A stretch of 64,000 nucleotides of DNA from an uncultured Eubacteriales bacterium. GTDB taxonomy: Bacteria; Bacillota; Clostridia; Saccharofermentanales; UBA5734. Positions 1 through 64,000 of this stretch are shown in pieces (the stretch's first letter is position 1; every line of letters starts with the position of its first letter). Both the position numbers and the translations under genes were made by a program. The notes below the pieces were generated by a model. The model had not been told where the DNA came from, did no database searches, and saw only the letters and a program-made list of their open reading frames with translations. The DNA lies in NCBI GenBank assembly GCA_903835065.1, contig CAILLO010000004.1, positions 1 through 64,000 of the forward strand. Direction: 5' to 3'.

Positions 1-107
1 ACCACACAGCAGTCTGGGCGGACGACCGCCGGCACCGCAATCAATCCTCCCTGATTTCGTCGGTAAACGGCCACCAGAAGACTGAGTCTCGATCTCGAAG
101 CCACTAA

Positions 108-692
108 CATTGCATCTGGACCAAAGGATGGGGATGGACCAATGCCATGTTCGTTTTCACGATGTTCTTCTGGGGAGGACTGATTCCTTTCTTCCAGGTC
201 GTACGAAGCACCGGACTGTATGGCAGCCGGTGGGCGCTTGTCATCCCGTACCTGATCGAGACCTGGAACATGGTCATCTGCCGGACCTTCTTCCAGGCCA
301 TCCCCGAGAGTCTCTATGAATCGGCCAAGATCGAGGGGGCCAATGAATTCGACCTCCTCCGCAGGATCACCCTCCCGCTTTCAAAACAAATCATCGCCGT
401 GCTGGCGCTCTATTACGGGATTTCCAACTGGAATGGGTGGTTCGCCGCCATCCTCTTCCTGTCCGACGTCAAACTGCACCCTCTGCAGGTCTTCCTGAAG
501 CGGGTGCTGACGGAAGCCAATTCCGCGGACGCCATGATGGCCTATGCGAATGTAGGAACGGGCCAGATGCTGTCCCTGATGCAGGTGAAGTATGCCATCA
601 TCATCGTGGCCTCCGTGCCGATCATCGCGCTCTATCCTTTCCTCCAGAAATATTTCGAGAAAGGCGTCATGATCGGATCCCTGAAGGGCTGA
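108..692 (+). pseudogene. carbohydrate ABC transporter permease, N-terminus missing
   Basis: Inner-membrane permease of a binding-protein-dependent sugar importer (LplC/YtcP-type, MalG-like). The frame opens only after a TAA at 105-107. The first internal ATG is at 147 and has no ribosome-binding site. From residue 1 the protein already reads like the middle of the family (TNAMFVFTMFFWGGLIPFF), so roughly the first 110 residues of a normal ~290-residue permease, including the first membrane segments, are absent. The EAA cytoplasmic loop that docks the ATPase is intact (ESAKIEGANEFDLLRRITLPLS), and several hydrophobic segments follow. None of the three frames in 1-107 looks like the missing half. 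It is either a genuinely truncated gene or a contig-edge chimera. The stop lies 35 bp before the next gene, so it probably belonged to the same sugar operon. Confidence 0.75.
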
Positions 693-727
693 CCGCGACG
701 ACGCAAGGCATCTCCGCGAGGTGATTC

Positions 728-1888
728 ATGACAGATCGTGAACGCTTTCTGGCCGTATGCCGGGGAGAGAAACCCGACTACTATCCCATTTTCGGCTTGA
801 ACGAAGCCCCCGGCGTTTCCGGCGGGGTCATGCGTGAAGCGTACGAGCGACTGCTATCGACCGGCATGCCGGATATCGGCGGGGTGTGGGAGTCCGACGG
901 CCTGCCGCGCAACCTCGACGGCTGGCGCAGATACTGGGGGGTCACGGGACCTCTCGAGGTCGAGGAGTATCCTGCCGAGCCCGCGAGGGGCTTCGAGTAC
1001 TCGAAGGAGATCCGGGATGGATTCGAGTTCATAACGTGCGATTCCGGTGCGGTGACACGGCAGATCGTCGGCAACGACATCACGTACAGCATGCCGGACT
1101 TCATGCGCTTCCACGTGCGAGACCGCAAGAGCTGGGAATTCTACAAGGAACGCCGGACGCCGGGGAAGGCCTGGAGCGACGGACAACTGGCGGCCGTCGC
1201 AGGAAAATACGCCGAGACCGGCCACCCCGTCCGCATTTCCGCACATGCCACCTTTGGTGCATTGCGGGACATGGTGGGGCCTGAGTTCGCTTGCCTGATC
1301 TTCTACGACGAACCGGAGCTGGCCCACGAGATCATGGACTGGCTGGCCGACCTGAACCGGCGCTTCATCATCCCCATGATACGGGCCGTGAAGCCCGACA
1401 TCGTTCTGTTCAGCGAAGACATCTGCTACAACGGCGGCATGATGATCAGTCCGTCGCTGTTCCGTGAATTCTGCCTCCCCCTGTATATGGAGGTGGGTCA
1501 AGCGGTCCGGGAAGCTGGCGTCCCCGTGTTCGTCGTCGACAACGACGGATTCGCGGAGCCGCTCGTTCCGATCGTGGAGGAAGCCGGCGTCAACGCCATG
1601 TTCCCTTGGGAAGTCAAGGCGCACAACGACCTGATGCGGGTACGACACGACCACCCGGACTTCATCCTGCTGGGCGGACTCGAGAAGGAGTGCCTGAACG
1701 AGGGCAACGAGGCGCTCATTCCCGGAGAGATCGAGAAGGCGCGCGCGCTGCTGCCCCTCGGCCGATACTTCCCCAACGGGGACCACGGAATCCAGCCGCT
1801 GGTCACGTTCGAGAACCTTTGCCGCTTCATGACTCGCCTTCACGATCTCTGCGGAAATCCGGAAGGCGAGTTCCCGCGGATCCGATAG
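728..1888 (+). CDS. uroporphyrinogen decarboxylase (URO-D) family protein, no HxC zinc motif
   Basis: 386-residue TIM-barrel protein of the URO-D superfamily, which contains HemE and the MtaA/CmuA-type corrinoid methyltransferases. Start ATG follows a GAGGTG ribosome-binding site. It is not a plausible HemE: it sits in a sugar operon and is diverged. Where methyltransferase members carry the zinc-binding H-x-C, this protein reads VVDNDGF (about residues 269-275), so the usual zinc centre is missing. Such diverged members recur in glycan-utilisation loci of Firmicutes with no assigned reaction. It lies 35 bp after the permease fragment and 39 bp before the first amidohydrolase, consistent with one transcript. 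The family call is secure; the substrate is unknown. Confidence 0.8.
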   Translation: MTDRERFLAVCRGEKPDYYPIFGLNEAPGVSGGVMREAYERLLSTGMPDIGGVWESDGLPRNLDGWRRYWGVTGPLEVEEYPAEPARGFEYSKEIRDGFEFITCDSGAVTRQIVGNDITYSMPDFMRFHVRDRKSWEFYKERRTPGKAWSDGQLAAVAGKYAETGHPVRISAHATFGALRDMVGPEFACLIFYDEPELAHEIMDWLADLNRRFIIPMIRAVKPDIVLFSEDICYNGGMMISPSLFREFCLPLYMEVGQAVREAGVPVFVVDNDGFAEPLVPIVEEAGVNAMFPWEVKAHNDLMRVRHDHPDFILLGGLEKECLNEGNEALIPGEIEKARALLPLGRYFPNGDHGIQPLVTFENLCRFMTRLHDLCGNPEGEFPRIR

Positions 1889-1927
1889 CCGGGCGATCGA
1901 TTCCCATGATTTGAAAGAGGTGCCGCG

Positions 1928-2725
1928 ATGGTCATCAACTCCCATGTGATCCTGACGGGAGACCCCGAGTCGCTTCTCGAGCGGATGGATGCCGCACGGG
2001 TCGACAGGGCGGTCGTCGCTGCGTCCCACGAGGGCTCGATTCTCATGCACACCGGGGAGACGCCCGCCGACAACCGTGCGATGCTCGTAGCCGTGACGGC
2101 GCACCCGGATCGGCTGATTGGCTGCGCGTACCTCGATCCACTGGACCCCGACGCTCCCGCCCGGATCGATTTCTGGGCCGACGCCGGCATCAAGGCCCTC
2201 AAGTTCTTCCCGGCGGACGGGTACTCGCCGGACGACCGACGGCTCTGGCCCGCCTTGGAACGGATGGAGGAGCGTTGCCTGGCCGCCGTCTTCCACATGG
2301 GCCTCGCGGACTACACCTTCCCCAGCGCTCCGGGCGCTCGTCGGGCCCCGCAATCGGCCTATGCCTATCCGATGCGCCTCGACTCCACCTGCCGGCTCTT
2401 CCCCGGCATCCGCTTCCTGATCCTCAATATGGGCTATCCCCTCATGATTGAAGCCTGGAGCGTCCACCACAACAACGCGAACATCTATCTCCACATCGGC
2501 GGGGAAGGCGTCCGGTTCTCCTCCCTGGCCACGGCGTACGTGGCGCTGGGCGGGCCCGGCTTCATCCCGCTGGATTTCGCTCGCGTCGTCGTGGGCACCG
2601 GCGATGCCGAGAACATGTCCCGCTCGCTGCTGCTGGCCGAGGACAGCTTGGTCAGGATGGGCTGCGCCCGCTGCCGGACCGGAGGGGTCGTCTCCTCCGG
2701 CGCCGAGAACCTGTTCCGGTTGTAG
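1928..2725 (+). CDS. amidohydrolase-fold protein with degenerate metal site
   Basis: 265-residue member of the amidohydrolase_2 (ACMSD-like) TIM-barrel family, homologous along its length to the next gene. Ribosome-binding site GAAAGAGG precedes ATG 1928. Against the neighbour, the N-terminal D-A-H-I-H becomes N-S-H-V-I (second His lost). The A-H-N-G-Y-P motif becomes L-N-M-G-Y-P (Asn167 where the neighbour has His174). The G-T-D metal-binding Asp is Gly225 (GTGD). Only the HMG histidine (His123) and the first His remain. Normal hydrolytic metal binding therefore looks impossible. A pseudo-enzyme subunit partnering the intact paralogue is one explanation; relaxed decay after duplication is another. 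The reading frame is intact. Confidence 0.8.
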   Translation: MVINSHVILTGDPESLLERMDAARVDRAVVAASHEGSILMHTGETPADNRAMLVAVTAHPDRLIGCAYLDPLDPDAPARIDFWADAGIKALKFFPADGYSPDDRRLWPALERMEERCLAAVFHMGLADYTFPSAPGARRAPQSAYAYPMRLDSTCRLFPGIRFLILNMGYPLMIEAWSVHHNNANIYLHIGGEGVRFSSLATAYVALGGPGFIPLDFARVVVGTGDAENMSRSLLLAEDSLVRMGCARCRTGGVVSSGAENLFRL

Positions 2726-2737
2726 GGGAGACGCGCG

Positions 2738-3556
2738 ATGATCGTCGATGCCCATATTCACTATTTCGACAGTCCCGGCTTCCTCGAGGGACTGGTCCGC
2801 GACATGGATGCCGCGGGAATCGACAAGGCCGTCCTGCTGCCCACGATCGGTGACTCGACATGGGATTACGTAGGCCTGACCTTCACGAAGGTCGACAACG
2901 AGGCCGTCCGCGATGCGGTCCTGCGGTATCCCGACCGCTTCGTCGGCGCCGTCCGCCTGATCCCCACGGAGCCGGACGCCGTGGACGAACTGCGCCGCTG
3001 GGCGGCCACGGGCTGCTTCCGGCTCGTGAAATTCTCGCCGACCGAAGGATTCACCGTGGACGACCCACGCATCCTGCCCTTCTATGAAGTCTGCGTGGAC
3101 CTCGGCTACCCGGTCCTGATCCACATGGGGCAGACCGGTGGAACGTTCGTCGGCGAGAAGCTGGCCCAGCGCTACCAGTTGAACTCCGCGCTCGCGAACC
3201 CCATGACCCTGGACGCCGTGGCGAAGGGCTTCCCCGAACTCGATTTCATCATCGCCCACAACGGGTACCCGTATCTGTTCGAATCCTGGGCCGTCGCGGA
3301 GGCCAACCCCAACGTCTACCTCGACATCGCCGGGTCCGGGCCCTGGGTGGACGGGACGCCGGTGGTCTTCAACGCCCTCGGGCGGGACGCCTTCATCCCG
3401 ATCGACCGCGACCGGATCCTATGGGGGACCGACAACTGCCTGCCGCCCGCGGAGAGTCTGCAGCGCGCGACGGCCTACATGCGACTGATGGGGGCCGACA
3501 AGCCCCAACGCCAGAGAATCTTCGGCGGCAACGCGGAACGGCTCTTCCGGCTCTGA
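2738..3556 (+). CDS. amidohydrolase family protein (metal site intact)
   Basis: 272-residue amidohydrolase_2 family TIM barrel. All expected ligand motifs are visible: DAHIH at residues 4-8, IHMG with His129, AHNGYP with His174, and GTD with Asp232. Relatives include ACMSD-type decarboxylases and lactone or dicarboxylate hydrolases; the substrate cannot be read from sequence. It begins 12 bp after its degenerate paralogue, so the two are almost certainly co-translated and could form a heteromer. In a galactokinase/GH172/GH116 operon, hydrolysis of a sugar lactone is a reasonable guess, but it is only a guess. Confidence 0.85.
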   Translation: MIVDAHIHYFDSPGFLEGLVRDMDAAGIDKAVLLPTIGDSTWDYVGLTFTKVDNEAVRDAVLRYPDRFVGAVRLIPTEPDAVDELRRWAATGCFRLVKFSPTEGFTVDDPRILPFYEVCVDLGYPVLIHMGQTGGTFVGEKLAQRYQLNSALANPMTLDAVAKGFPELDFIIAHNGYPYLFESWAVAEANPNVYLDIAGSGPWVDGTPVVFNALGRDAFIPIDRDRILWGTDNCLPPAESLQRATAYMRLMGADKPQRQRIFGGNAERLFRL

Positions 3557-3594
3557 CCCTCGACGCCAGCGGCACACAACCGGGAGGTACCCCC

Positions 3595-4899
3595 ATGGAT
3601 ACGCACCAGACCCGCGGAGTCATTTCGAGAGGCGGTTTCGACGAGACGTTCCGCAGGATCTACAAGGACGATCCTGCTTCGCTGTGCGTGCAGCGCGCCC
3701 GGTACGAAGCCGCACTCCAGGGATTCGAGGACCACTTCGGCGACCGGGATGTCCGTCTGTTCAGCACGCCGGGGCGGACCGAGGTGGGTGGCAACCACAC
3801 CGACCACAACGCGGGGCACGTGCTGGCCGCTTCGGTCGACCTCGACGTGCTCGCCGTGGCGGCCCCCAACGGGTCCGTCCTTGTACGAATCTGGTCGGAG
3901 GGGTACGGCCCGATCGAGTGCTCCACGCTGGACCTGACCATCGACGAGAGCCGATTCTTCACGTCGGGCGCGATCGTGACCGGCGTGCTCCGGGGCCTGC
4001 TCGACCGAGGGTTCGCCGTCGGCGGCTTCGACGCGTACATGACCTCGAACGTCCTGCCCGGCTCGGGGCTCTCCTCGTCCGCCGCCTTCGAGGTCTGCGT
4101 CGCGACGATCCTGAACCACCTCTACGACGACGGCCGCGTCGACGACGTGACCCTCGCGAAGGTCTCCCAGTTCGCCGAAAACGACTTCTTCGGCAAGCCC
4201 TGCGGCCTCATGGACCAGACGACCTGCGCCGTGGGCGGTTTCGTCACCATCGACTTCGAGGACTTCGAGAATCCGGGCATCGAGAAGGTCCCCTTCGAGT
4301 TCGGTGCCTCCGGGTATTCGCTCTGCGTCGTCGACACGGGGGGTGACCACGCGGACCTCAACGACGACTACGCCGCCCTCGAGCACGAGATGAAGTCCGT
4401 CGCCCGCGCGCTGGGCGCCGACGTGCTCCGGCGCACGAGCAAGAAGGCCGTGCTGGAGAACCTGGCGAGCCTGCGGGGACAGGTCAACGACCGGGCCATC
4501 CTGAGGGCCATCCATTTCTTCGACGACGACGAGAAGGTCCTCCAGCAGGTCGACGCCCTCCAGACCGGTGATTTCGGCCGATTCATGGACCTCATCGTCG
4601 CCTCGGGCCTCAGTTCGTTCATGTATTGCCAGAACATCTACGCCAACGCGCACTGGCAGGTGCAGGGACTTTCCATCGCCCTCGCCGTCTCGGAGAACGT
4701 GCTCCGCGGTCGGGGCGCCTGGCGCGTGCACGGCGGCGGGTTCGCCGGCACCATCCAGTCCTTCGTCCCCGACGACCTGCTGCCGGCCTATCGCGCCGCC
4801 ATGGTGGCGGTCTTCGGAGAGAAATCGTTCTACGAACTGATGGTGCGGCCCTGCGGCACGATGGAGATCGTGCCGACCGAGCCGAAGGAGAAGGAGTGA
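3595..4899 (+). CDS. galactokinase family GHMP kinase
   Basis: 434-residue cytoplasmic GHMP kinase. ATG 3595 follows GGGAGG at a good distance; the frame is open further upstream but without a start signal. It carries the galactokinase signature (GRTEVGGNHTDHN), the ATP-binding motif GSGLSSSAAFEV, and the C-terminal GGGFAGTIQSF motif. Family role: phosphorylation of galactose, or of a related sugar such as L-arabinose in some members, at C1. It is somewhat longer than bacterial GalK (~390 residues), mostly from about 35 extra N-terminal residues. Operon position next to two glycosidase genes suggests it phosphorylates the sugar they release. No galT or galE is in the window, so exact sugar specificity is open. 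Confidence 0.85.
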   Translation: MDTHQTRGVISRGGFDETFRRIYKDDPASLCVQRARYEAALQGFEDHFGDRDVRLFSTPGRTEVGGNHTDHNAGHVLAASVDLDVLAVAAPNGSVLVRIWSEGYGPIECSTLDLTIDESRFFTSGAIVTGVLRGLLDRGFAVGGFDAYMTSNVLPGSGLSSSAAFEVCVATILNHLYDDGRVDDVTLAKVSQFAENDFFGKPCGLMDQTTCAVGGFVTIDFEDFENPGIEKVPFEFGASGYSLCVVDTGGDHADLNDDYAALEHEMKSVARALGADVLRRTSKKAVLENLASLRGQVNDRAILRAIHFFDDDEKVLQQVDALQTGDFGRFMDLIVASGLSSFMYCQNIYANAHWQVQGLSIALAVSENVLRGRGAWRVHGGGFAGTIQSFVPDDLLPAYRAAMVAVFGEKSFYELMVRPCGTMEIVPTEPKEKE

Positions 4900-4901
4900 C
4901 C

Positions 4902-5972
4902 ATGACGCGACCGAACGGCCCCGCCTCCCTGTCCACGCTCGCACAGGCCCGGAGCGGTCGGCGCATGCGCGCTTCCTCCTACGACCGGACGGGCGGAAAC
5001 GATGACCGCCTGCACGTCCAGCCCGGCGCGACCAGCGTCTTGGCCGTCATGGACCGGCCCGGCCTCGTCACCCACCTCTGGGTGACGATTACGACCGCGT
5101 GCAGCCCAGTGGAGAAGAACTACCTGCGGAAGATCGTCCTGCGCATGTTCTGGGACGGGGAGGCGCTGCCCAGCGTCGAGGCGCCGATCGGGGACTTCTT
5201 CGGGATGGGGCATGCCCGATCCCGCAACTTCGTGTCCGCGCCCCTCCAGATGAGCCCCGAGGACGGAAAGGGATTCAACTGCTGGTTCCCCATGCCCTAT
5301 GAAAAGGCGCGCATCGAGGTGCTGAACGAGTGCGACTCCGAAATCAAGATCTACTACTACGTCGACTACGAGGAATACGACGAGCTGCCGGCGGACCTCC
5401 TCCGGTTCCACGCCGTGTGGAACCGGGAGTGCCCCACGGAGGGCATTCCGGACGAAGGGATGGAGAACGCGGAGTTCTGCTTCGGCGGCACCAACACGAC
5501 CGGGGACGGGAACTACGTGCTCCTCGAGGCCGAAGGCCGGGGCCACTATGTCGGCTGCAATGTCAACATCCACAACCTGCGCGACACCTCGCGCTGGGAC
5601 TGGCCCGGTGAGGGCGACGACATGTTCTTCATCGACGGCGAGCCCTGGCCGCCCCGACTTCACGGGACGGGGACGGAGGACTACTTCGACCTGGCCTGGT
5701 GCCCCACCCAGGAGTACAACGCGCCCTATCACGGCATCATCCTGCCGGGCGATGACAACTGGAAGGGGTTCATCACCTATTATCGCTACCATGTCCAGGA
5801 TCCCGTGATGTTCGATCGGTCCATCCGGGTCACCCTCGAGCACGGCCACGCCAACCGCCGTTCGGACGACTGGTCGAGCACCGCCTACTGGTACCAGACC
5901 GAACCCCACCGCCCGCTCCCGCCGTTCCCCGGCGTGGACGGCCGCATGCCCCTCGAGGAGGAGATCCTGTAG
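4902..5972 (+). CDS. DUF2961 / glycoside hydrolase family 172 protein
   Basis: 356-residue protein of the DUF2961 family, now classed as GH172, whose characterised members act on alpha-D-fructofuranosyl or D-arabinofuranosyl linkages and assemble as trimers or hexamers. Motifs seen: an N-terminal RTGGNDD, a jelly-roll style core, and the conserved GTGTEDYF in which Glu259 matches the position of a catalytic acid in the family. No signal peptide is seen, so it should act on imported oligosaccharides. It starts 2 bp after the kinase stop and ends 8 bp before GH116, so it is translationally coupled to both. The fold call is strong; linkage and sugar are not determinable. Confidence 0.85.
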   Translation: MTRPNGPASLSTLAQARSGRRMRASSYDRTGGNDDRLHVQPGATSVLAVMDRPGLVTHLWVTITTACSPVEKNYLRKIVLRMFWDGEALPSVEAPIGDFFGMGHARSRNFVSAPLQMSPEDGKGFNCWFPMPYEKARIEVLNECDSEIKIYYYVDYEEYDELPADLLRFHAVWNRECPTEGIPDEGMENAEFCFGGTNTTGDGNYVLLEAEGRGHYVGCNVNIHNLRDTSRWDWPGEGDDMFFIDGEPWPPRLHGTGTEDYFDLAWCPTQEYNAPYHGIILPGDDNWKGFITYYRYHVQDPVMFDRSIRVTLEHGHANRRSDDWSSTAYWYQTEPHRPLPPFPGVDGRMPLEEEIL

Positions 5973-5980
5973 GAGGGACC

Positions 5981-8449
5981 ATGAGCAGAGCATTCGGCGC
6001 CCCATACGGAGAAGGCCACGATGCGTATGTCGCATATCCCCTCGGCGGCATCGGCGCCGGGATGGTCTGCCTGGAGGGGACCGGCTGCCTGTCCCATGTC
6101 TCGCTTTGGCACGGCCCGCTCGTGGACTACGAGCCGGCGGTGCTGGCGACGGTCAACGTCCGGGGTCCGGGCGGCGGCCTCTCCAGAGTGCTGGAAGGAC
6201 CGGTCCCCGACCGCAAGGTCTGCCGCGTCGCCAACGCGGCCAATGGACACCCGGGAAGGACGTACGGTCTGCCGCGGTTCGAGCGCAGCCGGTTCTCCCA
6301 CCGCTTCCCCTTCGGGCGCGTGGAACTCGAGGACGCCGCGTTTCCCCTGTCGGCCGTCCTGATCGGCTGGAGCCCCTTCCTGCCGGGCGACGCGGATGCG
6401 TCGAGTCTGCCCGTCGCCGCGCTGGAGTACACGTTGTCCAACCCGACGACGGACGCGCTGGAAGCCGTTTTCGCCTTCCACGTGCCTTCCTCGATGGCCG
6501 GGCCGGAGGGGTCCGCCGGGGAGAACCGGACGACCCGCTTCGAGAAGGGATTCATCGTGGAGCATCGCCCGAAGGACGGGAACGAGCAGCACCACGGGTG
6601 GCTCGGCGTCACGACGGACGCCGCGGATGCGGTGGTGGACAGCCAGTGGTTCCGCGGCGAATGGTTCGACGCGCTGACGATGCTGTGGAACCAGGTCGAG
6701 CAGGGTGCCGTCCGCGACACCGCCCCGTTCGCGGAAGGGGGGGAGACCCCCGGCTCCAGTCTCCAGGTTCCGCTCCGGCTGGCTCCTGGAGAGGAACGGA
6801 CGGTCCGGGTCCTGCTCTCGTGGTACGTGCCCCGCTCCACCCTGGTCTACCCGGCGCCGCCGGAAAAGGAATCCTCGTGCGGGTGCACCGGCGGGTGCAC
6901 CGGCGCCGCGCCCGACGCCTACCGCCCCTGGTATGCCGCGCGGTTCGCGGGCATCCGCGACGTGATGCGCCACTGGGTCCGGGAATACGATTCGCTGCGG
7001 GCGTTTTCGAGCCGCTTCGCGGACTGCTTCCACGCCTCCACGCTGCCTGCAGAGGCGATGGAGGCCGTCGAAGCGAACCTGTCGATCCTCAAGTCGCCGA
7101 CGATGCTGCGGGAGGCCGGCGGGGCCCTCTGGTGCTGGGAAGGCTGCTATGACGCGGCGGGCTGCTGCGCGGGCAGCTGCACGCACGTCTGGAACTACGC
7201 ACAGGCCGTACCGCACCTCTTCCCGGACCTGGAGCGCTCGCTCCGCCGGGTGGAATTCGGGCCCTCCCTGGACGAGGACGGCCACCAGTCCTTCCGTGCC
7301 GCCCTGCCGATCCGCGGGACGAAGCACGACTTCCATGCCGCGTCGGACGGACAATTGGGCGGGATTCTGAAGGTCCACCGGGACTGGCGGATCGACGGCG
7401 ACCCCGGCTGGCTGCGCGAACTCTGGCCCGCAGTGCGCCGCAGCCTGGAGTTCTGCATCCGGTCCTGGGACCCCGGGGAGACGGGCGTCCTGACCGAGCC
7501 GCACCACAACACCTACGACATCGAGTTCTGGGGGCCCGACGGCATGTGCTCCAGCCTCTACGTCGCGGCACTCGACGCCGCGGCCCGCCTGGCGGTCGCC
7601 TGCGGGGAAAGCGGCGACCGCTACGCGGCCCTATCCGCGAAAGGCAGGACCTACATGGAAGACAGCCTCTTCGACGGGGAGTACTTCTTCCAGGAAGTCC
7701 GGCGCACGTCTCTCGCCCCGGTCCTGTCCCGGGGCTACTACGGACTCGTGGAGTCCCCGGAGGAGAAGGCGCTCATCGAATCGGAGGGACCGAAATACCA
7801 GTACGGGACGGGCTGTCTCTCCGACGGCGTCATCGGTGCCTGGCTGGCCGCCGTATGCCACCTCCCGCAGCCGGTGCTCGACCCCGACCGGGTCCGGTCC
7901 CACCTCGACCACGTCCACCGCTACAATTTCAAGAAGGACCTGTCCCGCCACGCGAATCCCCAGCGACCGAGCTATGCGCTCGGCCACGAAGGCGGCCTCC
8001 TCCTCTGCACCTGGCCCAAGGGAGGGAAGCCCAGCCTTCCGTTCGTCTACAGCGATGAAGTCTGGACCGGCATCGAGTACCAGGTGGCCAGCCACCTGAT
8101 TCTCGCCGGGCGAACCGAGAAGGGCCTCGAGATCGTCCGGGCCTGCCGGAGCCGCTACGACGGACGCAAGCGCAATCCGTTCGACGAGTACGAGTGCGGG
8201 CACTGGTACGCCCGGGCCATGTCCTCGTACGCGCTGCTCCAGGCCCTCGGCGGCGCCACCTATGACGCGGTCGACCGGACTCTCGCGCTTCGTCCGAACG
8301 TGGTCGGCGACTACTCCTGCTTCCTCGCCACGGCGACCGGATACGGCCAGGTCGGCGTCCGGGAAGGGCGCCCCTTTCTCGAGGTCGCCCACGGTTCGAT
8401 TCCGGTCGAGCGCTGGATCTTCGAGCCTCGTCTTCCGAAGGAAGCGTAG
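5981..8449 (+). CDS. glycoside hydrolase family 116 (GBA2-like beta-glycosidase)
   Basis: 822-residue GH116 protein: an N-terminal beta-sandwich beginning with GIGAGM, and a C-terminal alpha/alpha toroid. Catalytic region motifs match the family: EPHHNTYDIEFWG with Glu506 as the expected nucleophile, and GCLSDGVIGAW with Asp615 as the expected acid/base. The family segment CTHVWNYAQAVPHLFPDLER is also present. Known members hydrolyse beta-glucosides, beta-xylosides and glucosylceramide. No signal peptide, so probably intracellular. A Cys/Gly-rich insert (CGCTGGCTG) arises from a 12-bp tandem duplication at 6881-6904. It starts 8 bp after GH172; the pair presumably degrades one oligosaccharide together. 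Confidence 0.88.
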   Translation: MSRAFGAPYGEGHDAYVAYPLGGIGAGMVCLEGTGCLSHVSLWHGPLVDYEPAVLATVNVRGPGGGLSRVLEGPVPDRKVCRVANAANGHPGRTYGLPRFERSRFSHRFPFGRVELEDAAFPLSAVLIGWSPFLPGDADASSLPVAALEYTLSNPTTDALEAVFAFHVPSSMAGPEGSAGENRTTRFEKGFIVEHRPKDGNEQHHGWLGVTTDAADAVVDSQWFRGEWFDALTMLWNQVEQGAVRDTAPFAEGGETPGSSLQVPLRLAPGEERTVRVLLSWYVPRSTLVYPAPPEKESSCGCTGGCTGAAPDAYRPWYAARFAGIRDVMRHWVREYDSLRAFSSRFADCFHASTLPAEAMEAVEANLSILKSPTMLREAGGALWCWEGCYDAAGCCAGSCTHVWNYAQAVPHLFPDLERSLRRVEFGPSLDEDGHQSFRAALPIRGTKHDFHAASDGQLGGILKVHRDWRIDGDPGWLRELWPAVRRSLEFCIRSWDPGETGVLTEPHHNTYDIEFWGPDGMCSSLYVAALDAAARLAVACGESGDRYAALSAKGRTYMEDSLFDGEYFFQEVRRTSLAPVLSRGYYGLVESPEEKALIESEGPKYQYGTGCLSDGVIGAWLAAVCHLPQPVLDPDRVRSHLDHVHRYNFKKDLSRHANPQRPSYALGHEGGLLLCTWPKGGKPSLPFVYSDEVWTGIEYQVASHLILAGRTEKGLEIVRACRSRYDGRKRNPFDEYECGHWYARAMSSYALLQALGGATYDAVDRTLALRPNVVGDYSCFLATATGYGQVGVREGRPFLEVAHGSIPVERWIFEPRLPKEA
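6881..6904 (+). repeat. 12-bp perfect tandem duplication inside the GH116 gene
   Basis: Two adjacent identical copies of gggtgcaccggc, in frame, encode a repeated GCTG motif. The result is a four-cysteine, glycine-rich insert between the N-terminal and catalytic domains of the glycosidase. It looks like a recent slippage event; a metal-binding loop is possible but unsupported. Confidence 0.9.
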
Positions 8450-8479
8450 CACGGCGAACTCGCGGAAAGGAAACCGACC

Positions 8480-9796
8480 ATGGATGAACGGATGGCATAC
8501 CCGAAGTTCCCCGATCTGCGTTCCCTCGAGGAGCGCCTGCAGGAGTTCGCCCGGCTCAAGTCCGAATACGGGGCGGACGCCGGCCGGATCGGCCGCGCGC
8601 TCGGGACGGCGGAGGCCGCCCTGCGCGGCGCCATCCAGGAGATCGTGGACCTGCCGGAGGATGCGGCTTCGGCTGCGCGCGAGCCGGACGGCCTGGAGGA
8701 GATCCGGGCCCTGCGGCCCGTCGCCGGGAGACGGCTCTGGAACTCGTTCGACCGGGAGAAGTACGCGGACCGGCTGGCCGGGGCCTTCCTCGGCCGCATG
8801 GCCGGCTGCACGCTCGGCGCACCCGTGGAATTCTGGACGCCCGAGTCCATGCAGGGTTGGGCCGAGTTCATCGGCGACCCATATCCGCCGAGGGACTACT
8901 GGTCCTCCATCCGCAACCCGGACGTCCTGCGGTACGGCGTCAGCCGGTGCAGGGACTACACCCGCGCGGGCCTCGACGGGGTTCCGGTGGACGACGACAC
9001 CACCTACACGATTCTCGGGCTGCTCATCGCCGAAGAGTCCGGTTTGAATTTCACGACACGGGACGCCGGACGGGCCTGGGTCCGCTACCTGCCATACGCC
9101 TGCACGGCCGAGGAGGTCGCGCTGAAGAACCTGAACGCGGGGGTCGACGCGATGCGGACCGCCGAGCTCGACAACCCCTACGTCCAGTGGATCGGCGCGG
9201 ACATCCGGGGCGATCCCTGGGGCTACCTGGCGCCGGGACTTCCGGAGAAGGCCGCCGGGATGGCCTACCGCGACGCCTGGCTGAGCCACCGCCGCAACGG
9301 CATCTATGGGGAGATGCTCGTCAGCGCTGCTCTCGCGGCCGCGTTCCACCTGGACGACCCCGTGGAGGCGGTCCGGTACGGGCTGAACGAGATCCCCGCC
9401 GACTGCATGCTGGCCCGGGACGTCCGTTGGGCGCTCGAACGGGGCCGGACGGTCCACGACCATGCCGAGGCCCGTCGCGTCGTCGTCGAGCGGTTCGGCG
9501 ACATGAGCGGCGTCCACACGGACAACAATCTCTGCCTGACCGTCTTCGGCCTGATGATCGGCGGGGACGACTTCACGCGGTGCATCGGGGAGACCGTCGC
9601 CATGGGCTTCGACAACGACTGCACGGCCGCAACGGTCGGTAGCCTGTTCGGTGCCGCGAAGGGACTGTCAGCCATTCCGATGCACTGGCACGAGCCTTTT
9701 CGCAATAGAATCCTGACGTATCTGCGTGGTCAAGAATCGCTTTTCATAGACGACGTGCTCGGCCGCTTCGCTTCGCTCGCCGAAAATTCCTTCTGA
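8480..9796 (+). CDS. ADP-ribosylglycohydrolase family protein
   Basis: 438-residue all-alpha ADP-ribosylglycohydrolase (DraG/ARH) fold protein. Start ATG follows GGAAAGG. An N-terminal extension of about 90 residues precedes the core. The core begins LAGAFLGRMAGCTLGAPVE, continues with the dimetal motif VDDDTTYTILGLL, and ends with GFDNDCTAATVGSLFGAAKG, the second metal-binding segment. The magnesium ligands therefore look conserved. Members in sugar operons are common but their substrate is generally unknown; reversing ADP-ribosylation or cleaving another N-ribosyl or O-glycosidic bond are options. It is the last gene of the tightly packed operon (30 bp after GH116). Confidence 0.85.
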   Translation: MDERMAYPKFPDLRSLEERLQEFARLKSEYGADAGRIGRALGTAEAALRGAIQEIVDLPEDAASAAREPDGLEEIRALRPVAGRRLWNSFDREKYADRLAGAFLGRMAGCTLGAPVEFWTPESMQGWAEFIGDPYPPRDYWSSIRNPDVLRYGVSRCRDYTRAGLDGVPVDDDTTYTILGLLIAEESGLNFTTRDAGRAWVRYLPYACTAEEVALKNLNAGVDAMRTAELDNPYVQWIGADIRGDPWGYLAPGLPEKAAGMAYRDAWLSHRRNGIYGEMLVSAALAAAFHLDDPVEAVRYGLNEIPADCMLARDVRWALERGRTVHDHAEARRVVVERFGDMSGVHTDNNLCLTVFGLMIGGDDFTRCIGETVAMGFDNDCTAATVGSLFGAAKGLSAIPMHWHEPFRNRILTYLRGQESLFIDDVLGRFASLAENSF

Positions 9797-9882
9797 AGGG
9801 ACTCGGGATAGCCCCGGTCCCGCCTCCTACTTGTTGTCCGTAGCGGATGTTCCTGTGGCATCGTGGTATTCTCTCGTGGCCA

Positions 9883-9902
9883 AACCGTGGCTCGCCACGG
9901 TT
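9883..9902 (+). repeat. 8-bp perfect hairpin between the glycan operon and the next gene
   Basis: Inverted repeat aaccgtgg / ccacggtt with a 4-base loop, 86 bp after the ADP-ribosylglycohydrolase stop. No T-tract follows, so it is not a classical intrinsic terminator. It overlaps the region just upstream of a TACAAT hexamer (9914-9919). It may be an operator for the amidohydrolase gene or a Rho-type/processing hairpin. Confidence 0.5.
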
Positions 9903-9955
9903 GAACACGAGGGTACAATAGCATACGGGACGGGCGACCGAAGGAGGCCGACATC

Positions 9956-10948
9956 ATGGATCGGATCGATATCCACAGCCACATCGCGCCGGAAGGATAT
10001 GCGGCGGAGTTCGTCCGCTATGCGGAAGGCTGCACGGAACCCTCCGTCGTCCGCAAGGACGGAACGATGGTCAAGCTCTACGACGAAGGCGGATTCCGGA
10101 TGCCGATGGACGAGGCGATGTTCGGGCCGGAGGCCGTCCTCGCGCAGATGGACCGGACGGGGATCCGGATGAACCTGGCCAGCGGCGTGCCGGACCCCGG
10201 CGTCCTACCGGCCGACCGGCAGCCGGAGGCCTGCAGGGACCTGAACGACCGCGTGGCGGAGATCGTCCGGGCCCACCCCGGGCGCTTCCGCGGCATCGGC
10301 GTCCTGCCGTGGGCCCGTCCCGACGAGGCGTCGAAGGAGGCGGCCCGCATCAAGGGCCTCGGATTCGTGGCCGTCATGCTGTACAGCCACAGCGGCCCGC
10401 TGCTCGTGGATGACCCGAAGATGGACCCGACCTATGGGGCGTGCCAGGAACTGGGCCTTCCGCTCTTCCTGCATCCCGACATCCCGCTCTGGTACCGCGC
10501 GATCAACGCATACAACCTGGTCGGCACCGTCGGGCTGGTCCTGGAGAACAGCCTGGCGCTGCTCCGGGTCCTCGAGTCGGGTACGATGGACCGGTTCCCC
10601 CGGCTGCAATGGATCATGCCGCACGCCGGCGGGGTCCTGCCGTATCTGGACGGCCGCGTCTCCTACATACCGGAGCCCTTCCGCCGGTTCGCGCCCGAGG
10701 GACGGAAGAGCCTTTCCGAGCGGATGCGGAATCCGAACCTCTGGTACGACGTGTCGAATCCTTCCGTCGCCGTGCTGCGGATGGCCCGCGAATATCTCGG
10801 CGCGGACCGCCTGATGTTCGGCTCGGACTACCCGTTCACCGACCAGGAGGACCTGTCGGCCATGATCCGGGACAGCGGCTTCACGCAGGACGAGCTGGAA
10901 GGCATATACCGGAGGAACGCCGAGCGGCTGTTCGGGAAACTCCTGTAG
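9956..10948 (+). CDS. amidohydrolase family protein (ACMSD-like)
   Basis: 330-residue amidohydrolase_2 protein with a full set of likely zinc ligands: IDIHSHIAP at the N-terminus, FLHPD mid-barrel, MPHAGG, and MFGSDYPF near the C-terminus. Start ATG follows GAAGGAGG. It resembles 2-amino-3-carboxymuconate-6-semialdehyde decarboxylase and gamma-resorcylate decarboxylase type proteins. The actual reaction, decarboxylation or hydrolysis of a small acid, is not predictable. It is separated from the glycan operon by 159 bp containing a hairpin and a possible -10 element, so it may be a separate transcript. It is the third member of this superfamily within 9 kb. Confidence 0.82.
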   Translation: MDRIDIHSHIAPEGYAAEFVRYAEGCTEPSVVRKDGTMVKLYDEGGFRMPMDEAMFGPEAVLAQMDRTGIRMNLASGVPDPGVLPADRQPEACRDLNDRVAEIVRAHPGRFRGIGVLPWARPDEASKEAARIKGLGFVAVMLYSHSGPLLVDDPKMDPTYGACQELGLPLFLHPDIPLWYRAINAYNLVGTVGLVLENSLALLRVLESGTMDRFPRLQWIMPHAGGVLPYLDGRVSYIPEPFRRFAPEGRKSLSERMRNPNLWYDVSNPSVAVLRMAREYLGADRLMFGSDYPFTDQEDLSAMIRDSGFTQDELEGIYRRNAERLFGKLL

Positions 10949-10999
10949 AGAGTGCCCCGACGGTGGGCTTCCAATGCCGCCCAGGCCCTTCCCGCCGGG

Positions 11000-11028
11000 T
11001 TGATGACGCGGCGCGAAAGGGGTACAAT
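11000..11028 (+). promoter_or_regulatory. sigma-A type promoter for the SPFH gene
   Basis: TTGATG (11000-11005), 17-bp spacer, TACAAT (11023-11028). Predicted start near 11035 gives a leader of about 70 nt before ATG 11106. Confidence 0.7.
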
Positions 11029-11105
11029 CAAGGGATTCGATAGGGTTCCGTGCGACTTCCGATAGGACAGGGCAATGTCGTCCAGCTTCTGAAAGGAGCC
11101 TCCCC

Positions 11106-11975
11106 ATGCCGTATGTGATTTTCGCCATCGTCGTCGTCGTCTTCATCTTCCTGATCGGGATGCGGATCGTCCGCCCCACGAGCCGCGGTCTCGTCGAGAC
11201 CCTCGGCAAGTACACCAAGTACGCGGAGCCCGGGTTCCACTGGATCTTCCCCGGCATCCAGCGCCTGTTCCTCGTGAACGTCACCGAGCAGATGTTCAAC
11301 GCGGACCCGCAGGTGATCATCACCAACGACAACCTGAACGCCACCGTCGACGCCCAGGTGTACTTCCGCGTGAAGCCGGACGAGGAGAGCGTCAAGAGCT
11401 CGGTCTACAACGTCAACAACTACAAGTACCAGATCGTGAACCTCGCCCGCACGACGCTGAGAAACATCATCGGCACGATGACCCTGAAGTCCGCGAACAG
11501 CGAGCGCGGCCGCATCAACAGCGACCTCCACCACACCCTCCTCGAGGAGACGGCCAAGTGGGGCATCGACATCGTCCGCACCGAGCTCAAGGAGATCGAC
11601 CCTCCGAAGGACGTCCAGGAGACGATGAACAAGGTCGTCAAGGCCGAGAACGAGAAGGTCGCCGCCGTCGACTTCGCGACGGCCGCGGAGACCACCGCCG
11701 ACGGCGTCAAGCGCGCCGAAATCAAGAAGGCCGAGGGCATCAAGCAGGCCAAGATCCTGGCCGCAGAGGGCGAAGCCCAGGCGATCCGCCTCGTCAACGA
11801 GGCCGCGAACATGTACTTCATCGGCAACGCCCAGTTGCTGCGCAAGCTGCAGGCGACCGAGACGGCGCTGAAGTCCAACGCCAAGATCGTGGTCCCCGGC
11901 AACGCCCAGCTGATCAACGTGATCGGGGACATGGCCGGAGCGAACATCCTGCCGATCGACAAGCCCAAGGCCTGA
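11106..11975 (+). CDS. SPFH/Band 7 membrane protein (stomatin/QmcA-like)
   Basis: 289-residue protein: one N-terminal membrane helix (residues 3-20), then the SPFH/Band 7 domain starting RPTSRGLVETLGKY. A long alanine/glutamate/lysine-rich coiled-coil stretch typical of stomatin-like oligomerisation follows (about residues 180-250), and a short C-terminal segment ends INVIGDMAG. These proteins form large membrane-bound rings or microdomain scaffolds that modulate proteases and membrane organisation. The usual partner NfeD is not adjacent. Ribosome-binding site GAAAGGAG precedes ATG. It has its own promoter and is followed by a hairpin terminator, so it is probably monocistronic. Confidence 0.88.
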   Translation: MPYVIFAIVVVVFIFLIGMRIVRPTSRGLVETLGKYTKYAEPGFHWIFPGIQRLFLVNVTEQMFNADPQVIITNDNLNATVDAQVYFRVKPDEESVKSSVYNVNNYKYQIVNLARTTLRNIIGTMTLKSANSERGRINSDLHHTLLEETAKWGIDIVRTELKEIDPPKDVQETMNKVVKAENEKVAAVDFATAAETTADGVKRAEIKKAEGIKQAKILAAEGEAQAIRLVNEAANMYFIGNAQLLRKLQATETALKSNAKIVVPGNAQLINVIGDMAGANILPIDKPKA

Positions 11976-11996
11976 CGTACGACAAGGACTCCTGTG

Positions 11997-12026
11997 GAAG
12001 GCGCCGTCGTTCTGGACGGTGCCTTC
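11997..12026 (+). terminator. hairpin terminator after the SPFH gene
   Basis: Stem gaaggcgccgtc (11997-12008) pairs with gacggtgccttc (12015-12026), 12 bp with one G-T pair and a 6-base loop, followed by a short T/C run. It overlaps the leader of the following UroD-family gene. Confidence 0.65.
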
Positions 12027-12054
12027 TTCGGCTTCCGGGGGAAGGGAGGCACCG

Positions 12055-13320
12055 ATGGATTCAAGGGAACGGCTTCGTCTGGCGCTCGACCACAAGCCCA
12101 CGGACCGGCCGCCCGTGGACCTCGGCGCGACGACGGTCACCGGCATCGCGGCCAGTGCATTGTACGGATTGAGGAAGGCGACCGGTCTCGGTGAACTTCC
12201 CGTGAAGGTCCATGAACCGTTCCAGATCCTGGGAAAGGTGGAGGACGCCGACCGCCTGGCGCTCGGCATCGATGTCGCCGGAATCTTCGGACCGGGGAAC
12301 TTCTTCGGATACGGCGCGCGCACCTGGAAGCCCTGGACGGCGCCCGGCGACACCCCCGTGCTGATCGGGTCCGGGTTCGAGACCGTTCTCGATGCGAAAG
12401 GCGACACGCTGGTCTTCCCCCGCGGCGACCGGACGCTGTCGCCCAGCGGCCGGCTCCCGAAGGGCGGCTGGTACTTCGACGGGATCCTGCGGCAGGAGCC
12501 CGTGGACGAGGAGGACCTCGATGGGCGTCGGGACTTCCGGGAGCAGTTCACCGTGTTCACGGAGGACGAACTGGCCTTTTTCCGGGACGAGGCGGAGACG
12601 CTGTACAGCGGGACCTCGTGTGGCCTGGTCCTGAACTTCGGCGGGGGAGGGCTCGGCGACGTCGCCTTCCTGCCGGGGACCATGATGGCCCGGACTCCGG
12701 GCATCCGCGGCGTGGAGGACTGGTACGCGGCCCACCTTCTGCACCCCGGATACATCCACGAGGTCTTCTCCCTGCAGACCGAAGTCGCCCTGGAGAACCT
12801 CGCGCTGCTGTGGGAGGCGGTCGGCGGTCGGGCCGACGCGGTCTTCCTGAGCGGAACGGATTTCGGCACCCAGCGGAGCGAGTTCATGTCGCGGGACATG
12901 TTCCGCGAGTTCTACCGTCCGTATTACGAGAGGCTCAACGGCTGGGTGCACGAGCACACGACCTGGAAGACCTTCTTCCACAGCTGCGGGTCGATCCCGA
13001 ATCTCCTGGACGATTTCGTCGGGATGGGCGTGGATATCCTGAACCCCGTGCAGTGCTCGGCGTTCGGAATGGATGCCCGGGACCTGGTGACGAAATACGG
13101 GGACAGGCTCGTCTTCTGGGGCGGCGCCGTCGACACGCAGAAGACGCTGCCCTTCGGTACGCCCGAAGAAGTCGACCGCGAGGTGCGGGAACGCATCCGG
13201 ATCCTCGGCGGGCGGGGAGGCCTGGTCGTCAATCCCATCCACAACATCCAGGGACGGACCCCGGTCGAGAACCTCCTCGCGTTCTTCCGGGCCGCGCGGG
13301 GAGAGGCAGGACGGCGCTGA
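12055..13320 (+). CDS. URO-D family protein, methyltransferase-like
   Basis: 421-residue URO-D superfamily TIM barrel. ATG 12055 follows GGGAGG; the longer frame upstream has no ribosome-binding site. Unlike the copy at 728-1888, it keeps the H-x-C pair (FFHSCGS, His309/Cys311) that binds zinc and activates a thiol in MtaA/MtbA-type methyltransferases, and has another cysteine at 334. It may be a corrinoid- or thiol-dependent methyltransferase or demethylase rather than heme biosynthetic HemE; no heme genes are nearby. No corrinoid-binding protein is encoded alongside, so the methyl acceptor is unknown. It stands alone between two apparently single-gene transcripts. Confidence 0.8.
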   Translation: MDSRERLRLALDHKPTDRPPVDLGATTVTGIAASALYGLRKATGLGELPVKVHEPFQILGKVEDADRLALGIDVAGIFGPGNFFGYGARTWKPWTAPGDTPVLIGSGFETVLDAKGDTLVFPRGDRTLSPSGRLPKGGWYFDGILRQEPVDEEDLDGRRDFREQFTVFTEDELAFFRDEAETLYSGTSCGLVLNFGGGGLGDVAFLPGTMMARTPGIRGVEDWYAAHLLHPGYIHEVFSLQTEVALENLALLWEAVGGRADAVFLSGTDFGTQRSEFMSRDMFREFYRPYYERLNGWVHEHTTWKTFFHSCGSIPNLLDDFVGMGVDILNPVQCSAFGMDARDLVTKYGDRLVFWGGAVDTQKTLPFGTPEEVDREVRERIRILGGRGGLVVNPIHNIQGRTPVENLLAFFRAARGEAGRR

Positions 13321-13336
13321 CCGGACGGGACTCTCC

Positions 13337-13365
13337 TTGTATTGTCCCGGCACCGGGTCTATCAT
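13337..13365 (+). promoter_or_regulatory. sigma-A type promoter for the zinc-ribbon gene
   Basis: TTGTAT (13337-13342), 17-bp spacer, TATCAT (13360-13365). It lies just after the URO-D gene stop and about 50 bp before the TTG start at 13415. Confidence 0.6.
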
Positions 13366-13414
13366 CGAAAGTGGACCACCTTCACGGTGGCCGGATCGAA
13401 AGGGGGCGTTCGAC

Positions 13415-13825
13415 TTGGCATTCGGGAATTTCGGGAAGAAGATCGGCGAGTTCGCGCACAACACGAGCGAAAAGGTCAGCGACATGGCCGAGACCTCGAA
13501 ACTGAACGGGGCGATCGGCGACAGGAAGGCGGAGATCCAGAAGACCTACGTCGAGATCGGAAAGCGCTATTTCGAGGAGTTCGGCGGAAATCCGGAAATC
13601 GGCGAGGCCTACCGGGCCGATTGCGAGACGATCCGGAAGAGCCTCGAGCGGATCCGCTGGCTCGAGCTCAAGGTCCTCGAGGTGAATGGGAAGACCGTCT
13701 GCACGGGCTGCGGCGAAGAGATCGACGCCACGCTGGCCTTCTGCAGCAAGTGCGGCACCAAGGTCGCGCTGCCGGACCTCGCGTCGATGCCCGGCGCGGA
13801 CCCCGCGGAGGCGCCGAAGGCCTGA
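13415..13825 (+). CDS. small zinc-ribbon protein
   Basis: 136-residue protein. The best start is TTG 13415, preceded by AAAGGGGG at 9-nt spacing, giving (M)AFGNFGKKIGEFAHNTSEK; the ATG-like options further up lack a ribosome-binding site. The N-terminal ~95 residues are helical and charged, with no membrane segment. The C-terminus has two CxxC knuckles (VCTGCGEE and FCSKCG), a zinc ribbon. Proteins of this architecture are common in Clostridia and have no established function. It has its own predicted promoter and a strong hairpin after it. No neighbour suggests a role. Confidence 0.75.
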   Translation: MAFGNFGKKIGEFAHNTSEKVSDMAETSKLNGAIGDRKAEIQKTYVEIGKRYFEEFGGNPEIGEAYRADCETIRKSLERIRWLELKVLEVNGKTVCTGCGEEIDATLAFCSKCGTKVALPDLASMPGADPAEAPKA

Positions 13826-13858
13826 CGCGTCGGCGTACCGCAAGTCCGGCCCGACCCT

Positions 13859-13888
13859 GGAGAACCACCCGGAAACGGGTGGTTCTCC
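13859..13888 (+). terminator. 12-bp perfect hairpin after the zinc-ribbon gene
   Basis: Arms ggagaaccaccc (13859-13870) and gggtggttctcc (13877-13888) pair perfectly around a 6-base loop. There is no T-run, so termination may be weak. The position 34 bp after the stop fits a terminator or a 3' stabilising hairpin. Confidence 0.6.
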
Positions 13889-14042
13889 CGTGGAACCTCC
13901 GCCACTTTTCAAGGATCGCCGCCGGAAATTGCGCAATCCTTGGGGATTCTTGCGCCCTGCGGCCCGAAGCCCTTCCGCGACCCGCCTTCCCATGTAGAAT
14001 CGAATCGAGAAGACATCGGATCGAAGGAATGAGGTGCACGCC

Positions 14043-15647
14043 ATGAAACTCGACAAGAAGGGCCTGCAGGACCGCGCGGCCTGGGAATCCAAGGGCTACC
14101 GGCTCCCGAAGTACGACCTCGACGCCGTGACGGCGAAGACGCTGGCGCAGCCGACGTGGGTCCACTTCGGCGCCGGCAACATCTTCCGCGCGTTCACCGC
14201 CGTGCTCCAGCAGGACCTGTTGGACCAGGGGCTGTCCGACCGCGGCATCATCGTCTGCGAGGCCTTCGACGAGGAGATCGTCGACCGGGCGTACGCGCCC
14301 TTCGACAACCTCAGCGTCATGATCGCGCTCAACTCCGACGGCAACCTCGCCAAGCAGGTCGTCGCCAGCGTCGTGCGCTCCGTCAAGGCCAGCGACGGGC
14401 TCGCGGAGATGACCCGCTACTTCGAGGCGCCCTCGCTGCAGATGGCCAGCTTCACCATCACCGAGAAGGGCTATGGCGTGAAGGGTCCTGACGGAAAGTA
14501 CTTCCCGTGGATCGCCGCCGACTTCGCCGCGCTGCCCGCGGTCGCGAAGAGCGCGACCGCCCTGCTGACCCTGCTGCTCTACAAGCGCTTCCAGGCCGGC
14601 CGGCTGGCCATAGCCCTGGTCAGCATGGACAACTGCTCGCACAACGGCACGCTGCTGCACGACGCCGTACTGACCTTCGCCCGCGAGTGGACCTCCCGGG
14701 GTCTCGTCGAATTCGGCTTCGTCGCCTACCTCGAGGACCGCGCCAGGGTCTCCTTCCCGTGGAGCATGATCGACAAGATCACGCCGCGCCCCTCCGACGA
14801 GGTCAAGTCGATTCTCGAGGCCGACGGCTACGAGAGCACCGAGCTGGTCGTGACCGCGAAGAAGACCTACACGGCCTCCTTCGTGAACGCCGAGCCCACC
14901 CAGTACCTCGTGATCGAGGACTGGTTCCCGAACGGCCACCCGCCGCTCGAGAAGGCCGGCGTCCTGTTCACGACCCGCGAGACCGTCGAGAAGATCGAGA
15001 CCATGAAGGTCACGACCTGTCTCAATCCGCTGCACACCGTGCTCGCGATCCACGGCTGCCTGCTGGGGCACCGCACGATCGCCGACGCCGTGACCGACCC
15101 CGAGCTCAAGGCCTTCGTCGAGAAGGTCGGCTACGTCGAGAGCATGCCCGTCGTCGTCGACCCGGGCGTGATCAGCCCCGCCGCCTTCATCCGCACCGTG
15201 CTCGAGGTGCGCTTCCCCAACCGCTTCCTACCGGACGCGCCGCAGCGCATCGCGACCGACACCTCCCAGAAGATCCCCGTCCGCTTCGGCGAGACCCTCA
15301 AGTCCTACGTGAAGCGCGGCCTGGGCGAGGAGCGCGGGCTGACCGCGATCCCGCTGGTCTTCGCCGGCTGGCTCCGCTACCTGCTCGCCGTCGGCGACGA
15401 CGGGCTGCCGATGGAGTGCAGCCCCGACCCACGCCTCGCGGAGCTCCAGGGCAAGCTCGCCTCGATCCATCTCGGGGACCGGGGCCCGTTCGACGCGGTG
15501 CTCGACCCGATCCTCTCCGACGCCCGGATCTTCGGCATCGACCTCGTCGCCCACGGCCTCGCCGGCAAGGTGAAGACGTACTTCACCGAGATGCTGGCCG
15601 GACCCGGCGCGGTGCGCGCGACCCTGAAGAGACACCTCGGGACCTGA
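14043..15647 (+). CDS. mannitol dehydrogenase family oxidoreductase
   Basis: 534-residue NAD(P)-dependent long-chain dehydrogenase of the mannitol/mannonate/altronate dehydrogenase family. ATG 14043 is used; an in-frame GTG nine bases earlier is possible. The N-terminal Rossmann domain contains WVHFGAGNIFRAF, and the C-terminal substrate domain contains CLNPLHTVLAIHGCLLGH. Likely reaction: interconversion of a polyol or aldonate with its keto sugar, for example fructuronate/mannonate (UxuB) or mannitol/fructose. It lies 16 bp before an aldo/keto reductase, so the two should be co-transcribed and act in sugar redox metabolism. Specificity is not resolved. Confidence 0.85.
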   Translation: MKLDKKGLQDRAAWESKGYRLPKYDLDAVTAKTLAQPTWVHFGAGNIFRAFTAVLQQDLLDQGLSDRGIIVCEAFDEEIVDRAYAPFDNLSVMIALNSDGNLAKQVVASVVRSVKASDGLAEMTRYFEAPSLQMASFTITEKGYGVKGPDGKYFPWIAADFAALPAVAKSATALLTLLLYKRFQAGRLAIALVSMDNCSHNGTLLHDAVLTFAREWTSRGLVEFGFVAYLEDRARVSFPWSMIDKITPRPSDEVKSILEADGYESTELVVTAKKTYTASFVNAEPTQYLVIEDWFPNGHPPLEKAGVLFTTRETVEKIETMKVTTCLNPLHTVLAIHGCLLGHRTIADAVTDPELKAFVEKVGYVESMPVVVDPGVISPAAFIRTVLEVRFPNRFLPDAPQRIATDTSQKIPVRFGETLKSYVKRGLGEERGLTAIPLVFAGWLRYLLAVGDDGLPMECSPDPRLAELQGKLASIHLGDRGPFDAVLDPILSDARIFGIDLVAHGLAGKVKTYFTEMLAGPGAVRATLKRHLGT

Positions 15648-15663
15648 CCCGAAGGAGGCTCCC

Positions 15664-16494
15664 ATGAACATCCGCACGACGAAGACATTCAACAACGGAG
15701 TGGAGATCCCGATGCTCGGGCTGGGCGTCTTCCGCTCGCCGAACGGCCAGGAGACCGTCGACGCGGTCCGCTGGGCGGTGCAGGCCGGCTACCGGCACAT
15801 CGACACGGCGTCGCTGTACGCCAACGAGGAGAGCGTCGGCCGCGGGGTGCGCGAGTGCGGCGTGCCCCGCAAGCAGCTGTTCGTGACGACCAAGCTGTGG
15901 ACCGACGACATGCGCAAGGACGAGGCACTCCAGGCCTTCGAGCGCAGCCGGTCCCTGCTCGGGATGGAATACGTCGACCTCTACCTGCTCCACTGGCCGG
16001 TCGCCGGCGCGATCCGCCCGTGCTGGAAGAAGCTGGAGCAGCTCTACAAGGCGGGTCTCGTGCGGGCCATCGGCGTGAGCAACTTCCAGCCCCACCACCT
16101 CGACGAGCTGCTCGCCGACGCCAGCGTCCCGCCCGCCGTGAACCAGGTGGAGTGCCACCCGCGGCTGTCGCAGGTGCCGCTTGCGAACTACTGCGCCGGC
16201 CACGGGATCGCCCTCGAGACCTGGAGCCCGCTCGGCGGGATCCGCGGCGACCTCATGGACGACCTGACCCTCAAGGGGATCGGCGCCAAGTACGGCAAGT
16301 CGATCGCCCAGGTGATCCTGCGCTGGGACCTGCAGCGCGGGCTGGTCACGATCCCGAAGTCCGTCCACAAGGACCGGATCGAGGAGAACGGCGACCTGTA
16401 CGACTTCGAGCTGAACGGCCCCGACATGAAGGCCATCGACGCGCTCAACGTGAACCGGCGCTTCGGCGCGGACCCGGACGACTTCCCCTTCTAG
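15664..16494 (+). CDS. aldo/keto reductase
   Basis: 276-residue AKR with the complete catalytic tetrad Asp47, Tyr52, Lys77 and His110 (motifs HIDTASLY, TTKLW, LLHWP). The C-terminal NADPH-binding IPKSVHKDRIEEN region is present. It resembles 2,5-diketo-D-gluconate reductase/YvgN-type enzymes that reduce aldehydes and keto sugars. Ribosome-binding site GAAGGAGG precedes ATG 15664. It sits 16 bp downstream of the mannitol dehydrogenase family gene, suggesting joint reduction/oxidation of a sugar or uronic acid derivative. The family call is firm; the substrate is open. Confidence 0.9.
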   Translation: MNIRTTKTFNNGVEIPMLGLGVFRSPNGQETVDAVRWAVQAGYRHIDTASLYANEESVGRGVRECGVPRKQLFVTTKLWTDDMRKDEALQAFERSRSLLGMEYVDLYLLHWPVAGAIRPCWKKLEQLYKAGLVRAIGVSNFQPHHLDELLADASVPPAVNQVECHPRLSQVPLANYCAGHGIALETWSPLGGIRGDLMDDLTLKGIGAKYGKSIAQVILRWDLQRGLVTIPKSVHKDRIEENGDLYDFELNGPDMKAIDALNVNRRFGADPDDFPF

Positions 16495-16590
16495 GGACCT
16501 GTAAATCCGCCAAGATTTTCTGTAATCTCGCCTGGAAACTTTCAGAACCCTCCGTTTCTGTTGTACAATCAACGGGCAGGAGGGCACGAC

Positions 16591-17997
16591 ATGGCGATCA
16601 TCGTCCGCGACCGAGGCTTCTATCGGACCCTGTGGGCCCTCTCCGTCCCCATCGTGCTCCAGAACCTGATCACCTTCGGGGTCGGGTTCAGCGACAACGT
16701 CATGGTCGGCGGCCTCGGGGCGAACGCCATCGCCGGCGTCTTCATGGGCAACCAGGTCCAGACGCTGCTGCAGATGTTCATGCTCGGCATCGCCGGCGCC
16801 ATGCAGATCCTGACGGCGCAGTACTGGGGCCGACGCGACACCGGCCGCATCCGGTCGATCGTCGCGATCGCCTTCCGCATCACGCTCGGCATCACCGTGG
16901 TCCTCGGCCTCGCGACGGCGGTCTTCCCCGCCTGGATCCTCGGCCTGTTCACGAACGACCCGCTCGTCGTCGCCCAGGGCGTGCAGTTCCTGAAGTACAT
17001 GGCCTTCTCCTACGTCTTCTTCGGCGTCTCCCAGTTGCTGGTCTCCGCGATGCGCAGCGTCGAGTCCGTGAAGATCGGCATGTACGTCTCGATCGGGACC
17101 TTCGTCGTCAACCTCTTCCTCAACTGGGTCTTCATCTACGGCGCCCTCGGCGCCCCGGCCATGGGCGTCGCGGGCTGCGCGCTGTCGACCCTGGTCGCCC
17201 GCATCGTCGAGGCGGGGGCGATGGTTCTCTACGTCGGCCTCGGAGACCGCAAGCTGCGCATGCGGTTCCACGACCTGCTTCGCTTCGACGCCCTCCTCCG
17301 GAACGACTACTTCCGCTTCGGCCTCCCCGTGATTGCCGGACAGATCGTCTGGGCCATCAACAACCTCGCCAGCAGCGCGATCCTCGGGCGTCTCGGCGCG
17401 GAGGCGATCGCGGCGACGAGCATCACGAACATGCTGTACGTCCTGGTGTCGATCGTCATCATGGGCCTGTCGGCGGGGGTCGGGATCCTGACCGGCAAGA
17501 CAGTCGGCGCGGGCGAATTCGAGAAGATGAAGCTCTACGCGAAGACGATCCAGGTCATGTTCCTGGTCATCGGGCTGTGCGCGGGCGCCGTGGTCCTGCT
17601 CCTCCGGTCGCCCTTCCTCCAGATCTACAACATCGACGCCGCCACGCGGGCCGTCTCGCTCCAGTTCATGGCCGTCCTCGCCGTCACGATCGTGGGCACC
17701 AGCTACCAGGGCATGTGCCTTGGCGGGCTCGTCCGCGCGGGCGGGGACACCAGCTTCGTGTTCCTCAACGACACGGTCTTCGTCTTCCTGACGGTGCTGC
17801 CGTCGGCGCTGCTGGCCGCGTTCGTCTTCCATACGCAACCCTGGGTCGTCTTCGCCTGCCTCAAGTCCGACCAGATCACGAAGATGGCCGTCGCGGTCGT
17901 GAAGATCAACCGTTTCAAGTGGATGAAGAACCTCACGCGAGGGACGAGGACGGAAGCGCTCGGCGAAGTCGCGGCCGAGCTCGAACTGGCGGAATAG
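16591..17997 (+). CDS. MATE family efflux transporter
   Basis: 468-residue polytopic membrane protein with about twelve hydrophobic segments in two related halves, typical of MATE (NorM/DinF-like) drug or metabolite:cation antiporters. ATG 16591 follows GGCAGGAGGG. The frame extends upstream to 16561, but that region contains a TACAAT promoter-like hexamer (16564-16569), not coding sequence. The substrate is unknown. The gene is followed 14 bp later by a small cytoplasmic protein gene, likely in the same transcript. Confidence 0.88.
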   Translation: MAIIVRDRGFYRTLWALSVPIVLQNLITFGVGFSDNVMVGGLGANAIAGVFMGNQVQTLLQMFMLGIAGAMQILTAQYWGRRDTGRIRSIVAIAFRITLGITVVLGLATAVFPAWILGLFTNDPLVVAQGVQFLKYMAFSYVFFGVSQLLVSAMRSVESVKIGMYVSIGTFVVNLFLNWVFIYGALGAPAMGVAGCALSTLVARIVEAGAMVLYVGLGDRKLRMRFHDLLRFDALLRNDYFRFGLPVIAGQIVWAINNLASSAILGRLGAEAIAATSITNMLYVLVSIVIMGLSAGVGILTGKTVGAGEFEKMKLYAKTIQVMFLVIGLCAGAVVLLLRSPFLQIYNIDAATRAVSLQFMAVLAVTIVGTSYQGMCLGGLVRAGGDTSFVFLNDTVFVFLTVLPSALLAAFVFHTQPWVVFACLKSDQITKMAVAVVKINRFKWMKNLTRGTRTEALGEVAAELELAE

Positions 17998-18011
17998 GAA
18001 AGGGGAACCGG

Positions 18012-18416
18012 ATGGATCAGGACGAAAAGAACGCCATGAAGGATCTGGACGGCATGCTGCTCGACTACCAGTACCCCGGCGAGACCGGGCCGCACTACGT
18101 CGTGTCGGTCCAGGGCGACAAGCTCGATTTCGCGAGCCCTTGGCCCGACGGCCCGGTCGCCGCCCGTCGCGCGTACGCACCTCTCGCGGGGGAGGGCGAC
18201 CGCCGCGTCGACTACCGCGCCCGGAAGATGCAGGAGGGCCTCTATCTGGTCCACTGGATCGTGAAGGGAGAGATCCACGTCGCGCTGCTGTTCGACTTCG
18301 TGAAGCACAAGACGACCTGCGCGGCGCTGATGCCCGGCAGGACCGAACTCTGGGACGAGGCGGACTGGGACCGCTGGTACCTGCCGTCCGAAGCGCTGAA
18401 GAAGCACCAGGGGTGA
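18012..18416 (+). CDS. small soluble protein, possibly MoaF-like
   Basis: 134-residue cytoplasmic protein with no signal peptide or membrane segment. Start ATG follows AAAGGGG. Its alternating beta-strand pattern, with LYLVHWIVKGEIHVALLFDF in the second half, recalls the small beta-barrel (lipocalin-like) MoaF N-terminal family. The match is weak and I would not infer a molybdenum role: no molybdopterin genes are nearby. It is translated closely after the MATE transporter and 50 bp before an SDR, so it may bind or modify a small molecule handled by them. Treat as hypothetical. Confidence 0.6.
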   Translation: MDQDEKNAMKDLDGMLLDYQYPGETGPHYVVSVQGDKLDFASPWPDGPVAARRAYAPLAGEGDRRVDYRARKMQEGLYLVHWIVKGEIHVALLFDFVKHKTTCAALMPGRTELWDEADWDRWYLPSEALKKHQG

Positions 18417-18466
18417 AGGGTCCGCGCACGGGGCATCCCGTGCGCCCACGCAAGGAGGGCTTCCTC

Positions 18467-19276
18467 ATGGACATGCAGGGCAGGGTCGTTCTGCTGACCG
18501 GCGCCACCGACGGCATCGGGCGCGCTTCAGCGCGCCGGTTCCTGCGCGAGGGCGCGAGCGTCGCCGTCGCGGGACGCAGGGAGGAGACGGGACGCGAGGC
18601 GGTCCGCGAGCTCGAGGCCGCGTGCGGCGACCCGTCGCGGGTCCTGTTCGTGCGCGGCGACGTCTCGGTCGAGGCGGACGCCGTCCGCTTCGCCGTGGAG
18701 ACCGTCGCACGGTTCGGGCGCCTGGACGTCCTCGTCAACTGCGCCGCGCTGCAGATGGGCGGCACCGTGATGGACGCGGGGGCCGAGGACTACGCCCGGA
18801 TGTTCGCCGTGAACGCCGCGGGCACCGGCCTGTGCGCGAAGGCCGCGATCCCGTTCCTGCTGCGGTCGCCGTGCGCCGCGATCGTCAATGTCGCGTCGCT
18901 CAACGGCAACGTGGGCACCGGCAGCCGGACGATCTACAACGCCACCAAGGCGGCCGTCGTCGAGATGACCCAGTCCATGGCCGTCGACTTCCCGGCGATC
19001 CGCGTCAACTGCGTCTCGCCCGGCTTCACCGCCTCGGACGCCATGATGAGCGGCCTGTCGGGCACCGGCCTCCCGCCGGAGCGGGCCGGAGCGCTGATCA
19101 GCCGCGGCGTCGTCATGAAGCGGATGGCCGGGGTCGACGAGATCGCGAACGTGGTGCACTTCCTCGCGTCCGACGAGGCGTCGTACATGACCGGGTCGAA
19201 CGTGGTCGTGGACGGCGGGGCCCTGTGCTGGGGCAACTACGGCGCGGCGCTCGAGGAGGCGCTCCGCCCGCGCTGA
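18467..19276 (+). CDS. short-chain dehydrogenase/reductase (SDR)
   Basis: 269-residue classical SDR. Cofactor motif TGATDGIG (residues 11-18), catalytic Ser144, Tyr157 and Lys161 (YNATK), and the structural NCAAL motif are all present. ATG 18467 follows CAAGGAGG. Typical activity: NAD(P)-dependent oxidation of a secondary alcohol, with sugars, polyols and 3-oxoacyl compounds common in this subgroup. The 3' end overlaps the convergent MFS gene by 40 bp, so antisense interference between the two transcripts is possible; no terminator separates them. Confidence 0.9.
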   Translation: MDMQGRVVLLTGATDGIGRASARRFLREGASVAVAGRREETGREAVRELEAACGDPSRVLFVRGDVSVEADAVRFAVETVARFGRLDVLVNCAALQMGGTVMDAGAEDYARMFAVNAAGTGLCAKAAIPFLLRSPCAAIVNVASLNGNVGTGSRTIYNATKAAVVEMTQSMAVDFPAIRVNCVSPGFTASDAMMSGLSGTGLPPERAGALISRGVVMKRMAGVDEIANVVHFLASDEASYMTGSNVVVDGGALCWGNYGAALEEALRPR

Positions 19277-20433
19277 CGCCCGCGCCACAGCAGGAACGCG
19301 ACGAAGGCGAGGACGGCCGCGGCGTCGATCGCGGACAGGCCGAGGAACACCCGCCGGATGCCGACGAGGTCGCTGATCCAGCCCCCCGCCACGCTCCCGA
19401 TGATCCGGGCCGCCCCGATGCACAGCATCGCGTTGAGGGCCTGGCCGGAGGCGCGCAGTTCCTTCGGCACGTTCGTGTTGATATAGGTCGCCATGCAGTA
19501 GATCGTCACGATGACGGTGACCCCGTGCAGGGCGTTGACGGCCATGATCACGCCCGGGTCGCCGACGAGGAAGAACAGCAGCCAGCGGAGCGCCAGGAAG
19601 AGCCCCGCCGCGGCCATGGCCCAGCGCACGCCGATGCGCGCGAGGATGCGGTCCGCGTACAGCAGGAACGGGATCTCCGCGACGGACGTGATGAAGATGG
19701 CCCAGCCCTGCATCGTCGTGTCGGCACCGAGCGACTTCAGGTGGATCGCGAAGAAGCTGTAGTAGAAGCCCAGCGTGAGCTGCAGCACGAAGTTGAAGGC
19801 GAGCAGGACGACGAGGCCGCGGTCGCGGAACAGGGCGCGCACCGGGACGCGCGGTCCGGACGCCTGGTGTCCGCCGACCTTCGGCAGGCGGGTCGCGACG
19901 AGGAAGGCGAGCAGGGCCATCCCGGCGTACAGCGGGAAGATCGCGCCGATGCGGGCGCGCGCCACGAAGCCCGCGACGACGGCCATCACGGCGTAGCCGA
20001 GCGTGCCCGCCAGCCGGATCGGGCCGAACGGCCGGCCCGTCCGGGAGAGGTGCTCGAGCGCGATCGCGTCGCTCATCGGGATGATGGGCGACTGGAACGC
20101 GGAGAAGAGCACGATGCAGAGGAAGACCCACGGCCAGGCGGGGGACAGCGGGAAGAGCAGGATGCAGGCGGCGCTGCCGAGCAGCAGGACATACAGGATC
20201 CGGTTCTTGCTGGGGGAGCGGTCGGCGGCGAGGCCCCAGGCCGGGTGGGCGGCCAGCGCGACGAGCGGACCGAACGCGAGCAGGGCGCCGACGAGCGTGC
20301 GGCTGTAGCCGAGGCCGTTCAGGTAGATCGGGATGAAGACGACGTAGACCGCGGTCGCCATGTAGCTGGCCGCGTAGTAGAGCACGAAGCGGAGGGGGCC
20401 GGGGTCCGGGGAGGGGCGCCGCTCCTCAGCCAA
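19237..20433 (-). CDS. MFS transporter (nucleoside/sugar-proton symporter-like)
   Basis: 398-residue twelve-helix major facilitator of the MFS_1-like/LacY-related group (FVLYYAASYMATAVYVVFIP at the start of helix 1). I place the start at TTG 20433, which overlaps the histidine kinase stop by 8 bases and has a GGGAG upstream. The frame is open much further, but that part is a shadow of the kinase gene. Being the third gene of a response regulator/kinase operon suggests the transporter is the output, or part of the input, of that two-component system. The substrate is unknown. The tail overlaps the convergent SDR gene by 40 bp. Confidence 0.82.
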   Translation of the reverse strand: MAEERRPSPDPGPLRFVLYYAASYMATAVYVVFIPIYLNGLGYSRTLVGALLAFGPLVALAAHPAWGLAADRSPSKNRILYVLLLGSAACILLFPLSPAWPWVFLCIVLFSAFQSPIIPMSDAIALEHLSRTGRPFGPIRLAGTLGYAVMAVVAGFVARARIGAIFPLYAGMALLAFLVATRLPKVGGHQASGPRVPVRALFRDRGLVVLLAFNFVLQLTLGFYYSFFAIHLKSLGADTTMQGWAIFITSVAEIPFLLYADRILARIGVRWAMAAAGLFLALRWLLFFLVGDPGVIMAVNALHGVTVIVTIYCMATYINTNVPKELRASGQALNAMLCIGAARIIGSVAGGWISDLVGIRRVFLGLSAIDAAAVLAFVAFLLWRGRQRGRSASSSAAP

Positions 20434-21913
20434 GGCGGTCGTCTCCCGGCGCAGCCGCGGGCAGTTCGAACCAGAAGGTCGCACCCGCGCCCGGAGGGCT
20501 GTCGACACCGTGGGGCGCGCCGTGCGCGACGAGGATCGACCGCACGATGGCGAGCCCGAGTCCGGTGCCGCGGGGGCCGGATTCCGTGCGCGACGGGCTC
20601 CTGTGGAACCGCTCCCAGATGAGGTCGCGCTCATCGGGCGGGATGCCGGGGCCGTCGTCCGCGATCTCGCAGCGCACCGCGCCGCACCGCCGGAGGACGC
20701 GGACGGCGGCGGCACCGCCGGAGGACGCGTGCTGCAGCGCGTTCTGCAGGAGGTTGTAGAGGACCTGCTCGAGTCGCGCGGAATCGGCGCGGACCGTGCA
20801 CGGGACGTCGACCTCGACGGAGAGGCGCATGCCGAGGGCGTCCGCCTGTCCGCGGAAGCGCTCGGCGACTTCGGCGGCGAGCCGGTCGAGCCGGACGTCG
20901 GCGAGGTCGAGCCGCGGCGACTCCGACTGCATGCGCGACAGGTCGAGCAAGTCGTCGACGAGGCGCGCGAGGTGCTCGGACTCGCCCACGATGCTGTCGA
21001 GCTGGCGGCGGCGCGTCTCGGGCGGCGTGCGCTCGAGGTCGCGTATCGATTCGGCGTAGCCGCGGATCAGGGTCAGCGGGGTGCGGAGGTCGTGGGACAT
21101 GTTGGCGATGAACTCGCGGCGCAGCCCCTCGACGCGCGACAGGTCCCGGCCCATCCGCTCGAGCGTCGCCGCGAGCTCCCCGATTTCGTCGCGGTTGCGC
21201 ACGCGGACGGGGACGTCGAACTGCCCGGCGGCCATCCGCCGCGCGGCTTCGGTGAGCGTCCGGATGGGTCGCGAGAAGGAGCGGGCGAGATGCAGCGAGA
21301 GGACGAGGGAGACGAGGGTCAGGATGCCGAGGATCCAGAAGAACTGCGTCCTGAGGACCGCGACCGTCTCGGCGACGGCGGGCATGGGCAGCGTCACGAG
21401 CAGAACGCCCGCGACCGCCCCGTTTTCACGGATAGCGCGGCCGACGACGAAGAACTGCGTGCCGAGGCGGGGGTGGGTCATCAGGACCTGCCCGTCCGTG
21501 CCGGCCATCACGCCGGGCAGCATCTGCAGGCGCATCAGGTTCCAGGCGTTCTGGCCCATCATCGAGCCCATGCCGCCCATCATGTCCTGCGTGCCGGAGG
21601 AGAGGACCAGCTTTCCGTCCGCGCCGTACCACTCGATCGAGGCGCCGGTCCGGTACGCGAGCGCGGCGACGAGATCGGCGGCCTGCGCCTGCGTGGAGCC
21701 GGGCAGGGCGGCGGCGAGGCCGGAGGCGTCGGAGGCGACGTCGGATTCGCGGATCGCGGTGTAGGCCTGCCCGAAGAACACGATCTGGAACAGCCAGAGC
21801 AGCACGAGAACGACGGCGACGAGGGCCATCATGCCCAGCCAGAGCCGCGTGGCGATCCGGTGCCGGAGCGCGGGCGCCCGCACGCCGGCGGCGCGGCGTC
21901 CGAGGCGGCTCAC
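20426..21913 (-). CDS. sensor histidine kinase with Met-rich extracytoplasmic loop
   Basis: 495-residue membrane kinase. GTG start overlaps the regulator stop by four bases (GTGA). Layout: helix 1 at about 22-48, an extracytoplasmic sensor domain at about 49-185, helix 2 at about 188-210, HAMP, HisKA with SHDLRTPLTLIRGYAES, and HATPase_c ending with GTGLGLAI. The loop contains MMGGMGSMMG (residues 111-120) and further methionines at 127, 131, 136 and 145, a composition seen in Cu(I)/Ag(I)-binding segments. Metal sensing is therefore a testable idea, not a conclusion. It is paired with the upstream OmpR-type regulator. Confidence 0.9.
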   Translation of the reverse strand: MSRLGRRAAGVRAPALRHRIATRLWLGMMALVAVVLVLLWLFQIVFFGQAYTAIRESDVASDASGLAAALPGSTQAQAADLVAALAYRTGASIEWYGADGKLVLSSGTQDMMGGMGSMMGQNAWNLMRLQMLPGVMAGTDGQVLMTHPRLGTQFFVVGRAIRENGAVAGVLLVTLPMPAVAETVAVLRTQFFWILGILTLVSLVLSLHLARSFSRPIRTLTEAARRMAAGQFDVPVRVRNRDEIGELAATLERMGRDLSRVEGLRREFIANMSHDLRTPLTLIRGYAESIRDLERTPPETRRRQLDSIVGESEHLARLVDDLLDLSRMQSESPRLDLADVRLDRLAAEVAERFRGQADALGMRLSVEVDVPCTVRADSARLEQVLYNLLQNALQHASSGGAAAVRVLRRCGAVRCEIADDGPGIPPDERDLIWERFHRSPSRTESGPRGTGLGLAIVRSILVAHGAPHGVDSPPGAGATFWFELPAAAPGDDRLG

Positions 21914-22605
21914 GTCCCGACCCCGGGGTCGAACTTGTAGCCGATGCCCCAGACGGTGGTGAGGTAGCGGCGGTACGGGCCGAGGTGCTCCCGCACCGTC
22001 TTGACGTGGGTGTCGACCGTGCGCGCGTCGCCCGTGAACTCGTACCCCCAGACCGTCTCCAGGAGCTGCTCGCGGCTGAACACGCGGCCGGGGCGGGCGG
22101 CGAGGTGCGAAATCAGGTCGAACTCGCGGGTGGTGATCGGGACGCCGTGCCCGTCCACGGACAGCGTGCGGCCCGCCAGGTCGAGGACGACACCGGGGAA
22201 TTCGAGCCGCTCCGCGGGGTCGGCGGTCGGGGCGGACTCGGCGCCGCGGCGCGCGAGGACGCGGATGCGGGCGAGGAGCTCGCGCGGGCTGAAGGGCTTG
22301 ACGACGTAGTCGTCGACGCCGAGCTCGAAGGCGAGGATCTTGTCGTACTCCTCGCCGCGGGCGGTCAGCATGCAGACCGGCACGCGCGAGGCGCGGCGGA
22401 TCTCGCGGCAGACGGTCCAGCCGTCGATGCGCGGCATCATGACGTCGAGCACGACGGCGTCGTAGCGGTTGGCGCGGAAGAGCTCCAGCGCCTGCGCGCC
22501 GTCGGCCGCCTCGTCGGCGTCGAATCCGTCCTCGCGGACGTAGCCGCAGACGATCTCCCTGATTTCCGACTGGTCGTCCGCGACGAGGATGCGTCCCTTG
22601 CTCAT
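21910..22605 (-). CDS. OmpR/PhoB family response regulator
   Basis: 231-residue transcription regulator. The receiver domain starts GRILVADDQ with acidic pocket residues, has the phosphoacceptor aspartate in AVVLDVMMPRIDG, and the conserved lysine in YVVKPFSPREL. The C-terminal winged-helix DNA-binding domain ends EFTGDARTVDTHVKTVREHL. ATG 22605 follows GGAAGGGA; the longer upstream frame is noncoding. It is first in the minus-strand operon with its kinase and an MFS gene, and divergent from the esterase gene at 22795, so the 189-bp gap may hold its own operator. Confidence 0.92.
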   Translation of the reverse strand: MSKGRILVADDQSEIREIVCGYVREDGFDADEAADGAQALELFRANRYDAVVLDVMMPRIDGWTVCREIRRASRVPVCMLTARGEEYDKILAFELGVDDYVVKPFSPRELLARIRVLARRGAESAPTADPAERLEFPGVVLDLAGRTLSVDGHGVPITTREFDLISHLAARPGRVFSREQLLETVWGYEFTGDARTVDTHVKTVREHLGPYRRYLTTVWGIGYKFDPGVGT

Positions 22606-22747
22606 GTCCAACGTCCCTTCCATCGGCCGATGCTTCCCCTCCATGGTATCACAGCCGGGTCGGCCGGGCGCCGCCCGCAAGCCGTTCCCATGCTCCCTCC
22701 ATCATGCCGCCGACTTGTGACGCGAGTGTGAAGAGGGCCTGAAAGGT

Positions 22748-22753
22748 TATAAT
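22748..22753 (+). promoter_or_regulatory. -10 element for the esterase/GH1 transcript
   Basis: Perfect TATAAT 41 bp before ATG 22795. No good -35 hexamer at 16-18 bp, so it may need an activator, possibly the divergently encoded response regulator. Confidence 0.5.
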
Positions 22754-22794
22754 GGAGGCATCATGGATTCCCGGAACTCCAAGGAGGACGGCAG

Positions 22795-23622
22795 ATGGAC
22801 ATGAACCGCACGATGAACCTCTATGCGCAGCCCTTCTTCTTCGAAGGCACGAAGGACGAGGCGGTGCTGCTGATCCACGGCTTCACGGGCACGCCGGCCC
22901 AGATGCGGCCGCTCGGCGACGTGCTGAAGGGCGAGGGGTACGCGGTCCGCGGCATCCTGCTGCCCGGGCACGGCACGAACCTCAAGGACATGGAGCGGTC
23001 GAACTGGCCCGAATGGCTCGGCGCCGCCGAAGACGCGCTGGAGGAACTGCTCGCGAAGTACGGGAAGGTAGACGTGATCGGCTTCTCGATGGGCGGCCTG
23101 ATCGCGCTGAACCTCGCCGCGCGCTTCCCGGTCCACCGCGTCGCCACGGTCTCCGCGCCGATCCGCCTGCAGACCCTGATCGCCCCCCTGACGCCCGTCC
23201 TGAGCCTCTTCCGGCGCTACCAGCCCTGGAATCCGGAACCGAAGATCGAGGGCGAGGTCCGCGAACCGTACACGGAGGGCTATCCCGGATTCCCCGTCCG
23301 CTGCGCCGGACAGCTCGACGTCCTGCGCCGCCGGACGCTGAAGCGCCTGGCGGACGTCAAGGCACCGGTCCTGATCGCCCAGTCCTGCATGGACTCGACG
23401 GTCGACCTCGTCAGCCCGTACTACCTCTACGACCACGTCTCCTCGGTCTACCGCGAGGTCCTGCTGCTCGAGCGGTCCCGGCACAACGCGCTGCTCGGAC
23501 CCGAGCGCGAGCACCTGCAGGCCGACCTCGTCCGGTTCTTCGGCCTGCCCGAGGAGACGGTGCGGGAGGAGTCGAAGCACCACGTCCGCAAGGCGGAGGC
23601 GACGGGAGGGAAGACCCCGTGA
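22795..23622 (+). CDS. alpha/beta hydrolase (carboxylesterase)
   Basis: 275-residue cytoplasmic alpha/beta hydrolase similar to Est30-type carboxylesterases and monoacylglycerol lipases. Oxyanion-region motif LIHGFTGTPAQM, nucleophile elbow GFSMGG with Ser98, acid residue in SCMDSTVD, and catalytic His in SRHNALLG. It probably cleaves short acyl esters. It shares a 4-base GTGA overlap with the GH1 gene, so the pair may deacylate and then hydrolyse acylated plant glycosides; that link is inference from coupling. Start choice: ATG 22795 after CAAGGAGG; a second ATG at 22801 is possible. Confidence 0.88.
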   Translation: MDMNRTMNLYAQPFFFEGTKDEAVLLIHGFTGTPAQMRPLGDVLKGEGYAVRGILLPGHGTNLKDMERSNWPEWLGAAEDALEELLAKYGKVDVIGFSMGGLIALNLAARFPVHRVATVSAPIRLQTLIAPLTPVLSLFRRYQPWNPEPKIEGEVREPYTEGYPGFPVRCAGQLDVLRRRTLKRLADVKAPVLIAQSCMDSTVDLVSPYYLYDHVSSVYREVLLLERSRHNALLGPEREHLQADLVRFFGLPEETVREESKHHVRKAEATGGKTP

Positions 23623-24884
23623 GCGGGTTCCGGCTTCCCGACGGCTTCCTCCTCGGCACCGCGACGGCCGCGACGCAGATCGAAGGCGGCGAGACGAACC
23701 ACGACTGGGCGGAATTCTGCGGCCGCACGCCCTCCCCGATCCGGGACGGTTCGACGTGTCTTCGCGCCTGCGACCACTGGAACCGGGTCGAGGAGGACGT
23801 CGCGCTGATGGGCGAGCTCGGCTGCCGGATCTACCGGATGGGCTTCGAGTGGAGCCGGCTGGAGCCGGGCGAAGGCCGCTTCGACGAAGAGGCGGTGGAA
23901 CACTACCGGAAGGAACTGTCGATGCTGCGCGCGGCGGGCATCCTGCCGATGGTCACCCTGTTCCACTTCTCGCTGCCGCTCTGGCTCTCCGCACAGGGCG
24001 GATTCGAGACCGAGCGCGGCATCGCGGCCTTCGCCCGGTACGCCGACTTCTGCGCCCGGCGGTTCGGCGATCTCGTCGAGTCCTGGGCGACCGTCAACGA
24101 GCCCAACATCTACGCGACGATCGGCTATCTCGACGGCAAGTGGCCGCCGGGGACGAAGCATCCCATGGGCGTCGCCTTCCGCGTGATGCGCAACCTCTGC
24201 CTCGCCCACGTGGCCGCCTACAAGACCCTGCACGGCGTGCTCGGCCCCTCCGCCCGGGTCGGCTTCGCCCAGCACCTCCGCTGCTTCGACCCCGCGACGC
24301 GCGCGCCCTGGGACGTCCTCGCCGCCCGCTATATAGAGAATGTCTTCCAGACGGCCTCGAGCGCGGCGCTGTGCACCGGGCGCCTGTCCGCGCCCCTCGG
24401 CCGCGGCGCGCCCTATGGCGAAGGGGACTTCTGCGATTTCTTCGGAATCAACTACTATTCGCGCGACATGGTCCGGTTCTCCGTCCACGGGCTCGCGACG
24501 ATGGGGACGCCGCCCGGCTGCGAGAAGAACGACCTCGGTTGGGAGATCTATCCGGAAGGCCTCGAGCGGGTGGTCCGCAAGGCGCACGCGAAATGCGGCA
24601 AGCCGGTCTGGATCACCGAGAACGGGACCTGCGACGCGAAGGATGCGTTCCGCGGGGACTACCTCGTCTCGCACCTCGCCCGCATCGCGAAGCTCGCCGC
24701 CGAGGGGATTCCCGTCGAGCGCTACTACCACTGGACCCTGATGGACAACTTCGAATGGGCGGAAGGCGAAAGCGCCCGGTTCGGGCTCGTCGAGACCGAC
24801 TTCGGGACGCAGCGCCGCACCGTCCGCGCGAGCGGCCGGACCTTCGCCGGAATCGCCCGCACGCTCGGGTACGATGAACCCTAG
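23619..24884 (+). CDS. glycoside hydrolase family 1 (beta-glucosidase-like)
   Basis: 421-residue GH1 TIM barrel. Start is GTG 23619, overlapping the esterase stop (GTGA) with GGGAGGG upstream. The N-terminus FLLGTATAATQIEGG is typical. The acid/base is Glu161 in TVNEPN and the nucleophile Glu334 in ITENG. The C-terminal aglycone/phosphate region was not diagnostic, so beta-glucosidase, beta-galactosidase or 6-phospho variants are all possible. No phosphotransferase genes are nearby, which weakly favours the non-phospho form. No signal peptide. Confidence 0.9.
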   Translation: MSGFRLPDGFLLGTATAATQIEGGETNHDWAEFCGRTPSPIRDGSTCLRACDHWNRVEEDVALMGELGCRIYRMGFEWSRLEPGEGRFDEEAVEHYRKELSMLRAAGILPMVTLFHFSLPLWLSAQGGFETERGIAAFARYADFCARRFGDLVESWATVNEPNIYATIGYLDGKWPPGTKHPMGVAFRVMRNLCLAHVAAYKTLHGVLGPSARVGFAQHLRCFDPATRAPWDVLAARYIENVFQTASSAALCTGRLSAPLGRGAPYGEGDFCDFFGINYYSRDMVRFSVHGLATMGTPPGCEKNDLGWEIYPEGLERVVRKAHAKCGKPVWITENGTCDAKDAFRGDYLVSHLARIAKLAAEGIPVERYYHWTLMDNFEWAEGESARFGLVETDFGTQRRTVRASGRTFAGIARTLGYDEP

Positions 24885-24922
24885 ACGGTCCGCCCGGACA
24901 CCTCCCGCGGACGCTCCGGCCG

Positions 24923-24931
24923 TGCTATAAT
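24923..24931 (+). promoter_or_regulatory. extended -10 promoter for the secDF leader gene
   Basis: TGC-TATAAT (24923-24931), a perfect extended -10 with no convincing -35. It lies 53 bp before ATG 24985 and indicates that the small secreted protein and secDF start a new transcript. Confidence 0.6.
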
Positions 24932-24984
24932 CCTCCGGTGTCCCGTCCCGGCCGGCCGTGAACCCCACGAGGAGCGTCCCCGCG

Positions 24985-25446
24985 ATGAAGCCCCGCAGTG
25001 TCCGACAGCGCCCCGAAAAGGCCCTCTCCGCCGCGAAATCGGCGGTGGCGGTCCTTCTGGCCCTGCTCGTCCTGCAGTCCGGCTTCCTGGGCGGCCTGCC
25101 GGCCGTCGAAGCGCAGTCCGCAGGCCTTTCGGCCCGCGACGGCGCGCGGGTCGCGAAGGAGGCCGCCGGCACGGCCGGCGCGCAGAACCTGGACGCCACG
25201 CCGGCGCTCGCCGCCGACCTGTCCTCGTCCGGTTCGGCCCGACTCCGCTGGGACAGTCCGTCGAGAAACCTGAACGAGGAGGCCCGGTCCCGCCTGCGCA
25301 CCCGCTCCGCCTCCCCGGATTCCCTCGTGCCCGGCCTGACCGGCCGCCGCGCGCTCCGTCCCCCCTACGACCCGGTCGAGGGACTCCACGCCCACGCGAC
25401 CTCGAAGCGCCTGCTGCTGCAGACCGCGCAGCTGGCCGCCGGATAG
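24985..25446 (+). CDS. small secreted protein upstream of secDF, candidate arrest peptide
   Basis: 153-residue protein with a long basic N-region, one hydrophobic signal segment (about residues 19-40) and a plausible cleavage site after VEA. The rest is low-complexity, Ala/Ser/Arg-rich, with no recognisable domain. ATG 24985 follows GAGGAG; an in-frame GTG at 24958 is weaker. It is the only gene between the promoter and secD, and its C-terminal part carries RRALRPPYDP (R125-P126-P127). Known secretion monitors (SecM, VemP and the RAPP-type ApcA/ApdA peptides) are short secreted proteins encoded directly upstream of sec genes. Their nascent chains stall the ribosome. The similarity is architectural; function here is inference. 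Confidence 0.6.
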   Translation: MKPRSVRQRPEKALSAAKSAVAVLLALLVLQSGFLGGLPAVEAQSAGLSARDGARVAKEAAGTAGAQNLDATPALAADLSSSGSARLRWDSPSRNLNEEARSRLRTRSASPDSLVPGLTGRRALRPPYDPVEGLHAHATSKRLLLQTAQLAAG

Positions 25447-25450
25447 CCCT

Positions 25451-25558
25451 CTTCCTCTTCCGGTCCCGCCTTCCCGCCGACCCGATTCTCCGGCTCTCCG
25501 GAACCCGTTCCGGAATCGAACCGCTCCGCGCTCCTGCGCGGAACGTATGGAAAGGAAG
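25451..25558 (+). promoter_or_regulatory. possible anti-Shine-Dalgarno structure controlling secD
   Basis: The sequence cttcctcttc (25451-25460), starting 5 nt after the leader-gene stop, can pair with secD's ribosome-binding region ggaaaggaag (25549-25558): nine of ten positions, including one G-U, with one mismatch. Between them is a perfect 7-bp hairpin tccgcgc/gcgcgga (25525-25542). Together this would mask the secD ribosome-binding site unless a ribosome stalls or is held near the leader's end. Confidence 0.45.
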
Positions 25559-25569
25559 TGCGCTCCCCC

Positions 25570-26886
25570 ATGGCAAAGGGAAATCCCACTCCGGGAAGAA
25601 GCCGCATCCGTGCGACCAAGAACAGCATCTTCTGGTCCGTCGGACTGATCCTGGTCCTTGCGATCGTCCTCGCCTTCGGCATGAGGATCCCCGTCCCCGG
25701 CGCCGGCACCTCGACGATCTACGGCATCAAGGATATCCGCTACGGCATCGACATCAAGGGCGGCTACGACCTCGTGTTCGTCCCCGACGGGCTCGGCCGC
25801 GCGCCGACCGCCGCCGAACTCGACAGCGCCCGCAGCATCATCGAGCTCCGCCTCGACGCCAAGAACATCACGGACCGCGAAGTCACGATCGACAAGACCA
25901 ACGGCCGCATCCTCGTCCGCTTCCCGATGAAGTCCGGCGAGACCACCGCGACCGCCGACGTCAACCAGGCGATCCTCGAGCTCGCCGCGACCGCGAAACT
26001 CACGTTCGTCGACCCGTCCGGCACCGTCGTGATTTCCGGCAGCGACGTCAAGGAAAGCTACTCCGCCTATCAGAGCGGCTCGGCCGTCGTCGTGCTGACC
26101 CTCAACGCGGACGGCGCGAAGAAGTTCTCCGACGCGACCGGCCGGCTGATCGGACAGACGATCACGATCAAGATGGACGACACGACGATCTCGTCGCCGA
26201 CCGTCAAGGTCCAGATCACCGACGGCAACGCGATCATCGACGGCATGGCCGACATGGCCGAGGCCAAGGCGCTCGCCGACAAGATCAACGCCGGCGCGCT
26301 GCCCTTCTCCCTCAAGGCCGTCTCCAACAACGTGATCAGTCCGACCCTCGGCGCCAGCGCCCTCGCAGTGATGGTGAACGCCGGCATGCTCGCCTTCCTC
26401 CTGATCATGATCTTCATGATCCTCTACTACCGCCTGCCCGGCTTCGTGGCGATCCTCGCGCTGATCATGCAGGTGACCTGCACGCTGCTCGCGATCACGA
26501 TCCCGCAGTACACGCTGACCCTGCCCGGCATCGCGGGACTGATCCTGTCGGTCGGCATGGGCGTCGACGCGAACATCATCATCGCCGAACGCATCAAGGA
26601 GGAGATCCGGGCGGGCAACTCGCTCCGGTTCTCGGTCTCCGCGGGCTTCCAGCGCGCCTTCGCGGCGGTCCTGGACGGCAACCTCACCACGATGTTCCCG
26701 GCCGCCCTGCTCCTGATCCTCGGCTCCGGCGCGATCAAGGCCTTCGGCTACACGCTGCTGGTCGGCGTCGCGCTGAACCTGATCACGGGCGTCATGATGT
26801 CCCGCCTGATGACGGGCTCGCTGAGTCTCTATCCTGCGTTCCAGTCCACGTGGCTCTATGGCGGAAGGAGGTCTGAATCGAAATGA
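25570..26886 (+). CDS. secD: protein translocase subunit SecD
   Basis: 438-residue SecD. One N-terminal helix (about 25-45), then the periplasmic-type region opening GIDIKGGYDLVF, then five C-terminal helices beginning near AVMVNAGMLAFLLIM, with GMGVDANIIIAERIKEE, the proton-channel signature of the RND-type family. SecDF uses the proton motive force to complete export of preproteins through SecYEG. ATG 25570 is chosen; GTG 25558 would abut the AAAGGAAG site too closely. It overlaps secF by four bases (ATGA), so the two are coupled. Upstream is the candidate translational leader. Confidence 0.93.
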   Translation: MAKGNPTPGRSRIRATKNSIFWSVGLILVLAIVLAFGMRIPVPGAGTSTIYGIKDIRYGIDIKGGYDLVFVPDGLGRAPTAAELDSARSIIELRLDAKNITDREVTIDKTNGRILVRFPMKSGETTATADVNQAILELAATAKLTFVDPSGTVVISGSDVKESYSAYQSGSAVVVLTLNADGAKKFSDATGRLIGQTITIKMDDTTISSPTVKVQITDGNAIIDGMADMAEAKALADKINAGALPFSLKAVSNNVISPTLGASALAVMVNAGMLAFLLIMIFMILYYRLPGFVAILALIMQVTCTLLAITIPQYTLTLPGIAGLILSVGMGVDANIIIAERIKEEIRAGNSLRFSVSAGFQRAFAAVLDGNLTTMFPAALLLILGSGAIKAFGYTLLVGVALNLITGVMMSRLMTGSLSLYPAFQSTWLYGGRRSESK

Positions 26887-27881
26887 AGCATGTTGATTTC
26901 TACGGCAAGCGCTATATCTTCTTCGCGCTGTCCGCGGCCCTGATGCTGATCACCCTGATCGCGTCCCTGCCCTTCGTCCTCGGCGTCTCCCTGGATATCC
27001 AGTTCAAGGGCGGCAGCGTCCTCAAGTACTACCACGACACGACGATCGATCTCGACAAGGCCGCCTCCGTCGCCGCGACCTCGACCGGCACCAACGTGAC
27101 CGCGCTCGACGCCTCCGACACCGCGTCCGGCAAGCGCATCCTGACCCTCAACATCGCCGGCGACACCGCCCTGACGGTCGACCAGCAGAAGACGCTGGTC
27201 GCCGACCTGATCAAGGCCTTCCCCGACCAGAACATCGTCCTCTCGGAAGCCAACGTCGTCGCGCCCTTCCTCGGCCGCGAATACCTGATGCGCGGCATCC
27301 TCGCCGTCGCGCTGGCCTCGCTGATGATCATCCTCTACGTGGCCTTCCGGTTCAAGACGATCGGCGGCTTCTCGGCGGGCATCTTCGGCGTCGTCGCGCT
27401 GCTGCACGACTGCGTCCTGGTGTTCGGCGTGTTCGTCCTGCTCCGGATTCCGGTCAACGACTCGCTGATCGCCGTGATCCTCACGATCCTCGGCTACTCG
27501 ATCAACGACACGATCGTCGTCTACGACCGGTATCGAGAGAACTACCGGCTCACCGGCGGCAAGATGCCGCTGCCCGAGCTGATGAACCTCTCGATCAACC
27601 AGACCCTGGCGCGCACGATCAACACCACGATGACCGTGTTCGTGTCGATCACCATCGTCTACGTGTTCGCGACGATCTACAACCTGTCGAGCATCCGCGA
27701 CTTCGCGCTGCCCATGATGATCGGCGTGATCTCCGGCGCCTACTCCACGATCTTCATCGCCGGTACGTCCTGGGTCATGTGGAAGACGCGCAAGGGCGAG
27801 CACCTCGCCCCGATGGCGCCTCCTCCGCCGGCCCCCGCGGCCGTTTCCTCGAAGTCCAAATCCGCGAAGGCCAAGGCCTAG
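26883..27881 (+). CDS. secF: protein translocase subunit SecF
   Basis: 332-residue SecF with an N-terminal helix, the LDIQFKGGSVLKY motif, and a C-terminal helix bundle containing YSINDTIVVYDRYRENYR, the SecF signature. An alanine/lysine/proline-rich tail of about 30 residues closes the protein. ATG 26883 sits within the secD stop codon (ATGA). SecF is separate from SecD rather than fused as in Bacillus subtilis, as is usual in many Clostridia. A strong hairpin follows at 27942. Confidence 0.93.
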   Translation: MKHVDFYGKRYIFFALSAALMLITLIASLPFVLGVSLDIQFKGGSVLKYYHDTTIDLDKAASVAATSTGTNVTALDASDTASGKRILTLNIAGDTALTVDQQKTLVADLIKAFPDQNIVLSEANVVAPFLGREYLMRGILAVALASLMIILYVAFRFKTIGGFSAGIFGVVALLHDCVLVFGVFVLLRIPVNDSLIAVILTILGYSINDTIVVYDRYRENYRLTGGKMPLPELMNLSINQTLARTINTTMTVFVSITIVYVFATIYNLSSIRDFALPMMIGVISGAYSTIFIAGTSWVMWKTRKGEHLAPMAPPPPAPAAVSSKSKSAKAKA

Positions 27882-27941
27882 GCGGGACCGACCCGAACCT
27901 TGCCCTGCACCGCGCTCCCGCCCTCCGGCGGACGCGGTCCG

Positions 27942-27977
27942 AAGACCTCCAGCGATCTCCGTATCGCCGGAGGTCTT
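27942..27977 (+). terminator. hairpin terminator after secDF
   Basis: Outer arms aagacctcc (27942-27950) and ggaggtctt (27969-27977), inner arms gcgat/atcgc, one A-C mismatch between them, 6-base loop, followed by a short T/C run. Confidence 0.7.
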
Positions 27978-28069
27978 TCCGTCGCGCCGAATTCGTGTAT
28001 GATGGCGTCAAGAGGCTCCACGCGCCCCGCACGCAACCGCGGCCGCATCGACGAGAAGGAGGGACCGCC

Positions 28070-28576
28070 TTGACCGACATCCTCCGCTACGCCTTCTACG
28101 CCCTCATCGCCCTGGCCCTGCTGGGGGCCGTCGCGCTCCAGACCCGGTCGAACAGGAGAGGCCTCCGCATCCTCGGCCGCCTCCTGACCCTCGTCCCGTT
28201 CGGCGTCTCCACCCTCCTGTTCGTGGCAGGACTCGTGTCCGCGTTCCAGAACGTGCCGGGCAGCTGGGCCGACCTGGTGCTCGTGATCCTGATGATCCCC
28301 TTCTTCCTCCTCGCGTTTCCGGCCCTCTACCCCCTGGCCTCGATCCTGCTCCGGCCCCGCGTCGCCTGGACCGTGCCGGCCGGCGTCGAGCTGGTCTCCG
28401 CCGTCGTCGCGTACTTCGCGTTCCGCACGGTCGGCCAGTCGGGCACGCGCGACCCCCTCGCCCTGCTCGCCGTTCTCGGCATCCTCGTGCTGGCCGCGCT
28501 GCTGACCTGGACCGCCGCCTTCTTCCGGAACCCGCGATGCGCCGCGCGGCCCGACAGGACCCCGTCGCCCTCCTGA
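28070..28576 (+). CDS. four-helix membrane protein, unknown function
   Basis: 168-residue integral membrane protein with about four hydrophobic helices and few charged residues outside the loops. Start is TTG 28070, well placed after GAAGGAGGGA; no ATG is available before the second helix. I recognise no family motif. The gene overlaps the next by 40 bp, so the two are translated together and may form a membrane/secreted pair. A TATGAT hexamer at 27998-28003 could be its -10. Confidence 0.7.
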   Translation: MTDILRYAFYALIALALLGAVALQTRSNRRGLRILGRLLTLVPFGVSTLLFVAGLVSAFQNVPGSWADLVLVILMIPFFLLAFPALYPLASILLRPRVAWTVPAGVELVSAVVAYFAFRTVGQSGTRDPLALLAVLGILVLAALLTWTAAFFRNPRCAARPDRTPSPS

Positions 28577-29211
28577 CGTCCCGCGGGGCGGCGGTCGCCC
28601 TGGCCGCGGCCCTGTTCCTCCTTGCCCTGGTGCCGGCCTGCGCGCCCCGCCTCGCCTCCGCCCTCCTGTCGCCCACGGTCACGGTCGGCCGGCCGGAGGA
28701 TCTCCGGCTCTTCGTGACGGCCGAAGAAGCCGCGCACGACTTCGGCCTCCGCTACAACGGGCTCTCGGTCCGCGACCGCAAGGAATACGCGGCCGTGCTC
28801 TTTCGCGTCTCCCGCGTCCGCTACGCCACCACCTGGAACAGCTTCGCGCCCTCCATCCGCCCGGAGGTCGAACTCTACGGTTACGCCTATTCCGTGCCGG
28901 TCATCGGCGCGGAGGACAGTTCGGTGCCCGACCTGTTCGGCGCCCGCGGAACGGTCGTCGGATTCCTGCATACGCACGGCGCGTACAGCGAGGAGCAGGG
29001 CTCGGGCAACGACGACTTCTCCACGGGCCTCTTCCACGACACCTGGTGGGCCGACCTCTTCGACCTTCCGTTCTACCTCGCGACGCCCGACGGACGGCTT
29101 CGCGTGTACCTGCCCGACATGACCGGACCCGCGGTCGTGACGCTGGCCGACGACCTGCCCTTCGACCCGATGCACCCGTCGCGGATCGTGTACGGCGGAG
29201 GAGACGCCTAG
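28537..29211 (+). CDS. secreted DUF4329-like (JAMM-fold) protein
   Basis: 224-residue protein with an N-terminal signal/anchor segment (about residues 15-40, ending ACAPRLASA). The core GTVVGFLHTHGAYS (His145-Thr-His147) followed by FSTG and PFYLATPDGRLRVYLP matches the HxH...S...D plan of DUF4329, a JAMM-like metallo-isopeptidase/deamidase family often seen in toxin or self-processing contexts. An insertion lies between the HxH and the downstream Asp region. The 40-bp overlap with the membrane protein gene suggests co-function. Enzymatic activity is inferred only from the motif. Confidence 0.65.
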   Translation: MRRAARQDPVALLTSRGAAVALAAALFLLALVPACAPRLASALLSPTVTVGRPEDLRLFVTAEEAAHDFGLRYNGLSVRDRKEYAAVLFRVSRVRYATTWNSFAPSIRPEVELYGYAYSVPVIGAEDSSVPDLFGARGTVVGFLHTHGAYSEEQGSGNDDFSTGLFHDTWWADLFDLPFYLATPDGRLRVYLPDMTGPAVVTLADDLPFDPMHPSRIVYGGGDA

Positions 29212-29254
29212 ACCGCCCGGACCCGACCGGAGCGCCGCCGGTTCCCGGACGAAG

Positions 29255-29293
29255 CGAAGAGGACCGCCTCCCCAGGGAAGGCGGTCCTCTTCG
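29255..29293. terminator. 15-bp perfect bidirectional hairpin
   Basis: Arms cgaagaggaccgcct (29255-29269) and aggcggtcctcttcg (29279-29293) with a 9-base loop lie between two convergent genes (stops at 29211 and 29329). It probably terminates both. Confidence 0.8.
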
Positions 29294-29328
29294 GTTGCGC
29301 GGCCCGGGGGCCGCGGGAATCCGCAGAC

Positions 29329-29874
29329 CTACTTGAAGTAGCGGTCCAGCAGGCCCTTGAAGGCCTTGCCGTGACGGGCCTCGTCCTTGCACATCTCGTG
29401 CACGGTGTCGTGGATCGCGTCGTAGTTCAACTGCTTCGCGAGCGTCGCGAGTTCCTTCTTGCCGGCGGTCGCGCCGTACTCGGCCTCGACGCGCGCCTCG
29501 AGGTTCTTCTTCGTGTCGGCCCAGACGACCTCGCCCAGCAACTCGGCGAACTTGGAGGCGTGCTCGGCTTCTTCGAACGCGATGCGCTTGTAGGCTTCGG
29601 CCACTTCCGGGTACCCTTCGCGGTCGGCCTGGCGGGACATCGCAAGATACATGCCGACTTCGGTGCATTCCCCGGTGAAGTTCATCCGGAGACCTTCGAC
29701 GACCTTGGCGTCCACGCCCTGCGCGACGCCGATGCGGTGCTCGTCGGCCCAGACCATCGCCTCGGCCTTGACCTCGACGAACGCCTCCGCGGGAGCTCCG
29801 CACTGGGGGCATTTCGACGGGGCCGCGTCGCCGGTGACGATATTTCCGCAGACGGTGCATCTGAACTTCTTCAT
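29329..29874 (-). CDS. rubrerythrin, N-terminal rubredoxin (reverse type)
   Basis: 181-residue non-heme iron peroxidase. The rubredoxin-like knuckles come first (Cys6, Cys9, Cys22, Cys25), followed by a four-helix ferritin-like di-iron domain with the ligand motifs [17 protein letters not shown] and DEARHGKAF. This order is opposite to classical rubrerythrin and matches the reverse rubrerythrins of clostridia that reduce peroxide and oxygen. Strong AAGGAGG site before ATG 29874. It supports an anaerobic host. The gene stands alone and faces away from the orphan RNA locus. Confidence 0.92.
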
Positions 29875-30155
29875 GAAAATCCTCCTTGTGCAAATCGGCC
29901 TTCCGGCCCCATCCGACCGCCTCATGGCGTATTATCTAGACCTTACCAGAGGGGAGGGGCCCGGATGGTAACCGATGTGACGTGCTCTGATCCAGAGCGT
30001 CCATCTTCCGGAGGCTCCTCCGAAACCGAACGAAAACACCCGCCTGGAATCCTGCAAGGATGCGGGGTTTCTTCCGGAACCGCGTGGAATGGCGCCTCCG
30101 TTCGTTCGGTTATTGTGCGGATTGACCAAATGGTAAAATAATTACCGGATGCCTA
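29875..30155. other. intergenic region, no gene recognised
   Basis: Upstream region of rubrerythrin and of the orphan RNA promoter. I see only small inverted repeats (for example atcct/aggat near 30050, and ggtaa/ttacc at 30132-30146) and a GATAAT hexamer on the minus strand at 29931-29936 that could belong to the rubrerythrin promoter. No open frame here has a start signal. Confidence 0.5.
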
Positions 30156-30183
30156 TTGACAGAATCACCAAGTCTGTTATACT
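30156..30183 (+). promoter_or_regulatory. strong sigma-A promoter of the orphan RNA
   Basis: Consensus TTGACA (30156-30161), 16-bp spacer, TATACT (30178-30183). It is the only perfect -35 hexamer I found paired with a good -10 in the window. Predicted start is near 30190. Confidence 0.85.
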
Positions 30184-30189
30184 GAAGAC

Positions 30190-30469
30190 AAGCTCCAGGG
30201 AATTCCGTGAGGTACCGGCACCTGGCAGTACGTCGCCACTCGAAAGAGTGGAATGCGGGTAGCGGCCGACGGGGGATAATAATCCACACGGGTCGCGAGC
30301 CAGACAACTGGATGACCGATCGACCAGGGTCCTGCGGACGGAAAGCTTGCTTTCCGGACACGGGGGTCGCGGGAGACGGAGTTCAGGGACCGAGGCTGAA
30401 TGCTCGCAGAGCAAAGGACGGCTGCAAAGGATCGGGAGTCTCAAAAGGGTTCGCTGGAGCCCTTTTTTT
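30190..30469 (+). ncRNA. orphan structured RNA of about 280 nt, class unknown
   Basis: Discrete transcription unit between a consensus promoter and an intrinsic terminator, with no credible reading frame and a convergent gene downstream, so it is not a leader for anything. Visible helices: ccagg/cctgg (30195-30199 with 30221-30225); ccactc/gagtgg closed by a GAAA tetraloop (30236-30251); ggat/atcc (30274-30285); ccag/ctgg inside a ggtc/gacc helix (about 30291-30317); and a 7-bp hairpin cggaaag/ctttccg (30339-30356). I could not match it to RNase P, tmRNA, SRP, 6S, T-box or the common riboswitches by their signature motifs. Comparison with raiA and other large clostridial RNAs is the obvious test. 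Confidence 0.75.
30444..30469 (+). terminator. intrinsic terminator of the orphan RNA
   Basis: Stem aaagggttc (30444-30452) with gagcccttt (30457-30465), 4-base loop, followed by a run of seven T (30463-30469). Confidence 0.9.
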
Positions 30470-30537
30470 GTGCTTTCCGGAATCCGGCGCCTGCGCGCGG
30501 GCACCCGGGAATCGGCCTGCGGGAGCCCGTCGCCCGG

Positions 30538-31086
30538 CTAGGGGGCGGTCGGGCGCTCGACCTCCGAGATGTCGGGGAGGTTGCGGCCGTGCTCGCCGAT
30601 GTCCATCCCGTACCCGATCAGGCGCCGGGTCGAGACCTCGAACCCCTGGTAGGCGATGGGCACGTTGATCATCAGCTGCGACGGGTTCACGAGCAGCGAG
30701 CAGACCTGCACGCTCGCCGGCCTGCGGGTCCCGAGGGTCTGAACGAGGTATGCGGTCGTGAGTCCGGTGCGGACGATGTCCTCGACCAGCAGCACGTGCC
30801 GGCCCGCGATGTCGATGTCGAGGTCCTTCAGGATGCGGACCGCGCCGCTCGCGGGCTCGGAGGGCGAGAATCCGCCGATGGCGATGAAATCGAGCCGGAT
30901 GGGGATCCGGATCGCGCGGGTCAGGTCGGCGAAGAAGTACAGCGAGCCCTTGAGCACGCAGACGAGCACCAGGTCCTTCCCCTCGAAGTCGGCCTCGATC
31001 GCTCGGGCGATTCCGGCCACGCGGGCGGCGATCGCGTCGGCGGGGAAGACGGTGCGGCCGGGCGCGGCGTCCTGCATGCGGTTCAT
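30538..31086 (-). CDS. hpt: hypoxanthine phosphoribosyltransferase
   Basis: 182-residue purine salvage enzyme converting hypoxanthine or guanine plus PRPP to IMP or GMP. It contains VLKGSLYFFADL, the PRPP-binding loop VLLVEDIVRTGLT, and the C-terminal VPIAYQGFEV base-binding region. ATG 31086 overlaps the stop of the upstream kinase-like gene by four bases (ATGA), so the two form a translationally coupled operon. Length and motif order are normal. In many Firmicutes hpt lies beside tilS and ftsH; here it has a different partner. Confidence 0.9.
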   Translation of the reverse strand: MNRMQDAAPGRTVFPADAIAARVAGIARAIEADFEGKDLVLVCVLKGSLYFFADLTRAIRIPIRLDFIAIGGFSPSEPASGAVRILKDLDIDIAGRHVLLVEDIVRTGLTTAYLVQTLGTRRPASVQVCSLLVNPSQLMINVPIAYQGFEVSTRRLIGYGMDIGEHGRNLPDISEVERPTAP

Positions 31087-32057
31087 TCTCCTTCCGCGTC
31101 GCGGAACCTCTCCATGAGGCCCCGGAAGTCCTTGCGGTACACGATGCGCACGTCGATGCCGGGGTAGAGCTCCCGCACTCGCTTCAGCTTCCCGTTCTTC
31201 TCGGTGACGTGTCGCTGGTCCATCGTGGTGAGCTCGAGGTAGGTGCCGAATCTCGTCAGGTGGAAGTCCGGCCGGAAGGCCTGGACGACGTTGCCCGCGG
31301 CGTCCCACTCCGTCGGGAACGTGCGCGGCTCGTAGGTCCACTCGATGCCGTACAGGTCGAGGATCCGGGCGAACTCGGCCTCGGAGGGGTGCTTGAAGGG
31401 CGAGGGGGTTCCGAGCCCGTCGACGGGACCCAGACCGCTCGTATCGGCCTGCCGTCTCGCGACGAGGGCGAGCACGGTCTCGACGGCGTCCTCCACCGAC
31501 AGCGAGGTCGTGTTGAGCGTGAGGTGGTAGAGGGCGGGATCCGACAGCTCCCCGCCGAAGACGGTCGAGATGTAGCGGCGCCGCTTCCGGTCGGACTCGA
31601 CGAGCATCCGTGCCGCGTCCTCGGGCGAGACCCCGTACTGCTCCCGGATCCGTTCGATGCGCGCGGGTATCGAGGCGACGACGCGCACGTGGAGGACGTC
31701 GCGGTCGTCGGAGAAGAGGGCCTGGGAACCGAAGCCGACGAGCACGGCCGGATGCTGCGCGAGGTGCGCGCGCAGGCCCTGCTCGATGCGCTCGATGAAG
31801 GGGACGCCGGCAGGGGAGAGGGCGAGGTATTGCCGGGAGCTGTCCCGGAGGAGGTGGCGGTCGGCGGGCGTCGCGTCGTCGCCGAGGAAGCGGTCGATCG
31901 CGTCGCCGCGGGAAACCAGGTCCCATCCGAGACGGACGGAGAGGGCGGCGGCGATCTCGTCGCCGAGCGATCCCATCTGCCGCGACAGGGTCAGAACCGA
32001 CACTTCGGCCTCCTTGGTGGTGGCCGGACGGAGCAAAACATCCTGCGCCCCTTCCAT
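31083..32057 (-). CDS. cytidylate-kinase-like domain fused to a PD-(D/E)XK-like domain
   Basis: 324-residue protein. ATG 32057 follows GGAAGGA; a longer frame exists but lacks signals. The N-terminal ~200 residues fit the cytidylate-kinase-like family (LTLSRQMGSLGDEIA, then VLVGFGSQALF and multiple Arg motifs such as SDRKRRRYIS). The C-terminal ~110 residues contain RPDFHLTRFGTYLELTT and a Lys-rich EKNGKLKRV, an arrangement resembling PD-(D/E)XK nuclease folds (D...E-x-T...K). It is coupled by a 4-base overlap to hpt. A role in nucleotide sensing or nucleic-acid processing is speculative; the fusion boundary is clear from the motif change. Confidence 0.7.
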   Translation of the reverse strand: MEGAQDVLLRPATTKEAEVSVLTLSRQMGSLGDEIAAALSVRLGWDLVSRGDAIDRFLGDDATPADRHLLRDSSRQYLALSPAGVPFIERIEQGLRAHLAQHPAVLVGFGSQALFSDDRDVLHVRVVASIPARIERIREQYGVSPEDAARMLVESDRKRRRYISTVFGGELSDPALYHLTLNTTSLSVEDAVETVLALVARRQADTSGLGPVDGLGTPSPFKHPSEAEFARILDLYGIEWTYEPRTFPTEWDAAGNVVQAFRPDFHLTRFGTYLELTTMDQRHVTEKNGKLKRVRELYPGIDVRIVYRKDFRGLMERFRDAEGE

Positions 32058-32230
32058 TGTCCTATTCCTTCCCCCCCGCGTCAACACGCGAGGGCGGATC
32101 CCGTGAAATCGGTGTAAATTCGTCGTTCTGCGGCGCGCGGAGGCGAGCGCGGCAGGTCGTCCGCGCTGTATCATGAAGGAAGAAGAGAAGTGGGCCGGCC
32201 GGCGCGCCGGGATTGGAAAGGAAAAAGGAA

Positions 32231-32896
32231 ATGGACATGATCGCATTCGAAGACGTCAAGAGAAGCAAGGAAATCGAAGTCTACATCGAGAAGGGCGACG
32301 AGGTGCTGTCGATTCTCGGATTCACGGAGCATTCGTTCGCTCACGCTGGCCGCACCGCCGACACGGCCGCGATGATCCTCCGGCAGCTCGATGCCCCGCC
32401 GCGCACCGTGGAGCTCGCCCGCATCGCCGCCTGGATGCACGACATCGGCAACGTCGTCAACCGCAAGGACCACGCGCAGAGCGGCGCCGTGATGGCCTTC
32501 CGCATCCTCGACAACATGGGCCTTGCGGCCGACGAGCTGGCGACGGTGGTCGGGGCCATCGGCAACCACGACGAGTCGACGGGACACGCGGTCAGCCTCG
32601 TCTCCGCAGCCCTGATCCTCGCGGACAAATCGGACGTCCGTCGCAGCCGCGTGCGCAACGCCAACGTGGCCGGCTTCGACATCCACGACCGCGTGAACTA
32701 CGCCGTCATGTCCTCGAAGCTGGCGCTCGACCCCGACGCGAAGACCGTCACGCTCGAACTGGTCATCGACACCACGATCTGCGCGCTGATGGACTACTTC
32801 GAGATCTTCCTGTCCCGCATGCTGATGTGCCGCCGGTCGGCGGAATTCCTCGGCCTGTCGTTCGGCCTCGTGATCAACGGGAGCCACTTCCTGTAG
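32231..32896 (+). CDS. HD domain phosphohydrolase
   Basis: 221-residue cytoplasmic HD-superfamily metal-dependent phosphohydrolase. The motif order H...HD...H..H is visible: HSFAHAGRTADTA, MHDIGN, HAQSGAVM and GNHDEST. ATG 32231 has AAAGGA at 8 nt; ATG 32237 is an equally plausible start. Members act on nucleotides or phosphoesters; no GGDEF/EAL partner domain indicates a substrate. The 3' end overlaps the convergent YcxB-like gene by 23 bp. A TATCAT hexamer at 32169-32174 may be its -10. Confidence 0.82.
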   Translation: MDMIAFEDVKRSKEIEVYIEKGDEVLSILGFTEHSFAHAGRTADTAAMILRQLDAPPRTVELARIAAWMHDIGNVVNRKDHAQSGAVMAFRILDNMGLAADELATVVGAIGNHDESTGHAVSLVSAALILADKSDVRRSRVRNANVAGFDIHDRVNYAVMSSKLALDPDAKTVTLELVIDTTICALMDYFEIFLSRMLMCRRSAEFLGLSFGLVINGSHFL

Positions 32897-33407
32897 GAGC
32901 GACCGCGACGCCGGGGTGCGCCGCGCGGACATATTCCGCGAAGGCGTCCGCCGTGCCGGTCGAAAAGCCCTCGAGGTCCAGCCGGACGAGCTCCGGCCCC
33001 TTGAGCAGCAGGACGAGATAGCCCGGCACCGCCTTGAGCTCGGCGACCTGGTCCCAGCCGTAGGTCATCGCGACGGAACCGTCCTCCGCGAGGATGCCGT
33101 CGTCCGCGATGCGGATCGTCCGGTCCCATTCCTCCGCGCCCTGCGCCCGGACGAGCGACTGGAAGCGGCGGGCGGCCCGGAACGGGACGAAGAAGAAGAT
33201 GCGGAAGGCGCATCCGGCGGAGAGCAGCAGGAAGACGCCCGCGCCGAGCGGGTCCTGCGCCGTCAGGGAATAGAACGCCACCGACAGCGTCAGGACGAGC
33301 AGCAGGATCCACGCGAGCGGCAGCGCCGCCTTGCGGACCGGGTGCGCCGCCATGTCCAGGAAGCGTCGCCGCGTCATCCGGTACCGGTTCTCGAACAGGA
33401 CCTCCAT
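32874..33407 (-). CDS. YcxB-like membrane protein
   Basis: 177-residue protein with two adjacent hydrophobic helices (about residues 27-65) between a short cytoplasmic N-terminus (MEVLFENRYRMT) and a C-terminal beta-rich domain. That domain ends VPGYLVLLLKGPELVRLDLEGF, the layout of the YcxB-like family of unknown function. ATG 33407 follows GGAGG. It lies directly beside the tRNA-Ser gene on the same strand and could be cotranscribed with it. No functional clue beyond topology. Confidence 0.7.
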   Translation of the reverse strand: MEVLFENRYRMTRRRFLDMAAHPVRKAALPLAWILLLVLTLSVAFYSLTAQDPLGAGVFLLLSAGCAFRIFFFVPFRAARRFQSLVRAQGAEEWDRTIRIADDGILAEDGSVAMTYGWDQVAELKAVPGYLVLLLKGPELVRLDLEGFSTGTADAFAEYVRAAHPGVAVAPTGSGSR

Positions 33408-33469
33408 GTGGATTCCTCCCTGGATGGAAAAATGGAAGGGCGGGATCCGCACCTTCCATTCGTCGTTTC

Positions 33470-33559
33470 TGGCGGAGAGAAAGGGATTCGAACCCTTGGA
33501 CCACTCACATGGTCACTCGCTTTCGAGGCGAGCGCGATCGACCACTCTGCCATCTCTCC
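33470..33559 (-). tRNA. tRNA-Ser (anticodon CGA)
   Basis: 90-nt class II tRNA on the minus strand. Acceptor arms ggagaga/tctctcc pair perfectly, the anticodon loop reads ctCGAaa (decodes UCG), a long variable arm is present, the T-loop is ttcgaat, and 3' GCCA is encoded. All parts are readable directly in the sequence. Confidence 0.95.
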
Positions 33560-33661
33560 GGAGGGAATGGTATCACCCGGACGAAACCTTTGTCAATTTC
33601 AATCCTCGTAACGCCGAGCACCCCCGCGCGGGGCGCTTCGGGGCTACACTGGAACCATGGA

Positions 33662-33679
33662 CCGCGGCCTTCGCCGCGG
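33662..33679 (+). repeat. 7-bp perfect hairpin in the bcp leader
   Basis: ccgcggc / gccgcgg around a cttc loop, ending 20 bp before ATG 33700. It could modulate translation of the peroxiredoxin or be incidental in GC-rich DNA. Confidence 0.4.
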
Positions 33680-33699
33680 GACGGACGAGGAGGTGCGAC

Positions 33700-34167
33700 A
33701 TGCTCGCTGCAGGGGACAAGGCTCCCGGATTCACGCTCCAGGACAAGGAAGGGAAAGCGGTCTCGTTGTCCGATTTCCAGGGACGTTTCGTGGTACTCTA
33801 TTTCTACCCGAAGGACGACACGCCGGGCTGCACCGTCGAGGCCTGCTCCTTCCGGGACGCGTTCGACCGGATCGAGGGGCTGGACGCCGTGGTGCTCGGG
33901 GTGAGCCCGGACGACGCGGCGAGCCACCGGAAGTTCGCGACCAAGTACGGACTGCCCTTCACGCTGCTGTCGGACCCGGACCACGCCGTGGCGGAAGCCT
34001 ATGGCGCGTGGGGCGAGAAGAGCAACTACGGGAAGAAGCATTTCGGGATCCTCCGCTCCACCTTCGTGATCGGCCCGGACGGGGCGGTGCGCAAGGCGTT
34101 CGCGAAGGTGAAGCCCGAGGGGCACTCGCAGGACGTCTATGACGCGCTGACCGCGCTGAAGGGCTGA
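33700..34167 (+). CDS. bcp: peroxiredoxin, BCP/PrxQ type
   Basis: 155-residue thiol peroxidase. The motif PKDDTPGCTVEACSFRD places peroxidatic Cys44 and resolving Cys49 five residues apart, the PrxQ helix-alpha2 arrangement. It reduces peroxides using thioredoxin. ATG 33700 follows GAGGAGG. It lies 28 bp before the TcdA gene, possibly in one transcript with it and hemolysin III. Confidence 0.92.
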   Translation: MLAAGDKAPGFTLQDKEGKAVSLSDFQGRFVVLYFYPKDDTPGCTVEACSFRDAFDRIEGLDAVVLGVSPDDAASHRKFATKYGLPFTLLSDPDHAVAEAYGAWGEKSNYGKKHFGILRSTFVIGPDGAVRKAFAKVKPEGHSQDVYDALTALKG

Positions 34168-34195
34168 CCGCGGTCCCGGAAGACACGGAGGACGG

Positions 34196-35002
34196 ATGGC
34201 CGCTCGGCTGCATGCCTTTTCCAGGACGGAACTCCTGATCGGTCGCGAGGCGCTCGACAAGCTCGCGCGCAGCCGGGTCGCGGTGTTCGGCATCGGCGGC
34301 GTGGGCACCTACGTCGTCGAGGGGCTCGTGCGCGCCGGCGTGGGGCATTTCGTGCTCGTCGACGACGACCGGATCTGCCTGACCAACCTGAACCGCCAGC
34401 TCCACGCCACCCGGAGGACGATCGGCCGGAACAAGGTCGACGCCATGAAGGAGCGCATCCTCGAGATCAACCCGCAGGCCGAGGTGGAGACGTTCCAGAC
34501 GTTCTACATGCCGGAGCGCGGCGACGAGCTGGTCCGGCCCGATTACGACTACCTGGTGGACGCGATCGACACCGTGACCGCCAAGATCGACCTCGTCGTG
34601 CGTTGCAAGGCGCTCGGCATCCCGGTGATCAGCGCGATGGGCGCGGGCAACAAGATGGACCCGACGCGCTTCGAGGTGGCCGACCTCTTCGCGACGGAGA
34701 TGGACCCGCTGGCGCGCGTGATGCGCAAGGAGCTGAAGCTCCGCGGCGTCGACCGGCTCAAGGTCGTCTATTCGAAGGAACCCCCGCTGGAGGTCGTCGA
34801 GGAGGAGTCCGCGAGCTGCGCCGCCGGCTGCATCTGCCCGCCCGGCACGGTCCGGAAGTGCACCGCGAAGCACCGAATCCCCGGCAGCATCTCCTTCGTG
34901 CCGTCGGTCGTGGGGCTGATCGTCGCCGGAGAAGTCGTGAAGGACCTGATCGGTTACGGCAGGCCGACGAAGAAGACGGGAGAGACGAATGCATCCAAGT
35001 GA
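34196..35002 (+). CDS. tcdA: tRNA threonylcarbamoyladenosine dehydratase (ThiF/E1-like)
   Basis: 268-residue E1-like adenylating enzyme. The ATP-binding motif GIGGVGTYVVEGL starts at about residue 31, followed by LVDDDRICLTNLNRQ and the Asp in VDAIDTVTAK. A Cys-rich segment (CAAGCICPPG) and a PGSISFVPSVVG region are as in Firmicutes TcdA. The family enzyme cyclises t6A37 in tRNA to ct6A. It overlaps the hemolysin III gene by 14 bp. Alternative: another HesA/MoeB-type E1, less likely given length and C-terminal motifs. Confidence 0.88.
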   Translation: MAARLHAFSRTELLIGREALDKLARSRVAVFGIGGVGTYVVEGLVRAGVGHFVLVDDDRICLTNLNRQLHATRRTIGRNKVDAMKERILEINPQAEVETFQTFYMPERGDELVRPDYDYLVDAIDTVTAKIDLVVRCKALGIPVISAMGAGNKMDPTRFEVADLFATEMDPLARVMRKELKLRGVDRLKVVYSKEPPLEVVEEESASCAAGCICPPGTVRKCTAKHRIPGSISFVPSVVGLIVAGEVVKDLIGYGRPTKKTGETNASK

Positions 35003-35654
35003 ATCGGTCCGGTCGGTCGACAAGTTCCGGGAGTGGTCCCTCAGCGAGGAGGTCTCCCACAGCGTCACGCACGGCGTGATGGCGGCGCTCTGCCTGCTGG
35101 CCCTGCCGTACGTGGCGGTCCACGCCTGGCTGGTCGGCGGCCTGCTCCAATCGGCGACGACGTCGGTCTTCGTGATCTCGATCCTGCTGATGTTCCTCGC
35201 ATCGACGCTGTACCACGCGATGAAGGCGGACACGCTCCACAAGAACGTCTTCCGCGTCCTCGACCACTCCATGATCTACGTCGCGATCGCGGGCAGCTAC
35301 ACGCCGCTCGCCCTGTGCGTGATCAGGGGCTGGGAAGGGACCGCGATCGTCGTCCTGCAGTGGGCGGCCGTGATCGCGGGCATCCTGTTCAAGTCCCTGT
35401 CGAGCAAGGCACTCCCGAAGGCGTCGGTCGCGGTCTACCTGGTCATGGGCTGGACGGCCGTGCTCGTGCTTCCGACGCTGCTGCGCCAGGGCGAACTCGG
35501 GCTGATCCTCCTGGTCTTCGCGGGCGGCCTCTTCTATTCGGCCGGCGTCGGCTTCTACGCCAGCCGGTTCAGGTTCGCGCACATGGTCTGGCACTTCTTC
35601 GTCGCGCTCGGCGCGGTCTCGCACTTCATCGGGATCGTGTTCTTCATCCGCTAG
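34989..35654 (+). CDS. hemolysin III family protein (PAQR)
   Basis: 221-residue seven-helix membrane protein of the YqfA/HlyIII branch of the PAQR family. Conserved putative zinc-ligand motifs are visible: EEVSHSVTHGV near the N-terminus, LASTLYHA after helix 2, and MVWHFFVALGAVSHFIG near the C-terminus. Function is uncertain; membrane-lipid homeostasis is proposed for the family, and haemolysis is mostly historical. Start ATG 34989 lies inside the tcdA reading frame (14-bp overlap). Confidence 0.9.
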   Translation: MHPSESVRSVDKFREWSLSEEVSHSVTHGVMAALCLLALPYVAVHAWLVGGLLQSATTSVFVISILLMFLASTLYHAMKADTLHKNVFRVLDHSMIYVAIAGSYTPLALCVIRGWEGTAIVVLQWAAVIAGILFKSLSSKALPKASVAVYLVMGWTAVLVLPTLLRQGELGLILLVFAGGLFYSAGVGFYASRFRFAHMVWHFFVALGAVSHFIGIVFFIR

Positions 35655-36294
35655 GAATCGCGTCGAGTCCGTCCACGAGTCGGACGACGTCCACGAGGGA
35701 AGCGCCCGGCCTCAGCGCCGCGACGAAACGCGCATGGAGGTCCGGATTCCCGGTTGCGAGCGTCCGGAGCGCCGCCTTGGGACCCGGATAGCGCCGTCCC
35801 ATGAACCCGAACGCGATCGAGAGGCTGTCGTTCAGCAGCCAGTGAAGCCGGAAGTCTCCTTCCGGGTCGCCTTTGGCCGCTCTCCGGACCATCTTGCGGC
35901 ACTACGCGGAAAGGAACTCGCGTCGCCCGGGGTCCATCGGCACCGGCAGGCCCGCCTCCGTCGCGACCTGCGCGAGCAGGCGGGCCAGGAGCCCCTGCGG
36001 GTCGGCCAGCGGGATTCCCCCGGCGACGTGCAGGAAAGGCTCCCGCGCCTCCGGGCCGCCCCCGACGGCCGCCTCGAGTTCGCCGACCGGCTTGATCCAG
36101 GCGTCCAGGAGCCGGCCCACGAACTCGGACGTGTCGTTATCGTGCCCGTCCGCCTCACGGAAGCCCAGAACGTCGACGTCGCTCTCCGGTCCGTCCTCGC
36201 CGCGCGCGACGGAACCGTAGAGCAGGACCGCGGTGCAACCGTGGCGTTCGCGCAGATAGGCGGCCAGTGCGGCTCCTTCGGACCCGGGCACCAT
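35644..36294 (-). pseudogene. nucleotidyltransferase domain protein interrupted by an in-frame TAG
   Basis: The first 130 codons encode a Pol-beta-type nucleotidyltransferase (LLYGSVARGEDGPESDVDVLG, the GS...D-x-D motif). Translation meets TAG at 35902-35904 after REFLSA. The same frame then continues without a break as CRKMVRRAAKGDPEGDFRLH to 35644, which reads as the natural C-terminal half, so 216 codons would make the full protein. A TGG to TAG change is the simplest explanation. TAG is used as a normal stop elsewhere in the window (for example at 2725, 10948, 46450), so systematic recoding is unlikely. ATG 36294 shares one base with the deoB stop. Confidence 0.75.
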
Positions 36295-37475
36295 CAAAGG
36301 ACGTTCCGCCCGTGCGCCGGCGCCTTCGCGCCCAGGTGCGCCGCGACCGTCGCGCCGAGGTCCGCGAAGCTCTCCAGCGTCCCGAGGTCCCGCCCGGGCT
36401 TGCCGGGCCGATAGAACAGTACCGGGATGTACTCGCGCGTATGGTCGGTGCCGGGGTAGCAGGGGTCGGTGCCGTGGTCGGCCGTGACGACGAGCAGGTC
36501 GCCGGGGACCAGCCGCTCGAGAAGCGAGGGCAGCCAGACGTCGAAGGCCTCGAGCGCGTCGGCGAACCCAAGGGCGTCGTTGCGGTGCCCGTACAGCATG
36601 TCGAAATCCACGAGGTTCGTGAAAACGAAGCCGTCGGGCTGTTCCGCGACGACGGAGAGCGTCGTCTGCATGCCCTGCGCGTTGCCCTTGGTGGGGAGCG
36701 ACCGGTCGATGCCCTTCATCGCGAAGATGTCGCCGATCTTGCCGACGCCGACGACGGGGAGGCCCGCCGCGCGGACCCGGTCGAGGACCGTGTCGGACGG
36801 CGGCACCAGGGAGAAGTCGTGGCGGTTGGGCGTGCGGTGGAAGGAGCCGGGTTCGCCGACGAACGGGCGGGCGATCACGCGTCCGACCTCGTGGGGCGGG
36901 ACGAGCAGGCGCCGGGCGATGCGGCAGTACTCGTAGAGCGTCTCGAGCGGAGTCACGCCCTCGTGCGCGGCGATCTGGAAGACGCTGTCGGCGGAGGTGT
37001 AGACGATCGGCCTGCCCGTCGCGACGTGTTCGGCGCCCAGGCGGTCGATGATCTCGGTGCCGGAGGCGACGCAGTTGCCCAATGTGCCGCGCCCGATCGC
37101 GCGCTCGAAGGCGTCGAGGAGGTCGGTCGGGAAGCCGTCCGGGTAGGTGGGGAAGGGGACTTCGGTCACGAGGCCCATCAGCTCCCAGTGCCCGGTGGTG
37201 GTGTCCTTGCCGGCGGAGCGTTCGGCGGCCCTGGCGAAGCAGGCGAGCGGAAGGTCCGCGGGCGGGACGCCCTCGACCGGGGCGATGCCGCCGAGGCCGA
37301 GCCGCTGCAGGGTCGGTAGACGGAGTCCCCCGACCGCCGAGGCCACATGGGGAATCGTCGCGGAACCCGCGTCGCCGTAGCGGTCCGCGTCCGGAAGGGA
37401 ACCGATCCCGGCACCGTCGAGGACGATCAGGACGGCGCGGCGGCGGGGGGGAGAAGACGGTGCATGGACAGTCAT
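36294..37475 (-). CDS. deoB: phosphopentomutase
   Basis: 393-residue alkaline-phosphatase-superfamily mutase interconverting ribose-1-phosphate and ribose-5-phosphate (and deoxy forms) in nucleoside catabolism. Metal and phosphothreonine regions are visible: VLIVLDGAGIGSLPDA near the N-terminus, KDTTTGHWELMG, and VTADHGTDPCYPGTDHTRE near the C-terminus. ATG 37475 follows AGGAGG. An extended -10 on the minus strand (TGC-TAGAAT, 37514-37506) probably drives it. It is co-transcribed with the interrupted nucleotidyltransferase gene. Confidence 0.93.
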   Translation of the reverse strand: MTVHAPSSPPRRRAVLIVLDGAGIGSLPDADRYGDAGSATIPHVASAVGGLRLPTLQRLGLGGIAPVEGVPPADLPLACFARAAERSAGKDTTTGHWELMGLVTEVPFPTYPDGFPTDLLDAFERAIGRGTLGNCVASGTEIIDRLGAEHVATGRPIVYTSADSVFQIAAHEGVTPLETLYEYCRIARRLLVPPHEVGRVIARPFVGEPGSFHRTPNRHDFSLVPPSDTVLDRVRAAGLPVVGVGKIGDIFAMKGIDRSLPTKGNAQGMQTTLSVVAEQPDGFVFTNLVDFDMLYGHRNDALGFADALEAFDVWLPSLLERLVPGDLLVVTADHGTDPCYPGTDHTREYIPVLFYRPGKPGRDLGTLESFADLGATVAAHLGAKAPAHGRNVL

Positions 37476-37505
37476 GATACAATACCTCCTGTCCGATCCG
37501 ATTCC

Positions 37506-37514
37506 ATTCTAGCA
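37506..37514 (-). promoter_or_regulatory. extended -10 promoter of deoB
   Basis: Minus strand TGC-TAGAAT; no convincing -35. It is located 31 bp upstream of the deoB ATG and would give a very short leader. Confidence 0.5.
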
Positions 37515-37574
37515 CAGGTACCGGACAAGACCCTCCGTCCCGGACCCACCGCGCCCGATGCAAGGAGACGATTC

Positions 37575-38603
37575 ATGACCGATCGCAACCGGACAATGCG
37601 CAGGACCGCGCGGGGGCTCGTCGCACTCGCGCTGCTCCCGCTCGTCCTGTCGACCGCCCTTTCCGGACTCGCCGCCCTGACCCGCATGCCCGCGGCTCCG
37701 TCGGCCCCGACCCCGACGCCTGCCTCCCCCGACGGCCGGTACCTCTTCGTGCCGCTCGACGGCAGCGAAGACCAGGGCGTCCTGCTATCCAGCCGTGGCG
37801 GCTACGTCCTTCCCCCGTCGACCCCGACGCCCGAGGCACCGACTTCCACGCCGGAGCCCACCGCCACTCCGGCGCCGCCCACGGCCGCCGACCTCGCCGA
37901 GAACGACGCGCTGGGCGCGTCCCTGTTCGCCGACCTCCTGCTCACCGCCTGGCCCGAAGAGAAGGTCGCGGCGCTCCCCGACTACTTCGTGCCGGACGAC
38001 GCCGTCCTCTACGTGACGTCCGACACGTTGAACCTGCGCGGTTCGCCCGGAACGGACGGCGCGGTCCTCCGCAAGCTGAAGTACGCGGACAAGGTCACGC
38101 GGACCGCATACGGCACGGACTGGTCCCTCGTCGTCGCGTCCGACGGAGCGGCCGGCTACGTCAAGACCGACTACCTGGCGTCGAAGAAGCCGGCGCCCAA
38201 GGTCCCGCCGGTGTCCGCCGCGGACCTGCTCCGCGCGCGGATCGTCGCCTACGCCAAGGCGCAGCTCGGCGTCAAGTACGTCCACTATGCCGCCTCCCCG
38301 ACGGCCGGATTCGATTGCTCGGGCCTCACCTGGTACGTCTACAAGGAAGCCGGAATCTCCGTCCCGCGATCCTCCATCGCGTACGGGACCTTCGGCCGCA
38401 GCGTCAAGCTGTCGGAGATCAAGCCCGGCGACATCCTCTGTTGGGACACGTTCAACGACGGCGTCACGAGGATCAACCACGTCAGCCTGTACATCGGCAA
38501 CGGGATGATGATCCATGCCGCCGGCGGCGGCAAGGACGTCCGGTACCAGAAGGTCTCCACCTACCAGGAAAGCCTGCTGTCGGTCCGTCGCATCATCCAG
38601 TGA
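37575..38603 (+). CDS. secreted SH3b-NlpC/P60 cell-wall endopeptidase
   Basis: 342-residue exported protein. Basic N-terminus and signal/anchor helix (about residues 13-33), then a Pro/Thr-rich linker with TPTPEAPTSTPEPTATP. A bacterial SH3 domain follows (VTSDTLNLRGSPGTDGAVLRK), then a C-terminal NlpC/P60 domain with catalytic Cys248 in FDCSGLTWYVYKEAG and His in INHVSLYIGNGMMIHA. It should cleave peptide stems in peptidoglycan. ATG 37575 follows AAGGAG. Divergent from deoB with a 99-bp gap. Single gene, no obvious partner. Confidence 0.9.
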   Translation: MTDRNRTMRRTARGLVALALLPLVLSTALSGLAALTRMPAAPSAPTPTPASPDGRYLFVPLDGSEDQGVLLSSRGGYVLPPSTPTPEAPTSTPEPTATPAPPTAADLAENDALGASLFADLLLTAWPEEKVAALPDYFVPDDAVLYVTSDTLNLRGSPGTDGAVLRKLKYADKVTRTAYGTDWSLVVASDGAAGYVKTDYLASKKPAPKVPPVSAADLLRARIVAYAKAQLGVKYVHYAASPTAGFDCSGLTWYVYKEAGISVPRSSIAYGTFGRSVKLSEIKPGDILCWDTFNDGVTRINHVSLYIGNGMMIHAAGGGKDVRYQKVSTYQESLLSVRRIIQ

Positions 38604-38684
38604 TTCCACCCCCCGTCGGCTCTGGCGGCGCGGGTTGCCTTGGGATATGATGGGGTACGGCGGCTCGGCCGCGAGGTGCATGCC

Positions 38685-40268
38685 ATGAGCATTGGTCCCA
38701 GGGATCCGTCCAGCGGAGTCCCTTCCCCCGTCGGGCCCGGCGCGACGCGTTCCGCCGGCGTCCTCCTTCCGGTCACCGCCCTTCCCGGCCCCTACGGCAT
38801 CGGGACGCTCGGCCCGGACGCTTTCGATTTCGTCGACCGGCTCCATGATGCGGGACTCCACTGGTGGCAGCTGCTGCCGCTCGTCCCGCCGGGAGAAGGC
38901 GATTCGCCTTACCAGAGCGTTTCCGCCTTCGCCGGGAGCCCGCTGCTGATCGACCCCGGAACGCTCGCGCTCCGCGGCCTGCTCACGGCCGAAGAGGCCG
39001 ATGCGGCGCGTCTCGGTCTGGCCGGACGCGGCGGTTCCCCCTTCGCCGTCGACTACGGGCAGGTCCGCGCCGTGCACGAACCGCTGCTGCGCCTCGCCGC
39101 CTCGCGCCTCTCTCCGGAGACGCGGGCCGCCGTCGCGGCGTTCGCGTGGGACCAGAGCGACTGGCTCGACGACTACGCCCTCTTCATGGCCCTCTCGAAT
39201 GCCTTCGGCGGACTCCCGTTCCAGGACTGGCCGGACGGGGACCTCGCCCGTCACCGCCGCCACGCCGTCGCGCGGGCCATGAGGGAGCACGAGGCCGAAG
39301 TCGACTTCTGGCGCTTCGTCCAGTACGAATTCCACCGCGAATGGTCCGCCCTGCGGGAACATGCCGCCCGCAACGGGGTCGGGCTCTTCGGAGACATGCC
39401 CCTCTACGTCTCCGAGAACAGCGCCGACGTCTGGGGTCGCGGAGGGATCTTCGAACTCGGCCCTGACCTGCGGCCCGCGCGCGTGGCCGGCGTCCCGCCC
39501 GACTACTTCGCCGCGAACGGCCAGCGCTGGGGCCAGCCGCTGTACGACTGGAAGCGCCTCGCCGCGGAGGGATACTCCTGGTGGATCGGACGCGTGCGCC
39601 ACGCTCTCGCGCTCTACGACGCCGTCCGCATCGACCACTTCCGCGGCTTCTCCGCATACTGGGCGATTCCCGCCGAGGCGCCCGACGCGCGCACCGGGAA
39701 GTGGATCCCCGGCCCCGGCACCGACTTCTTCGATGTGCTCGAGCGAGCGCTCGGGCCGGTCCCGATCGTCGCGGAGGACCTCGGCGACATCGACGACGGC
39801 GTCCGCGCGCTGCTCGACGTCACCGGCTTCCCCGGCATGCGGGTGCTCCAGTTCGCCTTCCTCGACGGCGGAGACAGCACGCACCTCCCGCACAACCACG
39901 TCCGCAACGCGATCGCCTACACGGGCACGCACGACAACGATACGGCGCTCGGCTGGCTCATGTCGATGGGCGCCGAGGAACGCGCGCGCGTCTGCGAGTA
40001 CTGCGACCTGCCGGCCCCCGACCTGATCCGGGGCGGCGCGGACAGCCCGGCGCTGCGGCCGCTGTTCCGCACGCTGTGGGCCTCGACGGCCGTCCTCGCG
40101 GTCGTGCCGCTGCAGGACCTGCTGGGCTTCGGCTCGGACACGCGCATGAACACGCCCGCCACGGGTTCCGGCAACTGGCGCTTCCGCTTCACGCGGGAGA
40201 ATCTCGAGGAGTTCACGAGGGTCTCGGCTCCCGTCCTCCGCGACCTCAGCAGGATCTATCGGAGATGA
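38685..40268 (+). CDS. malQ: 4-alpha-glucanotransferase (GH77)
   Basis: 527-residue cytoplasmic amylomaltase that transfers alpha-1,4-glucan segments. Motifs: GEGDSPYQSVSAFAGSPLLI, GDMPLYVSENSADVW, the nucleophile region RIDHFRGF, acid/base region IVAEDLGDI, and TGTHDNDTALGW. ATG 38685 is preceded by a GAGGTG-like site; about 25 residues precede the core. It indicates glycogen or maltodextrin metabolism, though no other genes of that pathway are in the window. It is followed 21 bp later by a GNAT gene. Confidence 0.93.
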   Translation: MSIGPRDPSSGVPSPVGPGATRSAGVLLPVTALPGPYGIGTLGPDAFDFVDRLHDAGLHWWQLLPLVPPGEGDSPYQSVSAFAGSPLLIDPGTLALRGLLTAEEADAARLGLAGRGGSPFAVDYGQVRAVHEPLLRLAASRLSPETRAAVAAFAWDQSDWLDDYALFMALSNAFGGLPFQDWPDGDLARHRRHAVARAMREHEAEVDFWRFVQYEFHREWSALREHAARNGVGLFGDMPLYVSENSADVWGRGGIFELGPDLRPARVAGVPPDYFAANGQRWGQPLYDWKRLAAEGYSWWIGRVRHALALYDAVRIDHFRGFSAYWAIPAEAPDARTGKWIPGPGTDFFDVLERALGPVPIVAEDLGDIDDGVRALLDVTGFPGMRVLQFAFLDGGDSTHLPHNHVRNAIAYTGTHDNDTALGWLMSMGAEERARVCEYCDLPAPDLIRGGADSPALRPLFRTLWASTAVLAVVPLQDLLGFGSDTRMNTPATGSGNWRFRFTRENLEEFTRVSAPVLRDLSRIYRR

Positions 40269-40289
40269 GCCGCGGAAAGGCCGGTGCGC

Positions 40290-40853
40290 ATGATTAGCTG
40301 CGAATCCGAAGGGCTCCTCCTCGAAGAGGTCGAGGAGACGCGCCTTCCCGCGGTCCTCGCGATCTACAACCACTATGTCCGGACCTCGACGGCGACCTTC
40401 CACATCGCCGAACTCGGCCTCGACGACATGCGCGGCCTCGTGTTCCACACGGACCCGCGCTGCCGCACCTTCGTCCTCCTCGATGCGTCGACGGGCCGGG
40501 TGGACGGCTACGCCGGCATCTCGCGCTACAACCCCCGCGAGGCCTACGACGCGACCGCCTCCGTCCACATCTACCTCGACCCGGCGGCGACCGGCTGCGG
40601 CACGGGCGCAAAGGCGCTGCGCTTCCTCGAACGGTACGCGGCGGCGCAGGGCTTCCACGTCCTGCTGGCCCTCGTGACCGAGGAGAACGTCCGCAGCGCG
40701 GCGCTCTTCCGCAAGCTGGGCTACGTCTCCTGCGGCGTGATGCACGAGGTCGGGCGGAAGTTCGGCCGGCTGCTCGGCGTGTCGATCTTCGAGAAGACGT
40801 TGCCCGCGTCGGGGGATCCGGAATCGCTTCCGGCCGCGGAGGCCGTCCGATGA
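40290..40853 (+). CDS. GNAT family N-acetyltransferase
   Basis: 187-residue acetyltransferase resembling the phosphinothricin/methionine-sulfoximine acetyltransferase group (LPAVLAIYNHYVRTSTATF at the start; SVHIYLDPAATGCGTGAKAL is the acetyl-CoA pyrophosphate loop). ATG 40290 follows GGAAAGG; GTG 40284 is an alternative. The acyl acceptor is unknown. It overlaps the exonuclease gene by four bases (ATGA). Confidence 0.87.
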   Translation: MISCESEGLLLEEVEETRLPAVLAIYNHYVRTSTATFHIAELGLDDMRGLVFHTDPRCRTFVLLDASTGRVDGYAGISRYNPREAYDATASVHIYLDPAATGCGTGAKALRFLERYAAAQGFHVLLALVTEENVRSAALFRKLGYVSCGVMHEVGRKFGRLLGVSIFEKTLPASGDPESLPAAEAVR

Positions 40854-41983
40854 GGTTCAAGGACGCGATCCGCCTGCTTCCCGCGCGCTGGCGCCTGGAA
40901 CGGGCCGACAAGGCCGGCTCGCGCTTCATCGCCGTGGACTTCGAGTCGGCGAACAACAACCCCTGCAGCGTCTGCGCCGTCGGGTACGCGATCGCCGAGC
41001 AGGGGCGCATCGTGACGACCGGCTACTGGCTGTGCCGCCCCTTCCCGGACTTCTTCGAGCCCGCGAGCATCCAGGTGCACGGGATCCGCCCCTCCGACGT
41101 CCAGGACGCGCGGACCTTCGCGGACATCCTCGTCCGGCTGCGGGCGATCGCCGGCGACCGCCCGTGGGTCGCCCACAATTCGGGCTCCGAGGCCGGTTCG
41201 GTCCGCGATTTCTGCGCCCGCAGGGGCGTCGCGCCGCCGGACAACCCGATCCTCTGCTCGCAGAAGCTCTTCGAGAAGTTCGCGCCGGGTCGCAAGGCCG
41301 GACTCGCGTCCGCCTCCGCCTGGCTCGGCATCCGCCTCGACCTCCACGACGCCCGCTCCGACGCGAGGGCCAGCGCCGAACTCGTCAACCGGATCCTCCT
41401 CGAGAGCGGCATGACCGACGTGCGCGCCTTGTACGCCCATTACGGGCTGTCGTGCGCCCCGATCTCCTCGAAGGTCCACACGCCGCGCAAGGAGAAGGAA
41501 CTGTCCCGGATCTCGATCCCGCTGCCCCGCGAGGCGACGGCGGATGTCCGACACGGCCCCGCGACCCGCCTGCACCCGTTCTACGGGACCGTGCTCAGCG
41601 TCGACGGCGAGATCGACGGGATGAGCCGCGCCGAAGTCGAGCGGGCCGTCCGCCAGAAGGGCGGCCGGGTCGTCCGCGGCGTCAACTTCATGACCAACTG
41701 GTTCATCGAGGGCCGGCGGCTCGGGCCCGTCGTCTCCGAACCTTCCCGCGACGCGCCCCCTTCGCCGCCGCACGGAACCTCCCACCCGCACGACCGCACG
41801 AAGGCCGGCGGTCCGGCGCAGCACGCGCACGTCCACCCCGGCGCCGTCCAGGGCCGCGCGAAGGACTCCGCCGCGTCCGAAGCGCCGCGCTCCCGCCGGG
41901 CGAAGGCGGAGGACCTGAACCGGGAGGGACGCCGCATCCGCATCCTCGACCAGAAGGAATTCATGGCGATCCTGCGCTCGTAG
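40850..41983 (+). CDS. DEDD (DnaQ-like) exonuclease with C-terminal BRCT-like domain
   Basis: 377-residue protein. An N-terminal DnaQ/epsilon-type 3'-5' exonuclease domain has FIAVDFESANNNP (Exo I, DxE), WVAHNSGSE (Exo II region) and LHDARSDARASAEL (Exo III, D...D). From about residue 240 a segment reading FYGTVLSVDGEIDGM, then GGRVVRGVNFMTNWFI, fits a BRCT fold as found at the end of related Gram-positive exonucleases. The last ~75 residues are Pro/Ser/Lys/Arg-rich and probably disordered, possibly binding DNA. It may serve in DNA repair or proofreading. Coupled to GNAT by ATGA overlap. Confidence 0.83.
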   Translation: MRFKDAIRLLPARWRLERADKAGSRFIAVDFESANNNPCSVCAVGYAIAEQGRIVTTGYWLCRPFPDFFEPASIQVHGIRPSDVQDARTFADILVRLRAIAGDRPWVAHNSGSEAGSVRDFCARRGVAPPDNPILCSQKLFEKFAPGRKAGLASASAWLGIRLDLHDARSDARASAELVNRILLESGMTDVRALYAHYGLSCAPISSKVHTPRKEKELSRISIPLPREATADVRHGPATRLHPFYGTVLSVDGEIDGMSRAEVERAVRQKGGRVVRGVNFMTNWFIEGRRLGPVVSEPSRDAPPSPPHGTSHPHDRTKAGGPAQHAHVHPGAVQGRAKDSAASEAPRSRRAKAEDLNREGRRIRILDQKEFMAILRS

Positions 41984-42054
41984 CGCAGGCGGACGGAGGT
42001 CCCGCCTTTGTGGTACGATGGACGGAGCCTCTCTCCATGAAGGAGGATCCTTCC

Positions 42055-42963
42055 ATGGCCGATCCGATTCCCGAACCCGCGGACCAGGAGACCGTCGATC
42101 GCGTCCTGGGCATCCTCGCCCAAGGTGGGGAGATGTACGACGTCCTCCGCATCGTCGACCCGGTGGCCCACAAGGTGACCGAGCACGTGGCCGACCGCGC
42201 GACGCCGCCCCCCTACCGCTGCCAGGGTTTCTGGAGCCCCGAACCGGCCTGCCCGGACTGCCTGACCTCCCGCGCTTTCCGGGAGAACCGCCGGATGAAC
42301 CGCATAAGGTTCCACAAGGGAAGGATCTACCTGAACGTCGCGATCCCGGTGCCGGTCGGCGGCCGGGGCGTGGTCGTGGAACTTCTCAAGGACCTCACGG
42401 GCAGCCTCGTCACCATGGGCGGCAACAACGTGGAGGCGGGCGAACTGCAGACCCTGTTCGACCAGATCGAGATGGGCGCTTCCACCGACCCCCTCACCGG
42501 ACTGCTCGACCGCCGCACGCTCGACATCCGCCTGCCGAGGGAACTCGCGCGCGCCCGCTCGACCCGCTACCCTCTGTCCCTCGTACTGCTGAGCATCGAC
42601 GACCTCGTCCCCATCCGTTCCCGCTATGGCGAGGTGGTCGCCGACGAGGCGGTGCTCGCGGTGGCCGAACTGCTCAAGGCCAGCATGCGCTCGGAGCAGG
42701 ACTGGGTCGCCCGGTCCGCCGACGGCATGTTCCTCGTCGTGATGCGCAACACGGGCCATTCCGGGCTTCACACCGTCGCCGAACGCCTGCGCGTGCGGAC
42801 CGGCCGGATCGGGATCCAGCATGCCGGTCACTCCGTCCCCGTGTCCGCGAGCCTCGCCGTCCACATCGAGATGCCGACCCAGCCCTCCAACGGGCCCCTG
42901 CTGCAGATTCTCGAGAAGAAGGTGCAGGAAGCGGGCTTCGCGGGCGGCGACCGGATCGTCTGA
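42055..42963 (+). CDS. degenerate GGDEF protein with Cys-containing sensor region
   Basis: 302-residue soluble protein. ATG 42055 has AAGGAGG. The N-terminal ~140 residues form a PAS-like sensory region with Cys56, Cys66 and Cys69 (RCQGFWSPEPACPDCL), possibly binding metal or cofactor. The C-terminal half starts STDPLTGLLDRRTLD, the typical entry to a diguanylate cyclase domain. The active-site GG(D/E)EF loop, however, is SADGMF (residues 221-226), so c-di-GMP synthesis is improbable. It may act as a nucleotide receptor or a purely structural dimeriser. The 13-bp gap to shikimate kinase suggests co-transcription. Confidence 0.8.
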   Translation: MADPIPEPADQETVDRVLGILAQGGEMYDVLRIVDPVAHKVTEHVADRATPPPYRCQGFWSPEPACPDCLTSRAFRENRRMNRIRFHKGRIYLNVAIPVPVGGRGVVVELLKDLTGSLVTMGGNNVEAGELQTLFDQIEMGASTDPLTGLLDRRTLDIRLPRELARARSTRYPLSLVLLSIDDLVPIRSRYGEVVADEAVLAVAELLKASMRSEQDWVARSADGMFLVVMRNTGHSGLHTVAERLRVRTGRIGIQHAGHSVPVSASLAVHIEMPTQPSNGPLLQILEKKVQEAGFAGGDRIV

Positions 42964-42976
42964 CGGAAGACGCCGG

Positions 42977-43486
42977 ATGGAACGGATCGTCCTGATCGGA
43001 ATGCCCGGCGCCGGAAAGACCACCGTCGGGCGGAGGATCGCCCGCACCCGAGGGGTCTCTTTCCTCGACACCGACCGCCTGATGGAGGCCCGCTTCGGCG
43101 TGCCCGTCCGCGTCCTGCTCGAGCGGCGGGGGCGCGAGGCGTTCCTTCGCTGCGAGGAACTGACCGTGCTCGCGATGGACGCGCCCGAGGGAGCGGTCGT
43201 CTCGACGGGCGGCAGCGTCGTCTACAGCCGGGAGGCGATGGCTCGCCTCCGTGCGCTGGGGATCGTGGTGTACCTGAAGACCGACGCGGTCTCGCTCTCG
43301 CGGAGGACGGGGGACCTTCGGCGACGGGGCGTCGTGGCCGCCGAGGGGACGACGATCGCCGACCTGCTGGCCGAACGCGCCCCGCTGTACGAAGCCCACG
43401 CCGACCTCACCGTCGACGCATCCCGCGGGAAGCCCGAGGCCCTCGCCGCGCGCATCCTCGCGCAACTGACCGAACGGAGCGCGTGA
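42977..43486 (+). CDS. aroK: shikimate kinase
   Basis: 169-residue P-loop kinase phosphorylating shikimate at O3 in aromatic amino acid synthesis. Walker A GMPGAGKT (residues 7-14), FLDTDRLMEARFG with the substrate-binding Asp, and VSTGGSVVY (the GGG-like shikimate loop, here GGS) are visible. An Arg-rich lid follows (SRRTGDLRRRG). Other aro genes are not in the window, so it is an isolated copy. Gluconate kinase is the main alternative, less consistent with the GGS motif. Confidence 0.85.
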   Translation: MERIVLIGMPGAGKTTVGRRIARTRGVSFLDTDRLMEARFGVPVRVLLERRGREAFLRCEELTVLAMDAPEGAVVSTGGSVVYSREAMARLRALGIVVYLKTDAVSLSRRTGDLRRRGVVAAEGTTIADLLAERAPLYEAHADLTVDASRGKPEALAARILAQLTERSA

Positions 43487-43547
43487 TCCGATGGGAGGAA
43501 TGTTCCGGTCCCGGCGCAGCCGGAGACCGACCCAGGAAGGAGAATCC

Positions 43548-43976
43548 GTGTCTGCGACGTCGACCGCCCGAAGGAAGGCTCCGCAGGAACAGAGCCTGTG
43601 GAAGACGCTGCGGCCCGGCGACGTCGTCGTCGTCGTCGCGGTCGTCGCGCTGGCCGTCGTGCTGTGGAGCGGGTCGCACCTCTCCGCGGCGAAGGTGACG
43701 GGGGCGGAGCTCGTCCGCGACGGGACGGTCCTGCGCACGTTCACGGTCCAGGAGCTGGACACCGACGCGAACTACGCGTTCGAGTCGCTGGGCTACCACT
43801 ACACGATCCGGACGGGCGGCGGACGCATCCGGTTCGCCGCGGCGGACTGCCCCGACAAGGTCTGCGTGCAGACCGGCTGGATCGACCGGCCTCCCCAGGT
43901 CGCCGCGTGCGTTCCCGGACACCTGCTCCTGCGCATGACCGGGAATTCTGACGGCGTCGACGTGAACAACCGATGA
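43548..43976 (+). CDS. NusG domain II-containing membrane protein
   Basis: 142-residue protein. I choose GTG 43548, which has AGGAAGGAG at 5-nt spacing, over ATG 43491, which has none. One N-terminal membrane helix (about residues 25-43) is followed by an extracytoplasmic NusG domain II with RIRFAAADCPDKVCVQTGWI and VAACVPGHLLLRM. The three cysteines are typical of the family. It overlaps the Gx transporter gene by four bases. In many Firmicutes this pair occurs next to ApbE and FMN-binding genes, as it does here. Confidence 0.85.
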   Translation: MSATSTARRKAPQEQSLWKTLRPGDVVVVVAVVALAVVLWSGSHLSAAKVTGAELVRDGTVLRTFTVQELDTDANYAFESLGYHYTIRTGGGRIRFAAADCPDKVCVQTGWIDRPPQVAACVPGHLLLRMTGNSDGVDVNNR

Positions 43977-44530
43977 GCGGGCGGACCTTCAGGCCCCCTT
44001 CCGTGACGGACCACCCGCACGCCGTCTCCGCCTACGTGCGCCGGCTGGTCGCGGACGGCATCCTCGTCTCCCTCGCCGTCGTGCTGTCGATCGTCGAGCG
44101 CTGGATCCCGCTGAATTTCCTGATCCCCGTGCCGGGCATCAAGCTCGGCCTCGCGAACATCGTCACGCTCTTCGCGCTGTACCGCCTCGCCTTCGTGGAC
44201 GCCGCGGCGATTCTCGTCGTCCGCTGCGTGCTCACGTCGCTGTTCCTCGGACCGGCCTCGCTGGTTTTCTCGCTGTTCGGCGGCACCTGCGCCCTGCTCG
44301 TCATGGCGCTGTTGCGGCGGGGCGACGGCCGCGCCTTCTCCGTTTACGGAGTCAGCATGGCCGGTGCCGCCGCCCACAACATCGGCCAGGTCGCCGCGGC
44401 CTGCCTGATCCTCCAGGACCTTTCCCTCGCGACGTCCTACCTGCCCATGCTCCTCCTCGTCGGACTCCTCACGGGGATTCCCACGGCGGCCGCGGCCGTG
44501 CCCGTCCTCCGGCGCCTGAAAAAGATATGA
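43973..44530 (+). CDS. Gx transporter family protein (HepS1-like)
   Basis: 185-residue membrane protein with five or six hydrophobic helices and the motif IPVPGIKLGLANIVTLFALY, characteristic of the family once annotated heptaprenyl diphosphate synthase component I and now grouped with ECF-type substrate-binding (Gx) transporters. ATGA overlap with the NusG-II gene shows a fixed functional pairing. A flavin- or quinone-related substrate is suggested only by neighbourhood with ApbE. Confidence 0.85.
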   Translation: MSGRTFRPPSVTDHPHAVSAYVRRLVADGILVSLAVVLSIVERWIPLNFLIPVPGIKLGLANIVTLFALYRLAFVDAAAILVVRCVLTSLFLGPASLVFSLFGGTCALLVMALLRRGDGRAFSVYGVSMAGAAAHNIGQVAAACLILQDLSLATSYLPMLLLVGLLTGIPTAAAAVPVLRRLKKI

Positions 44531-44591
44531 CGAGTCATGCAAATAATCGGTCGAGATGCGCGCATGATACTGGTGCCCTTCGTTACGATTA

Positions 44592-44600
44592 TGTTATACT
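44592..44600 (+). promoter_or_regulatory. extended -10 promoter of the lipoprotein gene
   Basis: TGT-TATACT (44592-44600) in a locally AT-richer stretch, 69 bp before ATG 44670; no clear -35. Confidence 0.6.
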
Positions 44601-44669
44601 CGTGAAGTTCTAGTCCGCCGACATGCCAGAAGCGGACCGCATTTCGAGGGAAAACAGTAGGAGGTACGC

Positions 44670-45206
44670 ATGTTCAAGAAGATCATGATCATCACCCTGG
44701 TCGTCCTCGTCCTCGCCGGATGCGCCGCCACCGGTGGCGCCACCAAGCTCGGCCTCGGCCACGATGTCTCCATTTCCAGCCTCTCCACCGACGCAACCGC
44801 GGACGCCGCCGCCAAGATCGTCACCGACACCGTGATGGCCGCCGTCACCGTCGACTCGAACGGCAAGGTCGTCGGGATCAACATCGACGACGCGCAGATC
44901 ACGCTGGCCGTCGACAACACCGGCAAGCTGACCACCGACAAGTCCACGGTCTTCAAGACCAAGGACGAGCTCGGCACCGACTACGGCATGATCAAGTTCG
45001 GCGGCTCCAAGTACGAGTGGAACCAGCAGGTCGCCTTCATCGAGGGCTGGATGGTCGGCAAGACCGCCTCCCAGATCGCCGCCATGAAGACCAAGGACGG
45101 CGCCGAAGGCAAGATCGCGGACGAAGCCGACCTGGTCGGCAAGGTCTCGATCACCGTCCCGATCTTCCTGAAGGTCGTCGCCGAGGCGATGACCAACGCC
45201 AAGTAG
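44670..45206 (+). CDS. lipoprotein, FMN-binding/ApbE-associated type
   Basis: 178-residue lipoprotein: signal peptide with lipobox LAGC (Cys18), then a repetitive alpha/beta region with VDSNGKVVGINIDDAQITL, and then YEWNQQVAFIEGWMVGKTASQ. It resembles the clostridial and treponemal surface lipoproteins related to FMN-binding domains. I see no [S/T]GA[S/T] flavinylation motif of the kind ApbE modifies, so it may bind FMN noncovalently or be a partner. GTAGGAGG precedes ATG 44670. A strong terminator follows, separating it from apbE. Confidence 0.72.
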   Translation: MFKKIMIITLVVLVLAGCAATGGATKLGLGHDVSISSLSTDATADAAAKIVTDTVMAAVTVDSNGKVVGINIDDAQITLAVDNTGKLTTDKSTVFKTKDELGTDYGMIKFGGSKYEWNQQVAFIEGWMVGKTASQIAAMKTKDGAEGKIADEADLVGKVSITVPIFLKVVAEAMTNAK

Positions 45207-45241
45207 GAATCGCGGGCCTTCCCGAGGCTCTCGACCCGAAG

Positions 45242-45276
45242 AGGACCCTCCGGACCGTCCGGAGGGTTCTTTTTTG
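45242..45276 (+). terminator. intrinsic terminator after the lipoprotein gene
   Basis: 13-bp stem aggaccctccgga (45242-45254) with tccggagggttct (45258-45270), 3-base loop, followed by a T-run. The best rho-independent terminator in the window beside that of the orphan RNA. Confidence 0.9.
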
Positions 45277-45286
45277 TCCTTCCCGC

Positions 45287-45295
45287 TGATATACT
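45287..45295 (+). promoter_or_regulatory. extended -10 promoter of apbE
   Basis: TGA-TATACT (45287-45295), directly after the preceding terminator and 36 bp before ATG 45332; -35 poor. Confidence 0.6.
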
Positions 45296-45331
45296 CGGGG
45301 CTGACAGCCGCCTGACCGAAGGGAGACCGCC

Positions 45332-46450
45332 ATGACGTTCCAGCAGCCCCTCCGCCGCACCGCCGCCGTCTTCGTGGCGCTCGCCACCCTCCTGGCCGCC
45401 TGCCTCGGGTTCACCGGCTGCAATGCGGGCGTGGACTACACCAAGTATACGTACCAGTTCTACGGCACGTTCGACACGCTCGTCCAGATCGTCGGCTACG
45501 CCCGCTCCCAGTCCGAATTCGACTATTATTCCAAGATCGGCGAGCAGCGCTTCCAGGCGCTCAACCGGATCTTCGACATCTACAGCACCTACACCGGCCT
45601 CGACAACGCGAAGACCGTCAACGACAACGCCGGAATCGCCCCGGTCAAGGTGCCCGCGGAACTGCTCGCCCTGGTCAAGCAGTCGATCGACTGGTACGGA
45701 AAGACCGGCGGCAAGTGCAACATCGCGATGGGGCCCGTGATCGCCGTCTGGAAGAAGTACCGGGACCTCGCGCTCGCGGATGCGACCAAGGCCCAGGTGC
45801 CGCCGACGGCCGAGCTCCAGGAGGCCGCGACGCACTGCGACCTCTCGAAGGTGATCGTCGACGACGCCGCGGGCACGATCTACCTCGAGGAGAAGGGGAT
45901 GGTCCTCGACCTCGGCGCCGTCGCCAAGGGCTACGCCTGCGAGCTCGTCGCGCAGGACCTGCAGAAGGCCGGCCTCGTCTCCTGCATCGTCGACGGCGGC
46001 GGCAACATCCGCATCGTCGGGCGCCCGGCGGATGGCATCCGCCAGCGCTGGGGCGTTGGCATCCAGGATCCGAACGCCGACACGAGCTCCGACAGCTCCG
46101 CCGTATCGCTCGACATCGTGTTCCTCCACGACGAGTCCTTCGTGACCAGCGGCGACTACGAACGGTACTACATGGTCGGGACCACGCGCTACTGCCACCT
46201 GATCGACCCGGTGACGCTCATGCCCGCGCGCTATTTCCGCGCCGTCGCCGTCAGCTACCCCGACAGCGGCATCGCCGACTTCATGTCCACCACGCTCTTC
46301 CTGCTGCCCTACGACGAGGGGCGCGCGCTGGTCGAAAGCATCCCGGGCATGGACGCGATCTGGATCTTCGACGGCAACACGATGAAGATGACCGACAACA
46401 TCAAGCAGTACATGAAGACGGCCGGTGGCGGCTCTTCCTCGATGCCGTAG
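45332..46450 (+). CDS. apbE: FAD:protein FMN transferase (ApbE), lipoprotein
   Basis: 372-residue exported ApbE. N-terminal hydrophobic signal with possible lipobox (LGFTGC, Cys30). The catalytic region shows FYGTFDTLVQIVGY, then VLDLGAVAKGYACELVAQDL, then CIVDGGGNIRIVG, with the C-terminal metal-binding STTLFLLPYDEG motif. It transfers FMN from FAD onto Thr/Ser of extracytoplasmic or membrane flavoproteins such as Rnf or FMN-binding proteins. No target with the acceptor motif is in the window. ATG 45332 follows GAAGGGAG. The 25-bp gap to the next membrane protein suggests a small operon. Confidence 0.92.
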   Translation: MTFQQPLRRTAAVFVALATLLAACLGFTGCNAGVDYTKYTYQFYGTFDTLVQIVGYARSQSEFDYYSKIGEQRFQALNRIFDIYSTYTGLDNAKTVNDNAGIAPVKVPAELLALVKQSIDWYGKTGGKCNIAMGPVIAVWKKYRDLALADATKAQVPPTAELQEAATHCDLSKVIVDDAAGTIYLEEKGMVLDLGAVAKGYACELVAQDLQKAGLVSCIVDGGGNIRIVGRPADGIRQRWGVGIQDPNADTSSDSSAVSLDIVFLHDESFVTSGDYERYYMVGTTRYCHLIDPVTLMPARYFRAVAVSYPDSGIADFMSTTLFLLPYDEGRALVESIPGMDAIWIFDGNTMKMTDNIKQYMKTAGGGSSSMP

Positions 46451-46475
46451 CCGCCCGGCGCGAAAGGAGGCCCGA

Positions 46476-46928
46476 ATGGCCCTGGACGGAACGGACCCGA
46501 TCCCCGGTGGCGCCCCGGCGCCCGAGAACGCCCCGGCGCACGGCCGCGTGCCCGGTACCTCCAGGTTCCTGCTGCCGACGTTCGGCCGCGGCTGGCCCTG
46601 GTTGCTCTACATCGACCTCGCCCTGCCGGCCCTGATCTGGGCCGTCGCCTATTTCGCGAGGAGTCCGGTGTTCGCGCTGCTCTTCCACAACTACGGCCTG
46701 TACGTCGCGAGCCCCGCCCCGATCGGATCGGACGGCACGCTCTACTTCCTGTCGCTGTCCGGCTTGCCCGGCCTGCTGGTCCAGGTCTACGCGTTCGTGC
46801 GCGCCCTGCTCCGCAAGGACCGTCTGGACGCGGCCCTCTGCCTCGTCGTCGCCGTGGTACTGTTCGTGTTCTTCTTCTTCGGGCTGAACTACGAGATCGT
46901 GAAGATCCTCGACTTCGGCGGACTCTGA
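46476..46928 (+). CDS. small membrane protein following apbE
   Basis: 150-residue protein with a Pro/Ala-rich cytoplasmic N-terminus and two or three hydrophobic helices (PWLLYIDLALPALIWAVAYF; ALCLVVAVVLFVFFFFGLNY). No family recognised. ATG 46476 follows AAAGGAGG. It lies 25 bp after apbE and could help present or anchor the flavinylation machinery, but that is only positional. Confidence 0.68.
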   Translation: MALDGTDPIPGGAPAPENAPAHGRVPGTSRFLLPTFGRGWPWLLYIDLALPALIWAVAYFARSPVFALLFHNYGLYVASPAPIGSDGTLYFLSLSGLPGLLVQVYAFVRALLRKDRLDAALCLVVAVVLFVFFFFGLNYEIVKILDFGGL

Positions 46929-46961
46929 CCGCGGGGTGACCCGCCGCCCGCGCGCAAGAAA

Positions 46962-46985
46962 AAGCCGACCGGACGGTCGGCTTCT
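46962..46985. terminator. bidirectional terminator between apbE operon and gcv operon
   Basis: Arms aagccgacc (46962-46970) and ggtcggctt (46975-46983) with a 4-base loop. On the minus strand the stem is followed by a T-run, making it a good terminator for gcvPB; on the plus strand only cttcc follows. Confidence 0.8.
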
Positions 46986-47021
46986 TCCATGTGTCGCCAA
47001 GCGGTCGCCGCACCGGCCGCG

Positions 47022-48497
47022 TCAGCCCTCCGGCCGCTTCCAGCGGAGGACCGGCGTCCGCGCCGCGCGCAGCTCGTCGAGCCGAGAGACCGGCGTGCCG
47101 TGCGGGGCGTCGTGCAGCAGTTCCGGCGACGTCCTCGCTTCCTCCGCGATCCGCAGCATCGCGTCCGCGAAGGCGTCGAGCGTCTCGCGAGTCTCGGTCT
47201 CGGTCGGCTCGACCATGAGCGCCTCCTTCACGACGAGCGGGAAGTAGATCGTCGGCGGGTGGTAGCCGTAGTCGATCAGCCGCTTGGCCAGGTCGAGCGT
47301 CGAGCAGCCGGCCTCCTTCTGCGGCGTCCCTGTGATGACGAACTCGTGCATCGACGGGGCGTCGTAGGCGATCCGGTAGGCGGGGCGAAGGCGCTCGCGC
47401 AGGTAGGACGCGTTGGTGACCGCCGCCTCGGAGACCGCCGCGAGCCCCTCTTCGCCGTTGCGCAGGATGTACGCGTAGGCGCGCACGAGTACCCCGAAGT
47501 TGCCGTAGAAGGAGCGGACCGGGCCGATCGAGAGCGGGCGGTCGGCGTCGAGGAGGTACTGGCCGGAGACGGCGTCCTTCATGACGAGCGGGACGGGGAG
47601 GAAGGGGACGAGCCGTTCGGATACGCCGACCGGGCCGGCGCCCGGGCCGCCGCCGCCGTGCGGGGTGGCGAAGGTCTTGTGGAGGTTCAGGTGCACGACG
47701 TCGAAGCCCATGTCGCCGGGGCGGGACTGCATCAGGATCGCGTTGGCGTTGGCGCCGTCGTAGTAGAGCAGGCCGCCCGCCGCGTGGACCTTCTGCGCGA
47801 TCGCCTCGATGTTCTTCTCGAACAGGCCGAGCGTGTTGGGGTTGGTCAGCATGAGGGCCGCCACGTCGTCGCCGAGCAGGCGGTCCAGCGCGTCGAGGTC
47901 GACCATCCCGTCCGGGCCGGACGGCACTTCGCGCACCTCGAGGCCGGCCACCGCCGCGGACGCGGGGTTGGTCCCGTGCGCGGAGTCCGGCACGAGCACG
48001 ACGATGCGCTTCGCGTCGCCGCGGTGCCGGTGGTAGGCGCGGATGCACATCAGGCCGGTCAGCTCGCCGTGAGCGCCGGCGGCGGGCTGCAGCGAGAAGG
48101 CGCTCATCCCGCAGAGGCGCGACAGCCAGTCGGCCAGGTCGTGCATCAGGGCGAGGCAGCCCTGCGCGGTCGCGGGGTCCTGGAGCGGGTGCGCGCCGGC
48201 GAAGCCGGGCAGCCGCGCGAAGGCCTCGTTCTCCTTGGGGTTGTACTTCATGGTGCAGGAGCCGAGCGGGTAGAAGCCGGTCTCGACGCCGAAGTTGCGC
48301 GTCGACAGCCACGTGTAGTGCCGGACGGCCTCGACCTCGGAGACTTCGGCGAGGTCGGGCGAAGCGGAGCGCAGGAGCACGGGGTCGACGGCGCAATCCG
48401 GGACGTCGCAGTCGGGATAGAGGGAGGAGCCGCGTCCGGGGGCGCCGCGCTCGAAGATCAGCAGGGTCTTCTCGGACGTCGGGTTCGGCGCGTTCAT
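47022..48497 (-). CDS. gcvPB: glycine dehydrogenase (decarboxylating) subunit 2
   Basis: 491-residue PLP-dependent C-terminal half of the P-protein. The PLP lysine is in [17 protein letters not shown], and the family segments [17 protein letters not shown] and [15 protein letters not shown] are intact. With GcvPA it decarboxylates glycine and passes the aminomethyl group to lipoyl-GcvH. ATG 48497 overlaps the gcvPA stop by four bases. Last gene of the riboswitch-controlled operon. Confidence 0.95.
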
Positions 48498-49897
48498 CGG
48501 ACCGCCTCCTTCCGGGGCGCGGAGGCTTCGGACGAGCGCCCGGCCACGTGCGCGGCCGCGGCGACGACGAAGGCGTCGATCTCGGCGCGCGTGCGCTTCT
48601 CGGTGACGGCGACGAGCCAGCAGCCGGCCAGCGCGGCGTCGACGGGACCGAGGTCGAGGCCGCCGACGAAGCCCCGGTCGAGCAGGGCGCGGTTCAGGCC
48701 TGCGACGTCGCCGCCGCGGACCCGGACGGCGCACTCGCGGAAGAGGGGGCCGGCGTGCAGGGGCTCGAAGGCGCCGGTGGCGGCGAGCCGGGCGCGGAGG
48801 TAGTCCGCTTTGGAGATGCACTGGCGCGCGGCCTCGGCGAGGCCGGAGGGGCCGGCCACGGCGCAGTGGACCGTCGCCGCGGTGGCGCACAGCGCCTGGT
48901 TGGTGCACAGGTTGGACGTCGCCTTCTCGCGGCGGATGTGCTGCTCGCGGGCCTGCAGCGTCAGGACGAAGCCGCGGCGGCCCTCCCGGTCGACGGTCTC
49001 GCCGGCGATGCGGCCGGGCATGCGGCGCACGAGGGCGTCGCGCGTCGTGAGGAAGCCGGCCCACGGGCCGCCGAAGGAGAGGTGCTGGCCGAGGGGCTGC
49101 ACGTCGCCCACCGCCACGTCGGCGCCGCACTCGCCGGGCGAGCGCAGGACGGCGAGGGACAGCGGGTCGCAGTACGCGATCGACAGGGCGCCCGCGGCGT
49201 GCGCGAAGGCGGCCGGGAGCGAGAGGTCGTGGATGCGGCCGAAGAAGTCGGGGCTCTGGACGAGCACGGCCGCGACGTCGTCGAGGGAGGCGCCGGGGGC
49301 CGCCGCGCAGGGGGTGCCGTCCTCGCGGCAGTCCTCGAGGACGAGGCCGGTGAAGGAGGCGTAGGTGGCGAGGACGGCGCGGACGCCGGGGTGGACGGAG
49401 CGGGCGACGAGCGCGCGGGGGCGGCCGGTATGGCGGTGGGCCATCAGCAGGGCCTCGGCGGCGGCCGTGGCGCCGTCGTACATCGACGAGTTGGAGACGT
49501 CGAGACCCGTGAGGGCGCACATCGTGCTCTGGAACTCGAAGATGGCCTGCAGCGTCCCCTGGCTGATCTCGGGTTGGTAGGGCGTGTAGGCGGTCGCGAA
49601 CTCCTGCCGGGAGACCAAGGCGTCGACGGCGGTGGGGACGAAGTGGTCGTACGCGCCGGCGCCGAGGAAGCACACCGCACGGTCCGCGGGCCGGTTGCGG
49701 TCGGACAGCGCCTGCATGTGGCGCGCGAGGGACAGGGCGTCGAGGGCGGGAGGCAGCCCGACGGCGGTGCGGAGGCGCACGCCCTCGGGAATGCAGGCCG
49801 AGAGCCCGGCGTCCGGCGGGAGGCCGACGTCGCGCAGCATCGCCGCGCGCTCTGCGGTGGTCGTGGGGACATAGCCCGGCGTACGCATGCGGGTCAT
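48494..49897 (-). CDS. gcvPA: glycine dehydrogenase (decarboxylating) subunit 1
   Basis: 467-residue N-terminal half of the P-protein ([55 protein letters not shown]). It pairs with GcvPB; the split form is typical of Firmicutes, archaea and some other lineages. ATG 49897 overlaps the gcvH stop by four bases. The P-protein binds the H-protein lipoyl arm during glycine decarboxylation. Confidence 0.95.
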
Positions 49898-50286
49898 CCC
49901 TTCCCGCCGACCAGGGCCCCATAGGCGGTCGCGTCGAGCAGGCCCGCCGAAGCGGCGTCGAAGGCGGCGTCGAGGTCGAGCACGACGAGCGGTTGGCCGT
50001 ACGGGTCGGAATTGAGCAGCGCCGGGTCGTCGTAGAGGGCGCGGTTGGAGACGGAGACGGTGCCGGCGACCGGCGCGTACGCGTCGGAGGCGGCCTTGAC
50101 CGACTCGAGCGTCGCGACGCTGTCGCCCGCCGCGAGCTTCTTCCCGACGGGCGCCGGGTCGGCGAAGACGAGGTCGCCGAGCTCGTGCTGGGCGTGGTCG
50201 GTGATGCCGACCGATGCCTTGCCTCCGTCGATGCGGATCCACTCGTGGCTGGCGGTGTAGAAACGGTCCTTCGGAATCGCGGACAT
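49894..50286 (-). CDS. gcvH: glycine cleavage system H protein
   Basis: 130-residue lipoyl carrier with the lipoylation site Lys64 in LESVKAASD and the N-terminal [13 protein letters not shown] motif. It shuttles the aminomethyl group among P, T and L proteins. ATG 50286 follows CAGGAGG. It sits 53 bp downstream of gcvT and overlaps gcvPA. Confidence 0.95.
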
Positions 50287-50339
50287 GGGGGCACCTCCTG
50301 TGATGCGATCTCGCCTCTCGGCGTCGGGGAACCTTCGGA

Positions 50340-51503
50340 TCAGAGGACCTTCGGACGGGCGTAGAAGGGCAGCGGGACCATCGCGAAGGGCTCGGGGCGC
50401 TCGCGGACGACGACGGCGCATTCGGGGATCGGGGCGACCTCGGCGTTGCCGACGAGCGATTCGACGAGGGCCATCGCGAGCCCGCGGTCGAGCGTGGGGG
50501 AGAAGAGGCCGGACGTGACGTGGCCGACCGGGCGGGTGCCGGACAGGACCTCGTAGCCGGCGCGGGGGATGACGCGGCCGGAGGAGGTGAGTCCGACGAG
50601 CCGTCGGGAGGCGCCCTGCGTGAACTGGCGCAGCAGCGCGGCGCGGCCGATGAAGGCGGGCTTGGACAGGGCGATGAAGCGGCGGAGCCCGGCTTCGATC
50701 GGGGAGATGTCGTCGGCGAGTTCGTGCCCATAGAGGGGAAGGGCTGCTTCGAAGCGGAGGGAGTCCCGTGCGCCGAGGCCGGCGGGCACGGCGCCGAGCG
50801 AGAGCAGCGCGCGCCAGAGGCCCGGAGCGTCTTCGGGCGCCAGGTAGATCTCGAAGCCGTCCTCGCCGGTGTAGCCGGTGCGGGACACGAGCATCCGGGC
50901 CGTGCGGGGGCCCGCGACGCCGGCGGGCAGCGTCAGGTCGGCGTGCTGGAAGCGCGTCAGGCGGGGGGCGGCCTCGAGCCCGGGCACGGACTTCATCAGG
51001 TCCGCGGCGGCGGGACCCTGGAGGGCGATCTGCGCATACCGGGAGGAGGCGTCCCCGACGCGGACGCCCGTGCTGGCGCGGCCGTCGAGGAATTCCTCCG
51101 CGCGGTCCCGGATCCATGCGAAGTCCTTCGCGGTGTTCGCGGCGTTGACGACGAGGAGGTATCCCTCGTGCCCGAGGTTGTAGACGATCAGGTCGTCGAC
51201 GGTGCCGCCGGCCTCGTTGCACATCGGGCTGTAGACGGCCTTGCGGCCGTCCGCCTTCGCGACGTCGTTCACCAGCAGGCGTTGCAGGAAGGGGAGCGCG
51301 CTCGCGCCGGTCACGGTCAGTTCGCCCATGTGCGACACGTCGAACATCCCGGCTCCGGAACGCACCGCGCGGTGCTCCTCGAGGATGCCGGCGTACTGGA
51401 CCGGCAGGTCGAAGCCGGCATAGTCGACCATGCGGGCGCCGAGCGCGAGGTGCTCGGCGTGGAGCGGGGTCCGGCGGAGTTCCGGGGTTTCGGGTGCGGT
51501 CAT
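50340..51503 (-). CDS. gcvT: glycine cleavage system aminomethyltransferase
   Basis: 387-residue tetrahydrofolate-dependent T-protein. N-terminal LHAEHLALGARMVDYAGFDL, MFDVSHMGEL, and C-terminal TSGLFSPTLDRGLAMALVE are standard. ATG 51503 follows GAAGGAGG. First gene of the operon, directly below the glycine riboswitch, so expression should rise with glycine. No gcvL (dihydrolipoamide dehydrogenase) is in the window. Confidence 0.95.
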   Translation of the reverse strand: MTAPETPELRRTPLHAEHLALGARMVDYAGFDLPVQYAGILEEHRAVRSGAGMFDVSHMGELTVTGASALPFLQRLLVNDVAKADGRKAVYSPMCNEAGGTVDDLIVYNLGHEGYLLVVNAANTAKDFAWIRDRAEEFLDGRASTGVRVGDASSRYAQIALQGPAAADLMKSVPGLEAAPRLTRFQHADLTLPAGVAGPRTARMLVSRTGYTGEDGFEIYLAPEDAPGLWRALLSLGAVPAGLGARDSLRFEAALPLYGHELADDISPIEAGLRRFIALSKPAFIGRAALLRQFTQGASRRLVGLTSSGRVIPRAGYEVLSGTRPVGHVTSGLFSPTLDRGLAMALVESLVGNAEVAPIPECAVVVRERPEPFAMVPLPFYARPKVL

Positions 51504-51543
51504 GGCGGTTCCTCCTTCGGTGGGTCCTCTTCGGTCCGGAAAC

Positions 51544-51580
51544 GAAAAAGAGGACGACAAGAATGCCTTGTCGTCCCCTC
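51544..51580 (-). terminator. riboswitch-controlled terminator of the gcv operon
   Basis: Hairpin gacgacaag/cttgtcgtc (51553-51561 with 51567-51575), extended by flanking G-C pairs, followed on the minus strand by CTTTTTC. It lies between the second glycine aptamer and gcvT. Confidence 0.88.
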
Positions 51581-51587
51581 TGTTCCG

Positions 51588-51765
51588 TGACCTGAGAGAT
51601 TCGGCGCACGCGCGCCTTGCTCCTTCGGTGCCCGTCCGGGCTTTTCAGAGTGCGGTCCGGATGCGGTTCCCTTTGCCTGAAAGCTTCCCCGGCAGGCCGA
51701 CAGACCCGTACCGGCTTCCCCCTTCGGCGGCCGCCCGTTCCCGGTCGGCGCTCTCCCGCATCTTT
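51588..51765 (-). promoter_or_regulatory. tandem glycine riboswitch
   Basis: Two consecutive glycine aptamers on the minus strand. Aptamer 1 (about 51765-51676) shows GCGGGAGAGCG, CCGCCGAAGGGGGAAGC and CTTTCAGGC. Aptamer 2 (about 51665-51588) shows CACTCTGAAAAGCC, CACCGAAGGAGCAAGGC and TCTCTCAGGTCAC. This is the classic pair that binds glycine and antiterminates transcription of gcv genes. The downstream hairpin with T-run completes the switch. Confidence 0.93.
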
Positions 51766-51833
51766 CTCCGCGTGCGTTCTCGTTTGTCCAGGTGCGCGGC
51801 GGGCCATCCGGCATACGGAAGCCCGTCGACTCG

Positions 51834-51862
51834 ATAGTACGACACCTGCGGGGGACATGCAA
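51834..51862 (-). promoter_or_regulatory. promoter of the gcv operon
   Basis: Minus strand TTGCAT (51862-51857), 17-bp spacer, TACTAT (51839-51834), about 70 bp upstream of the first aptamer. Confidence 0.65.
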
Positions 51863-51968
51863 GGGACGCCCGCGGGTCGCGCCGGAGGGCCGATTGCGCT
51901 ATACTCGGACCATACCGGGGCGTCGGGGCCGCAAGAGGCGCGCCGCTCCTGCGAGAGGGGTCGAACGC

Positions 51969-52583
51969 ATGAACTTCCGCAACCTGCTGCAGGTCGGCTT
52001 CCTTCTGACCTCGGCCCTCCTGCTCGCCGTGTACACGCTGCTCGCCGTCTTCTACAAGCGGCTGAGCAAGGCCAACGCGGCCGTGCGCCGCGTCGTGCAC
52101 CGCCTGCGCCGGCCCTGGATGCGCTCCTTCTTCATCTTCACGCACAAGCTCTACGACGTCCCGGGCGCCTCCGTGCAGATCTCGCTGGTCGCCCTGCTCC
52201 TCGCGTTCGGCTGGAACGACTGGCGCGCCGCCACCGCCCTCCTCGTGACGCTGTTCCTGCAGACCGCGGTCGTTTCTGCGACCAAGACGATGTCCGGCCG
52301 GCTGCGTCCCCCGCACGACACCGCCCACGTGATCATGCAGTCCGGCTCCTATCCGAGCGGGCACACCGCGGGCAGCCTCACCTTCGCGATCCTCGCGCCC
52401 ACGCTGCTCTATCCGCACGTCTCTCCCGCCGTCGCCTACGGCGTCGCGGCCTACCTGCTCGTGATGGCCACCTTCACCGCCATGGGCCGCCTCTACCTCG
52501 ACATGCACTGGTTCACCGACCTGATCGGCGGCTGGCTGCTGTCCGCCGTGGCCCTCATGTTCACCCTGGCGCTCCTCGCATGA
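51969..52583 (+). CDS. PAP2 family phosphatase
   Basis: 204-residue membrane phosphatase with about five helices. The three PAP2 signature segments are present: KTMSGRLRPP, YPSGHTAGS with the catalytic His, and MGRLYLDMHWFTDLIGG. It likely dephosphorylates phosphatidic acid, phosphatidylglycerol phosphate or undecaprenyl pyrophosphate. Divergent from the gcv operon; a TATACT hexamer at 51900-51905 may be its -10. It overlaps the following methyltransferase-like gene by four bases. Confidence 0.88.
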   Translation: MNFRNLLQVGFLLTSALLLAVYTLLAVFYKRLSKANAAVRRVVHRLRRPWMRSFFIFTHKLYDVPGASVQISLVALLLAFGWNDWRAATALLVTLFLQTAVVSATKTMSGRLRPPHDTAHVIMQSGSYPSGHTAGSLTFAILAPTLLYPHVSPAVAYGVAAYLLVMATFTAMGRLYLDMHWFTDLIGGWLLSAVALMFTLALLA

Positions 52584-53812
52584 TCCGGATCGTCGTTCCC
52601 GCCCTTCTCGGCCTCGAGGCCGTCGTCGCGGAGGAGCTCCTGTCGCTCGGGCACGAGCCCGCCGCGGTCGAGACCGGCAACGGCCGCGTCTCCTTCCAGA
52701 CCGCTCCGGAGCACCTCGCCGACGCGGTCGCCCGCGCCAACCTGTGGCTGCGCAGCGGCGAGCGCGTGCTGATCGAGCTCGGACGGTTCCCGGCCCGCGA
52801 TTTCGACGCCCTCTTCGACGGCGTCTCGGCCCTCCCGTGGGAGGACTTCATCCCGCCCGGCGCCGCCTTCCCGGTCAAGGGAAGCACTCGCGCCTCGCGG
52901 CTCGAGAGCGTGCCGGCCTGCCAGAGCATCGTCAAGAAGGCGGTCGTCGAGCGCCTGCGCCCGCGCCTCGGCCTCGCGCCCGGTGCCGCGTTGCCCGAGG
53001 ACGAGCAGACGGCCTTCTGCCGCATCCAGTTCACGATCGTCGACGACGTCGCCTCCCTGATGCTCGACACGACGGGCGAGCCGCTCCACAAGCGCGGATA
53101 CCGCCCGGTCTCGACCGAGGCGCCCCTGCGCGAGACGCTCGCCGCCGCCATGGTCCTGCTCCTGAAGTGGCGGCCGTTCTCGGACGAGGTGCTCGTCGAC
53201 CCGTTCTGCGGATCCGGCACCCTGCCCGTCGAGGCGGCGATGATCGCCTGCGGCGTCGCCCCCGGCGCCGCCCGCCGGTTCGCCTGCGAGCGCTGGCCCG
53301 CCGTCGGCCCCGCCGTCTTCGCCGCCGCGCGCGAGGAAGCCGCCGAATTCTCGCGCCCGCGCCTTCTCACCGCGCGCGACTTCGCCGCCGACGGACGGCG
53401 GTTCGTCTTCGGCAGCGACCTCGACCCCGCCGCCGTCGCGCTGACGGCGAAGAACGTCTCCCGGGCCGGCGTCGAAGGCCTCGTCGGGCTGCGCGCCGGG
53501 GACGCACTGTCGCTGTCGCCGGCCGCCCTGACCGAGTGGACCGGCTCCGGCCGCCGCCTCGTGCTGTGCAACCCGCCTTACGGCGAGCGCCTCCTCGACG
53601 CCGAGCAGGCCGCGGAGATCTCGCGCGGCATCGGCCGGACCTTCCTCGACCGCGGATCCGCTCCGGTCGGTTCGCGCGTCGCGGTCCTGTCGGCCGTCAC
53701 GGACTTCGAGCGCCTCGCGGGCGCGCCCGCCGACAAGCGCAGAAAGCTCTACAACGGTATGATACAATGCCACCTGTATCAGTATTTCCGATGGAGGAAA
53801 CCCGCACCGTGA
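52580..53812 (+). CDS. THUMP-type 23S rRNA methyltransferase family protein (RlmL/YpsC-like)
   Basis: 410-residue RNA N2-guanine methyltransferase family protein. N-terminal ferredoxin-like/THUMP region (to about residue 165), then a Rossmann methyltransferase domain with LVDPFCGSGTLPVEAAMIA (SAM motif) and catalytic VLCNPPYGERL. It probably methylates 23S rRNA m2G, as RlmL/YpsC does. ATG 52580 lies in the PAP2 stop (ATGA), and its own stop overlaps the next gene (GTGA), giving a three-gene coupled unit. Confidence 0.9.
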   Translation: MIRIVVPALLGLEAVVAEELLSLGHEPAAVETGNGRVSFQTAPEHLADAVARANLWLRSGERVLIELGRFPARDFDALFDGVSALPWEDFIPPGAAFPVKGSTRASRLESVPACQSIVKKAVVERLRPRLGLAPGAALPEDEQTAFCRIQFTIVDDVASLMLDTTGEPLHKRGYRPVSTEAPLRETLAAAMVLLLKWRPFSDEVLVDPFCGSGTLPVEAAMIACGVAPGAARRFACERWPAVGPAVFAAAREEAAEFSRPRLLTARDFAADGRRFVFGSDLDPAAVALTAKNVSRAGVEGLVGLRAGDALSLSPAALTEWTGSGRRLVLCNPPYGERLLDAEQAAEISRGIGRTFLDRGSAPVGSRVAVLSAVTDFERLAGAPADKRRKLYNGMIQCHLYQYFRWRKPAP

Positions 53813-54549
53813 AAGCGATCATCCTCGCCGCAGGCTACGCCACCCGCCTGCACCCGCTGACCAAGGACAAGGCCAAGGCGCTCCTGCCCGTCGCCGGGAA
53901 GCCCATCATCACCCATATCGCGGACGAGATCGACACGCTCGACGACGTCGACGAGATCGTGGTCGTCAGCAACCACCGCTTCATCCATCAGTTCGAGCGC
54001 TGGGCCGAGGAGCGCGTCGCCGCGTGCGGCAAGAAGCCGGTCGTCCTCGTCGACGACGGCTCGACCGACGACGCCGACAAGCTCGGCGCGATCGGCGACA
54101 TCCAGTACTGCATCGACAAGCTCGGGATCGATGACGACGTCGTGATCATCGCCGGCGACAACCTCTTCACCTACAAGCTGGCGGACGCGCACGCATTCTT
54201 CCGCCGGATCGGCGAGGACACGATCCTCGGCAAGCGGATCGACGACCGGGACGAGCTGCGGCGCATGGGCGTCGCGGTGCTCGACGCCGAGGGCCGCGTC
54301 CTCGACATGGTCGAGAAGCCGCAGGACCCGCCGTCCGACATCGCAATCTTCGCCACCTATTTCTACAAGCGCTCGACCCTTCCCCTGATCCGCCGGTACC
54401 TCGACGCGGGCAACAAGCCCGACGCGCCGGGCTACTTCCCCTCCTGGCTGTACCGGATCCACGAGGTCCGGACCTACGTGTTCGACGGCGAGTGCTACGA
54501 CATCGGGACGCCGAAGGCCTACGAGCAGGTCCAGGCGCTGTTCGGATAG
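53809..54549 (+). CDS. sugar-phosphate nucleotidyltransferase (NTP transferase)
   Basis: 246-residue nucleotidyltransferase with the signature ILAAGYATRLHPLTKDKAKA, followed by LLPVAGKPI and the metal-binding IIAGDNLF. I prefer GTG 53809 (GTGA overlap with the upstream stop, GGAGG 11 nt away); ATG 53791 would add six residues but lacks a site. It resembles glucose-1-phosphate thymidylyl- and uridylyl-transferases, and activates a sugar or aminoalcohol phosphate with an NTP. Exact sugar and nucleotide are unresolved. Confidence 0.87.
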   Translation: MKAIILAAGYATRLHPLTKDKAKALLPVAGKPIITHIADEIDTLDDVDEIVVVSNHRFIHQFERWAEERVAACGKKPVVLVDDGSTDDADKLGAIGDIQYCIDKLGIDDDVVIIAGDNLFTYKLADAHAFFRRIGEDTILGKRIDDRDELRRMGVAVLDAEGRVLDMVEKPQDPPSDIAIFATYFYKRSTLPLIRRYLDAGNKPDAPGYFPSWLYRIHEVRTYVFDGECYDIGTPKAYEQVQALFG

Positions 54550-54606
54550 CGGGGAGGCCGGCTTTTCTGTAAGATGGAACCGATTCTTGAACGGAGGTGT
54601 CTCGTC

Positions 54607-55128
54607 ATGGACTCATTCATCGAAAAGATCGTATCCCGCCGCAAATCCCCGGTGGAGCGGCTCAAGACCGTCGGCATCGTCTTCGCCGCGCTGATCCTGA
54701 TGGCCGTCTCCATGGGCGTGCTGCCTTCCCTGTGGGCGCCGCTCGGGAGCATCTCGATCTTCCTCGTCGCCGGCGTCGGCTTCGGAGCCTGGTGGCTGAT
54801 CACGTCGGCCAACCTCGAGTACGAGTACATCGTGACCAACATGGACCTCGACATCGACCGGATCACCGCCCAGCGCAAGCGCAAGCGCCTGTTCAGCGCC
54901 AAGGCCAAGGACTTCGAGATCTGCGCCAAGCGCAACGGCCCCAACTACAAGGAGTTCGCGAAGGGCGCCTTCAAGCTCCTCGACTACAGCGCCAGCCCCG
55001 ATTCCCCGGACTGCTGGTTCATCGTGACCCAGTACAAGGGCGAACGCGTGATGGTCCTCTTCGAGCCCGACGAGCGCATGGTGCAGAATTTCCGCCGCTT
55101 CAACCCCAGCCGCGTCAAGTTCGACTGA
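54607..55128 (+). CDS. DUF6106-like two-helix membrane protein
   Basis: 173-residue protein: short amphipathic N-terminus (MDSFIEKIVSRR), two transmembrane helices (about residues 25-65), then a cytoplasmic domain opening NLEYEYIVTNMDLDIDRITA and RKRKRLFSAKAKDFE. That combination is what I recall for the clostridial DUF6106 family of unknown function. ATG 54607 follows GGAGG. Its presence supports the Clostridia-like affiliation. No partner is apparent. Confidence 0.7.
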   Translation: MDSFIEKIVSRRKSPVERLKTVGIVFAALILMAVSMGVLPSLWAPLGSISIFLVAGVGFGAWWLITSANLEYEYIVTNMDLDIDRITAQRKRKRLFSAKAKDFEICAKRNGPNYKEFAKGAFKLLDYSASPDSPDCWFIVTQYKGERVMVLFEPDERMVQNFRRFNPSRVKFD

Positions 55129-55198
55129 CCCGCTCCTCCGAAGCGCCCCGCACGGCCGTCCGTCGGACGACGGACCTTCCGGACCCGAGAGGTGGACC

Positions 55199-56530
55199 AT
55201 GGCGAAGAAGGACCGCTTCACCAGACAGGAACTCAGCTGGATCTTCTACGACTGGGCGAATTCGTCCCACTCCACGATCATCGTCGCCGCCATCCTCCCG
55301 ATCTACTTCGTCAGCGTCGCGACCAAGGCCGGCGCGTCGGGCGACTACTGGTGGGGCGTCGCGACCTCCGTCTCCACGCTGGTGATGGCCCTCCTCGCGC
55401 CTTTCCTCGGCTCGATCGGCGACTACAAGGGGATGAAGAAGAAGCTCTTCTCGATCTTCCTCGGAATCGGCCTCGCCGCCACGGCGACGATCGTCTTCTC
55501 GAACCGCTGGGAATTCCTGCTGATCGGCTACATGTTCTCCTATGCCGGCTTCATGGGCGCCAACCTCTTCTACGACTCCTTCCTGACCGACGTCACGACG
55601 GCCGACCGGATGGACCGCGTCTCGACCTACGGATACGGCCTCGGCTACATCGGCGGCAGCACGATCCCCTTCCTCTTCGCGATCGGCATCATCATGACGG
55701 GCAAGTACATCGGCATCGACAGCGTCCTCGCCGCCAAGATCGCCATCGCGATCGTGGTCTTCTGGTGGGGCCTGTTCAGCATCCCGATACTCAGGAACGT
55801 CAAGCAGACGCACTACGAGGAGCGCCCGGCGCACCTGTTCGCGGGGACCTTCGGCCGCATCGGCCGCACGTTCCTCGGCATCGTCTCCAACAAGGGCATC
55901 CGCGTCTTCGTGCTCGCCTACTTCTTCTACATCGACGGCGTCAACACCGTGATCAACATGGCGACGGCCTACGGCGCCACGCTCGGCCTCGACTCGACGG
56001 GCATGATCCTCGCCCTGATGGTGACGCAGCTCGTCGCCTTCCCCTGCGCGATCCTGTTCGGCCGCATGTCGAAGCGGTTCGGCACGGTCGCCATGATCGG
56101 CTACGCGATCGGCGTGTACTTCCTGATCTGCACGGTCGGATTCGTGATGGGCTTCCTGCCGATCGCGGTCTCCCAGGTCCTGTTCTGGATCGTGGCCGTG
56201 CTGGTGGGCAGCGTGCAGGGCGGCATCCAGGCCCTGTCCCGCTCCTTCTTCGGCAAGATCATCCCGGCGGAGAAGTCCAACGAGTACTTCGGCTTCTTCG
56301 ACATCTTCGGCAAGTTCGCCGCCGTCCTGGGCCCGGCCCTCTATGCGTTCCTGCGCGGCGTCACCGGGAACCCCGCCTACGGCATCCTCGGCATCATGGC
56401 CCTCTTCCTGGTCTCCGGCATCATCGTGGTCGTCGGCCGCAAGCCGCTGCACGAGATGGAGATCCACGCGACGAACCAGGTCGACGCCGCGATCCAGAAG
56501 AAGGTCGACGACGCGGCGAATGGCGCCTGA
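55199..56530 (+). CDS. MFS transporter, UMF1/Atg22-like
   Basis: 443-residue membrane protein with about twelve helices. The N-terminus FTRQELSWIFYDWANSSHS is the hallmark of the UMF1 family (bacterial relatives of Atg22), whose substrates are unknown though amino acid efflux is proposed. ATG 55199 has an AGAGGTGG site. It overlaps the acyl-ACP thioesterase gene by 11 bp, so the two are co-expressed. Confidence 0.88.
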   Translation: MAKKDRFTRQELSWIFYDWANSSHSTIIVAAILPIYFVSVATKAGASGDYWWGVATSVSTLVMALLAPFLGSIGDYKGMKKKLFSIFLGIGLAATATIVFSNRWEFLLIGYMFSYAGFMGANLFYDSFLTDVTTADRMDRVSTYGYGLGYIGGSTIPFLFAIGIIMTGKYIGIDSVLAAKIAIAIVVFWWGLFSIPILRNVKQTHYEERPAHLFAGTFGRIGRTFLGIVSNKGIRVFVLAYFFYIDGVNTVINMATAYGATLGLDSTGMILALMVTQLVAFPCAILFGRMSKRFGTVAMIGYAIGVYFLICTVGFVMGFLPIAVSQVLFWIVAVLVGSVQGGIQALSRSFFGKIIPAEKSNEYFGFFDIFGKFAAVLGPALYAFLRGVTGNPAYGILGIMALFLVSGIIVVVGRKPLHEMEIHATNQVDAAIQKKVDDAANGA

Positions 56531-57293
56531 TTCCGGAGCCCTTTCCCGGCACGGCCGTTTCTCGTACGAGGTCCGCAGCACCGACACCGACCGCCGCGAC
56601 CGCCTGCACCTGCATGCCCTGTTCTCGATGATGCAGGAGGCCGCCGCGCGGCATGCCGAGCAGCTCGGCTTCGGCGCGGCGCAGTTCGACCCGCAGGGCA
56701 TCGCCTGGGTCCTGCTGCGCGTCTCCGTGCGCATGGACGTCTTCCCTTCGTGGAAGGAGCATCTGGCGATCGAGACCTGGCCGAGCGCCCAGGACAAGCT
56801 GCTCGGGCTGCGCGACTTCCGGTTCTTCCGGGAGGACGGCTCGCAGGCCGGCGCCGCGACGACCTCCTGGCTGGTCGTCGACGCCGCGACGCGCCGACCG
56901 AAGCGCGTCCCGGTTGAAGTCGACGACGCCGCGGGGGCGGGCGGCCCTTCGGCGGAGCGGAGCCTCCACTTCGACGCCCCGAAGATCGACGTCGACCCCG
57001 CGCTCGCGTCCGCGACGCCGACGCTGCGGATCGCCTGCCGCGAAAGCGACATCGACCGGAACCGGCACGTGAACAACACCCGCTACATCGCCTGGTGCCT
57101 CGACGCGCTGCATGCGGCGGGCCTTGGCGGCGACCCGGTGACCGGCATCGACGTGAACTACCTGTCGGAGCTCCTGATCGGCGACGAGGCCGACCTCTTC
57201 GTCGCCTCGCCCGCACGGGGCGAGACCCTCGTCGAGGGCCGCCGCGGGGACGGCGCCGCCATCTTCCGCGCCCGCATCCTGACTTCGCCGTGA
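56520..57293 (+). CDS. acyl-ACP thioesterase (FatA/FatB-type)
   Basis: 257-residue double hot-dog thioesterase. ATG 56520 lies inside the UMF1 gene end. N-terminal half: YEVRSTDTDRRDRLHLHALF and LLRVSVRMDVFPSWKEHL. C-terminal half: RESDIDRNRHVNNTRYIAWC, with the Asn/His catalytic pair of the family. It releases free fatty acids from acyl-ACP, setting membrane acyl composition. No fatty-acid synthesis genes are adjacent. The family is common in Clostridia. Confidence 0.9.
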   Translation: MAPDSGALSRHGRFSYEVRSTDTDRRDRLHLHALFSMMQEAAARHAEQLGFGAAQFDPQGIAWVLLRVSVRMDVFPSWKEHLAIETWPSAQDKLLGLRDFRFFREDGSQAGAATTSWLVVDAATRRPKRVPVEVDDAAGAGGPSAERSLHFDAPKIDVDPALASATPTLRIACRESDIDRNRHVNNTRYIAWCLDALHAAGLGGDPVTGIDVNYLSELLIGDEADLFVASPARGETLVEGRRGDGAAIFRARILTSP

Positions 57294-57381
57294 CAACGCC
57301 CCGGGAACCGCCCTGGAAGCGACTCGCACGGCTTCCGGACGGGCCTCCCGGACCTCGTCGCAATCGTTCACATTCTCTTCA

Positions 57382-57410
57382 TTGTTTCCCCTCCGGTCTT
57401 TCTGTATAAT
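57382..57410 (+). promoter_or_regulatory. sigma-A promoter of the Gld-like ABC operon
   Basis: TTGTTT (57382-57387), 17-bp spacer, TATAAT (57405-57410), 54 bp before ATG 57464. No other strong promoter is visible until 63470. Confidence 0.8.
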
Positions 57411-57463
57411 TCACTTTCGGACGCGCCCGCAGAACATCCTGAATGCGGGCGAGGAGGATGCGG

Positions 57464-58420
57464 ATGATTGAGATCAAGAATCTGGTCAAGCATTACGGTC
57501 AGGTCCGCGCGGTGAACGACATCTCGTTCACGGTCAACCAGGGCGAGATCCTCGGGTTCCTGGGACCGAACGGCGCGGGCAAGTCGACGACGATGAACAT
57601 CCTGACGGGCTTCCTGTCGGCCACCGCGGGCACCGTCAAGATCAACGGCTTCGACATCCTCGAGCAGCCGCAGAAGGCGAAGGCCTGCATCGGGTACCTG
57701 CCGGAGAATCCTCCGCTGTACCTCGACATGACGGTCCTCGAATACCTCCGCTTCGTCTGCGACCTCAAGGGGGTCCCCCGCGAGGAGCGCGCCAAGCAGC
57801 TCGCCGAGATCATGCGCCTCGTCCGGATCACGGACGTCGCGAACCGCCTGACCAAGAACCTGTCGAAGGGCTACCGCCAGCGCGTCGGCATCGCGCAGGC
57901 GCTGGTCGGCAACCCCGAGGTCCTCGTGCTCGACGAGCCGACGATCGGCCTCGACCCCAAGCAGATCATCGAGATCCGCAACCTCGTGCGCGACCTCGGC
58001 CGCAAGCACACCGTGATCCTCAGCTCCCATATCCTGCCCGAGGTCAGCGCGGTCTGCGACCGGATCATCATCATCAACAAGGGCGTGATCGCCGCCGTCG
58101 ACACCCCGGACAACCTCTCCCGCAAGTTCTCCAAGACGACGCGCCTCCAGGTCGCCGTCGAGGGCCCCCTCAAGGACGTCGTCACCCACCTCCGCCACGT
58201 TCCGGGCGTCCGCACGGCGGAACTGCTCATGGAGAAGGAGGGCGGCGTCAACGTCCTGATCGTCGAGAGCGAGAACGACATCGACGTCCGCAAGCCCGTG
58301 TTCTTCGAGATGGCCCGCTCCTCCTACGCGATTCTCGAGATGCGGCCGCTCGACCTCTCGCTCGAAGAGGTCTTCCTCCAGGTCACCGGCAACGCACCCA
58401 CCGGAAAGGGGGAGAAGTAG
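57464..58420 (+). CDS. ABC transporter ATP-binding protein (GldA-like)
   Basis: 318-residue ABC ATPase. Walker A GPNGAGKST, signature LSKGYRQRVGIAQAL, Walker B VLVLDEPTIGLD, and a C-terminal ~80-residue extension typical of the NatA/GldA group. ATG 57464 is chosen (GAGGAGG 6 nt upstream); ATG 57458 is also possible. It drives the multi-gene system that follows: a 1-bp gap to the permease, then GldG-like and DUF4340-like proteins. Confidence 0.9.
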   Translation: MIEIKNLVKHYGQVRAVNDISFTVNQGEILGFLGPNGAGKSTTMNILTGFLSATAGTVKINGFDILEQPQKAKACIGYLPENPPLYLDMTVLEYLRFVCDLKGVPREERAKQLAEIMRLVRITDVANRLTKNLSKGYRQRVGIAQALVGNPEVLVLDEPTIGLDPKQIIEIRNLVRDLGRKHTVILSSHILPEVSAVCDRIIIINKGVIAAVDTPDNLSRKFSKTTRLQVAVEGPLKDVVTHLRHVPGVRTAELLMEKEGGVNVLIVESENDIDVRKPVFFEMARSSYAILEMRPLDLSLEEVFLQVTGNAPTGKGEK

Positions 58421-58421
58421 C

Positions 58422-59210
58422 ATGAAAAGGATCCGCGCGATCCTGAAGCGGGATTACGCTTCGTTCTTCCGGTCGCCGATCGGATATATCGTCCTCGCGA
58501 TCTACATGTTCCTCAACGGCATCTACTATGCCGGCGACATCAATTCGGGCTACTCCGACATCGGCACCCAGATCTCGAGCTTCGAATGGGTGGTCTTCAT
58601 CCTCCTGATCCCCCTGATCACGATGCGCATCTTCTCCGAGGACCGCAAGAACGGCACCGAGGTCCTCCTGCTTACGTCGCCCGCCTCCGTGTGGGAGATC
58701 GTGGCCGGGAAGTACCTCGCCGTGTTCAGCGTCTACATGACCCTGGTCGGGGGCACCCTGCTGTTCCCGCTGCTGACCGGCGCCTTCGCGGGCAGGGTCG
58801 ACATCAAGGCGCTCGGCGTCTATATCGGCTTCGTCGGACTCGGCGCCGCGTTCCTCGCGATCGGCGTCTTCGCCTCCGCGCTGACCGAGAACCAGGTGGT
58901 CGCCGCCGTGATCTCGATCTCGACGGTCGTCTTCTTCATGCTGATCCAGCTGTTCGCGTCGATCGTCGGCAACCTCGCCTCCGGTCTGGTCTCCGCGATC
59001 AACATCTTCGGCATCACGGACCTCCAGCTCTCCAAGGTCGCGTCGGACGTTACCGCCGCGGTCAACTGGCCGAATCCGATGACCCGCCTCGACAACTACG
59101 CCAAGGGAATCTTCGAACTCGCACCGATCGTATTCTTCATCAGCGTCGTCGCGATCTTCCTGTTCCTCACGGTCAGGGTGATCGAGAAGCGTCGCTGGAG
59201 TCAGGGGTGA
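58422..59210 (+). CDS. ABC transporter permease (GldF-like)
   Basis: 262-residue six-helix ABC-2 type permease. It opens IRAILKRDYASFFRSPIGYIV and contains MRIFSEDRKNGTEVLLLTSP, the family-typical cytoplasmic motif. It forms the membrane channel for the upstream ATPase. The start is one base after the ATPase stop with GGGGGAG before it. In gliding Bacteroidetes the homologue GldF supports motility; in Firmicutes the role is undefined. Confidence 0.88.
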   Translation: MKRIRAILKRDYASFFRSPIGYIVLAIYMFLNGIYYAGDINSGYSDIGTQISSFEWVVFILLIPLITMRIFSEDRKNGTEVLLLTSPASVWEIVAGKYLAVFSVYMTLVGGTLLFPLLTGAFAGRVDIKALGVYIGFVGLGAAFLAIGVFASALTENQVVAAVISISTVVFFMLIQLFASIVGNLASGLVSAINIFGITDLQLSKVASDVTAAVNWPNPMTRLDNYAKGIFELAPIVFFISVVAIFLFLTVRVIEKRRWSQG

Positions 59211-59214
59211 TGGC

Positions 59215-60804
59215 ATGAGCGCAGCGGACAAGAACATGATCGAAGAGAAGCCCGTCGAAGAAGAGATCCAGCCCGTCCCGCAGAAGCAGCGCCTCGTCAA
59301 GGTGAAGGTGGACAAGCGCGCGAAGTCGCTCCGCGTATTCTCGATCGGCAGCACGATTCTCTTCGTCGCCATCGTGCTCGTCATCAACCTCGTCTTCGAG
59401 AGCCTGCTCGGCCCGACCCTGAAGTGGGACTTCACGCCGACCGCGACCTATACGCTCGGCGATACCACCAAGACGATCGTATCCGGCCTCAAGGACGACA
59501 TCCGCATCGTCGCCCTCTTCGACCGCACCAGCTGGTCCTCGATCTACTCGAGCTTCCTCTCCAGCTACTACGTGACGAACACGTCGGCGGCCGCCGGCGA
59601 AGTGCCGATCCTCCTCGACGACTATGTGAAGCTGGGCGCCGGCAGGATCAGCGTGGAATACATCGACCCGGTCAAGGTCCCCGGCATCGTGGCGGAACTC
59701 GACCCCGACGGCGTCCTCGGCGTCAAGAGCGCCATCTCCGGAAGCTACGTCGTCATCGACAAGACGACCAACAAGAGCAAGATCGTCGGCATCACCGAGA
59801 TGTACTCCCTCACCGCCGACAGCACCTCCTACTCCTACACCAACAACGGCATGAGCGCCGAGCAGGCATTCAGCGGGGCGATCCAGTTCGTCGCCGCGGC
59901 GAAGACCCCCGTGGTGTACTTCGTGACCGGCCACAGCGAGGCCGACTACGCGAGCTCCTATTCGAACTTCGCCAAGATCCTCTCGTACAACAACTTCGCG
60001 ACCAAGTCGCTCGACATCCGGACGATCTCCACGATCCCCGCCGACGCCGCGATGCTCGCCTTCCTCGACCCGCAGATCGACATCTCCCCGGCCGAAAAGG
60101 AACTCCTGACCGCCTACGTCAAGGGCGGCGGTCGGCTGCTCGTGATCGCCGGCTATAGCCCGGTCGCGTTCCCGACCCTCAATTCTCTGCTGGCCCTGTT
60201 CAACATCCAGATCACCACCGACCGCCTGCGGGAAGGCGACACCTCCCTGCGCTACGGCGGCGACCCCTACACCTTCGTGGCCCAGGTCCCGGCCACCGAC
60301 GTCAGCACCCAGTCCCAGCTGATCCTCGGCGGCGCGCGCCGCCTCGAGCCCCTGAACAGCACGGACGCCTGGATCACCGCCACGAAGATCCTCACGACCT
60401 CCGCCGGCGGAATCTCCGAGGCGAACGGCGACGCGAACTCCCCGAGCGCCGAGGCCACCCAGGTGATCGGCATGGCTTCGGAGAACAAGGGCTGGATGAT
60501 CAACGACATCAAGTCCGCTAAGGTGATCGTCCTGGGCAGCAGCGCGCTGATCAGCGACGCCGCGCTGACCCAGCTGGGCGACTACTCGCAGTACAACCGC
60601 AACTTCATCTACTACAACATGGAATGGCTGATCGACGCCTCGAAGAACAGCCTCTACATCCAGGCCAAGACCCTGCCGAGCTACACCCTGAACGCCGGCA
60701 ACGCCACCTCCTATCTCCTGGTGCAGGTCCTCGTGGTCGGCCTGATCCCGCTCGGCCTCCTGCTCGCCGCGTTCCTGGTCTTCCGCAGAAGACGCCACCT
60801 GTGA
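59215..60804 (+). CDS. GldG-like ABC-associated membrane protein
   Basis: 529-residue protein: a basic cytoplasmic tail of about 40 residues, one helix (about 43-64), a large extracytoplasmic domain and a C-terminal helix (LVQVLVVGLIPLGLLLAAFL) followed by Arg-rich FRRRRHL. The domain includes VVYFVTGHSEADYASSYSNF and VKGGGRLLVIAGY, the ABC-associated GldG/DUF7088 pattern. It likely binds an extracytoplasmic ligand or couples the ABC motor to an envelope partner. 4-bp gap after the permease gene. Confidence 0.85.
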   Translation: MSAADKNMIEEKPVEEEIQPVPQKQRLVKVKVDKRAKSLRVFSIGSTILFVAIVLVINLVFESLLGPTLKWDFTPTATYTLGDTTKTIVSGLKDDIRIVALFDRTSWSSIYSSFLSSYYVTNTSAAAGEVPILLDDYVKLGAGRISVEYIDPVKVPGIVAELDPDGVLGVKSAISGSYVVIDKTTNKSKIVGITEMYSLTADSTSYSYTNNGMSAEQAFSGAIQFVAAAKTPVVYFVTGHSEADYASSYSNFAKILSYNNFATKSLDIRTISTIPADAAMLAFLDPQIDISPAEKELLTAYVKGGGRLLVIAGYSPVAFPTLNSLLALFNIQITTDRLREGDTSLRYGGDPYTFVAQVPATDVSTQSQLILGGARRLEPLNSTDAWITATKILTTSAGGISEANGDANSPSAEATQVIGMASENKGWMINDIKSAKVIVLGSSALISDAALTQLGDYSQYNRNFIYYNMEWLIDASKNSLYIQAKTLPSYTLNAGNATSYLLVQVLVVGLIPLGLLLAAFLVFRRRRHL

Positions 60805-60841
60805 CGGATTCCACGACGGAACCGGAAAAGGAGCCTCGACC

Positions 60842-62332
60842 ATGAAATCCTGGAAAACGCTCGCCATCTTCGGCATCGTCCTGGTCGTCCTGATCGGTGT
60901 GCTGATCGGAGTCAAGCAGCTCGTTCCTTCAACCTCCGCTCCGACGCCGACGCCGGCCCCGGCGCCTGCGCCACTGGTCGACGTGGTGGTGGGAGACGTC
61001 TACACCGCCACCGTCGAGAACGCCACCGGGCTGGTCTCCTTCATGACGAACGAGTCGACCGCGACCGACGGCACGAAGACCTACACGTGGACCGTCGCCG
61101 ACCCGGCAGGTTCCTATTATGACGCCTCGTCGATCGCTTCCGCGGCCGGCAGCCTGCTCAACTTCTCCGTCGCACAGGAAGTCGCCGCGAACGCGAGCGA
61201 CCTGTCGGCCTTCGGACTCGCGGACCCCAAGGTCAAGGTCACCCTGCGCATGAAGGACGGCTCCAAGCACGTCGTCGCGTTCGGAGACGCCGCGCCGCTG
61301 GGCGCGGGCTACTATGCGACGGTCGACGACACGCACCGGATCGTCGTGGTGAGTTCCTCGACCTACTCGTATACGCAGACCGGCGTTCTGAACCTCCTGA
61401 GCACCTCATTGCCGATCAATGGCGTGACCGCCGACAATCTCCTCTCGCTCGACCTGACCCGCCAGGACGGTCAGCTGATCTCCTTCACCCTCGACGGCAC
61501 CGGGGATTCCAAGGTCTGGAACGTCAAGACCCCCGTCGCCGCCGCCGCGGACACGACGCGCCTCGATCCCCTGATCGCGGCGCTGGTCGCGATCAAGCCC
61601 AGCGCCTACGTCGAACTGAACCCGGGCGACCTGTCCAAGTACGGGCTCGACAAGCCGCGGTACACGATCGTCCTCCGGTCGTCGACCGGCGACGTCACCA
61701 TCCGGATCGGGATCGACGCCGGAAGCGGCGACGCCTACTTCATGAGCAGCGCCATTCCCGCCGTCTTCAAGTACACGGTGTCCAGCCTGACGAACATCGA
61801 CACGTCCACGGTCAACATGATCAGCAAGCTGGTCTACCTCGCGAACATCTGGGATATCTCGAAAGTCGACGTCTCGATCGACGGCCTTCACATCGCGACG
61901 ACGCTCGACGTCCTCCAGTCCGGCGACGCGAAGTCCGGCAAGTTCACGGTGAACGGGAAGGATGCCTCCATCATCGACGGAGACGGGAATTCCTACTTCC
62001 GCGCCTTCTATGTCGCCACCCTGAGCATGATCGTCGACAGGATCGATACCGCCGCGAAGCCGGTCGACACGGCCGATGTCCGGATCGTCTACACGAAGAA
62101 GGCCGATGGCTCCACCGTCACGCTGGACTTCGCGAAGACGGACAACGGCAGTTACTACATCTTCCGCAACGGCGTCTACACCGGATTCCTCAACAAGTCG
62201 ACCGATTTCTACGGCACGGATCCGACCGACCTCGGTCTCGTGCCGACCTACAACAAGATGCTCGACGCCATGAAGAACGCCGTCGACGGAATCTACGCCA
62301 CGCCGACACCCGTACCGACCTCCGGAGGCTGA
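60842..62332 (+). CDS. DUF4340-like membrane-anchored protein
   Basis: 496-residue protein with an N-terminal anchor helix (residues 5-24), a Pro/Thr-rich spacer (PTPTPAPAPAP), and a long extracytoplasmic repeat region. It contains SAFGLADPKVKVTLRMKDGS and SKYGLDKPRYTIVLRSSTG, the DUF4340 repeat signature (L-x-x-Y/F-G-L-x-x-P). This family regularly accompanies GldF/GldG-type ABC systems. It is probably a structural or ligand-binding component. Gap to the GldG-like gene is 37 bp. Confidence 0.82.
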   Translation: MKSWKTLAIFGIVLVVLIGVLIGVKQLVPSTSAPTPTPAPAPAPLVDVVVGDVYTATVENATGLVSFMTNESTATDGTKTYTWTVADPAGSYYDASSIASAAGSLLNFSVAQEVAANASDLSAFGLADPKVKVTLRMKDGSKHVVAFGDAAPLGAGYYATVDDTHRIVVVSSSTYSYTQTGVLNLLSTSLPINGVTADNLLSLDLTRQDGQLISFTLDGTGDSKVWNVKTPVAAAADTTRLDPLIAALVAIKPSAYVELNPGDLSKYGLDKPRYTIVLRSSTGDVTIRIGIDAGSGDAYFMSSAIPAVFKYTVSSLTNIDTSTVNMISKLVYLANIWDISKVDVSIDGLHIATTLDVLQSGDAKSGKFTVNGKDASIIDGDGNSYFRAFYVATLSMIVDRIDTAAKPVDTADVRIVYTKKADGSTVTLDFAKTDNGSYYIFRNGVYTGFLNKSTDFYGTDPTDLGLVPTYNKMLDAMKNAVDGIYATPTPVPTSGG

Positions 62333-62339
62333 GCCGGCC

Positions 62340-63473
62340 GTGGGCGGGAGATCCGCTCCGGGCGGCCGCTTCGGGCTGGTCGCGATTGCAGGAGCCGCTC
62401 TGCTCCTCATGACCGCGGCGCTCGCTGCGGTGCTCCTGCTGCCCGGTCTGAACGGCGGGACGACCGAGCAGACGCCCACGGGCGGCATCGCCCAGGGCGA
62501 TGGATTCGCCTGCGACCCGGGGGAGGCCGCCCAGCTGTTCCCCTGGCTCGGCGGCGTCGTGCAGATCGCCCCCGACCACGTCGCCCGCCTCGACCTGACC
62601 GGCGCAACCGTCTGGTCCGCCACGATCTCGATGACCTCGCCTGTCGGCACCTTCGCCGGCGGGCGCCTTCTCGTCGTCGACCCGGGCGGGTTCTCGGCCG
62701 CCGTCTTCGACGCCTCGGGGGTCGTCTGGTCCACCGAGACGTCCGCCCACATCGACGGCGGCACGATCTCCGCCTCGGGCCACGTCGCGCTGCTGACCGA
62801 CGACGCCGGATACAAGGGTGTCGTGGACGTCTTCGCGCCGGACGGGAAGGCGCTGTTCCAGTGGATGTCCTCCGAGACCGGCTACGTCCTCTCCGCAGCG
62901 GTCGACCCGAGCGGCACGCGCCTCGACGTCAGCGCGCTGTACACCGATGGCGCGGGCGCCCGCCCCGTCTTCCGCTCCTTCACGATGACCGGCGCGGATA
63001 TCGCGCAGGCCCAGCTCGACCCCGGACCCGCCCTGCCGCTCATCGCCTACGACGAACAGGGCCGCACCGTGCTGTGCGGCGAAGGCGAGGCCGTCTGCTT
63101 CTCGCAGGGCGCGAAGGCCGGCGAGACCGCCTTCCGTCTTGCCGCCGACGAGGTCCGCACCGTGCTTTCCACCGCCAAGGGGCTCGTCTGGGTCCGTTCC
63201 GCCACCTCCGGCACGGGCTCGATCGTCGCCCGCTTCCGCGATGGAGCGGAGGGCGCGGCTTGCCTCCTCGCGACCACGCCGACGGTCTTCGCGGCCCTGG
63301 GCGACCGGGCGGCCGTCGCCACCGCCGGAGACGTCACCGTCGTCGACCTGACGAAGGGCTCCGCTTCCTTCCAGAGGACCTTCGGCACCGATGTCCTTGC
63401 GCTCGGCTTCTCCGACGACACCCACCTGGTGGTGGTCACCCGGACCGCCGTGCAGCGCATCGCGATCTCCTGA
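62340..63473 (+). CDS. membrane-anchored beta-propeller-like protein
   Basis: 377-residue protein: GTG 62340 start (GGAGG 11 nt away), N-terminal helix (about residues 13-35), then repeated four-strand units with motifs such as GVVQIAPDHVARLDLTG and GHVALLTDDAGYKGVVDVF, resembling PQQ/WD-like blades (possibly the DUF5711 family). No enzyme motif. The 7-bp gap to the DUF4340 gene puts it in the Gld-like operon as a fifth component, presumably extracytoplasmic. Confidence 0.65.
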   Translation: MGGRSAPGGRFGLVAIAGAALLLMTAALAAVLLLPGLNGGTTEQTPTGGIAQGDGFACDPGEAAQLFPWLGGVVQIAPDHVARLDLTGATVWSATISMTSPVGTFAGGRLLVVDPGGFSAAVFDASGVVWSTETSAHIDGGTISASGHVALLTDDAGYKGVVDVFAPDGKALFQWMSSETGYVLSAAVDPSGTRLDVSALYTDGAGARPVFRSFTMTGADIAQAQLDPGPALPLIAYDEQGRTVLCGEGEAVCFSQGAKAGETAFRLAADEVRTVLSTAKGLVWVRSATSGTGSIVARFRDGAEGAACLLATTPTVFAALGDRAAVATAGDVTVVDLTKGSASFQRTFGTDVLALGFSDDTHLVVVTRTAVQRIAIS

Positions 63474-63497
63474 CCCTTCCCCCCGATATGCTATAAT
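63470..63497 (+). promoter_or_regulatory. promoter of the LiaF-like gene
   Basis: CTGACC (63470-63475), 16-bp spacer, extended -10 TGC-TATAAT (63489-63497). The -35 overlaps the stop of the preceding gene, so the LiaF-like gene starts a new transcript with a leader of about 70 nt. Confidence 0.78.
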
Positions 63498-63572
63498 CGG
63501 AAACGTGGCTGTCGGAAGCCTTTCGCAGGGCCTCGTCGAGAGCCCCGCGGGGAGCGGGAGGGGGGAATCCCT

Positions 63573-64000
63573 TTGAAGCATCTATCTGGTCGGATCGTCG
63601 TCGGCGTCGTCCTGCTGGTCCTCGCCGTCCTGTTCACGCTGAACGCCCTGGATCTCGACGTCTTCAGGCGGATCACGGCCTTTGCGGCGGTCTGGTGGCC
63701 GGCTGCCCTCGTGGCGATCGGCGTCGTCGGACTCCTGACCGGCGGTTCCTTCGGCTTCAATCTCGTGCTCACGCTCGTCGGAGTCGCCCTGCTCGCCGAA
63801 AGGGTGCTGGGTCCGGACACCTTCTCGCTCGGCAGGTATCTCGTGCCCTTCGTCCTGCTCCTGGTCGCGATCCTGGTCTTCTCGTCCGCCTTCCACGTGC
63901 GTCGCCCGAAGACGGCCCCCGCGTCCCGGGATCCCGGCCGACCAGCCGGCGGCGAGGAACACGTGCACGTCTTCAGCGCCTTCGGCGGGCACGACGCCCG
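63573..64000 (+). CDS. LiaF-like membrane protein, runs off the right edge (partial)
   Basis: At least 142 residues, open to the window end. TTG 63573 start follows GGGAGGGGGG; no ATG is available. Four short hydrophobic helices (for example IVVGVVLLVLAVLFTLNAL and YLVPFVLLLVAILVFSSAF) precede a His-rich EEHVHVFSAFGGHDA, which looks like the beginning of the LiaF C-terminal beta-helix domain. LiaF-type proteins restrain LiaS-like kinases in the cell-envelope stress response; a liaSR pair might lie just outside the window. Confidence 0.7.
   Translation, partial: MKHLSGRIVVGVVLLVLAVLFTLNALDLDVFRRITAFAAVWWPAALVAIGVVGLLTGGSFGFNLVLTLVGVALLAERVLGPDTFSLGRYLVPFVLLLVAILVFSSAFHVRRPKTAPASRDPGRPAGGEEHVHVFSAFGGHDA

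What the first reader, a model, noticed from the sequence alone, without database searches (positions are those of the whole stretch)
24985..25570. Candidate secretion-monitor (ribosome arrest) leader upstream of secDF
Seen: a 153-residue protein with signal sequence and no domain, directly before secD on its own promoter. It has R125-P126-P127 in RRALRPPYDP, and post-stop cttcctcttc (25451-25460) is complementary at nine of ten positions to secD's ribosome-binding region ggaaaggaag (25549-25558), with a perfect hairpin in the loop. Known: SecM, VemP, MifM and the ApcA/ApdA-type peptides are short exported proteins upstream of sec/yidC genes, and several rely on an R-A-P-P/G motif. Inference: a SecDF autoregulatory monitor in a high-GC Bacillota, with a variant motif.
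Basis: partly seen in the sequence, partly recalled or inferred. Interest (0 to 1): 0.8.

Follow-up and report, generated by a model that had tools for sequence, protein, structure and literature searches.

The report
secDF leader peptide, probable secretion monitor
In front of the secDF protein-export genes of an uncultured clostridial bacterium lies a small exported protein whose last residues, up to its stop codon, are conserved in relatives while the rest drifts, the mark of a peptide that jams its own ribosome to sense export failure and switch the export genes on, apparently with a stalling sequence not described before.

Summary
In detail: a 153-aa exported ORF (24985-25446) without known domain lies directly before secD, behind an extended -10 box. 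Orthologues precede secD in four genomes of three genera of the family, although the genes upstream change. Between genera identity falls to 27-28%, and what stays is the C-terminus anchored at the stop codon: L-[QR]-x-A-[QR]-L-x-A-G-stop. Within the genus the last 12 residues are identical though 5 of 10 fourfold sites changed, so selection acts on the peptide. RPP is confined to that genus, does not fit the validated RAPP-like consensus and lies 26 residues from the end. The leader meets the published search criteria for secDF-monitoring arrest peptides; secD loci of other Clostridia carry known classes (DG[MK]K-stop, GG[HKN]APP) at the same place. Best reading: a termination-arrest secretion monitor with a new motif. 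A ribosome held at the stop would cover a sequence that can pair with the secD ribosome-binding site; modelling supports this clearly in one genome, moderately in the window, weakly in a third, not in the fourth. No stalling was measured.

The parts
24923..24931 (+). extended -10 promoter element TGCTATAAT of the leader-secDF unit
   Evidence: 2 matches in window against 0.04 expected; the same TGnTATAAT lies before the leader in G001 and G012. No -35 match.
24985..25446 (+). leader ORF, 153 aa, candidate secretion monitor
   Evidence: orthologues before secD in G001, G011, G012
24985..25116 (+). N-terminal signal sequence (residues 1 to about 44)
   Evidence: sequence: basic start, hydrophobic core, Ala-X-Ala-like sites; hydrophobic N-terminus also in the three orthologues. 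No signal-peptide predictor was available.
25354..25383 (+). LRPPYDPVEG segment (residues 124-133), conserved within the genus only; possible auxiliary tunnel contact
   Evidence: 10/10 residues identical to G001, with synonymous changes; absent from G011 and G012
25408..25446 (+). C-terminal conserved element R-L-L-L-Q-T-A-Q-L-A-A-G-stop (residues 142-153 plus TAG): proposed arrest sequence, A site at the stop codon
   Evidence: 12/12 identical to G001 with 5/10 fourfold sites changed; L-[QR]-x-A-[QR]-L-x-A-G-stop in all four orthologues; 0 of 179 background ORFs of the genome end A-x-L-x-A-G
25451..25460 (+). anti-SD sequence just after the stop codon; about 7 of its 10 bases would lie under a ribosome stalled at the stop
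25497..25514 (+). 7-bp hairpin between anti-SD and SD
   Evidence: sequence and fold
25525..25542 (+). second 7-bp hairpin
   Evidence: sequence and fold
25549..25558 (+). secD ribosome-binding site GGAAAGGAAG
   Evidence: sequence; GAAAGGAAG kept before secD in all four genomes
25570..26886 (+). secD (ATG 25570)
   Evidence: TIGR01129, 266.6 bits against cut-off 244.4; G001 SecD starts at the same Met-Ala-Lys-Gly
26883..27881 (+). secF
   Evidence: TIGR00966, 239.4 bits against cut-off 160

Best explanation
The ORF is a Sec-monitoring arrest peptide of the SecM/VemP kind that controls secDF, with its own C-terminal motif. The protein starts to be exported through its signal sequence. When the last codon is in the P site and the stop codon in the A site, the C-terminal L-[QR]-x-A-[QR]-L-x-A-G segment in the tunnel slows or blocks peptide release. 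If export pulls on the chain, release goes ahead, the mRNA after the leader folds back and the SD of secD is partly hidden. If export is slow, the ribosome stays at the stop, covers the bases right behind it (anti-SD) and secD is translated more. Shown: conserved gene order, selection on the C-terminal peptide, the position of a pairing partner for the SD after the stop. Inferred: that the ribosome stalls, that it does so at the stop, that Sec pulling relieves it, and that secDF rises.
For: Orthologues directly before secD in G000, G001, G011 and G012, three genera, with changing upstream genes (GH1 glucosidase, aldo-keto reductase, alpha/beta hydrolase). The stop-anchored C-terminus is the part kept across genera: 7/12 (G011) and 5/12 (G012) identity to the window's last 12 residues; of 179 background ORFs one reaches 5 and none 6. 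Selection on protein, not RNA. Own extended -10 in three of four. SD opening by a ribosome at the stop: G012 0.13 to 0.84 (0 of 150 shuffles), G000 0.19 to 0.41 (2%), G001 0.31 to 0.36 (10%). The same site in other Clostridia MAGs carries known arrest classes. [quoted passage not shown]), and termination arrest for C. difficile CliM (PMC13183943). No Pfam/NCBIfam domain; the single-sequence model is of low confidence, with an N-terminal helix and a C-terminal helix 130-152.
Against: No stalling data. Only four sequences, two of them from one genus. In G011 the SD is rather open whatever the ribosome does, and that leader overlaps an upstream gene instead of having its own promoter. In G000 the predicted SD accessibility varies with how much upstream RNA is folded, and a ribosome at RPP would raise it about as much. 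Most sister genera of the family lack any leader.
Confidence: 0.66

Rival explanations
1. Arrest monitor, but stalled at the RPP segment as the first reader proposed (a variant RAPP motif); the C-terminus has another role.
For: LRPPYDPVEG is 10/10 identical in the two genomes of the genus, whose leaders are about 50% identical overall; Pro-Pro slows ribosomes (general knowledge); SD accessibility in G000 rises about as much for a ribosome there.
Against: Absent in G011 and G012; second position is Pro, not A/G/D as in the validated consensus (PMC10987492); 26 residues from the end whereas RAPP-like motifs lie near the C-terminus (PMC12992588); footprint ends about 70 bases before the anti-SD.
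Confidence: 0.08
2. Small secreted protein with an extracytoplasmic or SecDF-related function; C-terminus kept for binding or as a protease tag.
For: Signal sequence and a conserved nonpolar C-terminus; a second, weaker conserved patch (LAADLS..RLRW.SP, residues 76-93, 12/17 identical in the genus).
Against: Middle drifts, no folded domain predicted with confidence, always tied to secD while other neighbours change, and conservation runs to the very last residue; arrest classes occupy this site in other Clostridia.
Confidence: 0.14
3. Plain translational coupling or an RNA attenuator: translation of the leader to its stop opens the secD SD without nascent-chain arrest.
For: In three of four genomes a sequence directly behind the stop can pair with the SD; coupling needs only a translated leader.
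Against: Does not explain conservation of the last residues with synonymous change nor the signal sequence; no Rfam element.
Confidence: 0.1

Closest known systems
uDF_DGMK-stop and uDF_NAP-stop arrest peptides (Fujiwara et al. 2024, PMC10987492)
   Same: Short exported ORF before secDF, no domain, C-terminal residues conserved up to the stop codon; validated members stall with the stop codon in the A site.
   Different: End motif is L-[QR]-x-A-[QR]-L-x-A-G instead of D-G-M-K or N-A-P; no overall similarity seen; arrest not tested here.
VemP (Vibrio) and SecM (E. coli)
   Same: Secreted leader whose stalling opens the SD of a downstream sec gene; VemP controls secDF2.
   Different: Their stall sites are sense codons with different motifs; ours has no such motif.
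RQH family / ApdA, ApdP (RAPP-like)
   Same: Leader position before secDF, signal sequence.
   Different: RPP here does not fit R/Q/H-A/G/D-P/G/S-P/G and is not conserved beyond the genus.
CliM (Clostridia, before yidC; PMC13183943)
   Same: Clostridial leader; C. difficile CliM gives termination arrest with helices in the tunnel; penultimate residue hinders the release factor.
   Different: Controls yidC; motif KYxIW; no sequence similarity seen.

Membership tests
Sec/YidC monitoring substrates (search criteria of PMC10987492) | small ORF without annotated function directly upstream of sec/yidC | tested here: met
   four genomes
Sec/YidC monitoring substrates (search criteria of PMC10987492) | N-terminal secretion signal or TM segment | tested here: met
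   hydropathy scan and reading of all four; no dedicated predictor was run
Sec/YidC monitoring substrates (search criteria of PMC10987492) | C-terminal sequence conserved among homologues | tested here: met
Sec/YidC monitoring substrates (search criteria of PMC10987492) | spacer over 30 residues between signal and conserved end | tested here: met
   about 100 residues in the window; leaders of 126-153 aa
Sec/YidC monitoring substrates (search criteria of PMC10987492) | ribosome arrest relieved by export, inducing the downstream gene | not testable with these tools
   needs translation assays
Sec/YidC monitoring substrates (search criteria of PMC10987492) | SD of target hidden and freed by the stalled ribosome | tested here: inconclusive
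   supported in G012 and G000, weak in G001, not in G011
RQH / RAPP-like arrest peptides | (R/Q/H)-(A/G/D)-(P/G/S)-(P/G) near the C-terminus, conserved in homologues | tested here: not met
   L-R-P-P-Y, 26 residues from the end, absent in two genera
uDF_DGMK-stop | C-terminal D-G-M-K (or D-G-K-K) at the stop | tested here: not met
   ends Q-L-A-A-G, R-L-T-A-G or R-L-K-A-G
uDF_NAP-stop | C-terminal Pro at the stop; Bacteroidota | tested here: not met
   C-terminal Gly

The most novel reading that the evidence does not exclude
A new class of termination-arrest peptide, uDF_AxLxAG-stop, in which a C-terminal L-[QR]-x-A-[QR]-L-x-A-G with no proline and no RAPP-like motif blocks release at the stop codon in response to poor Sec export, in a clostridial family where it arose apart from the DGMK-stop and HAPP-type leaders found at the same site in relatives.
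Probability: 0.55. Interest if true: 0.65.

Novelty: new variant of a known kind. Interest (0 to 1): 0.55.

Why it matters
Arrest peptides before sec genes are patchy and differ in sequence; each new motif shows another way to hold a ribosome. A proline-free motif ending in Ala-Gly-stop would add to the few termination-arrest peptides known and could be tested at once in purified translation systems. It would also show that one clostridial locus, the front of secD, has been taken by at least three seemingly unrelated arrest sequences.

Tried and rejected
RAPP-variant reading: rejected on orthologues and motif definition (PMC10987492). Rfam element: none. Profile search of the leader in 391 genomes drawn evenly from the class: only the window's own ORF fits over its full length; the other hits are partial and mostly weak. 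secA and yidC of the four genomes: no comparable leader. Simple duplex energy between post-stop bases and SD: below 3% of shuffles only in G001 and G012, 19-25% in G000 and G011. Supplementary files of PMC10987492 could not be read, so it is not excluded that this group is listed there. DNA conservation as the cause of C-terminal identity: rejected, synonymous sites have changed.

Full report
What is there. The window (68% G+C) carries a 153-residue ORF at 24985-25446, then secD (25570-26886) and secF (26883-27881). SecD and SecF pass their NCBIfam cut-offs, the leader matches no Pfam or NCBIfam family. An extended -10, TGCTATAAT, ends 54 bases before the leader start; the pattern occurs twice in 64 kb against 0.04 expected. 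No -35 was found.

Relatives. The genome belongs to a family of 23 held species genomes. A search with SecD and a reading of the DNA before it found the leader in four genomes: the window's (G000), another species of the genus (G001, 49-50% identity over the leader), and one genome each of two other genera (G011, G012; 28% and 27%). Other genera of the family have no such ORF before secD where the region is present; three genomes are cut at that point, and secD was not found in one genome and only by a distant match in another. In the other families of the order no such ORF was seen in the loci fetched. A profile search over 391 genomes of the class found no further full-length relative. On a SecD tree the leader-bearing rows need one change, with modest support (71/86). 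The order may be Saccharofermentanales: this rests on my memory of a relative's chromosome length, not on a test.

Gene order. The genes upstream differ: a GH1 glucosidase in G000 and G001, an aldo-keto reductase in G011, an alpha/beta hydrolase in G012 (names from sequence features and general knowledge). secD and secF follow. TGnTATAAT stands before the leader in G000, G001 and G012; in G011 the leader starts with a GTG that overlaps the stop of the upstream gene.

Conservation. Between G000 and G001 the last 12 residues (RLLLQTAQLAAG) are identical, while the stretch 45-75 is 26% identical. Of ten fourfold-degenerate sites in those last 12 codons five differ, so the peptide and not the RNA is conserved. 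G011 ends SLALQVARLTAG, G012 VFGLRIARLKAG: L, A, L, A and G are invariant at -9, -6, -4, -2 and -1, with Q/R at -8 and -5. Against the window's 12-mer these score 7/12 and 5/12; of 179 background ORFs from the same genome one reaches 5 and none 6, and none ends A-x-L-x-A-G. LRPPYDPVEG is 10/10 identical within the genus but absent outside.

RNA. I asked how open the secD SD is when the RNA behind a ribosome edge folds freely. Moving the edge from upstream positions to where it would lie with the stop codon in the A site (11 bases past the stop, an assumed footprint) raises the mean unpaired probability of the SD from 0.13 to 0.84 in G012 (0 of 150 shuffles do so), 0.19 to 0.41 in G000 (2%), 0.31 to 0.36 in G001 (10%), and not in G011 (85%) (position scan; first version). 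In G000 the values before the stop vary between 0.02 and 0.36 with the length of RNA folded, so this part is moderate evidence. A ribosome at RPP would end about 70 bases before the anti-SD.

Neighbours in the class. The same reading of 80 named secD loci from other Clostridia found leaders of two published classes: DGKK/DGMK at the stop (L062, L065, L070, L071, L072, L074) and GG[HKN]APP (L076, L078, L080, L081, L085, L086). This shows that the approach recovers known arrest peptides and that this site is used for them.

Comparison with the literature. PMC10987492 set four criteria for Sec/YidC monitors (small unannotated uORF, localisation signal, conserved C-terminus, spacer over 30 residues); the leader meets all four. 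The paper defines the RAPP-like consensus as (R/Q/H)-(A/G/D)-(P/G/S)-(P/G) and shows stop-codon arrest for NAP-stop and DGMK-stop peptides before secDF. PMC12992588 notes that RAPP/RGPP motifs lie near the C-terminus and are absent from much of Bacillota. PMC13183943 shows termination arrest by a clostridial CliM, with helices in the tunnel and the penultimate residue hindering the release factor. The leader's single-sequence model has low confidence (mean pLDDT 63, pTM 0.22), with a C-terminal helix at 130-152; this fits a helical tunnel element but proves nothing.

Conclusion. The leader most likely monitors Sec export by stalling at its stop codon and so raises secDF. Stalling, its site, its release by export and the effect on secDF are inferred. 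The motif seems new; the supplementary lists of PMC10987492 could not be read.

Noticed in passing
L055:2407-2490, L059:2348-2420: Two secD leaders carry DGKK but not at the stop: 8-10 further residues follow (DGKKTRILYCFT*, DGKKRVFSFIINTV*). If stalling in this class needs the stop codon, these are either lapsed or stall otherwise.
   Followed up: partly
L080:2380, L081:967 (and L076, L078, L085, L086), upstream of secD: GG[HKN]APP leaders before secD in clostridial MAGs; two have K or N in the first place of the RAPP-like motif (GGKAPP, GGNAPP), outside the published R/Q/H.
   Followed up: partly
window 63489-63497: A second TGCTATAAT extended -10 on the + strand, the only other one in the window.
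   Followed up: no
window 25354-25383: LRPPYDPVEG is fully conserved within the genus though absent beyond it; in a ribosome stalled at the stop it would sit 21-30 residues from the P site, near the tunnel exit.
   Followed up: partly
L171 (G000:C15:23403-25451), L172, L173: A second SecA-like protein, below the secA family cut-off, in G000, G011 and G012 besides the normal SecA.
   Followed up: no

Follow-up and report, generated by a model that had tools for sequence, protein, structure and literature searches.

The locus studied here raises two questions: whether a stretch of about 280 nt with a consensus promoter encodes a structured RNA and, if so, what that RNA is for. The window, by which we mean the whole 64,000-nt stretch of DNA that was analysed, is contig C4 in a genome of 2.5 Mb that is assembled as 82 contigs, from an uncultured member of the order Saccharofermentanales in the class Clostridia (hereafter the order and the class). 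An initial annotation, made from the letters alone, had described an orphan RNA with its own promoter and terminator at this site, had read it as an RNA that acts in trans or within a ribonucleoprotein and that might belong to a large clostridial class such as raiA or to a new one, and had proposed a comparison with all Rfam models and an analysis of covariation as checks. We place the structured RNA gene at 30190-30470 on the plus strand, with a predicted transcript of ~281 nt, on the basis of its fold z-score, its relatives, covariation and the lack of an Rfam match.

The promoter that had been claimed, TTGACA-16-TATACT, is present at 30156-30183 (+). It matches the consensus at 11/12 positions and has TG before the -10 element; the motif search found one such site, compared with 0.1 expected from shuffling. 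It is the best of three sites with at least 10/12 matches in the whole window, in line with the claim that it is the strongest promoter there. Since the -10 element sits 7 or 8 nt before GCUCCAG in 62 of 72 relatives, the RNA should begin with P1, the helix described below. The ~280-nt folded stretch was likewise borne out, as 30190-30471 has a folding energy of -125.7 kcal/mol (z = -4.97) that none of 200 shuffles equalled. At the other end, a pattern search found an intrinsic-terminator-like hairpin (30443-30466) which, with its seven T, spans 30443-30470 (+). This pattern is not a rare one (three sites found versus 1.8 expected in 29000-31500), and the "textbook terminator" of the initial annotation survives as a hairpin and T-run but not as a terminator only, the right arm being also the 3′ strand of P1. 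A tRNA gene at 33473-33559 (-; 53.2 bits) has a second promoter-like site (10/12) on its strand, beginning at 33596.

The annotation had further stated that the RNA has no reading frame with a start signal and that, the next gene being convergent, it is not a leader. No conserved frame was seen in 72 copies (longest closed ORF: median, 41.5 aa; maximum, 95 aa), and the next gene is hpt, encoding hypoxanthine phosphoribosyltransferase (HPRT; TIGR01203, 158.7 bits, cut-off 150), on the minus strand at 30538-31086. Since the RNA neither serves as a leader nor contains a conserved frame, we take it to act as RNA, and we infer from the sequence that it is produced from its own sigma-A-type promoter. 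The start of hpt is overlapped by 4 nt by kin (31083-32057, -), which encodes a Cytidylate_kin2 domain (PF13189) and a PD-(D/E)XK-like C-terminal domain and which we propose, from its linkage, as the partner of the RNA. On the other side of the RNA, and divergent from it, lies a rubrerythrin-like gene (29332-29874, -), as in the sister species.

A cmscan of the whole window against Rfam 15 (4227 families, which include models of OLE, ROOL and GOLLD) returned nothing at the gathering score in the RNA stretch; at E values up to 10, three chance-level matches fell on it, the best (16.1 bits) at the terminator end. No match covering the RNA rose above chance under lenient limits in 24 relatives' loci either, and OLE, ROOL and GOLLD were set aside accordingly for the window copy and these loci. 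RNase P RNA (RF00010) and 6S RNA (RF00013), whose signatures the annotation had also failed to see, gave no model match, and the genome has its true genes for both elsewhere, above cut-off, at G000:C1:98583-98928 and G000:C2:26410-26611, respectively. The raiA model (RF03072; cut-off 101.3 bits) did not match the window, nor the RNA stretch at E up to 10. The model itself works, matching 43 of 245 class genomes, yet it matched 0/12 genomes of the order and none of the nine order members within the 245-genome set. The conserved blocks of raiA, read by eye in eight copies, are also absent from the consensus of this RNA. Of the two identities that had been suggested, raiA is thus excluded and a new class is supported, by covariation without an Rfam match. 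The class is uncatalogued in Rfam, and we call it new; neither this RNA nor one associated with kin-hpt was described in the open-access papers that we searched. The window also contains a glycine riboswitch aptamer (51570-51658, -; 51.6 bits).

A blastn search of 58 related genomes recovered the whole RNA from the sister species, at 81% identity, and from most others the ends only, 5′-GGCUCCAGGGAAUACC and GGGUUCGCUGGAGCC-3′. Of 188 order genomes, 73 contain the 3′-end pattern (at most one mismatch) and 74 the 5′-end pattern, with 0 and 5 matches, respectively, to the reversed patterns. These order members carry labels such as "Fastidiosipila sp." and several of the type "Clostridiales" or "Clostridiaceae" (metagenome assemblies). 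When both ends were paired, we obtained 72 copies with the promoter and nine more, giving 81 end-to-end copies of about 250-650 nt. An exact 23-mer from the variable part had no match in the genome contigs; this part is not conserved. The terminator pattern was found in 42 stretches of the genome contigs, 10 with the RNA start upstream, and in none of the viral contigs; as most of the remaining stretches, read by eye, are presumably threonyl-tRNA synthetase coding sequence, the pattern by itself is no evidence of the RNA. In two genomes (L005, L067) the RNA is present as a tandem pair. At a further locus of the L066/L068 type, in G041 (L266; C104:7915-9055), a start motif with promoter and an end motif lie ~1.14 kb apart on the same strand; located ahead of a convergent kin, it may possibly hold a 1.1-kb member.

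The conserved ends pair with one another. The 5′ strand of P1 (AGCUCCAGGGAAUUCC, 30191-30206; alignment and covariation test) is the extreme 5′ end of the RNA, and its 3′ strand (GGGUUCGCUGGAGCC, 30447-30461; covariation test and energy comparison) overlaps the terminator hairpin, all helix strands here and below being on the plus strand. In P1, AGCUCCAG pairs with CUGGAGCU and, across a G.G mismatch, GAAU pairs with GUUC; both-side changes occur at 5 of 14 pairs once relatives from outside the order are included. In the window copy the 3′ strand of P1 doubles as the right arm of that hairpin, so that only one of the two structures can form at a time; in 71 of the 72 copies, P1 is favoured over the local 3′ hairpin by 3 kcal/mol or more. 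P1b joins 30226-30234 to 30417-30424 (helices 2 and 3 of the covariation test; the same pairing is given by RNAalifold in long members), with 54.9% pairing in its weaker, outer part and 84.7% in the stronger one. P2 is the hairpin CCACUC-GAAA-GAGUGG (30236-30251; strands 30236-30241 and 30246-30251; covariation test), P3 pairs 30255-30259 with 30403-30407 (81.1% paired; covariation test and RNAalifold on long members), and P4 (30262-30267/30291-30296) encloses a hairpin, P4b (30273-30277/30282-30286), the two spanning 30262-30296 in the covariation test. Both-side changes are found at 3 of 5 pairs of P2, 5 of 6 of P4 and 4 of 5 of P4b. Between P4 and the 3′ strand of P3 lies a variable domain (30297-30402), which in our alignments varies from genus to genus and in other families has an extra 200-300 nt.

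The helices listed in the initial annotation met with different fates. The first, ccactc/gagtgg, is genuine and corresponds to the conserved P2. The cggaaag/ctttccg helix is present in the window copy but not conserved, since that region differs between genera, and ccagg/cctgg is unsupported: the 5′ ccag pairs instead, in P1, with ctgg inside the supposed terminator.

Covariation was measured over a core of 42 pairs in an alignment of 18 short members that had been made with MAFFT and without structure (A1). In this core, 85.4% of cells are paired (shuffled mean, 77.1; slid controls, 31.5-43.4) and the covariation score is 0.300 (shuffled, 0.165; slid, 0.076-0.101). Both-side changes affect 22 pairs (shuffled, 15.2; slid, 12-16) and 79 cells (shuffled, 31.3; slid, 22-31), and none of 500 shuffles reached the observed score, percentage or both-side counts. 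The outcome of the proposed covariation check was therefore positive, with some 85% of cells paired versus 31-43% in slid controls. RNAalifold on 17 members of ~600 nt, all from one genus and none in A1, recovered P1, P1b, P2, P3, P4 and P4b in the same order. A second alignment, A5, adds five relatives that do not belong to the order; its score is 0.298, compared with at most 0.135 in controls, and P2 is paired in 96.7% of its cells. P3 is misaligned in A5 and paired in just 40% of cells; read by eye, which is not a statistical result, it can be seen in two of the relatives as GAUAU/AUAUC and AAGAU/GUCUU. The six helices covary, and the core is preserved as structure, with sequence conserved mainly at the ends. 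Covariation settles how the core folds.

A simple pattern search had found the RNA in 4 of 391 class genomes, all in the order, but the idea that it is confined to the order was rejected when a covariance model built from the 18 members of A1 (R1) matched other families. Run over the 391 class genomes, R1 gave 10 matches at E ≤0.01: two in the order, six strong and full-length ones outside it (G199, G285, G341, G354, G393, and G549; four families; E 9e-22 to 9e-6), corresponding to 6 of ~375 genomes outside the order, and two weak ones. The weak matches (G384 and G463) were dropped, as they cover P1 ends alone over ~50 nt with E about 0.002. No match was obtained on control loci (four raiA, one 6S and one RNase P), and the outside members have no Rfam match above cut-off. 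They carry coupled changes in P1, such as CACUAG/CUAGUG and CUCUAG/CUAGAG. In all, relatives of the RNA were found in five other families of Clostridia besides the order. R1 is insensitive to long members, having found 2 of 16 order genomes though at least eight of the other 14 carry the RNA, and having missed L011, L063, L065, and L067; absence by R1 is therefore weak evidence.

The RNA keeps the company of kin and hpt in more than one arrangement. Neighbours were scored by tblastn in 87 copies, strict hpt motif counts having undercounted them. In 50 of the 81 order copies the RNA runs towards hpt, with hpt and then kin downstream on the opposite strand; the other 31 have neither gene in the flank examined, which is shorter than 300 nt downstream in five. 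Outside the order, one of six copies (L198) is arranged as in the order, four (L199-L202) are divergent and upstream of kin-hpt, and the last (L203) adjoins the start of a kin gene that is cut by the contig end, with its remainder on another contig. Thus, the RNA outside the order mostly runs away from kin: the gene order differs and the company is kept. These arrangements dispose of a riboswitch or leader, as hpt is convergent and linked copies are convergent or divergent, never co-directional upstream. They also dispose of a type III toxin-antitoxin layout, the RNA and kin being on opposite strands in 56 linked copies. In the f44 member (L203), an SAICAR synthetase gene (purC, purine metabolism; 700-1485, -) converges on the RNA.

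Co-occurrence was examined from the side of the protein as well. The C-terminal domain of kin, searched for regardless of the RNA in 382 class genomes, is present in 17. Outside the order it occurs in 7 of ~367 genomes, which include all six with strong RNA matches, and in the seventh (G338) the RNA adjoins kin (model R2, E 5e-10). The 6/6 co-occurrence has a Fisher probability of 2e-12, taking both samples as the same genomes and leaving kinship uncorrected; three of the six genomes belong to one genus. For the order we chose 80 genomes (47 from three families and 33 from a fourth, the latter partly by pattern status), and kin was found in 55. Scored by both ends, the RNA and kin are both present in 46 genomes, the RNA only in three (G011, G030, and G140), kin only in nine and neither in 22, the RNA having been sought at kin in many of them; by the blind patterns alone, the counts are 29, 3, 26, and 22. 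Both RNA ends were seen in 25 of 40 kin neighbourhoods or related stretches in the order, and seven genomes among the 15 stretches lacking them have the RNA elsewhere. In many genomes that lack the patterns, the RNA adjoins kin and its P1 carries the coupled change CCAAGG/GUUGG. The pairing of RNA and kin within the order is strong, though imperfect.

The N-terminal part of kin (residues 21-184) matches Cytidylate_kin2 with 98.9 bits, and its structure model (pLDDT 77) matches the putative kinases 3fdi and 3hdt. For the C-terminal domain, one of three kin proteins matched PF05367 at E 1e-3, below cut-off, and the sole PDB sequence matches were weak ones to endonuclease I chains (E 0.12 and 0.15). 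Its model (pLDDT 80.8) gave best Foldseek rows that are mostly PD-(D/E)XK nucleases, none at E ≤0.001. A (D/E)XK motif is expected to carry a catalytic Lys; in all six domains aligned the motif reads PDF...E-x-T, with Thr at the expected Lys position, and no catalytic Lys was found in them. PADLOC returned nothing for the window's kin and, for one relative, a sub-threshold PD-(D/E)XK similarity, with no defence assignment. On a plasmid of Thermomicrobium roseum (NC_011961.1; L325 3944-4945), from another phylum, the C-terminal domain precedes HPRT in a single fusion protein, and the plasmid has no match to the RNA model; the domain also occurs in 34 viral contigs, none of which matches R2. Because the HPRT fusion and the viral contigs occur without the RNA, the bond between domain and HPRT is wider than the RNA. 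Six genomes have a kin frame with one in-frame stop (G057, G015, G027, G032, G037, and G082); in four of them, all of one genus, the stop is TAA.

We propose that the RNA most likely acts in trans, supplying the RNA component of a ribonucleoprotein with kin and HPRT, a reading to which we give a probability of about 0.45. It is the best reading because a covarying, closed and junction-rich core is accompanied by one co-inherited protein that has a junction-nuclease-like fold in which the motif is altered. The long end-to-end helix P1 closes the RNA on itself, leaving a conserved junction core (P1b, P2, P3, P4) plus the variable domain. In such a particle, the nuclease-fold domain of kin would hold the core, and its nucleotide-kinase-like domain would, along with the HPRT encoded next to it, link the particle to the supply of nucleotides. 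Genes may keep company without working together, and we infer the binding of kin to the RNA, the part of HPRT and the particle's action from the association described above. Of the original reading as a trans-acting or ribonucleoprotein RNA, the structured class without an Rfam match is supported, and the ccagg/cctgg and terminator-only details are lost.

The main rival, somewhat unlikely in our estimate, is a free-standing housekeeping or regulatory RNA, similar to raiA/ModT, for which the kin-hpt neighbourhood would be inherited gene order only. The strong promoter, the long-range closed fold and the presence across the order would all suit such an RNA, as would the genomes that keep it without kin, and since raiA is missing from the order members searched (0/9 and 0/12, compared with 43/245 in the class), it could fill a raiA-like role. 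That complementarity is weak, however, because raiA is also missing from most other class genomes, and two arrangements around the same gene pair together with 6/6 co-occurrence outside the order exceed what inheritance would easily leave. Improbable, by comparison, is a regulator of the neighbours, acting through overlapping or antisense transcription or by binding HPRT or kin to control nucleotide salvage. In the window, 78 nt separate the end of the RNA from the hpt stop, in other families the RNA lies near hpt or kin, and HPRT is distantly similar to PyrR models (E 3e-4, far below cut-offs); PyrR, a phosphoribosyltransferase relative, binds RNA. But the RNA is never a leader in the copies read, being convergent or divergent, antisense control needs no elaborate covarying core, and 31 of 81 copies are elsewhere. 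We consider it very improbable that the RNA is an inhibitor of a nuclease toxin in a non-classical toxin-antitoxin or defence pair: the PD-(D/E)XK-like domain of the partner and its patchy distribution outside the order (7 of ~367) would fit, but the RNA is not co-transcribed with kin, PADLOC is blank for the window's kin, Thr replaces Lys in 6/6 domains, and the near-universal vertical presence seen in parts of the order is more in keeping with a core function. A diverged 6S, RNase P or raiA RNA, which size and promoter might suggest, is hardly credible, given above-cut-off 6S and RNase P genes elsewhere in the genome and no above-chance Rfam match in the window copy or 24 relatives' loci.

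If the kin/HPRT ribonucleoprotein is real, it would be a previously undescribed nucleotide-metabolism enzyme system with an RNA subunit. In its widest form, which we offer tentatively and would not call probable, the proposal is of a Clostridia-wide ribonucleoprotein whose RNA of 250-650 nt (perhaps to 1.1 kb) would be partnered by a fusion of a nucleotide-kinase-like domain and a catalytically altered PD-(D/E)XK nuclease fold, encoded with HPRT, as such an enzyme system. We know of no precedent for an RNA that belongs to a purine-salvage gene cluster. Few new classes of large, deeply conserved structured RNA turn up, and a candidate protein accompanies only a minority of them. In this case, a model can be used to find members throughout Clostridia and genome-wide co-occurrence singles out one gene, so that an orphan RNA becomes a laboratory question: whether kin binds it, and how the particle acts on nucleotides or nucleic acids.

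Among known systems, the smtA motif ("Soda Lake RNA") is described as longer than 350 nt, beside purH and found only in Thioalkalivibrio (PMC11109978); to judge by this description, it resembles the present class as a large clade-restricted RNA beside a nucleotide-metabolism gene. 6S RNA is likewise a long, closed and rod-like RNA from a strong promoter, but the genome has its 6S gene at another locus and the topology seen here is that of a multi-helix junction. raiA (ModT), presented as a stable-RNA-like gene of Clostridia (PMC11706538), shares with our RNA a sigma-A-type promoter of its own, a length of 200+ nt, several helices and a non-leader position; the RNA described here differs in having no match to the raiA model, other conserved sequence, other neighbours and far greater variation in length. 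OLE, ROOL and GOLLD are, according to PMC12286853, large and highly structured, of largely unknown function and in some cases with protein partners. The present RNA is similarly large and highly structured but, in contrast to them, is chromosomal and lies beside kin-hpt, with no tRNA island or phage setting seen.
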